64,000 nucleotides of DNA. Source: Hoplostethus atlanticus (taxonomy: Eukaryota; Chordata; Actinopteri; Trachichthyiformes; Trachichthyidae). Below are positions 1 to 64,000 of this stretch, piece by piece. The stretch lies in assembly GCA_034670405.1 (NCBI GenBank), contig JAXDDX010000044.1, positions 3,250,001 through 3,314,000 of the forward strand. Reading direction: 5' to 3'. The position numbers and the translations under genes are program-made. Position 1 is the first letter of the stretch; every line of letters starts with the position of its first letter. The notes under the pieces were generated by a model. That model saw nothing but the letters and a program-made list of their open reading frames with translations. It did not search any database and was not told where the DNA came from.

Positions 1-59
1 GGCTATAGTACCAGAATAAATTACCAATGGATGTCCATGTTGACAAATGACAGGAAACT

Positions 60-130
60 GAACCAATGAGAGTGTAGTTTCCTACATGCATGACGTCACG
101 GGGGAGTATTAATACTTGTTCACAACCCCC
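60..130 (+). promoter_or_regulatory. Probable H3.3 promoter: CCAAT box and CRE
   Basis: A CCAAT box is visible at 63-67 and another CCAAT at about 23-27. A perfect palindromic cAMP-response element, TGACGTCA, lies at 91-98. The likely transcription start is shortly downstream, and a non-coding first exon appears to end near the splice donor at about 214 (AAAG/gtaaat). CRE and CCAAT elements are typical of vertebrate replication-independent H3.3 promoters. The start site itself is inferred. Confidence 0.55.
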
Positions 131-1065
131 ACCAAACACTCATCACCGTGGTGTTCAGTGGTCGTGACAGCTATTCGCTGAAGGTTTTTTATTCAAAACA
201 ACTGACTTCATAAAGGTAAATATGCTTGGTACATAGAGAATATGGGTTTATGTATTACAACTAATGTTAGGCTGTGCTACCGAATCGGGATTTCGATTTG
301 TGTGTTGTTTAACTACATGGCTAATATGCTAGCTAGCTAACCGTCGCTAAAAATGGAACAATGGATTCTCTTACCGTTAACGTCTCTGGTAAAACGTCGG
401 TGTTGGCTCACTAAAACTAAATCATACATGTTATATCAGTCTTACTTCTCGAGACAAATATTGGCTAGTACATCTTAAGATGGCTATCGCACTTAGCTGG
501 CGAGTACGTGTTTGTTCGGCTAATGTTACTAAAGCTGAATCCAAGCAATGTCGCCTGAGGGTTAACTGACCAAACGTGAAAATGGCGAAGTCGAAAAGAG
601 ACTGTTGGCAGGCCAGTCTTCTACTACCGCTGGGTGTAGCGCGGTTTTTTTATCGCCAGTCTTGTTGGTCCTATCTGTTTGATGTGGGTCTGCTGGCCTG
701 CTAACTAGGTTCATTTAAACGATCACGGCGCGATTTATCCATTGTAACTTGTAATTGACCAACGATTCTGGTCCGTCTCAAGAGATACTGCTATGCAGTT
801 TGTTTAGCCCTTGGTGGTGGAAGGCGGGGTGTGTGGAGCGCACTGGAACAGACCAGACGCCTCCCAGTGGTAAATTTGTTGGGGCCGGGGGGAGGGGAGT
901 CTTTCAATTTGTAGGCTAATAGGGTTAGCCTAGCAAGCCATTTTGCCGGGATCGCCGCGATTCGAATTATCCCCGGTCTGTGGGTCTCCATTTCATGTGA
1001 CTGGCGTTTAGCCTAGCGTCGGTTTATGTGGTCTCACATATCACGGTTTATTTTTAAGCAAGTGA

Positions 1066-1693
<628 letters not shown>

Positions 1694-2330
1694 GCGGCTA
1701 GTGGCAGCATCAAGACAGATGATCCTATTTATCGTACTTAACCATTTTTGTGGACATTTTATTTCTCGAGTATTTTTAAATTTTCTTTTGATTTTTGTAT
1801 TGTATTTTAGAATGGGACAAATGCATCAGTCATTCCGCAAACCTGAATTCAGATTGAGGTAGTTGGAGATGGTGTGCAGTAGAACGTTGACTATCTACAT
1901 GGATCTATAATGGGCCATTTTTACATGTAAACGGTGGCTGGTGGGATGTCGTGATCTGTGAAACGTCTCATTTTGGCTCCTTGTGGGTATCAGGGTTCCA
2001 GGTGATGCTGGGGCTTTCCTTTTTGGGGGAGAGACAGAATTCTTCACATCTTCCATGGGGGTCCAGGGTTCCTTCATCCAGCTACCCTCTTCCACAGTAT
2101 GCCAGCATGTCTTGCACAGCAGTTCTCTGTACTGTAGTGTCAGGGTAATGTATTTATACAGTTGTACTGTACACAACAGCAAGGAGCATGGCAGACCCCT
2201 CCGTATTTTTCTGGACTGCTTTTTACATGTTATTTTTCCAACATGAAAAATCTTGGCAGCTACATTTAATACTATTTATGAAGTGTTGGTCACATGTCTT
2301 TCTATTAAAGGTCTTTACGAGTAAACATTT
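1694..2330 (+). other. H3.3 3' untranslated region with polyadenylation signal
   Basis: After the TAA at 1691-1693 there is an AT-rich stretch without supportable coding content, ending near an ATTAAA hexamer at 2304-2309. A long 3'UTR is normal for polyadenylated H3.3 transcripts, unlike stem-loop-terminated canonical histone mRNAs. The exact cleavage site is not visible. The short ORFs inside look like chance. Confidence 0.6.
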
Positions 2331-2507
2331 GTTTCGTAATCAATGAAGTGAGTTACAAAGACTGATTTGGTGTATGAGATTCATCTTTATATACATACTG
2401 TACAACATTTACTTCACACGTCACAAAGGTAGACTGGCAGGATTTCTTGTCATACAAACCACTCTGTATGCTTGAAACCGGTAGCTGAAAGGAAATGCAC
2501 TGATAAG

Positions 2508-4944
2508 TTAAGCTTCCCAAAACATCTCTAGGCAAAGGTAAACATCTGTCTTTATGTAACGGTGGTCCATCTCACCAATACGGCAGACTATCTCTTCACA
2601 ATCCTTGACAGTGCTGGCTCGCAGTGCCACACAGCAGAAGCTTGTTGACTGAGGTGTTTCTGGGGCGTCTCTGTGAACAGAGCCAATCACATGCTTAGAT
2701 TACATCTGGGTTCAGCCAATGACAACAGACCTGTAATGGTTTGGGGATTGCATCACTGTCATGTCTCTACGGAGAGGTGCGACAGGGGCTTGCAGCGCTT
2801 CTGGATTACCATGGACGCATGGTAACCCCTGCATGAATTATGCAATACAAACATCCCAGCCCACTGAGAGATCTTCCTAGATGATGCTTAAATGTGGACT
2901 ATGTTTGCTATTTACTCTGCATGTGCAGCTTCTAGAACAGTGGTCCTCAAATCCGGGCCTCGGGGTGCAGAGTACTGCTGGTTTTCTATTCTGCCAGGTA
3001 CTTTCCATTCTAGCTGTCTAATCAGGGATTGATTAAGACCTGGGATGCCAGGTGAATGCAATTAACTTCCTGGTAGGAGAGAAAACGAGCAGCACTCTGG
3101 ACCCCGAGGCCCGGATTTGAGGAACTCTGCTCTAGAAGCTGCACATGCATTTATATTAGACAAGACTTACTTGCAAGGTTCAGTATAAAAATGTCGGTTT
3201 CCCACACCAAAATACTTACACCACACAGAATGCAAATATTGTGTAGTCTGATTGACCATACCGCCCTACACATGAGATCTCTGGGTAGTGATGCTGGAAT
3301 AGCTCCTGAGGGGAAAACAGACACACAAAACAATCAGCATGTTATGACAGGATAATTCATTGCTGTTATTCAGCAGCGGGCAGTTCACTCATATTCTGAC
3401 AGAATATAGCAGACAGGGAGCCTGGTTATTAATCCTTGGTCAAAAGCAGACCGCATGCACATAAATTATGAACACAGCCAATGCTTCTACTCACCAGCTT
3501 ACTATTTTTCTCTGTGCATGTCAAATGTGTTTCCTTCATGTCTAAGAGCACTTCCTGCAGGGAAAATGACTGATTGAGTGCATGGTGATATTCAGGATCA
3601 AGTGTTTCCTAGAATACAATAATGTCCGACACCGACTAGATCAAATGTGTCCTCAAGCAAGGAATGGCTCTACTACCTTGCTAGGCAGGTTTTTCTGCAA
3701 GACTTGCGGTATTACGTGCTGCAACACCTCCTTGCCTCCAAACTAGGAAAAGAGTAGACCAGCTGTCAGTGTTGGATAACTCTTTCTCACAGCACACTGC
3801 ACTCACACAGACACACTGACAAAGACATAAGGACGCCATTTGATTTGACACAAAACCATAAAGTACACGACAAAGACACAATAACGCAAGTCGCTGAGGA
3901 CACAAACATCAAATTATAATGCACAAACATATCTACCATTCCAATGTTTGCCTTTCCCAAGAACTGCACAATGTACACAATCCTGCTGAGGAGAGGTGGT
4001 TCAGTGTTTCAATGGATGTCACACAAAACTGTTCAATATCCCCAATCTCGATTCAACAGATACTTCTAAAGATCACATTAGGTAGAACAGGTACATTCAG
4101 CAAACAGTCTTCCATACGATTTAACTGTGAGGAGGTGGTAAACCGACTTGCCTTCCCTCTTTGAGACACTGTGACGGACGCTGGTCCTCGTTGGCTGACG
4201 GCTGAGAAGAAGCAGGCCCAAGCTGCAGAGTGGGGTTCTCCACCCTCAGGGCCCGGAGGAGTTTGATGAGGGGCCGATAGACAGCGCCGTCCCGGTCCCT
4301 CCATCGCAAAACACGTATGGAGAGAGGGCAGCCTTTCAGGCGAGACAGAACCACACCTGCCTGGCAAGTCAGAGGAAATTGCAGTTCTCCAATGAAAAAC
4401 CATGACGTTTTATCGTAACACTTTGTGTAACAACTTCTAATGCTTGTACTGGGATGATCTGTCAGGGAATGCAAACAGGATTTCTCAATCATAAAAATGC
4501 ATGCTAGGTTTATCAAGGGCATTGCCGTGCGTGACAAGTAGTCATAAAAAGAGACAGTACATAAAGAATGTGTGTTTTATCATTTATCACCGCACAATAG
4601 CTTTACACGCTAGTGAATCTGTGTACATAGGACCTACTCAAAGAAACCTCAAACACCATCATAGAGTGAATCACTATTGTTTTTAAACATTATTGTGTTA
4701 TATCACTATATCATATAGAAAGTAGCAAAATGAACATTTATTTATTTCTATGAAAATGTCAGAGAGTAAAACTTTGATGTGCATGACTCCACCTTGTGAG
4801 GATTTTCTTACCTGTCCATTCCTGGAATTCCTCAGGGAGATTCCATTGATCTCATCGATGACATCACCAGGGCAGATAAACTTGTCTACCTGAGCCTGAC
4901 TACCAGGCAACAGCTCTAGGACAAAGACCCGCCCTCTGAGATAC

Positions 4945-4988
<44 letters not shown>

Positions 4989-7486
4989 CAGAGAGTGATA
5001 ATAATGATGTATAGATGTATGAACTGGCAGACACGTGCAGTGGAAAGATACGATTGATTCTGAGTGGAGGACACAAACCTTAGCACGACCCCTAGCTCCC
5101 GACAGGGTACTGCTTCATATATCTCACACACCTGGGAACACAAGTTGAGTTAACAACATACAGACAAAGCGAACTGCGAACATCATTTTCATTGAGATTT
5201 CATTATTTCCCACAAACCTCAGCTTGTGATATTTATCCATGGATTTATAGATTTATCATGGGCACTAAAACCAAAACATTGTTTATGAAATCCTAATGAT
5301 GGTGTCTTACTGGTAGGAGGCAGCTCTCGTCCAGAAAACTGCAGTTCTGTGTTGAGAGACCAGATGTGTTGTCAGCAAAGTATAATGGCTATCAATGTTG
5401 GCATACAGAGTTTTCATAGTTATGTAGCCTCTATAACACATGAGGAGTTTTATTCCAAAGTGAGATATCTACCATTTGAAAGAATTAATATCTACTCTTA
5501 CTAAATGATGTGCTTACAACAGTAAAGCACATTAATAGTTACTATGAACCTCTTGAACCCCCATAGACAGACAGACCCAAACCCCAAAAAAAAATAGCTC
5601 CACAACTATCAGGTCGATGTGCATGATCTCAGGCTCTATGGATAGACAACACCTTTGAAAATCTAAACCCAAGTGACCTCAGTAACCTTGAGACTGTTAC
5701 TGTTCATTTCAACGACATCAGAAAGTGAATAATACCATGATCGCAATGATCCCATGGACAGATGTTTCATAACTCCAATATTGCAATTATTGCCTATCAG
5801 ACATGGTTTTGGCAATTTTCTTTCAACTTTTTGTCAGCCATAACTCCAAGCACCATTCCAGCATTTTGGAATGAAAACTTGCATATATATAGACCTTTAT
5901 TGAGGATTTCTTGGCATACACAAGCATTTGCTCTGACCTCCATGTCCAGTTTGAACTCCATCTGAGAGAGGACCAGCAGCAGTGACATGAAAGGCTCTGG
6001 AAAAGGAAGGATATGTCACTATCAGGATTGTTGTTGGTGGCATGTGATGACAACATTTTCCTTAGCGTGGCTTAATCACCTGCCAAGTATTTGGTGAAAA
6101 AACAATCAGATAATGTAAAAAGCCTCACCCACAAATTCCTCATTCCTGAGGATTGAGCTAGCCGAGCTGTACCACTGGAAAAGAGCAAAATGATATAAAT
6201 TCAAATTCATCATTACTTGGACCTGTTTTGTTGTATTGAGTAAAGTGCAAAGTGCAATACAATGAGTACACACATTTTTAGTATAGGGGAAACAAGCCTC
6301 CAACCCTGGCTGTGTTGGTGCCCTGCTCTAGCCATTGAGCCACACAGCACCAAAATTGTAAAAAAAAAAAATGTCTGACCTCTAGGATTCTTGGTGTGTG
6401 TAGCAGGTGTGTGATGAACTGCGGTAGGGCCTTGCGGCTGAGGGCCAGCCTGAGGAGGTAGCGGCCTCGGCCCTGAGCTGTGAGCAGCTTCCTGCAAACT
6501 CTTGCCTGCTCAACCGCCAGAGACAAAGTACACAGCCTACAAACACCAGCAAGACAACAGGGATTATATAAATTTGGATTGGTGCTGCTTGATTATATTA
6601 TATTGCTGTTTTCATTATGGGAATATTATTAATAATTGTAATTTCTAGGCTGTCACTGTGTTGTTACCTGCCGCAGGTGTCTTGGTGGGGAAGCTGTTCA
6701 AAACACTGCCAGTAGTCTCTGTGTACTAGACTCAGAACCGGTTCTGAGGGGAGAGAGCAGACATACAGTCTCATCATAATGGGAAAAAAAAATACATTTC
6801 ACATATACTTAAGATGTTTAGAGATATGTTTCAAAATGCCCAAAATATAATGGATATATTGCAAGATATAGTGCATAATTTGAAACATACAAATGTACAT
6901 ATGTGTTTTTTGTTTTTTTGCAGTATTACCACATGCAAAAGACATGAATGAAATACTTAGTACACGCAGATATTATTCGGGTACTCACGTTGGAGTCCTT
7001 TCCTGAGGATGAGTTCAAGAAGCTCACAGCAGGACGCGAGGTGAGGGTTGCTGTCTGTCACCATCTCTCCATCTGACTGCAGGTTCAGGAGACACACTGG
7101 GAGGAAAAAAAAGACACGGCCATGTAAGCGCTCCAGTTCCCACGCAACCTCCTGGAACATCACCTTTTTGCACGATAGCCTCATCATTACTGGCCTGGGT
7201 GTGACAGAAAAGAGGCAAGGCAAAGCGTATACGACCTGGGAGATTGTATTTACAGTAATAAAAATGAGCTTTTATGGGCTGTTGTAAATAGAAAACTAAA
7301 ACTGCTACGCGAATGGTTGGATCAAAGCAGAATGACAGGTCTGATCAAAAGTCGTTAATTTTGATTAAACTGACCGATACAGTCAGCTACCTGTGCAAAT
7401 CCGAAACGCAAATGATGAACTAGTTGTGGCATATTATAACGGATTTTACCTTTGAGAGTCCCGAGTAGAGGATCTTTGGGTGCCAT
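2508..7486 (-). CDS. RUN-PDZ-PTB(PID) domain scaffold-like protein
   Basis: I do not recognise a named gene. Fifteen coding exons join in phase: 7450-7486, 6989-7096, 6668-6743, 6380-6536, 6129-6174, 5938-5996, 5311-5346, 5079-5131, 4812-4944, 4152-4360, 3937-3985, 3677-3742, 3495-3554, 3220-3305 and 2508-2670. The total is 1338 nt, or 445 residues. Residues about 15-165 resemble a RUN domain (GRGRYLLRLALSRKALPQF, then WYSSASSILRNEEF). Residues about 175-255 form a PDZ domain (CRELGVVLR, then CPGDVIDEINGISLRN, then AGVVLSRLKG). Residues about 305-445 look like a PTB/PID domain (RIVYIVQFLGKANIGM, GGKEVLQHVIPQVL, then YTIFAFCV and SFCCVALRAS). RUN domains often bind small GTPases, PDZ domains bind C-terminal tails and PTB domains bind NPxY-type motifs, so a membrane-trafficking adaptor is a reasonable inference. 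The exon at 4152 uses a GC donor; without it the protein would stop after the PDZ domain. The start was chosen as the first ATG in an exon with a good donor. Confidence 0.82.
2918..3149. mobile_element. Foldback (MITE-like) element with long imperfect terminal inverted repeats
   Basis: The two ends are reverse complements over roughly 65 bases with a few mismatches. The left arm starts TGCATGTGCAGCTTCTAGA and runs into CCTCAAATCCGGGCCTCGG. The right arm starts CCGAGGCCCGGATTTGAGG and ends TCTAGAAGCTGCACATGCA. The unique centre of about 100 bp has no coding capacity. This is the structure of a non-autonomous foldback element. It lies downstream of the H3.3 3'UTR, inside the last intron (2671-3219) of the RUN-PDZ-PTB gene. 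Family assignment needs a repeat library. Confidence 0.7.
4947..4995. repeat. (GA)n microsatellite at a splice acceptor
   Basis: A GA dinucleotide run with a few interruptions. On the minus strand it is a CT tract that serves directly as the polypyrimidine tract of the acceptor for the exon at 4812-4944 of the RUN-PDZ-PTB gene. Confidence 0.9.
6290..6360 (-). mobile_element. tRNA-derived SINE fragment
   Basis: On the minus strand the sequence reads like a tRNA-derived SINE head. An A-box-like TGGCTCAATGGCTAGAGC is followed about 30 bases later by a B-box-like GGTTGGAGGC. It lies in the intron between the exons at 6380-6536 and 6129-6174. An adjacent T-rich/A-rich stretch at 6359-6371 belongs to the intron. 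The fragment is short and the family is not assigned. Confidence 0.5.
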
Positions 7487-7899
7487 ATTGTGGGACCAGC
7501 TGTGATCGCAGGTTGGTGGTGAACACGACACAAACTACACATACACTTCCGCTTATCAAAAACACAACATACCGAGACTCTTTCCTATTCCGTAATACCG
7601 TAGACAGCAGGAATGGCAGTTGGGTGGGTTTGTATGATTTCTCCTTCCTTCCACTATATACAACAAACGGTCGAAATCATCACACTCGGGATATATGTTT
7701 GCGCCGGTTGCCTGGTTATCGCATTTCCATCATTTTATTAAGGAACCTTGAAATAAAAGACATCGAGGTATGAACTGCACATTGGCAGTTGCGACCTCTG
7801 GTGGTCTGCTTTCAAAAATGCAGCACAGCGGAAACACCCGACCACTACCGAAGACCCCTGGACTCGTGCTGCCTTCAATGGCTCCTTGTAAAACTCCCA

Positions 7900-8440
7900 C
7901 TCCCGAGTACCGAAATGATAAATACGGCTTGTCGCTTCTACTGTATAAAAAGAAAAAAGCTGCCTGTCTTAAGTTTGCCAGAGACCACCTGGACAAACCT
8001 GAAGATTTCTGGAAGTCTGTTGAACAACATTGAACTGCTTGGTCAGAATCAGAAATGCATCAAAACATCCCACGACCAAAATAACCTTATCCCTATGGTC
8101 AAGCATGGTGTTGGGAGTGCCATGGTCTGGGGCTGTTCTTGTTCCTCTGGACCTGACCTGGATCCTAAGCATTCAAGCAAATCTACCAAAGAACGGCTCA
8201 GGAAGAAGAAGTTTAATGTTTTGGATTGGCCAAGTTAGTCCTGACCTAAATCCAGTTGATGTTGTAGCAGGACCTAAAGCAGGATGTTCATGTGAGACTC
8301 CCTCAAACCTCACTATGTTGGCCGAGTTCTGTAAGGAGTAGGAGAAAATACCTCAAGGAAGATGCCAGAGGCTGATCAGTGGCTATAGATAGATATTTAC
8401 TCCAAATCAGCACTGCTAAAGGAGAAATTATTGACTGAGG
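7900..8440 (+). pseudogene. Decayed Tc1/mariner transposase
   Basis: Broken pieces of a Tc1-like transposase can be read in several frames: CLKFARDHLDKPEDFW, then NLIPMVKHGVGSAMVWGC, then HSSKSTKERLRKKKFNVLDW, a degraded DLNPVD motif, and a final PSNLTMLAEFCKE. The order matches the C-terminal two thirds of Tc1 transposases. Frameshifts, stops and loss of the N-terminal DNA-binding part show it is dead. No terminal inverted repeats were recognised. It lies between the 5' end of the RUN-PDZ-PTB gene and the 3' end of trpm4. The extent is approximate. Confidence 0.88.
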
Positions 8441-8519
8441 GAGTTCACACAGAGATATCTGAGAAACCAGTTTTGTTAAATAAACAATGAAAGTACACCG
8501 CATTTATGTGTGCATGTTC

Positions 8520-8540
8520 TTTATTTGGTATATCTTTATT
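8520..8540 (-). other. Probable trpm4 polyadenylation signals
   Basis: Two AATAAA hexamers on the minus strand, read as TTTATT at 8520-8525 and 8535-8540, lie about 1.3 kb beyond the trpm4 stop. They are the first good signals close to the Tc1 relic. The interval 8541-9829 would then be the trpm4 3'UTR. I see no other gene in it. Confidence 0.45.
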
Positions 8541-9829
8541 ACAATTTGAGTCAATGTGCCAGGTAAAAGCCCCACGTGAACACATTGAAATTCAGCACTG
8601 AAACATGGCACTGGCAACGCATGCCAGAAAAATATACCTGCTAAAGGCCCTTTCTAATTGCAACTTTAAAATTCAATTGTTTTATCAAAGCTCATTTTTA
8701 GTATTCAATATGGATAGTAGTTGTGTGCATCTATTCACTGCTAACACACACACATACATACATACAGTTAACAATGGAATGAGTCAAACTTTCACATTTT
8801 GAAGCCGCTCATAATATGCATCAGCCCTAAAACCTCAGGTGCACCATGTGAACAGGTCATGCTTTTGTTTTGATGTTCTCTGTAGGTCCAACAGTGTTTC
8901 ATCCAAGCAGGTGTGCGAGCTACACACGGTGCATGTTAAGTGTTGTAGGTGTAAATCTGAACCATGTCAAGAGAAACGGTGTGTATGTGTGTGTCACAGG
9001 CACATGTGCATGATGATGTGTGGTGTCCAAAAGAGTCCATAGCTCCTACCTCTGTTCGCTCGACACAAGGCTGTTGTCAATATTCCCCAGATGCAAGACA
9101 AAACTTGATGATACTTAGAAAATTGTATATGTGAACCACAGATGAAGCACATGTACATGGAAGTGTTGCACATGTCCATGTCATGTCTGGCTGGGACATG
9201 CTGGCCTCCATGACTCAGTATTTGGCACAATTCACAATTCATTCATTAGGTCTTCCATTTAATAGACAAAATCTAATGTAGCAACATTAGGATTTATCCT
9301 TAACATGATGTAACATTTAGTCCTGGTCAAAAAATAAGATTCAGAGAATCAATCATTTGGCAAGAGTGTTTCTAATTCAACACAAAAAGTAAATATGGAC
9401 AATATCAAATATGGACATAGTGTAACCCCCATGTAAACAGTATAATAGTTGAGTTGTAAGTATCCATACAAATCAGTAAAAAAAGCTAAAGAAAAAATAC
9501 AGCATTCCAGATACCCGTTCAAAAGTGCAGCAAAAATGCGTCCCGAGGCACATTACACATTGACCAAGAAAACACAGATAAACATCATGCCACATTATAA
9601 ATACAGATACTTCCCTTTGCATTGGAATAAAATACGTTACACATGTAAAGAAATATGAGCCTTTCTATTTACTCAATACTGTAAAAAGTAGTGCTGGTTC
9701 CCTTTTCCCTTTGTTTCAGTTCATGTCCACAAGTATTCTCATATTTGGCCAGTGAACACTTTATAAACAGCAGCTTCATTCTTGCCCTTTCCTGACCCTG
9801 AGCAACTGATGCCGTACACCAAGGTCGCA

Positions 9830-12800
9830 TCAGGCTGAAGTGGAAGACGAGGGGAATGAGTCTGTGGAGTGAAGGAGACAGAGTGGGAGATCATTTATTT
9901 GACCACAGGTATAAATGGTTAGTGGCAAATATTGTGGCTAGATATCATGGTAAGCAAGTCAAACAAGCATAGTGAATACAACCTGTGACCTACTACCATG
10001 TGGTTTCTTTTGTATTTATCTACACCTGTATAAAGTTATGTTCTGATTTCATAACTTGTGGCCACAAGTACCTTTAAAAGCAGGTGGAGGTCGAGTGGGT
10101 TTGACCATGCTGCCTTGTGCCAAGGTATCCACAATCCAGCTGAGAGCGTTGGAGCAATACTCCATCTGAAAAGGCACATGAAAAGGGCTAAAGCTGTACA
10201 ATGGCATACAGTAACTCCCAAACTCTAATTTAAAGCAGCTCTGAGAGAAGAGTGAGTATTATTTTTGGTATGCTATACACGAGAAGTCATTACAGTTAGG
10301 AGGCCGGCGCAGACCAGAGACACGCTTCGAATAGACAGCTTTAGTTTTACCTCAGTCTCCAAGGCCCTCAGCCTGTGGTCCAAGTCTCTGGTTTCAGTCA
10401 GCTGTTTCATCACAGTGTCCACTCTGCCAAACAAAACATTCACCTCAATACGATGGAGCCAGATTTAGCAACTACAAGTACTATGCCACAAGTTAGAAGA
10501 AACATCACTAATTGAGATGGACTGAAAGGCTACAGAGGGAAGGTATGTCAGCTTACTTGGCAGACATCCGTTTGAGCCTCTCAGAGTCGCTACCTCTCTG
10601 GATCTTGCCCTGGGCGGTCAGGAAGTTCTCCTTCTGAATGGTTTCCCATGTCATTAGCCTGTTAGCCGCTTTACCTCTTAGCTGCAATACTAATGAAGAC
10701 AATATGGCAGTATTATTATCGTTTCTTACTCAAGGACACTTAGCATTCTGGTAGCTCAACAAAGGCATGCTATTCTACAAATTCAAACACCACATTGACA
10801 GTGACTGGAGGCCCACTACATGACACCTGGGCATGCACTGTGAATTTACCAATGATTCCAACCCAAAGTTTTTCCAATGTTAATTAAGAAAAAAAAAAAT
10901 CTATTGCATTCAGCTGACTCACTCAGATACTTCAAATACTGACCAAAGTGGTGGATCTTGACGGAGGGAAGCTTGCGGATGTTCCTCTTGATGAAGAGGT
11001 GGAGGTGAGAGAGGATGATGAAAGGGGGGGCCAGGGAAGGACGGGAGTGGTACTGCACAATCAGGTTGTAGCGCTGGAACTTCCAGTGGACGTCGCTGTT
11101 CTCCTGAACCTTGGAGAAGGTGTGGCTGAATGGAGGGAAGAAGAAAAGAAAAAAGCTTTTTTTTGTCCCATTTATATGTGAACAACTGAAAAACAATGAA
11201 GCTGAGCGAGATGAAGTTTGATGGGGAAGGAGAGAGGAGAGATAAGAGATAAGAGAGGAGGGCCAGCGTAAGAACAGAGAAAGCATGCCAGAGTAGCTAC
11301 CAAGACAGAAAGATGGGAAAATTCCCCCCATGTTGTCTACCTAAACATAGCGATGAGCAGATTGATGAGCAGGATGTTGGTGACCAGCAGGTAGATGACC
11401 AGCAGAATTACGACCAGCCAGTTGCCGTACGGGTTCCTGCAGGGCTCTTCACCGGCCTGGATCAGGGTTACGTTGTCTGTGCAGGGCATGTCCCACTCTT
11501 TCCCCACTTGGATGGACACAACAATACAGAGAGGATGAAAAAACTCCCATTCCTTTCATCTCTATCAATATCAATATTAACTTCTCTATGCTGGACCAGG
11601 TTATTATTGCAATAACTACTAATTGCTGCAGTGAACTTTGAAGCATGGTTTAAAAAGCTGCGATGTGTATACCATATACAAATACAATGCTCTTACATTG
11701 ATCTGAAACTAAAACAATTGCATTTCTCCTCCCATCCACAACACACACACACTTATACCATCTATCTCTTCCACAGGGATCTGTCCAAAGATGTGCAAGT
11801 ACGGTCTGTAGAATACTCGGCGGAAGATGCGATCTGGACGGGGATCGTAAGAGTAGATCAAAGCCTGATTGGCTACTCCATATGCCATAAGCCACACCCC
11901 CAGGAAGAAGAGGAAGAAGAAGACATCCTTCATCTGAATAGAGGGAAATGATCATTACTATGCCAATATCTCACTTAATACCTTTTGACTGATGCCACCT
12001 TATGACCACCTTTTGACATATCTCACCATCTTGCCAACGATGATGATTTTTGGTCCTAGTTGTCTGTGAATGGCGAAGATGTGGATGAGACGGAGGGTGA
12101 AGACCATGTAGTCCACACACAGGGCACCTCGGCCAAACTCATGCGACCACTTAAACATCCTGACACACAGGCAGAGCAAACCAAATGCGATTTAAGAGAT
12201 TACTACTGTAGTACTGGTATTTACACGTTGATCTTTACACTCTAAAAGGTGTTGGTGTAATGCAGCAATAATATATAAATGGCTCCTGTGTAAGCCTGCT
12301 CCCTACCTGCAGATCAGCCCTATGATGAACAGGATGATGGCAGTAAGATCACACTTGTTCCACACATCCTGTATGTACAGCCTCATCCTCTGGCGCCAAG
12401 TCATGGTTCCCACAAAGCACGTCTTGGAGGAGAAAACATCAATCAACTTCACTGGAACTTATTCTACTGTTGCAATTTGTATGTCTCTCTGGATGAGATG
12501 TCAATGTAAAGCGCAAAATGTCATGTAAGGAAATGCAATGTAAGGATGTCCTCTCTCCACTCACCTCCCGGATCTCCTCACACACAATGGTGAAGACCCA
12601 GAAGTACAGCACGTACTCAGAAATGGCCGGGCCAAAAGGGGGTGGACCCTTGAAATCCACCAATAGCACGTAGGCAAAAAGAAGGAGGAAGAGGAAGTAC
12701 ATCAGCACGTTGCCCAAAAAGGAGGTGACGGGTGCGAACCAGAACTGACGCCATCTTGACACCACGAAAGGGCGCTTTGGCGGTCGGGGAGAGTGGGGTA

Positions 12801-15800
12801 TCCCTGTAAGGAAAGTGATTGGAACCGGATTGGAAGATGGTCACTGCAATACCACACAATTACAATAGGGGCACTAGCTCCCCATGGGCATAAATGTTTA
12901 CTCAATTAGCCTTTATTTATTAAAAAAAAGAAAAAGTCTCAGGTCTGTTGAGGTCCAGAGTTGCTGACTGTTAAACAGGACTCACCTTTCATAGTTGCTG
13001 ATGTGGGACTGTTTGCTCCCTGGGTGTCAGATTCACTGGAATGACAACAAGACATTTTTAGTTACCACAAACTGAAGCAAAACTAGCAAGAACGAACGCT
13101 CTATAGAAGGAGTCCTATATCAGTGTATATGGGAATATTACATGTGCTTGATGTCAGAGAAAGAGAAGATGGTGGTCCCATAATTTTCATCCTGGCCCAG
13201 TGCGTCGTCGCTAGGCTTCTCCGGCTCATCTTTCTGCTGGTCCTCGTGTTCCCTGTGAGGCAGAGTATGATGCAAAATTTTAGAATACAATACAACACAT
13301 GTATAAGTAGAGTTTGAGTGTGTGTGTGTTAAAAGTGAAATTACTGACATTTCTGAAATCTGAAACTTCTGGGTGCTAATGACAAAAAAAGAAAGAACTG
13401 AGTCAGGGTAAAATCAGAGTGAATGTGGAGCCTGTGGAGTTGACCTGAAGGAGATGAGGTTGGTGTAGCAGAGGAAGGGGCAGAAGAAGGTAAGGACGTG
13501 CTTCCACACCTCCGTGCTCCTCTTCATGTCACCCCACCAGATCTGGGACAGCAGCGACTGGAGGAGAAGGGGGGTTGTGTTTGATTTATTGCACAACTTT
13601 AAAAAACAACAGAGTCCTACTTCACTCCACTGCGTCTTCAGACAGGCTTGAAAACAGAGCGACAAACCTGTACTCCGTCATGGCTGAAGAAAAGGCGTGC
13701 GTCGGCGGCCATGCCCATCTGGAGACAGGTGGTGCCGCCCCAAACCGGAGATTTCTTGATCAGCAGGGTGAAGGAGCGACTCTCACTGCTCTGATAGCAA
13801 GAGGCGAACACATCTGAGGGGAGGGAGAGTGCACACAAGACAAGTGCAGAAAGAGTTTTAGATATTCACCATTTGACTGTTCCTTTAAAATTTATTTTGG
13901 CAACATATTGATAAGCAGTCATTGCAGTTTTGCTGCACTTCCCAGAGATCACAATCAAACAGTGTGGTCAGTACTATGACGTCTTTTCCTTGGATTTTCG
14001 AGAAGGGCCTAAGCACGGGCTTGTGGGACGGTGATATGTTAAACAATTTAAAAATATTAAGAAATTGAAACAGAACATTTTTAATGTGTTAATCAAAAAC
14101 CAATGTGCTACCAGACACTAAAAATAGGGTGCCACCTGTGAATACAATCTGTAATTACATCAGATAACCAGCAGATGGCAATGAACGTAGTAAATTTGAC
14201 TGACATGTTTGGCTCCGCCCATGTTTAATATGTCACTGTCCTGCAAACCCACAGATTTTCTGTTGATGAACTTTGAATTTCTGTAGGTGGCGATCGCTGC
14301 TCAACAACTTTCATTAGCTACTGAGGAAACAAATTGCATTGCTTCCTGTGTGCCAGAGGATTAATATGGAGTGAATATGATGTAAATATAATTTACACAC
14401 AAGATGAGACGATGAGATGTGAAACAAGACGTCCACTCATCTTTCTGGCATGTTTGTGTTTGAGTTACTGTAGTAATTTGAGGACGTTTGAGTGAAAGGA
14501 CTCACCATGTGCCAGGTTCTCAAACCTCTGTGCCAGCTCTTTCATGGACAGCTTGGTCTCAGCCTCACTCTCCAGCTTGGACAGCTCCCTCAGTATCTTA
14601 CAGCCGCTCAGAGCGCTCAGCACCGACTCCCCTGCCTGAGAGAGGAAAAGAGGAGTAGGGCCTAGTAGAAACTCCCTCCACATTAGCTACTCTTTGGTTA
14701 TTATACTTTGCTATGAAGTTGTTGGACGTCATCGTCAGTAGGAAAGGTACACGGTTCATTCTTTTCATACAATTTTTCCTCTTGATCAGAGCTCCTTTCT
14801 GTAAAGACACACTCATGGCTGATTTTCACTGGAGAAATAGGTAAGTGTAAGAGTGTAGTTCAAGAATAAAATGACAGCAGCTGAACTGAAGTGGATTGGA
14901 ATGAACTGTATTAGATAGGTGAACGGTGTGAAGTGGCCAATCACCTTCAACCATGTGCAAATTACCCAATATGTAGTAGTAGTAACATTTTTTTTCCGAC
15001 ACACCACATCTTTCTGAAATATCAATTTAGCAATTAGACAAGACCCGATACAGACTTTCTGAACCCTTTCAACTTTTTCAATGTTTCAAAGCCAATAAAT
15101 CGGAGCCTTCCACGAGCATAAGAAGCTTTTACCATCTCCCAGAAGAAGACGGCCATCTCGCTGCGGTTCTGTAGGACGGCCCAGATGAAGAGCGAAGCCC
15201 AGGGGAAGAGGCAGCGCTGATCCCTGTAGAAACATTCCCCACGCAGCAACTTACTGGCCCGCTAGGACCGAGGAAGGAAGACAGGGAAGAAAAGGTAGAC
15301 ACTGAGACAGCAAAAGACACAGGTGGCATGTTAAACTGTACATCAATAGTTGATCAAACCAAATAAAACATCTAACAAGATCTTATTTGATAACATACAA
15401 GATATGGAACACTTGAAAAGCGTCCAGTGCAGTATGAGCTGCACAGTCAGATAGCGGGCAAGTGGGTAAACAATGCAATGGGAGATATGTGAGCTATGGA
15501 GTACCTTGAGAGCCCTCCTCTTGGAGCAGATATCTTGTAGGCCCAGAACAGCATAGTAGAAATGCTGGCACACATCACCCATTAACACTTCCAGGACCCG
15601 CGACACCTGGAGAGACAAGGAATAGAGGCAACAAAGACAAGAGAGTGTGTAATAATATTATCATTGATTCTACACTAGGAAACCTATTGCAGAGGAATTT
15701 GCCAGCTAGTATTGACACCGAGTTTCTTGCCATACATGTGTTGTATACCAGGGTTGGGGACAATTTAAACACCTCAAAAAGACTGATCTCCTTCGCCGGC

Positions 15801-18185
15801 CCACTCTGTGTGTTCCCATCTGTAACTTTGACCGACGAGTCCAGCAGGTTAGCCAACGAGTGGGTCGAGTACGAGGTTCCCTGTCGCTCCGCAAGGCGGC
15901 GCTGTAGCAGCCGGTAGGCCAGCGTGCTGTCGGCCACTGAGCGGTAGAGGCTTTCCAGCCTGCCGTAGGTCAGGTAGTCCAGGATGTTGAGGCCATTCTC
16001 AGTGAAGAGGCGGACAAACTGAGGCTTGTCGTTGACCAGTGCGTCTGTCATGGAGTCCTCCAGGTCTTCGTACTATTGGATGGATGAAGGTGACAGGTTA
16101 TTCTGGTGTTGTTTAATATGTGATTTAGTAAGAGTGATTCTCTATGTAATTTTACTATGATAATTGTATGTTATTCCAAAACTGCATCTGTAGTGGTAAT
16201 ATTTCTGTGACTGCAACATCAGATGTGATGTATTTTTTATCCTCACCCTCCAGTGGATGTCTCCATTGAACAGCTCACTCTTGGCAATATCCACTCTGTT
16301 CCAGGTGACTGCTAGCTTCAGCTCCTCAGCGTAAGGGCTGGCGTCACTTGACACACGATGCTTGCTAGCTGAAACACACACACACACCAAAAATAATGAA
16401 GTGATGTAACTGACAACCTTTTCAATCTGTGTAATATGGATTAGTGGCCTGTACCTCCCACCAAGGCCTTGAGCAGGACTGTGTCAAAGTCCTCTGGCCC
16501 CTCCTGTTCTCCATGGTAGACTGTGATGAAGTCTTTGTTCTGGTAGATGCTCAGAGTCTAGGAGAAGGAGACACAGTACGGGGAAAACATCTGATATGAT
16601 GCATCAATTGTATTCAGGAATATTGGATACGAGTACAATAGTTGTGATAGTCTAATAACGTGTGGTCTCATTAGGGGCCGGCCAGCTCTGCTGCTGGAAC
16701 TCTATGTTGTATTTCTATGTATTTTTCTTCTTACCAAAACTGCCTTCCCATACATGAAAATGCACAAAACCTTGCACACACAAAAAATCTGCAATAAATC
16801 TGCAATAAATCAGTTGTTCATCCTAGCTCTACTATTCCCAATACATTCGTCAATATGTGAAGAATCTTTGCTTTCCTACAACTTATAGTGAATTATGAAG
16901 TAAATCACTCTGGTTATATCACAAACTGTAAAATTCATTAAAGCTCCCACAGTTTATGTTCAAATGACACCAAACAATCTCCAGACCCTCACCAAAAACC
17001 AACCAGAGTTTTCTCTGTGGTTGGTTTACTAATCACACGGCCCTTACCCGCTCAACCAGTTTGTCTGTCACCGCTTCGTAAGGGAAGTGCTTCCTAGCCC
17101 GTTCAGCCACTCTGTCTTTCAGGTCAACACTAGGACCCCGCCTCACCATCTCCCTCAGTGGAGGACGGGGCAACAGGGGCAGATGACAGGTTCTCCAGGA
17201 TGTCACTCAAGAAGTCAGCCAAGCCTCCTGAACCAGCCAACACCAACCAGGGCATGGATTTCTTCAGAGAGAGATCCACTCTCTAATGAAAAAGAGGGAG
17301 GGAGGGAGGGAGGGAGGGAGGGAGGGAGGGAGAGGGAGAGAGACTTATCTCTTCACCTAGTACATCTCTATACTAGGGACAGGAAAAGTAATAAGCAAGT
17401 ACTAAATAAGAAGCAAGGGTCTCTTGGTCTGAGTATCTGTGTGGCCTAAATGTAATGTAAATCTTATTGGGTTAGTGAGTATCGAGATGAAGAGCAGTGA
17501 CTGTACCTCTAGCATAGTTGCCTCTCCTGATATCAGCATACAAAGGACAGGGATGTCAATGCTGCCACTGCCTATAAGAATAAAATCCATTTCATAAAAT
17601 CATAGTTATAGTAGTAGAAAATAGTTCGAGTTATATTGGCGTCCCTTTGATACAGACATTAGGGCTGTTTTTTGCAGACCTGCAGTGAACAAACCACACC
17701 TTGTTCTTTTCACCCAACAATTTAAACAAAATATCTGAAGAAGACCCCTGTTCAGTCTTGAATTTACATGTTGAAGAGCTCAGTCTGAAAATCATGCAGT
17801 GGCATGTAATGGCGTTTGCCCAACGCATGCCAAAGGATAATCCTATCACCATACAGTAATAAGGAACCACCACAAGGTGGCCAAAATGACTAAAAATAGA
17901 TTGAACAATGCATGGAGTTCACAGTTTAGTATTACACTTGCTAAACATATCCCTCTGTTGTTTTCTTTACATCCATTCAGCTGCACTGCCCCCCCCCCCC
18001 AGCCACAGCAAGGAAGATGTAAAGATTCACAATACAGCCGTACTCTTTGTGATGTTAGTATGTAAACAAGCACAACTGGCAATAGTACTCATGCTGGGAA
18101 TGAGAGCAAGAATGCTGCCCCCCCCCCCCCCCCGTATCCGCTGATAGTATTTCATGCTATTACAACACTGTCTGTACTGTAGTTA

Positions 18186-18219
<34 letters not shown>

Positions 18220-21200
18220 ACACCCACACACCCACACCCACACACACACCCTAGTCAAAAGTACCATAGTTTTGCTTTGGTCATGTCAAACAATTAATAC
18301 CCATGAAAAATAAACAAAAAACTACATTTGAGTCCGAGTCTTACCCCAGATGCCTGTGCGTTGGTGGGAGATGTAGTCCTCCAGCTTGGCCCTGAAGCCT
18401 GTCTCTCCCCCTCTGCGGCCTACACTCCCATCATCCACCAGGAGGAAGGCCTGGTAGTTGTTGTCCAGGCAGCAGGAGTCCCGGGACGTGTTCTGGACAT
18501 AATACTTCGCAGGGAAGCTTCCCTGTGTGACAGAAGAATCCAGGAATAGGACAAGGCAGGGTTTCTTATGCTTGATGGGCCGAGAACCTGCTTCTGGTGG
18601 AACAAATGTACTCAGTGAGGCCCAGACAGAGAAAGTTGAACGAATGTAAACTTTACCTGGGCACTTGAAGCTGCCAAGAGATTATTATGTAACAATATAC
18701 CCGTCTTATCAGCCTAAATCACAAAGAGGGGCTGCAATAGAGAAGTGTGTCCCAACCCCCCAACTGAGACCCCATAGATTTGTCCCATTTGCCTGCAGGA
18801 AATGTTTGTGTCGGCTGTGTCTACTCCCAGAGGAAGTGCCAAATTGAAGCCTAAGAGTGAAATACAAACCGTCTCCAGAACAGCAGCAGGCAAGGCGATT
18901 TGTCGAGACAAAGCTGGACTCACCACCATTGTAAATAATTGCATTTTTGTGTGCATGTGTATACCTGAGGGTTGACCAGCTGTTCTCGGCTGCGCACCAA
19001 GCCCCAGGGGGCGATGCCCAGCGCCACCACCTTGCTGAGGGAGACCGAAGAGGCTGCGGTGGCATGGTCCCTCACCGCCTCTCCTACACACCTCCCTACG
19101 CCCTCACGCAAGCCGGCCGTCAGTATCCACGCTCCTGGGTGTGGTTAGATGTGCAATTATGAAACAGTGAATGTGTGAGCAAGAGAGCAAAAGTGAGACA
19201 AAGTGTGTGTGTTTCTGCCAGCATTTGTCACCGTTTTATTATTATACGCCTGGATCAGATTCTCCTTGGCATCCATTGCTGATTCTGCGTTCGGTTTTGA
19301 TTCAAACCACAAATGTCCAACAGGTGTCGTGTCTCTAGGTACACATCTGTATTTACTAGTTTCACTGAACACAGAAGAGGGAACGGAAAGTGACAATCCT
19401 TTTCTCACACTACTGGACCACATCCTCTACTTTGTGCAACAATCACGAATCTGTCTCGGTGTGTGTGTGCATGTGTGTATGTGTGTAGTATGTAGTATGT
19501 GTGTATTTATCTTTGCTCCTCATCTGGGTCCTCTGAGAGGACAGTTAGTTGGTGTGACTTCAGGCGAAGGGAGATCAGTATCGCCATGTACCACCTGGCC
19601 TTGGCACAGTAGTCGGGAGGAAATGGCCATTGTAGTACCAAATTAGGATCGGACCCCAAGGAGTCGTATAGTGCAAAGGTACTACTATTTGCAGCTGCAG
19701 TGTTCTTCCCACCATGACTGACCTGAGGTGTTTTTGTGTCTTCCAAGAAATTGTTGATTCATAATTCCATAATATCAGAGTTTTGTTCGGAAAACTGTTT
19801 AGGTTACATTACCACTGTATTTATGAAAAACGAATTGCTCATGCTGATGTCTTGGGTTGGGCATGCTAGCGAAATTTTTTATTTATGACCTTTAAAAATA
19901 CATTACATCAGCCAAAAAGGGAAAAGGAAACCTGACAACTGCGAAAAATTAAACCCAACAAACTTACTGTTTGAGCAGCACTCCCTCAATAATGCTTGCC
20001 ACAGTGCTCTGTCTGTTTTGAGTTACATTTCATTCCCATTCAACTTTCAATGCTTCATAAGGAAAAGGAAAAGGAAAATGGAGGTTCAGAAAGAAAGGGT
20101 ATAAGACAGTAGTGGTTCAAGAGGATTGGGTGCAGTATGTTATAAAATCACATCACACCAACCTGTACTTTGTGAGGCTTTGACCAGTCCCTGCCTGAGG
20201 ACCTCCCGTACCCAGGTCTTGACCTTTGCCCTCCCTTCTCCGCCCACCACAGAAACCACCAGGTTGGGTGGGGGCAGACCCCAGTGGGCTGTCATCAGGG
20301 TGTAGGCCATAGTAGGGGGGGTGTCCGAAGATAGACGCAGGAACTGGGAGCCCAACGAGAGAAAGAACATGACAGCTGATTGATTAACAGTAACATAAAA
20401 CACATGCTCATCTCAGAAGTGGCACGATGAGCCTAGATACAAACAAGCTAAGGTCAGGACTTCAAAGAGTATAGGACTGTGATTATTTTAGCATCATTAT
20501 TTGGCTCATCTTTAGAAGCCTCTGTCCTTCAAAGATCACCACAAAAAGCCTCAAAATTGAGGCTAAGAATCAAGAATGTAATGAACCAGGTAGAGAACAT
20601 TTATCAGACTGACAGGAAGGCACCCACATAGCTATGCCTCTTGCTGGCTCCTGCAAACTGCAACTCTCCGAAGGCATCGGTGGGGTATTCAGAGGAGTGC
20701 TGGGCGCTGTCCCAGTGGTTGACAATCGCTGTGCTGAAATAGTCGCCAAGAGCCACCGAGGCATGGGAGTCTTTCGCATCCCCACACTGACACAGCCTGC
20801 CATTACTGAGAGAGGCAAAAGGATAATACGTCAACTTGATAACTTCCATCTCGGATTTGTCTTCTGCATCACCACAATCACAAAAATTACATTACTATAA
20901 CATATGTATCAGCACTAGCGTCAGATTTTTTCAGGGGATGTCTGGCACCTTCAGTTTGATCGGTTTCACAGTACCTGAAAGTATCTTCTACAAAGGTGGT
21001 GCACTCTCTTTTCTTGATGATTTTGGGAATCCAGCTCTGAAAACATTTTACACGTTATTACCTATTACATTGCCATTTGCACCATATCCCTGTCTTATGT
21101 GTATAATACTCCAAATACAGGCTGATTTTGGGGACTTCGGGGAATTCCACATGGTTAGACCTGAAATTTATATGGCTGCAGGGTTTTAGAAAGCCCGTTC

Positions 21201-23077
21201 ATGCAAAATGTTGACTTCAGCACAGAGGAATAACTGCTGAGCCTAAACGAGTGACTGCGACTTCTGGCGAACTGCTGTGGTTTCTGCTCTCTGGTCAGTG
21301 TGATCTGGGGTAGATGAGGACACGCAAGCTATCATCGTTACACGTACAGCACGTTCGTCAGAGTACTGCACGTCTACATAGCCAGGGGTGCACATAAGAG
21401 CTACGCCACTACGCATGCGTGGCCGAAATTAGGTGAGATAAATTGTGTGAATTTGAAAACGGATGATATTACGAATTGAAGTAAAAGTCATTATTGCGTT
21501 GTTTGAGACTAATGTTAATGAATGTAATCATTTTAGTGGTTCTTTACAATACACAGACGGGACAACATCAAACCTAGCTGGCTACTGAGCTATGGATGCA
21601 GACAGCTCTTCGCAGGCTCAACCAGACTCACAACACTCTTTGAAATGGCTGAGGAGGAAGATAACAAATTGGATAGCAACTTTGATGAGTAGGCAAGCCT
21701 AGTTGAGATGGACCTTTGGTTTGAACAATGGGGAGTTTTTGAACAATGGGGAGTCAGTCACTCAGTAAGAGATATTGACTGTTGACTAGTTTATACAGAA
21801 GAAATCAATATTTCACAATGAGTTCTGAAGCCTTGATGTGGAATGAGAAATACAATAACTTTTTTTAGAATTTTTTTTTGCATTCACTTAAATAGCCAAC
21901 TTTTATGTCATTGCAGTGGACACAAGATATAATGTGTTTGAACGTAAAAAAAAACCAAACCAAACCACATCTGTTGGTACTACTCCCACTGGACTGGTTT
22001 CTGAATTTAACTTTTAACACTATAAAAATGTATTTGCACATGCAAGAATTGGGTTGGGTTGGGTGTAGTTGTAGGCGAGTATTCACACATTAAGCGACTG
22101 TGTAATAGATGACTCACGTTAGCAGTGTTTACCATTGAATATGTTGACCCAGCGATAATCAGTGGTTAAGATTGGATAAGATGGTACAAATTAAATGTGC
22201 TCTGTATGTTGTTAAGTCTTAAGTCTGCACACAATACCAAAAAAAAACTATTTTTTTGCCCTTGGGGTGGTGTAAGGGGATTCAATTTTGTAGCCGTAAG
22301 CACGAGCTTTTTGCCAATTAGCTAGCATGTATCTATCTACCTCAAATGAACAGGTTGATACAAGAACTGCTGACAGTAATGTTGATGCAATGTTGATCCA
22401 ATCTGTAGCTTTTTCTCCCCCGAGGGGGGGGACGCTTAGTAGCACGTTGGACATCCTACATTACGTGAGCGCGCTCTCAGATTCATATTCACAACTAGAA
22501 TTTGTTAGAAAATGTCTCACTGATTTTCTTTTGACGATGTAGTCACTGATGTTGGGTAGCTTATTGTCAGTGGTAGAGAAAGTTGTCAAACTGTCGAATG
22601 TGCGTTTCATTTCGCAAAGTTAACTTCCTCAGCCCCAACAACAACTGTAGCATGTCAACAACCCGGAGCAGAAACGACATAACGTTAATACACAACGCCG
22701 GCACCCTGCAATGCCTTTGGTTTTCCTGAAAAACTATTTTGTGCGTGTTATATTTGTGCGACCAGGGGCTACGTGCTGTCCTCCTGTACCCCACTGTGTC
22801 ATCCTGACTCATCTGTCTTCATTTCACTTACAAAAGCCTGAATCTCACGTATCTGCTAAAGGTTAACCACAACATAATTCAGGAGTTCCCCGACTGGATT
22901 CCGTTCTTATTAAATCAAAACTTGTGTCACAACAGGTGTCACAAAAAGGTAATTTAACTACCGTGCCATGATAATAACGTTACCGTACGCACGTAAAAAA
23001 TGATTGATACCGACCTGGTCCTTTTCAGATTTGGACATTTTGCCACCGCCTCCTTCTTCTTCTTCCGTGCCGCTCAT
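9830..23077 (-). CDS. trpm4: TRPM4 Ca2+-activated monovalent cation channel
   Basis: Twenty-eight coding exons were joined: 23015-23077, 20975-21036, 20628-20805, 20163-20343, 18965-19134, 18345-18522, 17507-17571, 17048-17282, 16455-16557, 16247-16368, 15773-16072, 15505-15606, 15133-15261, 14506-14635, 13668-13813, 13445-13557, 13142-13252, 12986-13035, 12565-12803, 12307-12422, 12027-12159, 11759-11933, 11341-11506, 10923-11125, 10557-10674, 10351-10423, 10072-10165 and 9830-9861. The product is about 1261 residues (human 1214). Visible are the TRPM homology region ([33 protein letters not shown]), six membrane segments at about 838-1088, the TRPM4/5 filter FGQ at about residue 1024, and a C-terminal coiled coil ([18 protein letters not shown]). 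TRPM4 carries Na+/K+ but not Ca2+ and depolarises cells when Ca2+ rises. The S3 Ca2+ site residues of WNKCD are present; an S2 site residue differs. The exon at 17048-17282 carries one extra base, breaking the frame near 17130. The last exon is uncertain. Confidence 0.93.
17292..17340. repeat. (GGGA)n tetranucleotide repeat
   Basis: About ten tandem copies of GGGA lie in a trpm4 intron just upstream of the exon at 17048-17282. On the coding strand they form the pyrimidine-rich acceptor tract. The G-rich strand could form a quadruplex. Confidence 0.9.
17990..18250. repeat. Cluster of poly-C runs and a (CA)n microsatellite in a trpm4 intron
   Basis: A run of about 10 C lies near 17990-18000, a run of about 16 C near 18118-18133, and an interrupted CA/CCCA microsatellite from about 18187 to 18250. 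Length polymorphism and assembly error are both expected here. Confidence 0.9.
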
Positions 23078-23890
23078 GTTTTTTTGTGAACTCAAAGAGA
23101 AATCTTAAAAATATCTCAAGTTCTCTTTCTGACCATTTTCTAATTATGTACAGAAACTTTGTTTTGCCGAATTTGCCTCGAAACTATGGAAATGCCATTT
23201 CATCTCCTTTCCGCTCCTCCTGACAGTCGGAAACAAGGTGCAGGTGAAGCACACAACACAGGTGAGGGTGTGGTTTACAGGAGCGAGAGAAACTTGCCCA
23301 AATAAATTCCTCACAACTTTGAAAATAGGAGGAGCCACCCCAATCACAGACTGCTGAACTGGAATGCGCTAGACAAGCCGCGGAGGGCTTCTGCTGGTTT
23401 CAGTTTCAACAAAACACAACACCAGCTCGTTTCATAAATGACTCCCCCGCCCCGCACTCTGGTTGAAGTTGTGGCAATTAGTGATATCAGATGGTTGGGT
23501 TGGACTGAAAACCTGCAGACTCTTGGCTCTTGATGGGCACACATTGGTTGGACACCACAACTAGACAGACTGTAGACTCCATCAAGGGCTTGTGCCAGAA
23601 GCAATTAATCGTTGTCATTGTAAAGAACACAAAAGTGCACACCATGGTTCAGTTTATATTAAATATTTATTTTACAATGCATTTAAATATTGAAGCATTT
23701 ATAGTTTAAAACATTCATACGATTAGGAATTTCACAATCAAACATTCCACGTGCGTATAGAGCACGAATCCATAATAAGTACCAGTTCGTCAGTAACTGC
23801 AGACATAATTGGTGTTAAATGGAAGAAAACTATATCCCGAAGTCTCCTCCTGCTTATATTAGTCCATAACGGTAGTCATTCCTCGTGGCA

Positions 23891-24833
23891 CTATCTGCCG
23901 AATCCCTGCGGGTCGTGAGCCTTTTTCGACTCCTCTTTTCCTTTCGTTTTGCCAATTTGATATAACGTGTTGGCCAGGTTGTGAAGCTGACACGTGCCAA
24001 GTTGGCATCCACGCTGAGGCGCGCGCTTTGGACGAGTCTTCACTGCCATGCTGTCAGTGATAAAGAGGAGAGAGAACAAAAAAAAATAGGCTAAGGGTCA
24101 GTCTTATAACATCACATATCTCTCCAAAAAATACACAAGGAATATAATATTAATAAATAATAATAATAATAATAATAATAAATGTTAACAGTTTAAAAAA
24201 AAATCCACCTTCATGCATTTATGCTGCATCTCTCCTGTATTATGGCAAATTGTTTTCATATTGTATTGTAATATAAAACTTGTTTCTCAAGCAACCATTC
24301 CTTGTAATGTCTGGTGGCAGCACAGTAAAAAGTGAGACTTTACAATAGCTTAATTTGTAGCTTCCTATTTACAGCCACTCCAACAATGTTGTGAATGATT
24401 ACACACTCTTTTATACCTGTTTTTCAGCACATCCATGCCTTGATGATTGTCCTCTGAATGAAATGGGATGATCCTCAGTTCTGGAACATGGCCCTCCTGT
24501 GTGCCCTCTGAACCTTTGACCTCTAATGCCGGGTCACTGGTCCCTGGGGGGAAACCTGTCTGTGACCTGTGGGTCCAATTAGAATGAGGTGTCATTTAGT
24601 ATTTTATGTTGTATCATAGTTGTATCGCTTTTGAAGCAAATCTTTTTAATGTGTTTCCACAGATGATGAGGTAGTTAGGAGCTGCCATGAGTGATATGAT
24701 GGAGTGGTTATGGTCAGTATGCTTCTTGTATGCTATGTTGGCGTTAATGGTTGTATACTGACCTGCGTGGTGGTCTGAGTGGTGAGGCAGCAGTCAAAGG
24801 CACAGTCAGTAGCAGCAGTACAGCTATCTCCAT
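23891..24833 (-). CDS. adm5: Adrenomedullin-5 precursor (calcitonin/CGRP-family hormone)
   Basis: Three coding exons, 24763-24833, 24417-24566 and 23891-24050, join in phase to 126 residues. The N terminus, MEIAVLLLLTVPLTAAS, is a clear signal peptide. A propeptide follows and then a RPKR furin-type site. The mature peptide begins APQRGCQLGTC, with the six-residue disulphide ring C-QLGT-C typical of the CGRP/adrenomedullin family, and continues QLHNLANTLYQIG. It ends DPQGF followed by Gly-Arg and a stop, so Gly donates the C-terminal amide. The predicted mature hormone is 41 residues. Adrenomedullins act through CALCRL/RAMP receptors as vasodilators. The ring and tail match fish AM5 better than AM1 or AM2, and neighbours irf3, prr12 and trpm4 fit the human ADM5 locus. 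It starts about 760 bp downstream of the trpm4 first coding exon's upstream side, on the same strand. Confidence 0.9.
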
Positions 24834-25436
24834 ACTGCATTGGCCTATATCAGACAAAACAAAATGAAGAAAGTTAAAGAAAACATACTATTCTGACAGC
24901 ACATCAGACATTATTCATAACAAATGCTACTAATTTCAACATAGGGAGACAAAAAGATTTTGACAAGCAAAGTCAATAAAAAAATATAAATTATGCATTT
25001 CCATTAACACATATTTGTCATTTGGAGGACTGGACAAAACAATAACATGAATTCAAGGTGAAACTCACCGCCAAGAAAATGCAAAATCCTGCTGTGGCTT
25101 TTTGAGTAATCCATTAATCCTGAGTTTCAGTTGTAGTCTCTCTCTGATTGCTAGATCCCCAAGTCTAGCATCCCTCTCCACCTCTGGTCCTTTATAGTTA
25201 TGGTGGGGTGAAGGGGTGTGTCTGGAAGTTAGTCACTATACTGTTAGACCAACTCCCACACTTATAATTAATCACATGTAGTAGCAGTTTGATTGCCTAT
25301 TTACAGGATCTGTGATTGTAACATAAACAACTTTGTGCCAACAGTGGCAAAGTGTGCAATATAACATTGTACTTAAACTTGAAATGACCTTGTACCTCCT
25401 CTGATGTTTACACTGATTCTTACGTTTGTCTTTGTA

Positions 25437-25461
25437 CCCCCCCCCCCCCCCCCCCCCCCCC
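25437..25461. repeat. Poly-C homopolymer of about 25 bases
   Basis: An uninterrupted run of about 25 C in the adm5-ric8 intergenic region. Its exact length is unreliable in any assembly. The complementary poly-G could form a quadruplex. Confidence 0.95.
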
Positions 25462-27546
25462 TTCCTCTCATCCATCGTCCTCTTCCCTCACTCCACTTGC
25501 TACTGTGCAATTGTTCTAGAAAATATTCTTTCATTTCCATCACCTGCAGGAAGCCCCCAGAGCCCAAAATAACCCCAATTTTCCTCCAAGCCTTTCTTTA
25601 TCGGCCCATTTTTCCTGCCCCTTTTTCCCTTGAGTCACCTTTTGCCGTCACCATGTTTATTCTTGAAATGTCCTTCACACACATCCAACCCCTACCCCCC
25701 CATATATGTATATTAAAAACAATGTTACAATGTTCACGTAAAGATTATAAATGACATGTTAGGGATTATTTTGATAAAATGATCAAGTCTAAATTTCAAG
25801 ATTGGTGTGGAGCCACAAAGTAACATCTTTCTAGGAAATTATCCCATCATATTTTATCTTTCAATAACAAGTCCATGGGGAGCCAATGTCACGTTTGAAT
25901 GCTTCCCCACTGCCCATTCCCACCTCCTCACTCTGTTTCTCCCACCCGGTCTCTCTCTCTCATTCCCAGCTTCCCCTCTAGAGCCTATTGTGTACTTTTC
26001 CTGTGACTAACATCTGGGCATGTTTTGCCGTCAAAATAGTGCATTGAGTCATCATTGGTGCATGTGCACACAAGTGCTTTAACGGTCAAATGCTAAGGCA
26101 GCCGGCACATAGATCACAGGTGCCTTATGATTTCATTTGATGATTACGCATTGAAACTTCGTTGTGACAAATCTACACCTCATAGCAGGAAGGCAGGAGT
26201 TACGTGCTAATAGACCACGCTGTGAGAGCATAGCCTCTCTCTGAACTGAATGACTACGCACATAGACTGACTAAACCACTACACTGATTCCTGTACACCT
26301 GCTGCCTTGCATGTAGGCATTCACTTTGCAAATTGAATGTTTGGACAATACGATAGCGGGGAGAACACTTCTAACCCCCCAAAAAATCAAACATACTAAG
26401 GCTAAGTCTAATAAAAACCTGCTAGCGTTTTGTTTGCCACTACTGTCATCATTCTAGTCAGCAGCCTTTTCACTCTCTATACATATCACTCTTCATTCAC
26501 TAAGGCCTTTTGTTATAGTCTCATTCAGAAACGTTGATTGAGGTCAGCGAGACCATTTGGAAAATCAGTTATTCACTCCTCTTGGAGATTTTCAGGAAGT
26601 GTTTCTGTAAGTAATTAGGAATCTCATTGAAGCTAATTGTTCTTTAAAAGCCTTCATATGTCATTTGTGTTCAGGCTGTCTATTGTGTTACAAGTGTTAT
26701 GACAGCTACTTATGATGTTAGTCTGTGTCTGGGTGGTTCAAGCTGATAGCGCTGGGCTGTATACGTCACCGGCAATGGCCTGTTTTCTCCGGCCGTCTTT
26801 CTCCAAGGTCACTGACGGTCATTACTCTCTCGGTGCTCTGACTTGTTGATATCTAATGCATCTTCAAAGAATATGTATTTACAGTTTCTTTGCATGAGAG
26901 AACTTTGTCAGGACTCCCCCCCCCCCCATCATCGCTGACGTAGTGTCCATCCTGTTGTTCTACGCCTGCACTCACCAGTTGGCCACTCCAGCCTCCCAGC
27001 CTGGTTTCCTCTACCCACTGGGCACAAGAGTGAGCATCCTGCCAGGAAAGGCTGTCACTCACTTTCATGTCATCTTCTCACATGATTCCTCCATCTCCAC
27101 CCCCCAGGGTACGGAGCTCTTTGAGTGGCTTTCGGGGTATTCAAGGCACTAATCATCAACTCCCAGTTTAGTGGGCCAGTAGATTAGGCATGATAGTTGA
27201 AAGTAGGTTAACTATGTTAAGTGGAAAACAGGAGATTTATTGGGGAATGTGTTTACTTTTTTAAAAAATGTGAATGTCAACAATATATAATATATATGTT
27301 TGGCTCTCATCTCATACTTTAGATTGGTTTCAGTGTTTAGATTAGCTGCATCGGTATCTTATGTTTAAAAGTGTAATTTAACTTTCCATTTGAGGGGAAT
27401 ATTTTATAATATATACCTGTTAAGTAGCATACAAGAAACAGAAACCTCCACTAGGTGAGTTGCCTAACCATGAAAAGGGCTCCACCTCGTGGGACTGAAC
27501 ACACACAACAGAGTATAAAGTGCAGAAATATGTAAATATGTAATGT

Positions 27547-27626
27547 TGTCTTTTTGTTTTGTAAAATGATTCTGATTGATGTAAAGGAATACATCAATCA
27601 GAATCATTTTACAAAACAAAAAGACA
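27547..27626. repeat. Perfect 37-bp inverted repeat with 6-nt loop
   Basis: The left arm, 27547-27583, starts TGTCTTTTTGTTTTG and ends TTGATGTA. The right arm, 27590-27626, starts TACATCAATCAG and ends AAAACAAAAAGACA. The arms are perfect reverse complements over all 37 bases. The spacer, 27584-27589, is AAGGAA. No mismatch or bulge is present, and pairing stops immediately outside the arms. If transcribed it would form a very stable hairpin. No recognisable transposon ends flank it. Confidence 0.97.
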
Positions 27627-28650
27627 CAGGGGTTTTGTGCTGTAAGATAGCAGCTAAAAAGTGTTGAGGTTATCTTAGGTGACCCTGCAGAAGCATTTTT
27701 TAAGGTTCTCTTAGTGTCATGAGCTTAGCCTCAATAGCTATGGTGTGGTTATGCAACGGCTAGAACAGGGCAATATCAACAAAATCTCGCTGGTTATTTT
27801 AGTGATTGCTGAGGTATTAAGAGATTTGAGTGAAAGACTGTGGAAATGTTGGAGAGAGAGACAGAGAGAGAGAGTGAGAGCTGCACAGCACAGGTTGGGA
27901 AAACCTGTAAAAGGTTAGAGGGTCAGCACTGAGCGATATAGACTTAAAGTCCATTAGTGGATTATAACCATAACCACTCCATGGGCCCTGCATCTCTCTA
28001 GGATTAGAGAGAGAGAGATAGAGAGAGAGTTAGGTTGAGTGCAGGAGAGTGAGAGGCAAACACATCTTTGAATTGAACGAATTTGAAGGGAGAGCGCCAG
28101 TACAGTGTGCGAAAGAGGACGAGAAACACTGGGAAGCAAGTGGAAGCACCCCCGGGACAGCGACAACACCTTATGGTTGACAGACCCGAGGTGACATCGG
28201 TACATCTATAGCGCGGGGGAACTGCAGGTAAGGTAAGGTCAAGCAAATCTATTGAGTCAAAGTGAATGTGTGCATAATCCTGGTAATCTGTGTGTTGCCT
28301 TTGTCTGTTTACATGGGTATGAAGGGCATCTGGGACCATATGGATAATCTCCATGGAAAAGATTTAGATTCAGCTTTCACGAAGCAGGACCCATTTACCA
28401 GCATTGAAATTAATGTGATAAGTGATAGGGAGAGTAATACAAAACCTTTTCTGAATGTTTATCATTTAATTTATCATAAAAAGAAAATTTTTAATGTTTT
28501 ATTGGTTTGATCAAAATTAATTTAGGGCATTTTTTTTGCCTGTGTATTTACTGATGCATAACCTCTGTTAAAATCATCATTGTGTAACTTTAATTTTGTT
28601 ATGGCCTGAATGTCTCTTCCTCTGTCTCTCTCTCTGTGCGTGCGTGCGTG

Positions 28651-28651
<1 letters not shown>

Positions 28652-28682
<31 letters not shown>
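28652..28682 (+). repeat. (GT)n microsatellite next to the ric8 start exon
   Basis: About fifteen GT units lie directly upstream of the splice acceptor (CTGTGCAG) for the exon holding the ric8 ATG at 28696. Long GT tracts beside acceptors can change exon inclusion and vary between individuals. Confidence 0.9.
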
Positions 28683-28683
<1 letters not shown>

Positions 28684-28695
28684 TGTGCAGGAAGC

Positions 28696-31600
28696 ATGGA
28701 GTTGGATGTGGAGGGGATTATCCGGTGCATCAGACAGGGGGATGAGAGTGGTGTGCAGACACAGCTACAGGAGTTCAACAAAGAGGTAACACCCAACACA
28801 CACACACACACACAATGGTCTTACTGCTCATGTTATGTCTGGACCGTCCTGTGCTGGATACTACAGATGCAGACCATTTATCAGACAGTGTGCTGTAAAT
28901 AATTTGTCATTTCTCTTTCCTGTAGAACGCCCAGTGCTTCTTCTTTGATACACAGGAGAGGGACCGAAGGAAAGTAAGTAGGGCTACTAGCTGCACCCTC
29001 CAAGTGAGAGACAGTTTACCACCAGACCCTGACCATACTCTAGTTCCATATTGTGGAGCACCCTCCCATCCCATAGTGTCCACCCCTCCCCTCCCCCTTC
29101 CACCGACTGTGATTAGTAGTTCTGCTGTATCAGTTGTCCCTGATCCTCTCTCCTTGCATGCTCAGGCAGATTGAGCCCGGGCAGTGTAACTGAATAATGA
29201 ACATACTGCGTGCTAATCTATTAAGCTCTCTCAGCTCCATCGGTAGCGCCTGTTGAACGGCAGATCTGATCACGGCCGTGTCATTTATTTTCACCGTATA
29301 AATGTGTGCTGATACTGTTTTCTCTCTCTCTTCTCATCCTTCTTCTACAGCAAAGAGAGCTAGAAGAGGTACACCTTTTTTTTTTTTAGTACAGCTACTT
29401 ACTCAGTGAGGACGTATGTAATAAGTTGTGAATGACTCATTTTGTAGAAATAGTAGAGCGTATTCCACACGAGAGCACCTTCAGAGAGAGAGACTTAATC
29501 TGAATCTTTCTCTTCCTTTAACAGTTCAAGAAGAATAAAGTGAGGGAGTATATTGACTCAGACTCAGACTGTGATGAGTACTTGCAGGAGGATCGTGGCC
29601 TCATCCTCAGACAGGTACCTGACGATGTCACTTCCTGTTTGCCTAGAGGTGAAAATGAACAGAAAAGTTATCCAGTTCAGCTTTCCATGCTAATAACAGC
29701 AAACACGGTATCATAAGTGAACTACAGTTCAGCACGACTGGCTGATTATTGTTGAGTTATTGTTAGTTGTTCCTTTTTTTACAATGTTAATCAGCTACAC
29801 CATTCACATATTTTTCTGTTCCTGGCCTTAGAATTTAGCTGCTGTCCTGGTGAGGTTCATACGTACAGGAGCTAAAAGTCCACTGGTGAGAGTTTGTCTG
29901 CGCACCCTTCGGATCCTCTCCAGGGACCAAAAGGTCCTGGGCCCCTTGGTCACCGACAGCGCTCTCCTCACTCTGGCCAAGCTAGCCGGGCTGACCACGA
30001 GTGACGCCACCGAAGACGCCAATGACCTCGACTCAGAACTCTATGACAACATCATCGCCTCCCTCGCCGAGTCCAAAGTGCAGCGTGACAACGATGAAGA
30101 GGAAGGTGACATTGATGCCGATGACCAAGATGAGGAGTGTTCTCCAATTGATGTGGATGCCAAGAGCGACATTAGCAATGCCACCAGCGGGGATCTGGAC
30201 GGCAATGGCGGGTACAGGAGCCATAGCTCCAGCATTAACGAAATGTGCCGGGGAGGGACCCACCACAAAGTCCTGGAGCGAGGGAGGAAGGACCGGAGAG
30301 ACAGCAAGACGGATGTGGAGGAAGAGGAAGGGGGAGAGGAGGCACAGAGAAAGGAGGCGATGAAGGTGCTGTGTAATGTGGTGTACAACAGCACCTGGGC
30401 GCAGGAGAGGTTCAGTGCTCTCAGGTGGGCTTACAGCAGGACACACACACACACACACACACCCTGAAACAATGTTTAAAACAGCTATTGGCAATGTACC
30501 TTGTATTTCTGGGCCTGTTTTGTTGTTTGGTGGTGTATTTTTCTTATTCCAGTGGATAACTGACCAAACGTAGACGATGTGACGTCACATTGAGATATTT
30601 CAACGGTAAATGTCAGGGTTTGTTGTCAGCCCCTCGGACTCAAAGAGCAAGGACTTCTTTCTACTCACCGTTTTGTACCGACGTTCAAGAATCATACAGG
30701 GAGAAATCCATCGTAGAAGAAACAGACACCAATTCTTCACTGACAGTAGCCTCAATAGACCAGAATGCAATGCAGCCACAAAACATGTTGCGCTTTGAGT
30801 AGACCCAATGTTCACAAACTAGTTGGCTAGCTAGCTAGATCTATATGGCCATTCACCCACCATTGATTGAAAGCTACAAGTTCATGCCTGTTCTCTGGAG
30901 GTTGTCAAAAGGTATTCTGGGAAATGTATCACCAACTGAAGTACAGCGGGTACAACAAAAAAGTAAATTACAACAAAATTCATCACAAAATTGTTTTGGT
31001 CAACGTGATATTACCAGCCAGCTATCCTCTTGTCATTTTCCCTCCCAGGCTCCTGTGTGGTCTCATAGAGTGTCTGTCCCGTAGTACCAACTTCTCGTCT
31101 CCCTCTAGTGGACAGTTCTACGAACTACGCCTCATGTTCCTCATGACCGCACTACGGCCAGAGCTCAGGGTTCAGCTTCAACAGGTAACAGGGGATGGAT
31201 GAGGCTGTTAATGTATCACTTACTTACTGTATTATTCTTATTATTCTTGCTCCACACATGCTCTGGGTCAGCACTCGGGAGTATAATATCTGGTTTGGCT
31301 TCCTGTCTCAGACTGAATCTTCCCTGTTTGCTCTTCCAGGAGGGAGGGGTGTCCATCCTCTCAACGGTTTTGGAGTGTTGCCTGGAGGTCCAGTGGAAGG
31401 ACCAGTATGAGGTGGCGCTGGACCCAGCAGCACCCCCTATCTCCCTGGAAGCCTCTCAGCGCACTGTAGAGATCCTCAAAATCCTTTTCAACATCACCTA
31501 CAGCACTCACAGGCAGGAGCCAGATGAGGTCAGTGGATTTCTAACAAGGTGCATAAACCTGGCAGCCCTCAGGTTTGATGTCAAAAGCTCTACCACAGAG

Positions 31601-34229
31601 CAAAGTGTCCAAATGGGAACTTCACTTCTTCCAGTTTAGAAACTCTGGGTGTGCATGACATTGTGGTTTGGACGACTGAATGTTAGTTCAGGAAGCTTCC
31701 ATTTTTATGCAGCTGGGCTCTTAGTATAGCTACACCATGTGGTCAAATAGCTATTAAAGATAAGATTGTTTTCAGTCCCAGCTGCCATCCTTCATCTCCC
31801 CTGCTCCTCTTTATGGAAGTGAAATTTAGATCTACTAAAGGATAGAATAAATCAAACCCTGCCCGAGCTAAACCTCTGTTTTCTATCTCTCACCTGTACC
31901 TCATGCATTATCACCAGAGCTTACCTTGGCATGTTTCAGTTGTTGGTAATATTAGCCCAGTTAAACCATTGAGTGGCTTTATAGACAGAGGATAAGTTTA
32001 ACATGTACTCCCCCCTATTAGGACGATGCAGCTATGTACCGGCACCTAGTGGCGATCCTGCGTCTGTGCCTGTTGAAGCGCTGCGTGTTGGCAGACGACA
32101 CTGATGAACTGCAGGGGTGAGAATGAACACACCCTTTAGGTGGGATAGAGACAGAGAAATGATGATGACAACAGGCATTTGAAGCTTCTGGTGTCACACT
32201 TCTGACTTCCTCTTTGCTTTCACACATGCTTATTCGTCCTTTTCACCTTTTTTTGCTGCTTCTTTCTCTGTTCCTCATTCTCCTCCCCAATCCTCCAGCC
32301 ACACAGTCAACCTGTTATCAGCGCTGCCTCTTCAGTGTCTGGATGTGCTGCTGTCAGCGCCCCCGGACTCAGACTCCCAGCATTGCCAGGGGGTCAACAT
32401 GGACTGTGTCCACACCATGCTGCTGTTCATGGAGAGGCGCCTGGACTCAGTGAGGACAGGGAGGGAAGGGGAGGGGGGAATGAAAGATTTACTTAACTGG
32501 TGTATCACAGTGTGCAGTGACAGAAAGATATCACTGTTTTTTAAATTGCAGTGTGTGCAAAAATAAAATCACTTGCATTGGTTTCCCTGTGCTATGAAAG
32601 CAAGTTTGATTGGTTGGAGCTTAGCTATAGGGCTTTGTGGCCTGCCACATCTGCAAGACTAATACTCTCTAATACTAATCTAATACTCAAATATGCTGAA
32701 GGAGTGTGTCTTCTTCTCAGGGTGATAAAATCAAAGAGAAACTGACCCCAATCCTCAATCTGCTGACAGAGAGCTGCCGGGCCCACCGAGAAACACGCCA
32801 CTACATCAGGAAACATGTAATACCTTTACAACTACGCCACTTGAATGACAAGTGCTTGTCACATTGTTAGTCATTACACTATTTTGGTAGTTATTCTGAT
32901 ATCTTAACACAAAAAGAACACACATTAGACATTAGATAATATTTGCAAACAGTACAGTCTGCTGAAAGGATAACCCATCCCCTTCATCAGATCCTGCCCC
33001 CTCTGAGAGACGTGTCCCTGAGGCCAGAGGAAGGATCCACGGTGAAGAGTCGTCTGATCCGCCTCATGACCCACCTCGACACAGACCTCAAACACTGTGC
33101 TGCTGACCTCATCTTTGTTCTCTGCAAGGAAAACGGTAAGAGCAGACACTATCGCTCTCTGGATTCATGGGAATGATCTAAAATCCACTGTGCAGTCATA
33201 AAAAGTTTATGGTTTTTAACTATCAAATAAAGGAAAGAGAAAACATTTATTTTAGTGCATATATTCTAATGCACCACCAACCACCCATCCTCACCACCAT
33301 CCTTCTTCCAGTGAGCCGTTTCGTCAAGTACACGGGCTACTGGCAACGCAGCAGGGCCTGCTGGCCACCAGGGGTCTGCTGGGGGGCCAGACATCCGGGG
33401 CCTCCAGTTCTGGGACCCAGTACTCCAGTGACTCAGACTCTGACACTGAGGAGTACCGGCAGGTCAAAGGTCGCATCAATCCAGTCACAGGGCGAGTGGA
33501 GGCAGAGCAGCCAGACCCCATGGAGGGCATGACGGAGGAGGAGAAGGAAGAGGAGGCCAAGAAACTGGTCATGCTCTTTAGCAAGCTCTCCAGGTCAGCC
33601 TGACTCACTTGATCATAGCTTTGATCACAGGTATATGATTCAAGGTATTAAAGATATAAGGTAGTCTGGAAGAAATATCTCTCTCCATTGAAAACAGGCC
33701 GACTATAGATCTATTTTCCAGTTTCTAAATGTATTAAACAAGAGGGCAGGCAATATTCAACCTGGAATATGACTCTATATATATGCAGCTATAGGCCTAA
33801 TATCAGTCCATATTATGAAGTGAGTTACTCTTTTATAATATGAGCTTGGCAATCACAGTAATGTACTGACAGCACGTGAAGTTAGTACTTCCTCTCAACA
33901 AATGGCTGAGGGGAAGCATCACGATAAGGGCGATACCATCAACAATATGGAATTTCCCCCACGGGCATCATTCAAGTTTCATCTTATCTTTAAATAATCC
34001 AACCGTGCTGTGTTTTTTCCCCCCCAGAACATTTCTGCTACGTCTAATTTTGTGTGACTCATCTGTTTCCAGGGGCAACATTATCCAGGCAGTGGGAGTG
34101 AATGCAGAGGGGAAGCTGATTCCAATGACAGGACTGACAATGCAGACAGGATTGAGGGACACTTCCCTCGCTGAGGAAGGGGAGTCTGAAGCCGAGAGTG
34201 ACATAGCAGCAGATGAAGAACTGGACTGA
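28696..34229 (+). CDS. Ric-8 (synembryn) family G-alpha chaperone and exchange factor
   Basis: Thirteen coding exons: 28696-28785, 28926-28973, 29351-29368, 29525-29614, 29832-30424, 31049-31184, 31340-31528, 32022-32116, 32299-32449, 32721-32816, 32991-33135, 33312-33593 and 34073-34229. The product is about 695 residues once frame is allowed for. Family landmarks are [87 protein letters not shown] and [19 protein letters not shown]. Ric-8 proteins fold nascent G-alpha subunits and act as guanine exchange factors for GDP-bound monomeric G-alpha. The repeat is armadillo-like. The paralogue is uncertain; I lean to ric8a. The protein is longer than human RIC8A (about 530), mostly because of an acidic, low-complexity insert of about 100 residues in exon 5. 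Exon 12 has two apparent single-base insertions that break the conserved Tyr-Gly-Asn-Ala-Ala-Gly stretch. A 5'UTR exon lies upstream. Confidence 0.9.
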
Positions 34230-34480
34230 AATAATATGAAAATCATGAGTTCTATTTATTCATTTATTTTCGTAAAAATTTTTTTTTGCATAAATAACGT
34301 TTATGTTGTACAACTATGAACGAAAATAAGTACATAACTTTTTTTCTTTTCTTTGGTCTGAGAATTAGGATGTAGAGCAGCAATAAGAATAGAATGGAGT
34401 TAAGAGTGAAATGATAAATTGATAGTTGAACCTGTGTCACCGTAATAAAATGATATGAATGACATGATCAAAATAAACAT
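34230..34480 (+). other. ric8 3'UTR and polyadenylation signals
   Basis: AATAAA hexamers occur near 34444 and 34472, about 215-245 bases beyond the stop at 34227-34229, so the annotated stop gives a normal short 3'UTR. Confidence 0.65.
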
Positions 34481-35534
34481 CTGTACAGCTGTGTCTCTGG
34501 ATTGGGCTCAGGTGTACGTTGGGATCTTCAAATGGGATGTTCAAATTTGTGTTTTGTGTGACACAACATCAAAACCTGTTCCGGATGCTCAAATTCATAT
34601 CCTCCATAAATTCAACTTTAATTTAATGCCACACTGATTGTGACGACTTTTGACTGGACTTTAAAACCTATAGAGTTTTCCATGTTTCAGGTATTGTTAT
34701 GATGAATTGTGTTGTTCTGCTAAGTGGGTCTTAATGGAGCTAGCAGTGCATTCCTTTACAATAGATATACTAAGATATATATCTGATTGTTAAAGGTGCT
34801 ACATGTGACATTTTAACATCAATAAATCATTATCATAAATCATTCATTTTGAGATATTAGTATAACTGAACAAATGAGACCATCGCCGACAAGATTGGCA
34901 GCTTCTACCAGCCTTTACACTGCATTTTACATTGGGTTGGATTTGGAGGGAAATCTGCCGGATTGCTTTCTGACATAAAACAAGAAGAGGGCGCTGTTCT
35001 TCCAGCACAAACCCAGCTAAAGCTTTCAGTCTCCACCAATGGCAGATGGTGGAAGGAGTGAAAGTTTTTTCACAGAAAAAATCACTTCCAACATGTTTAC
35101 CCTCTTCAGGAAAGTTGAAAGAGAAAACCTTCGAGACTGAAAGCAACAAGGTTTATGGGGAATGTGGTCTTAATTTTGAGAAACACCAGCACTAACAATA
35201 CCACTGTGGTGAAATAGAGGCTACCAATCGTCTCCACCATTATCTCATTTGTTTACAGTAATTATACCACAGTATCAAAATTAATTTAAAGATATATTGA
35301 TGTTCATAAAATTCTACTATTAATGTTATTTTTGATCCTTTTATTTTACAAATGTATTTATTATTATTACTATTATTAATTCACCCATTATATTCTTGGT
35401 TGCTAATTGACGAAATGAGCGAAATCCTCCAAAAAACAAATGTAAACATGATTACTAATGACAAGTTCAAGTGAAGGGGAAGGGTTGCTAAAATTTTCCC
35501 ATGAAATGAGTTAATTCAGGCACAGCAAAGTGCT
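34481..35534. other. Intergenic region between ric8 and irf3 (convergent 3' ends)
   Basis: AT-rich sequence without supportable genes. A stretch at about 34790-35150, starting near AAAGGTGCTACATGTGA, looks like a dispersed repeat and carries a chance ORF on the minus strand, but I could not define its ends. The irf3 3'UTR must lie in the right part. Confidence 0.5.
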
Positions 35535-38500
35535 TCAACACCACTCCATCATCTCCTCTAGGGAAATCTGCAGTTCCACAGACTGCAGGGAGGAGGCGCC
35601 ACCTCCAACAGCCAGACTCTTCAGTATCTCCAGTGACGTTAGGACCACCTGAGAAAGAAATCGGAGTTAGACACAACGGCAAGAGCAAGAAGGCAACTGT
35701 GAGCTTGAAGTAAAGCTTGAGCAATGACACCTGTCGAGCTTTAGTTTAGTTTCTTGGAGGAATTATTATTTTTTTTTTTTAGAAACTTTTCACTTCTCAA
35801 CACAAGCACTTCTACAGAGGCTGAGGAGCAATAAAACTAACACCTGAGGGATCTGCTGTCACCATCGGCATTGAAGCTGTTTTCCCCAGCGCTCTAAATC
35901 AATACTGAGACAAAATTACTTCTTGGAAAGTGGTGCTGACTACATCTCCCTCGAGTGGCCAATTTTGGTGGTTGATCATTCATGAAATCTGATAGAGGTA
36001 TGTGCGCCAAAACATTCTCTGCAAAAGTGAAATATTGCTTTCAGGTCTGTCTGAGCTCAACACCCTGCATTTTAATGTAAAGGCCCTGTCACCTCCACCA
36101 TGATGAGCTTCTTCTCCCACGGCCTGCCGTCTGGGTCGGGCCACTTCTCCCCCAGACAGAAGAACAGGGAACAGGGAGGACACTCTTTTCCATTAATAAA
36201 CTCCAATACTCCTAGAGGGATAGAAGAACTATATCAATCAAGCGCACAAGATGCAGGTCATGTATTAACAACCACTTAAATTATTATTCTCTTCCTCGCA
36301 CCTTGCAGAAAGTCCTTGAACAGGTAAAGTGGTTGAGGCTCCAGTTTGGAAACTTCTTGAGGCTGTTTGCTACAGTCAAACTTGCAGAGGCTCCAGAAGG
36401 CCTTGATTTCACCGCGGCGCTGGCCATAGACCACAGGGCCCGACACCCCCACCTCCAAACCCTCTCCCAGCTTGTCCAGGATGCGCTGAGTCAGATTGGC
36501 CTGGGTCTGGTCTAGCATGGGCCCCGGTCTTGGCAGAGACACCAGCAAGAGGCCCGACTCACGATCCAAGACTGGCTGGGTGAGTTCAGGCCTAATGTTG
36601 AGACAACATGACTGCATTTAGAATAGATTCAATACGGTGTAGAGATAGCTGGTAGTTGTATTGAAGCTAAACTGGTATCATGTTTCCCTCGGTCAGTGGA
36701 TTACGCTGATGGTACCTGTAGACTAGGCGGAGTCCAGACTCATTCATAATCAGCTGCTCGGACACCTTCTCCCCTCTGTAGTACACCGACACCCTGAACT
36801 GAGTGTCTGAGAAGACAGAGAGCAAGACAAGATGAATGGGATGAAGTGTACTGCCTTCCTGTTTATATTCATGCTGTGTATTAAGTCACAGGTGATATCA
36901 TTCATATTGCCAGGCAGATTATTCTTGTGAAACAGTGTAGATTGTAATATTTTGGAAGGGACACAGTGTGATTTTTGAGTTTGGGTAAATACCACACTGT
37001 ATTTACAACATCCAGTAATATGATTGCAGTAACATCCATAAACTTACTGAAATGGTCTCCAACCATTGTTTTGGAGATGGTATCTAAGAACTGCTCCACC
37101 ATCTGCTGATCACAGGCCCCTCCCACAGCTCCATCTATTGGATATGCTGGTTGCTCAGGCAACACAACTCCACCGACTGCACCCTCGAATGCTACTGGAT
37201 ACTGCTGTTGCTCAGGCAACACAACTCCGCCAATCACACCCTGAAGTGGTTGTTGTTGTTGTTGCTCAGGAGGAGACTCAAAGACAGTGATGGCTTCTGT
37301 AGAAGAGTTGGAGAAAGAGAATAATGATTTCTAGGAAAGTATGTTGTGTAATTGCTGGTACAGTGGCTCACTGCAGAAGGAAATGATAAGTACTGCTGAT
37401 AGGTTTACCTGGTGGAGGCTCAATGTTCATACCCCGTAGACACTCCTGGAGAATATCCTGGTTAATGGGAGATTCTGCTGTTTGGAAACATCAAGAAGAA
37501 GACAGTGATTGCACATTCCTAATTACCCTTTTACAATTACAATAACATTTACAATTACCCTTATAAAAAACAAAAACTCATGTCAAGAGGAAATGCATGT
37601 TGTTACCATGTAATAATGTTGAGAGGGACTGCATTACCTGTAAATAAAGCTTCCACCGGCAGACAGGCACTGTCCTCAAAACATGGGACCACAATATTAG
37701 ACACAGGGCTCTAAGATAGCAGAGATAGATAGTTCAGAGTGACTTCATTTGAATTTACATAATCACACATCATCTTTTTGCATTCACCAATATTCCCACA
37801 AATGAAACCCCTCTCCACAATCACTTACTTCTTGTACAGGAAAGGGAAGCTCTTCAAAGATCTCAGGTTCCTCTTGCTCCTGGGATCCCGCAGAAGAGCA
37901 CGCTTTGAGTGGGAAAGCAGAGAGCTCAGTTAGTATCTGCTACTAGCTACCTAGTGTTCATTTACTCTCTTCGAAACACCTTGTTCATCTATAACCCCTT
38001 TACAACAGGCAAAAACTCCAAACACCACCAACATGTAAGCACAAATAAATACTCAAATAGGTAGTACCTGCTGTGCACTTGTCTGTATTGCCTGATTTTT
38101 GCATTTACCTTTTTTGGCATTTACCAGTACCTATCCATAAAAGGCCTAGTGAATTAGTGAAGACGGTTTTACAGTAAAAGAAATGGTGCATGCAGCATTA
38201 CAGCCCCTCTAGTGCCTGTGTGATTATGCTCAATACACACAAGATGAATCATTTTTCATTAACTGCAAGAGAAAGTAATCAGCTGGCAATGCATAACTGC
38301 ATTTTGCAAGAGAGAAAGAGCAGTCTGACTCTATGTGGACCCTTGATACGTTTTAATGCCAGTGATCTGTAATATCTGATTAAAGGACAATGGCAGTCAA
38401 CTGAAGAATTAACCATTAATTATTCATTGGGCCTAGAATAGTCCAAACTCTTCTCTTATTTCTGGCTATGGAAAACAGTGGGTTTGAATGTGCACTAACG

Positions 38501-39328
38501 CAGAGAGAACTGTCGTAGGGCATAGAAGTAGCTTATTTCCAAGCTGAGGCTCAGTGGTATTTCTTTAACCCGCTGTAGTCCACTACCATAAAAGACCAAA
38601 AGGGGGCTGTCTGTGGATTTCCTGGTGGATCCTCACCTCCTGAGGGCGCTTCGTCTGGCCAGCGGTACGTTTTGTGGGGGTTAGCAGCATCATTCTTGTT
38701 GTCGTCTAGCTTTTGGAATTTTTTGGCTCGGAGGGCACTCCGAAAGTTCCTCTTCCAGACTGAGGAGTCTCCCTGAGCCTTGCCATTACCACTGACCTCT
38801 GCCCAGGCCTATAGGTAAAACAAAAAAAAACAGATAAACACAGGCTGACAAATCATGAATAGAAGTGGAAAGGATCTTAATGTTGATTGATGGCAGAATT
38901 ACAGTTTGTAAAAGAACCTGTATGACCAGTCTACTGAATTAGGCACAGTGTGAGGTTAAGGACATGAGCAGCCTACTGATTGGACTTCCTTTTTTCGCTG
39001 TGTAGAACTTCTTGAATGCAACGGCTAAACTATGTCAAATCCATGTATGATGATTTAGCAATTTCAATTACTTTGCCACTAGGAGCATTAAATATTTTAA
39101 TGTTGTAAGAGAAAATTACACGTGATTGCCATGGACCCCAATGTTAACGATGAGTCACTTTACCTTAAAGATGAGCACGTCGACACTAGAGGAATCCTGT
39201 CTCAAACCATGTTTCCATGGGATGGAGAACTCGGTTTTCTCTGGATTTGTCCAGGTAACTCCAGGGTACTTCCCACTGTCGATTTGGGCCCTCAGCCAAG
39301 GGATGAGGAGTGGTTTTGAATGAGACAT
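35535..39328 (-). CDS. irf3: Interferon regulatory factor 3
   Basis: Ten coding exons join in phase to 471 residues: 39164-39328, 38637-38808, 37829-37902, 37638-37710, 37409-37477, 37048-37296, 36716-36806, 36302-36591, 36093-36211 and 35535-35648. The DNA-binding domain, residues about 5-112, shows all five IRF tryptophans (W11, W26, W38, W57, W73; motifs KYPGVTWTNPEKTEF and SSVWKRNFRSAL). The IRF-association domain runs from about residue 270 (FRVSVYYRGEKVSEQ) to the end. The tail VGGGASSLQSVELQIS keeps the serine pair and the LxIS motif (LQIS, residues 460-463) that in human IRF3 bind and are phosphorylated by TBK1. IRF3 then dimerises and drives type I interferon genes. IRF7 is less likely because of the GGASSL tail and the location beside prr12. 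The linker holds a Gln run and repeated GGVVLPEQ motifs. The start ATG follows a 5'UTR exon ending at 39938. Confidence 0.95.
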
Positions 39329-39937
39329 TTCTACAGGGTCAAAAAGATCAGAATCAATAGAATTTGATAAACATAAAGTAGATTCAGCTTGACGTAGAGA
39401 TGTAACAAAATACCCATATTTTCACTTTTAGGCACGTATTGCTCTCATCATACCTCCAATTGACATTGTGCACCGATCATTTCTCATTGCAGTGCATTGG
39501 ACTTTTCAATGAACACTCACGTGACATACATCAGAGACCAGCAAGTGAATGTTGTGTTCACACTGAATATTTACTATTCATTTTACAGTGATCAATTCCA
39601 ACATGAACTAGGGATGAAATCTAATGTGTCTTTTGGTTCAAATGCTACATTTGTCAGAGGACCTCAGAGGACCACGAGATGTAGTAAAATATGTAGTAAA
39701 ATATTCATGTGACCCTATCATGAACGATAGAGATGTGCTAGAAAAAGAAATAATAGCACAGGGTCGAGCTAAAATTATTTGGATATAGTCATATATAGGA
39801 AAAAAGTTGATCTGCTTTACAAAGATTGCTCAAAACTATACATTACTGCATGGTACAGGTCTGCCAGGAACTATGAATGAAACTATGAAATCGTGTCTCC
39901 GTTTTAATTTGTGACCACAAGAGATATTGTCACTTAC

Positions 39938-40050
39938 CTGAAGTTGTTTACGAGTTGAAGTGCAGTTGTTTTCAATGTTCAAAGTATGAAATCTGATGAA
40001 AGACTACGGTTGCTGAGTCCGCTGTAGAAAAACTACCGACTGTCATCAAA
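39938..40050 (-). other. irf3 non-coding first exon
   Basis: On the minus strand a strong donor (CTTCAG/gtaagtga, boundary at 39938) lies upstream of the ATG exon at 39164-39328 and has no usable ATG frame of its own. I take it as the irf3 5'UTR exon. Its upstream end is a guess. Confidence 0.5.
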
Positions 40051-40135
40051 CCTGAGCTGGGTAATTCCTTAAATACCAAACATCAAAGCTGCTTATTGAA
40101 CGCAGCAGCGTCTTCTTGGGAAATCCAAGCTTTTC

Positions 40136-40148
40136 AGTTTCGTTTTCC
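40136..40148 (+). promoter_or_regulatory. Interferon-stimulated response element upstream of irf3
   Basis: The plus strand reads AGTTTCGTTTTCC, an exact match to the ISRE consensus AGTTTCNNTTTCC. It lies about 100-200 bp upstream of the inferred irf3 first exon, the right place for interferon/ISGF3 or IRF control of irf3. It also lies just beyond the prr12 polyadenylation signal. Confidence 0.65.
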
Positions 40149-40267
40149 AGGTCTTACGTCACTTGCTACTGTCCTCCGCGAGAAGTCCACTAGGGGGTGT
40201 TGCGCATGTGTACACACACACACACACAGACACAGACACAGACACAGACCATTTGTTCTTTGCAGAT

Positions 40268-40273
40268 TTTATT
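40268..40273 (-). other. prr12 polyadenylation signal
   Basis: AATAAA on the minus strand (TTTATT on plus), about 1.2 kb beyond the prr12 stop. This makes 40268-41471 a plausible prr12 3'UTR, ending just before the irf3 promoter on the same strand. Confidence 0.5.
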
Positions 40274-41471
40274 TGTTTCTCAAATACAGGAGAGTTAATG
40301 TACAGAAGGACAAAGAATTTCGTCAAGAACTGTACAATATTTACAGAAACTTTTTTTTTCCTTTTTTATGGAAAATTAGATTGTTTCCAAAATAAGTCAT
40401 AGTATGCACAAACATCAAAATGATAAAAATGAAATGACCATTTCCTCTTTAAATATTACTTATTTATACTCCCTCCCCTATGGGAAATGGGTAGTTATTT
40501 ACTTCTTTTTCTTTGCAACTGCATGATGTTGATGATTGAACTGAAGCACAACAATGTCAGGTCTCAAATATACTTTCCCATTCTCTTCTTGTAACACCCA
40601 TACTGTATTTGATACTATATTTCTGTCTCAACTTTTGCTCTTTTGTATAGCGGGGAAGACAGCTTGGATATGTGGGTTACGATTGTATATTTAACCTGTG
40701 GAAAACAAAAAGGTATTTAAAATGTCAGGGCAGCAACCCAGCGCTTGTGAGAGTTTAAGTTAAAAACCTCCTCATATAAATAATAAAAATGTGTTTATAT
40801 ATTATCACATAGCTAGCGGGTGCTGCCCCTAACGTAGCACAGAATGAGCGAGAGCATTAATTAACACATTTCATGTTGTAGTCTTTCCGTGGACGAGTCC
40901 GTGTTCACGCTGCTCATGGCACACTCTACACGCAGTTTAAAAAGCATTCTCACCCTCTTCCACTCTTTTCAAAAGCCAACAGCTGATGTTAGTCTTTTCA
41001 AAAAATAATTTATGTAAAAACTAAGCGGTAATAGTTTCTTTTTGAACTATTCTTCTTGACACACAGTTACACGATGTCAGTGGCTCCTCCGTGACTTGGC
41101 GCAGTTGCTCCTCTTTTGACCTTCCACTGTCAGTGTCTCTTCCGTTCACAACTGGTCAATTCCCTCTTGACCAGCCGTGAGTGACCCTTGATCCAACGGG
41201 GGTCCCCCTTCTCACAAAGTAAGACGTTTCTTTACCATAGTCATTGAGCTAAAACAACATCGAAAAAAGAGGTCAGTGTCTAAGGTCACATGAGCAGACC
41301 CCTTGTGTTCCTTTGAGGGCCTTTGCGAATTCTTCCTCAGATCAAAAAACAAAACAAAAAAACTTGAAGAGGGTTGGGGGCTGTACAGCGGGGTCCATCT
41401 CTTCCTGCTTTCTATTTTTTTGAGTCCTCTCGCTTTCTTTCTTTTTCACTCCTTCCCTCTCTGGGGGTGAC

Positions 41472-55486
<14,015 letters not shown>

Positions 55487-58400
55487 TTATGTGATGTGTA
55501 TATAATGAGGACGAAAGCAGCGAGGAGTCGCAACAGATTAAGAAAAAAATCCCGTCTTCCCCGTTCTCGGTTTTAGGCTATTTTCCCCGGTTTCATACGC
55601 AAGTCCTCAGGAGTGGAAAACAGCATATTGAAAGAGAAATGGAGGGGAGGAGGAGAAAGCTGGATGAAAAAAAAGAGGGGGGTCTAGGGGTTATAATCCA
55701 ACCACCTCCAAAAAATATAAATCTTTATCCTTTTCCTACACTTTCCCCATCTATCATTTCCACGAATGCAGATTTACTCCAAAACAATGCACGGTCATGA
55801 TGAAGATGCCACGGATTTGGCCGCTGATGGGTGAATTGCTGATAAACATTTGATTTGAATGCGTCCTTTTCACCGTCTCTCCTCCCCTTTCTTTAGGCTA
55901 GTTTTGCTACACTGCTAGCACTAGAAAGATTGCGATCGGTAGGCCACGTTGGTAGCAATCATTCCCCATAGATGAGTAAAGAAATCCCCAAAAATCATGA
56001 TTTTTTTTTACATGCAAATCGTTCCCACCCCCCTCCAGAATTGTGGGCTAGCAGATGCTAGCAGTCCGTAACGACGCATCAAAATAAAACAGGGCTGCTA
56101 TTATTTTCCTAAATGCTCGCTCCCCATATTTCTGCTCTCTTCGGCCATTCAGTAAAAGCAACGACGCGTTTGCCAAGATCTGGGAAAAAATACGGTCACA
56201 GTAGAAAAACCGAACGAGGAAGTGTAAAGAAAGCAGGCCGCGGTTTTATATTTTTAGTCATTTTCCTTTGAAGACGCCATTTTTGAAGGCGGCTGGTTGC
56301 TGTCCGTCCTCCCTCTCTCACAACGCTGAGACTCTCTCACTGTCTGCGATGACCTCCATTCACCGGCCCTCACTGCCACCTAGCTCTGTATGCTTTAGTT
56401 CAGGAACGTATTAGGCTATTACTATGCTATTACTCATTTAGACTACATTTTACAAGAACACATATTCAACTGTTTCGCTTCGACCGAGCAATGCGATTGG
56501 TAGAGACGCAGTCCACTGAGTGCCAAAGGCTATTATTCCAAATAACCAGATTTATATACTACATTGTAGGTAGGCCTATTGTGGGTGAACCAAGATGGGG
56601 GTCTAATTTATACCTCACCTCCAATTTATATAGCCTATTTGAGAAATAGTTGCATTCCTTATATCATCAGATTTTTCAATAAACAAAATTATACTTGCAA
56701 GTTATATTATTATTATTATAGAGTGCAAGTTTGGGGCTTTAGTATTTTGGTTAGTGGAATTAACCATTTTCCAAAGCAGCAGCTACTTGAAACACCAAGC
56801 CTTGCATTATTTGGACAATACCAATTTTATTATTTGGACAACCTGTCTGCCAGACCCCACATGCATGTGGAGTGGACGCCAGCAGATGGCACACTCATTT
56901 TCATGGTCATACAAAGGAAGAATGGCTGAGAATTTTTTTTTTTTTTTTTACTGTTGGTTACATTTTTGGTGTTTTGGCGTTTGGCCTGGCTAGGGGTTTT
57001 CATAAATCCATTGGTTTGAAGACCACAATCTGTGACCGTATGTCTCCAATTTACACACAGTACTCTTAAGCTGAGGTATTTACAGCTTTAGAAACATTGT
57101 CTTGTTAAAATAGGTGTATAGGCGTCTGGACTAGTACCTGTTACCGAATATAAATGGGATTCTTATTGATTATCGAATAATAATACACATAGGGTAGTAT
57201 ATGTACAGAAATTGCCTTTCAGCATTGTGTAGGTTATGTGGGCGGCTGTTGCCCTCTAGTGGCAAAAGTAGTGAATGACTAGAATATGAATGTGATGATG
57301 ACTACAATATTATTATTATTACATAACATTTTCATGCTTATGTATTCAAAATATTTGCATTACTTTTAATATTCATGTTGAGCTACCTACCTGTGATAAA
57401 AAGTCACAAGGCTTGGTGGATTCTCTGTTACAGTGTAACTGACATGTAGGCTACCGTCCTACCAAAGAAGATGGTATACACCTCTGGGTCACTCAGTCAC
57501 TTTTCACTTGTCACTATGAGTGAGCAGTAATTCTAGAGACTGAAGTGATGCAGTGGCATATCATTTTATTTGCTGATTTACACAAGCCCAAAATGTACAT
57601 ATTCATTGAAAAATCCCAACATCCTTAGATTATGATGCAAAATAATGGGACACTCTCTTTAAGAAAAAACAATGTTTCTGCCCGGTGAAACACTGTCTGC
57701 CTCTTCATCCCATCCCATTTTGGTGGATGTTGGTGTATTGTATGTGTCCTCCTTCCCTGTGCACTGCCCAGGTCATGATCAATTATTTGAACTCATCCAG
57801 AACTGGGACTGGCTTGTGGTTCATACCGTCATACTGTTGCCATTGATCCTCAGCCCCAAGGCAAGACTATGGGAAGGGAGAAGTGAAAGCTGGTTTGTTG
57901 TAGTTTACCAGATTTCTGTCATTAAGCATATACGGTGAGGAACCTTTTGTCCCTGCTAAAACGCTACATGTTTCTCACATAGACTAGCAGGCATTCTTGG
58001 CAGAGATCTGGGACACAAGCTGCTTTGTCTGCCGATGTGAGAGCCAAGTGTCATGGCTGCAGAGAAAACAGCAAACAAACCTCGACTTGTCCATTAGCAA
58101 AAACAATGGCGTTTTGTCACCTCAAGCAATAAATCTATTTCTCTAATGTATGTTGTATTTATGCACGCGACCACACTGTCAGGTCAGGATGAGTTTGGAT
58201 GTCAGAAATCCGAAACCAGTGTGTGCTCCAAATCATCACTGACCCCAGAGCTGCTGCCCACATCCACTTTTTAAAAACGTTCTTTAAAAAAAGCCATGAG
58301 ATTCTGGTTTCGTTGTTCAGGGTAACGTCAACGTTTTATCCATTAACCAAGCGCTACAACTCTAAGCTCAACTAAACACAGTAAAACAAAAACAAGAACC

Positions 58401-58797
58401 CCAATCTCTATTGAGAAAAAGCTCCTCTGGCAGCTCCCCTGTAGTGAGTATTGTAGAAGCATTATCACGTCTTTGTGATGCATATGTGGTGGCTCAAAAG
58501 GTCAGCCCTCTGCATATTCATCAGACAGTAAAAAGAAGGACAGGAAAGAAAGAATTTGATGAATACCTAAATTGCATAGTTTGATGCTTGTGGATGGGAC
58601 AGAATATCAGAGAGAAAGGGAAATAGAGTGTCATTAGCCATTACTTAAACTGCAAAAAAGGGAAAGTGAAAGGAAACAACAGATCAAACTTGAGTTCCCT
58701 CCACAATCCTCTTGTGTATGTTTTGGTAAATACTCTCTTTCTTGTCTCTCTCTATCCAGCTTACATATAGCATGCTCTCACTGTCATACCTCCTCCT

Positions 58798-58828
<31 letters not shown>

Positions 58829-58955
58829 CCCCGGCCACCCTCCCTACCTCCCTCTCTCCCTCTCTTTCCTTCCATCTCAATAGTCAAGCGTTCTCCCACT
58901 TGACTCTCTTTGCTCTTGCAGCAGTAGACTTCCACAAACGCCATAGTCTGTCAAA
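55487..58955. other. Region upstream of prr12, up to the CX9C gene
   Basis: 55487-56400 must hold the prr12 5'UTR and promoter; it contains scattered CpG-rich patches (for example near 56160-56340) and ATG-poor sequence. 56400-58700 shows no supportable gene. A TC-rich microsatellite lies at about 58801-58829. An acceptor-like tract ending TTGCTCTTGCAG at about 58922 suggests that the CX9C gene has an upstream non-coding exon here. Confidence 0.5.
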
Positions 58956-60321
58956 ATGCCAGACTCTGAGGGAGCCGTGCCAGCGCCTTGTCAGGTCATC
59001 AAAGAGGATCTGGATAAATGGTGAGTTCAGACAGGAACAATGTAGAATTATAGATGTTGAAAATGGATTTGTATCCTAATGCGTAAGTCCTAAATTAAGT
59101 TTAATTTGCCTGTACTGAATGTCTTTGTATAACTGTAAACTGTATAAATAAACTGTGTTTAGGTTTTAACTAAATACCAGATCACTTCCCATCTACTATA
59201 CATGACTGAAAGGGTTCAGTCACAACTTGTTGAGTCTATATGAGCAGGGTTCCTACACCTTTTCATTAATCAGATTCCACTTTTCCGATTCCACTTTTCC
59301 AAGACGATTCCATAATATATAGCACAATTTCCATGACTGATATTTGTTTGAGTCTATGTTGCCAATGTCATATTTTTATATAGAATAACTGATCTGAGGT
59401 TTCTGAGGTCTCAGGTTTTATTTCTGGCTATAACTATCACTTAGGATTGATACTATCATTATTTCTGATTTGGGTTTTTATTCCTCAAAGATACGTGGAT
59501 CAACAAGCAGCCAAGCTCGACATTAAACATTTCACTGGTTGGAAAAAAAGATTACACATGGAACCTTGCACATGTTCAATTTTCGTTCAACTTTTCCATT
59601 TTTTTTTTAAATTCCATGACTTTTCCAGGTTTTCCATGACCATAGGAACCCTGTATGAGGAAACCATTAGCTCTAATGAGAGTTAGTGGAGATAGCACCA
59701 ACTGGAATGGCATTTACAGATGGCCCTTATAGTAACATACAGTGTGGCTTAAATAGACCTGAGGTTTAAAATAAGATCTGACATGTACGACCTGCTGCAG
59801 AGGCTTGGCACGGTCCAGGTCGGTGGTTCATATTACGTGCACTCTTGCAGAATTTTTGGTGTTTGTGCACGTGCGGCAGTAACTACTGTTAGTAAGATGC
59901 TACACATTAGTATGTGATTGGGTAGTCCCAATGCTGCTCATACATTGCCTAATGCACATGTAGTTGTGATGGTTTAAGTTGAAATACATTATATCTGTGC
60001 CATACTGTAATAATCCCTTTGATGCATGTGTAGATTCAATTTAGAGACATCATTCCACATGTCATCCACACAAATTCAAGTTACACAACTATTAATTTGT
60101 TTTTCATGTCTCTACAGTCATATTATATGGCTCTATAAGCTGCACTGAAAGCCTCTTATCTGCCCTGAGAATAAAGGATCTGCATGTGTAGAGATGTGGT
60201 TAGTGTGTGTATTCTAAAAGTGGCCTTGTGTTTCAGCGTCAGAGAGAAAGGAGTGGAGGGCTGTAAGGATCTGATAGATGCCTTCCAGGCTTGTGTAAAG
60301 ACCCTGTCTGAGGGATCGTGA
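58956..60321 (+). CDS. Small COX17-like twin-CX9C (CHCH) protein
   Basis: Two coding exons, 58956-59020 and 60237-60321, join in phase to 49 residues. Cysteines at 12, 22, 31 and 41 make two CX9C motifs (C-QVIKEDLDK-C and C-KDLIDAFQA-C) separated by eight residues, VREKGVEG. The spacing and the EKG turn match COX17, whose corresponding loop is IIEKGEEH. Twin-CX9C proteins are imported into the mitochondrial intermembrane space and oxidised by MIA40/CHCHD4 into a helical hairpin. Unlike COX17, the residues before the first motif are VPAP, without the Cys-Cys pair that binds Cu(I), so a copper-chaperone role is doubtful. I cannot name the gene. The split of the second cysteine codon across the intron supports real splicing. 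An upstream non-coding exon is likely. Confidence 0.75.
59245..59653. mobile_element. Short non-autonomous DNA transposon (hAT-like MITE) with target duplication
   Basis: The element begins CAGGGTTCCTAC and ends ATAGGAACCCTG, giving an 11-bp perfect terminal inverted repeat. TATGAG is present immediately outside both ends (59239-59244 and 59654-59659), a target-site duplication of at least 6 bp. The inside has repeated TTCCAC/TTTTCC motifs and no coding capacity. CAGGG termini resemble hAT elements, which usually give 8-bp duplications, so the family is an inference. It lies in the intron of the CX9C gene. Confidence 0.8.
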
Positions 60322-63300
60322 TTCATGAGGAAATGGATCTCAACTCGACTGTGTGTTCACTTTATTGATTTACACAAAATAGTATCATTCATATCTGTTG
60401 ATTCTTTCAGAATGCCACTTCTTTAAAGTGAAATCTATCCTAAAGCAGAATTCATGTTTTTCGTGTGATCTTACACACATCAAGCAATATTTGCAAACTA
60501 GAACAGATGGATGTCATTGATGATGTCATCAAGAGACAAAACTGAAGCTGCCCCTGGCTTTGTGGACAGACTGTTTGAGCTTTTGCAACTAACTTTATGT
60601 CACTCATCCAAAAGAAGTGTCCATATCGCTGTCACATAGTACTGTGGTGTCCAAAAGAGGGTCTCACATTCACTCCCATCTATAGATCAGCTCAGGATTT
60701 GTTTCTTCATGACTTCATTGAGATAGCTTTGTTGTTTTGTTTCTAGCACTGAGAGAGACATGTTCATGTTCACCAGACTGGACTCTCCAAAACCATCAGA
60801 TTTCTGTTTTAGGGTGGATATCCCTTTAATCCAAATGGTTTTACTGTACGTGTACAGGTTCATTGTAGTGACATATTTTACATAAGCTATTACAATCTCA
60901 TAACTTTTTCCATCTTTGGTTTTCCCATCACAGCTTCACTTCCTAAAGGTCCTCCACCTTCCCAGCATTCCCTTCCTTGCACATTGCACTGGACTGAACC
61001 ATCTGAAAAACTGGAGAGGGGTTCTTTGAAGCTGAAATGTTAATTGTTTTCTTCATCAGTGTTATAAAGTCATTATGTACTTTAACAGACACCCAATTAT
61101 GAATGTACTGTAAATTTTCTACACACAGAAAAAATACATATTTTACAATAAAGGCAACAAGGTTTGTACAGTTACTGTATTCCCTCCATCCCTTGTCCTG
61201 CAACAGACTAGGTCAACATGGTCAGACAATTGATTATACATTGGTCATATGGTTCTTTACCTTAGAAAAATGTCAAATAAACCTTCTTCCAACTCATTTT
61301 GCAGTGTAAGGGGAATGCACTTGACTGTATGAGCTGGTAACATATGTTTGATAATCACTTCTAATTATTATAAGTAATTGTTATGATTGTTTATTGATAG
61401 GGAAAATGGTATCAGAAATGTTATTTACTCTCTTAGTTCCTATACTGTCTTTTATTAAATTATAATGTTAATGCTGTGACTTTTTGGAACTCTCCATGGT
61501 GCTGACTGGATAAGTGGCAACCGTCTGTACAGAGTTGTTACTCTTTGAACCCAATTAAAAAGAACCTGCTAATCTCTGCTTAACCCTCGCATTAGCACCT
61601 GCACTGAGGCGCCTAATGTCACTTTTCCAGTCTGAGCTCTGGTAATGGGAGTATCTTCCTTGCTTATGCTGGAGGTAGTGGGAAGGATAGGAAGAAAGGA
61701 CCTGGAAACAGTTGGTCCCTTGAATACGTAGGAGCCAAAGGGATGTCCTTGTAGTTTTCCTGAGTAACCTCCTCTGTATTTCTGGATGATAGAGCAGGCC
61801 CTGGTGCTGTCAAGTAGAGCTCAAGCTTAAGGAGAGGCTCAAAGGATCACAGACAGGCTTCCAAAAATCTCTGCTTGAATGTAAGATGGACAAAATTCAC
61901 GCAGAGAAAGGTTGTTACTTGTCAGACTGTCAATTCCCCAAAAATAGACATACAGTATATATGAGGGAAAGTTATAGCAAATCACATTCCTTCTGGCCTC
62001 AAAACCTTACAGTTGCTGCCTGGGAAGTTTGGTTCTCATTTTTCTTCCCTCTGTCCTGACATTTCTTTAGTATTTGTTCCTGCGGTAACCAGTCCTCCCT
62101 GCTGTCTTCCATGCTACCGATCAGCTTCATTAGGACTTGAGACAGTTTTTTTGACGACTCAGCGGTCTCCTCAGGTCTGGAGAAAACCCCTTCCCACTAG
62201 CCCTGTATTAGGCCTGTTTGTTGCTGAGGGACTTTGAGGAAGCTCTTGTTCTGTTTTGTATTTTGAACTCAAGAGACCTCAAGAGAGCCTGCCCCCATGT
62301 CAACAAGGCAGAAAATAATATTATGAGTATCTTTTCCACATATTTCTGCTTCATGGTTGCATTGTGGTTGCACGCAAATCAAACAGTTAGTCTCTGCTGA
62401 TGCTTGGCTTTGGGGAATTATCCACCCACACACAACATTTCACAATGAGATTTTAGAGATTTTTTTTTTTCAAGCGACTTTGCAAGCGACAGATTCAAAT
62501 GGCCTACTTACCCCTTTTATAAAACTGTGTCATCCCCTGTGTGATTTATTTGAATCAGAATATGATGATAACAGCACTAAACACTAGTGTTTTTCGCAAG
62601 CAGATCAGTTTCTCTGGAGCTCACACTAGTGCGAAATGCTTACTTTCCCACCATTTATACACAATCTCCTTCCTAATAGGGCAAAGGCTATTCTCCTATA
62701 GCTGCAATACAGTAAGTCCCCTTCAGGACACCTGGGAAAAGTTATCTCCTGTCATCAAATGCCTTCTTTCGCATGCCAGTGATTCTGATGATAAAACAGC
62801 CAAGTCTCCTCCGCCTCTGATGATGGTTACAAATTCTTGTGCTTGACTCTTTCATAATATCGAGGGAGGTGTCCGCAGCGGCAGGTGAATGCAGAGATAA
62901 GCGTATTTGAGGAAGATGGGAGGGCGGGGGTAGAGAGGATGGAGAGGGAGTGGGACCCGGATGCTGATGCGAATGAGACGAAGGAAGGAAGAGGAGAGAG
63001 AAAAATATCGATTTACGGCAAGAAAGCAAAGGGACTATAATAGAGGGCCTCTCACCCAGCGTGGGGTATAAACAGGGGGAAATAGGGCACTCGAGATTAG
63101 TGCGGGTATATGTGCAGATATCCTTTTTTTTCCACCTGTGTATCAGCCGGTGAGGGAGGACACGCCAAAGGAGAGAGAGAAGATGCTGTGATCCGCTACT
63201 TGCAGGGATGTAGGGAGAGGGAGGGGGAGGGTGCTACGCTAAAGATGGTTGTTTTGCAGGGAGTACGTCTTTCCTGTCCAAAAATAGCGAGAATGTGGCT

Positions 63301-64000
63301 GTCCGACGAAACATATCATTCAGTAATGCCGAGAAACTTTAAGAGGTGTCGATTTTGACAGACGGGCGAGACGCGGATAGACGTTAAGCTAGGCTAACCC
63401 CGCTGTGTTGGAGCAGTAGAGAGGCTAAATAGCATGCTGGTCCACCTGTGAAATAGGCCTGGCACAGTGGATATAATTGAGAAAAAAATTCAACAATAAT
63501 GCCCAGGTCACGTATTTAACGTTTCGTGAACAGACGAAGCCAGCAAATGGTATAAATATTGACTGCAGACGTGAAAATCCGCTTGTTTCTAGACTATGCT
63601 CGTTGATTTTCCTGTTTGGCTAACTGTAATATAGGTGTGAGTACTGCAAAATAAGCTTGTACAGAAGTAAATCTCAGTAGTTCGTCAGCCTTGTCATGTT
63701 TATCTCTAGTGGTATGTATTTACTGCATCACACAGCCTAGTATTTGTGTCTTCTCACTTCCTCAGCTTTTGCCTACCTCTATAACTGTAAACTATTTAGT
63801 TCAATATTGTACATGTTTGCTGTACTTCAAAGCAGAATTACCAGAAAACCCCACTACTGCAAAAGGAAAAAGCAATTGTGTCAGGTTTAGATGAAGAATG
63901 TTTTATTATCAGACAAAAGTTAAAGGTCAGGACCAGTTTTTTACATGTTCTCCCAGTAATCTCGAAGCAGCAGTGTTGCATCCAACTTATTTGTATCTCT
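60322..64000. other. 3'UTR of the CX9C gene followed by intergenic sequence
   Basis: AATAAA-type signals at about 60171 (within the intron), 61149 and 61275 leave the CX9C 3' end uncertain. From about 61400 to 64000 there is no ORF chain with family resemblance. A purine-rich, more GC-rich stretch at 62860-63360 with several possible donors could be a promoter and first exon of a gene to the right, but nothing in the window proves it. Confidence 0.4.

Follow-up and report, generated by a model that had tools for sequence, protein, structure and literature searches.

Within the 64-kb window (the whole stretch of Hoplostethus atlanticus DNA that was analyzed), the minus strand from position 7486 to position 2508 carries a 15-exon gene for a protein with RUN, PDZ, and PTB-like domains. 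This gene has a histone H3.3 gene (1069-1693, plus strand) as its tail-to-tail neighbor and lies downstream of a TRPM5 gene on its own strand. The TRPM5 call is based on a 64-residue stretch at ∼15.9 to 16.1 kb that matches TRPM5 in the PDB at an E value of 7.7e-17, versus 9.6e-8 for the best TRPM4. Elsewhere in the window, a Ric8 gene occupies 29.8 to 33.6 kb (plus strand) and an IRF gene occupies 36.3 to 39.4 kb (minus strand); a fragment of the latter had no match in the PDB at E values up to 0.01. A proline/glutamine-rich gene, which we take to be PRR12/QSER1-like, shows a subthreshold trace of DUF4211 at 43605-43865 on the minus strand (20.1 bits; cutoff, 27). The features of the RUN-PDZ-PTB gene are as follows.

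7450..7486, minus strand: exon 1, start codon and residues 1-12; ATG in the context AATATGG; donor GTAAAA
6989..7096, minus strand: exon 2, start of the RUN domain
6668..6743, minus strand: exon 3, RUN domain
6380..6536, minus strand: exon 4, RUN domain; carries R97, R99, and R103, equivalents of PLEKHM1 R117, R119, and R123
6129..6174, minus strand: exon 5, RUN domain
5938..5996, minus strand: exon 6, end of the RUN domain
5311..5346, minus strand: exon 7, linker between RUN and PDZ
5079..5131, minus strand: exon 8, start of the PDZ domain; ELGV replaces GLGF
4812..4944, minus strand: exon 9, PDZ core including GDVIDEING
4152..4360, minus strand: exon 10, end of the PDZ domain and linker to the PTB part; GC donor
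3937..3985, minus strand: exon 11, first PTB strand (RIVYIVQFLGKANIGM)
3677..3742, minus strand: exon 12, PTB
3495..3554, minus strand: exon 13, PTB
3220..3305, minus strand: exon 14, PTB
2508..2670, minus strand: exon 15, C-terminal PTB helix and stop codon
2386..2391, minus strand: candidate variant poly(A) signal TATAAA, weak, by consensus only

Gene structure

Joining the exons gave a spliced coding sequence of 1338 nt (445 residues) that begins with the ATG at 7486 and closes with the TAA at 2508, its sole stop. All 15 exons (36 to 209 nt) join in phase, and the spliced sequence contains 21 and 16 stops in its two alternative frames. The rebuilt gene has the length of the original prediction, which had described an in-phase gene of 15 exons and 445 residues. 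Thirteen of the 14 introns are of the GT-AG type; the remaining one, the tenth (4151-3986), is GC-AG with the donor AAG/GCAAGT and follows exon 10, at the junction of the PDZ linker and the PTB part. GC3 in the coding sequence is 0.59, well over the intron GC content of 0.39. Each domain match spans several exon joins (RUN, exons 2-6; PDZ, exons 8-10; PID, exons 12-15), which makes a chance joining of exons unlikely. In its predicted structure, this is convincingly a real, single, protein-coding gene of the host.

An extra exon between exons 1 and 2 (∼7150-7190), judged by eye, was rejected, as both acceptors tried led to a stop or a frameshift. Downstream of the stop codon, a second variant poly(A) hexamer, AGTAAA, starts at 2413, and neither AATAAA nor ATTAAA occurs within 2300-2510.

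A rival reading is that the RUN-PDZ and PTB parts are two adjacent genes wrongly joined, and the GC donor of the intron at the join speaks for it. A GT donor (GTCGGT) read 4 nt past the GC donor could allow in-phase splicing of exon 10 straight to exon 12, omitting the first PTB strand, so an exon 10-12 isoform lacking that strand is possible. Inside the gene, AATAAA/ATTAAA hexamers, a further point for two genes, occur twice in intron 6 and once in intron 9, so that early polyadenylation may occur and shorter transcripts may end in these introns. Against two genes, the joining intron between exons 10 and 11 is just 166 nt long, has agreeing phases at its two ends (2 and 2), and contains neither AATAAA nor ATTAAA; for these reasons, we judge the two-gene reading to be very improbable. 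A further promoter together with a first exon would also hardly fit into an intron of this size, and AAG/GCAAGT is a usual form of a GC splice donor.

RUN domain

The Pfam RUN model (PF02759) matched residues 36-161 with an E value of 2.5e-14 and 54 bits, above its curated cutoff of 22. Among solved structures, the nearest RUN domains were those of FYCO1 (7bqi; E value, 0.0088), RUFY3 (2dwg; 0.01), PLEKHM2 (8jca; 0.042), and PLEKHM1 (8jc5; 0.057). The motif GRGRYLLR aligns without a gap to GRCRAWLR of PLEKHM1, and R97, R99, and R103 are identical to three PLEKHM1 arginines that we take to be R117, R119, and R123; in this assumed numbering, five basic residues coincide with the numbers in PMC5379943. 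In a hand alignment of the block C-x-x-L-E-x-x-x-x-(H/K)-G-L, for which the PLEKHM1 letters were confirmed, K45 falls at the position of PLEKHM1 H60 and Q48 at that of H63. One report describes R117, R119, and R123, together with H60, as important for Arl8b binding by PLEKHM1 (PMC5379943).

The arginine motif names no partner, since RUFY3 keeps the same three arginines yet binds Arl8b elsewhere, and the third arginine is a tyrosine in PLEKHM2, itself an Arl8b binder. The Arl8b site of RUFY3 was mapped to residues 441-561 (PMC8938454), outside the RUN fragment (residues 83-255). The conserved residues therefore support a working RUN surface rather than a particular GTPase.

RUN domains principally bind Rap/Rab GTPases, as stated in a review (PMC7431699), and the original prediction had proposed that this protein binds a small GTPase. 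The proposal is plausible given the three conserved PLEKHM1 Arl8b arginines, and it is tempered by the presence of the same arginines in RUFY3 and by the existence of RUN partners other than GTPases. Kinesin-1, SNX1, and TrkA are among the latter (PMC7431699, PMC3338420, and PMC3634510), and they lend some weight to a different view, in which the protein would be a scaffold with nonclassical PDZ and PTB modules and a RUN domain that engages motors or further proteins instead of a GTPase. We consider this scaffold unlikely. Consistent with it are the asparagine at the alphaB1 position of the PDZ domain (Asn233) and the loss of the PTB phenylalanine (both described below); on the opposite side, three of the four PLEKHM1 residues implicated in Arl8b binding are identical here and the fourth is basic.

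PDZ domain

Residues 187-245 matched the Pfam PDZ model (PF00595) with an E value of 4.4e-6 and 27.4 bits, above the curated cutoff of 23.2. The core GDVIDEING lies at residues 217-225, and the GLGF loop, which has a role in PDZ domains, is replaced by ELGV at residues 185-188. Class I PDZ domains have histidine at alphaB1; here, Asn233 aligns with the histidine of PSD-95 SHEQAA, which departs from that class. The nearest solved PDZ sequences were from InaD-like protein (6ird; E value, 1.1e-7), PSD-95 (2xkx; 0.00044), and PDZD7 (2eeh; 0.0024). A 111-residue query (PDZ core plus linker) matched 8 loci in a prokaryotic collection of genome contigs, which is uninformative on animal orthologs and for which E values are relative to the candidate stretches; all 8 were bacterial and matched the PDZ core alone. 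They are generic PDZ matches, not orthologs.

C-terminal PTB-like domain

The Pfam PID model (PF00640) matched residues 340-426 of the whole protein with an E value of 0.059 and 13.8 bits, and the isolated residues 305-442 with 0.0056 and 17.2 bits, in both cases below the cutoff of 20.9. No Pfam family besides PID matched residues 305-442 at E values up to 1. These E values count 24,736 models; for PID as a family named beforehand, arithmetic from them gives a single-model chance of ∼2e-6 (whole protein) or ∼2e-7 (isolated). By phmmer, the PTB part matched no solved structure in the PDB at E values up to 10.

We therefore turned to a profile comparison for further support. Aligned by hhalign to a profile built from eight hand-entered PTB domain sequences, the domain scored 32.7 (E value, 8.5e-5; probability, 60%), and the alignment covered nearly the full length, beginning at the FLG strand and ending at the IGE helix. 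None of 200 shuffled sequences reached this score (best, 20.3), nor did any of 56 control stretches from the window (best, 20.3); the latter were pieces of a 1628-residue open frame and, from both strands, open frames 120-399 residues long, mostly probably noncoding and in some cases overlapping the RUN-PDZ-PTB gene. Against the same profile, the RUN part of this gene reached 11.2 and its PDZ part 9.7. True PTB domains scored 62-180 in leave-one-out comparisons versus 32.6 for this domain, and dropping single members of the profile moved its score between 23.4 and 44.0 and its probability between 9.8 and 92%. Three MAFFT modes placed the main PTB strands in register, as judged by eye. The C-terminal domain is best called a divergent PTB, because its alignment over nearly the whole fold beats all controls yet scores well below true PTB domains.

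The C-terminal helix of PTB domains bears a phenylalanine that acts in the peptide groove for NPxY binding. It is present in seven of the eight comparison domains (lysine in APPL1) and lost here: the three MAFFT modes, which open an 8-residue gap, put Val435 at the position, and an ungapped reading puts Asp427 there. Its loss speaks against classical NPxY binding and, holding in all of these alignments, weakens the earlier idea that the protein serves NPxY-bearing receptors.

The missing phenylalanine, the subthreshold PID score, and the unstable hhalign probability would also suit another domain of the PH superfold, such as PH or FERM F3, in place of a PTB. We regard this as improbable, as PID is the sole Pfam family found in this region at E values up to 1 and the alignment to the PTB profile takes in everything between the FLG strand and the IGE helix, in a comparison that used a PTB profile only. 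With a divergent PTB as the preferred assignment, the order RUN, PDZ, PTB given in the original prediction is upheld by Pfam, hhalign, and the control stretches.

Proposed function

The observed gene structure, domain order, and conserved basic RUN residues point to a cytosolic adaptor of 445 residues, for which we infer GTPase binding, a membrane site, and ligands. We lean modestly toward an arrangement in which the RUN domain recruits the protein to GTPase-marked membranes while the PDZ and divergent PTB domains grip tails. The RUN domain would bind an active small GTPase of the Arl8, Rab, or Rap type and so bring the protein to endosome or lysosome membranes, where the PDZ and PTB domains would hold membrane-protein tails or further scaffolds. 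Cargo would thereby be coupled to GTPase-marked membranes, as with APPL1 or the RUFY/PLEKHM proteins. Judged on its sequence, the protein is probably an endolysosomal, GTPase-linked adaptor with nonclassical PTB and PDZ specificity.

Novelty

All of the modules are familiar, and their combination looks undescribed. We know of no human RUN protein with a PDZ or PTB domain. In the literature searched for the combination, mostly the available text of non-subscription journals, no description of a RUN-PDZ or RUN-PDZ-PTB protein was found; of 20 papers that mention both "RUN domain" and "PDZ domain," the four covered describe, in the passages concerned, no single protein with both, and PDZ does not occur in the main text of two RUN reviews (PMC7431699 and PMC3634510). 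The original remark that no characterized vertebrate protein was known to combine these three domains stands as far as these publications reach. Viral contigs gave no match to the whole protein or to six peptide patterns, plasmids gave none at an E value of 1e-5, and NCBIfam gave none at E values up to 0.1; these three collections are uninformative on animal orthologs.

It is conceivable, and we put it forward tentatively, that the gene represents an undescribed animal RUN-PDZ-PTB family, kept in fish and lost or unrecognized in mammals, that links a GTPase to transmembrane tails by atypical PDZ and PTB domains. If such a family is real and absent in mammals, it would be a compact adaptor of three modules for which mammalian cell biology has never needed an account, and nature would have supplied a test of the GTPase and tail specificities that a single membrane can bring together. 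Should mammals instead have the gene under a plain accession, it would be an uncharacterized trafficking gene.

Comparison with known adaptors

RUFY, FYCO1, and PLEKHM1/2, the best solved relatives by sequence, share the N-terminal RUN domain of this gene and differ in their coiled coils and FYVE or PH domains. No FYVE domain, the C-terminal mark of the RUFY family, was found by Pfam in the 445-residue protein at E values up to 1, and we know of no RUFY, FYCO1, or PLEKHM adaptor with a PDZ or PTB domain. InaD-like protein, PSD-95, and PDZD7 are multi-PDZ scaffolds that have the PDZ domain alone in common with the gene. APBA/X11/Mint and RGS12 likewise place PTB and PDZ domains within one adaptor, but they are without RUN, and the order and number of their domains are not those found here. 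APPL1/2, which are BAR-PH-PTB Rab5 effectors, resemble the proposed protein as endosomal adaptors recruited by a GTPase and in the replacement of the PTB helix phenylalanine (lysine in APPL1); they differ in having BAR-PH where this gene has RUN-PDZ and in binding their GTPase by another surface.

Genomic neighborhood of the RUN-PDZ-PTB gene

Features were noted in two introns of this 15-exon, minus-strand gene, which encodes a predicted 445-residue adaptor, and several others lay elsewhere in the window:

1069-1693, plus strand: histone H3.3, full coding sequence in three exons
about 2917-3150, intron 14 of the RUN-PDZ-PTB gene: a TGCATGTGCAGCTTCTAGA...CAAATCCGGGCCTCGG stretch present twice, in opposite orientations, found by eye
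15575-16072, minus strand: TRPM5 exon, with TRPM5 chains as best PDB matches and a Pfam TRPM2-like domain
47596-52482, minus strand: one 1628-residue open frame with a high content of Q, H, S, and P

The inverted copies in intron 14, which separates exons 14 and 15 in the PTB region, resemble the termini of a small palindromic mobile element. Intron 8, in the PDZ region (4945-5078; 134 nt), carries a GA microsatellite and contains no stop codon in any of the three frames on the gene's strand; its retention would result in a frame shift. The gene and histone H3.3 are arranged tail to tail, with ∼815 bases between their coding ends.

The sequence around positions 7950-8480 (plus strand) resembles a decayed Tc1-like transposase; a Pfam search of the open frame at 7774-8238 returned no family. 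Pfam assigned no family to the open frame at 10846-11340, which looks TRPM-like. The 1628-residue frame matched no Pfam family at E values up to 1, and a sub-threshold DUF4211 match was detected at 43605-43865. The long frame is likely a piece of a PRR12/QSER1-like gene.
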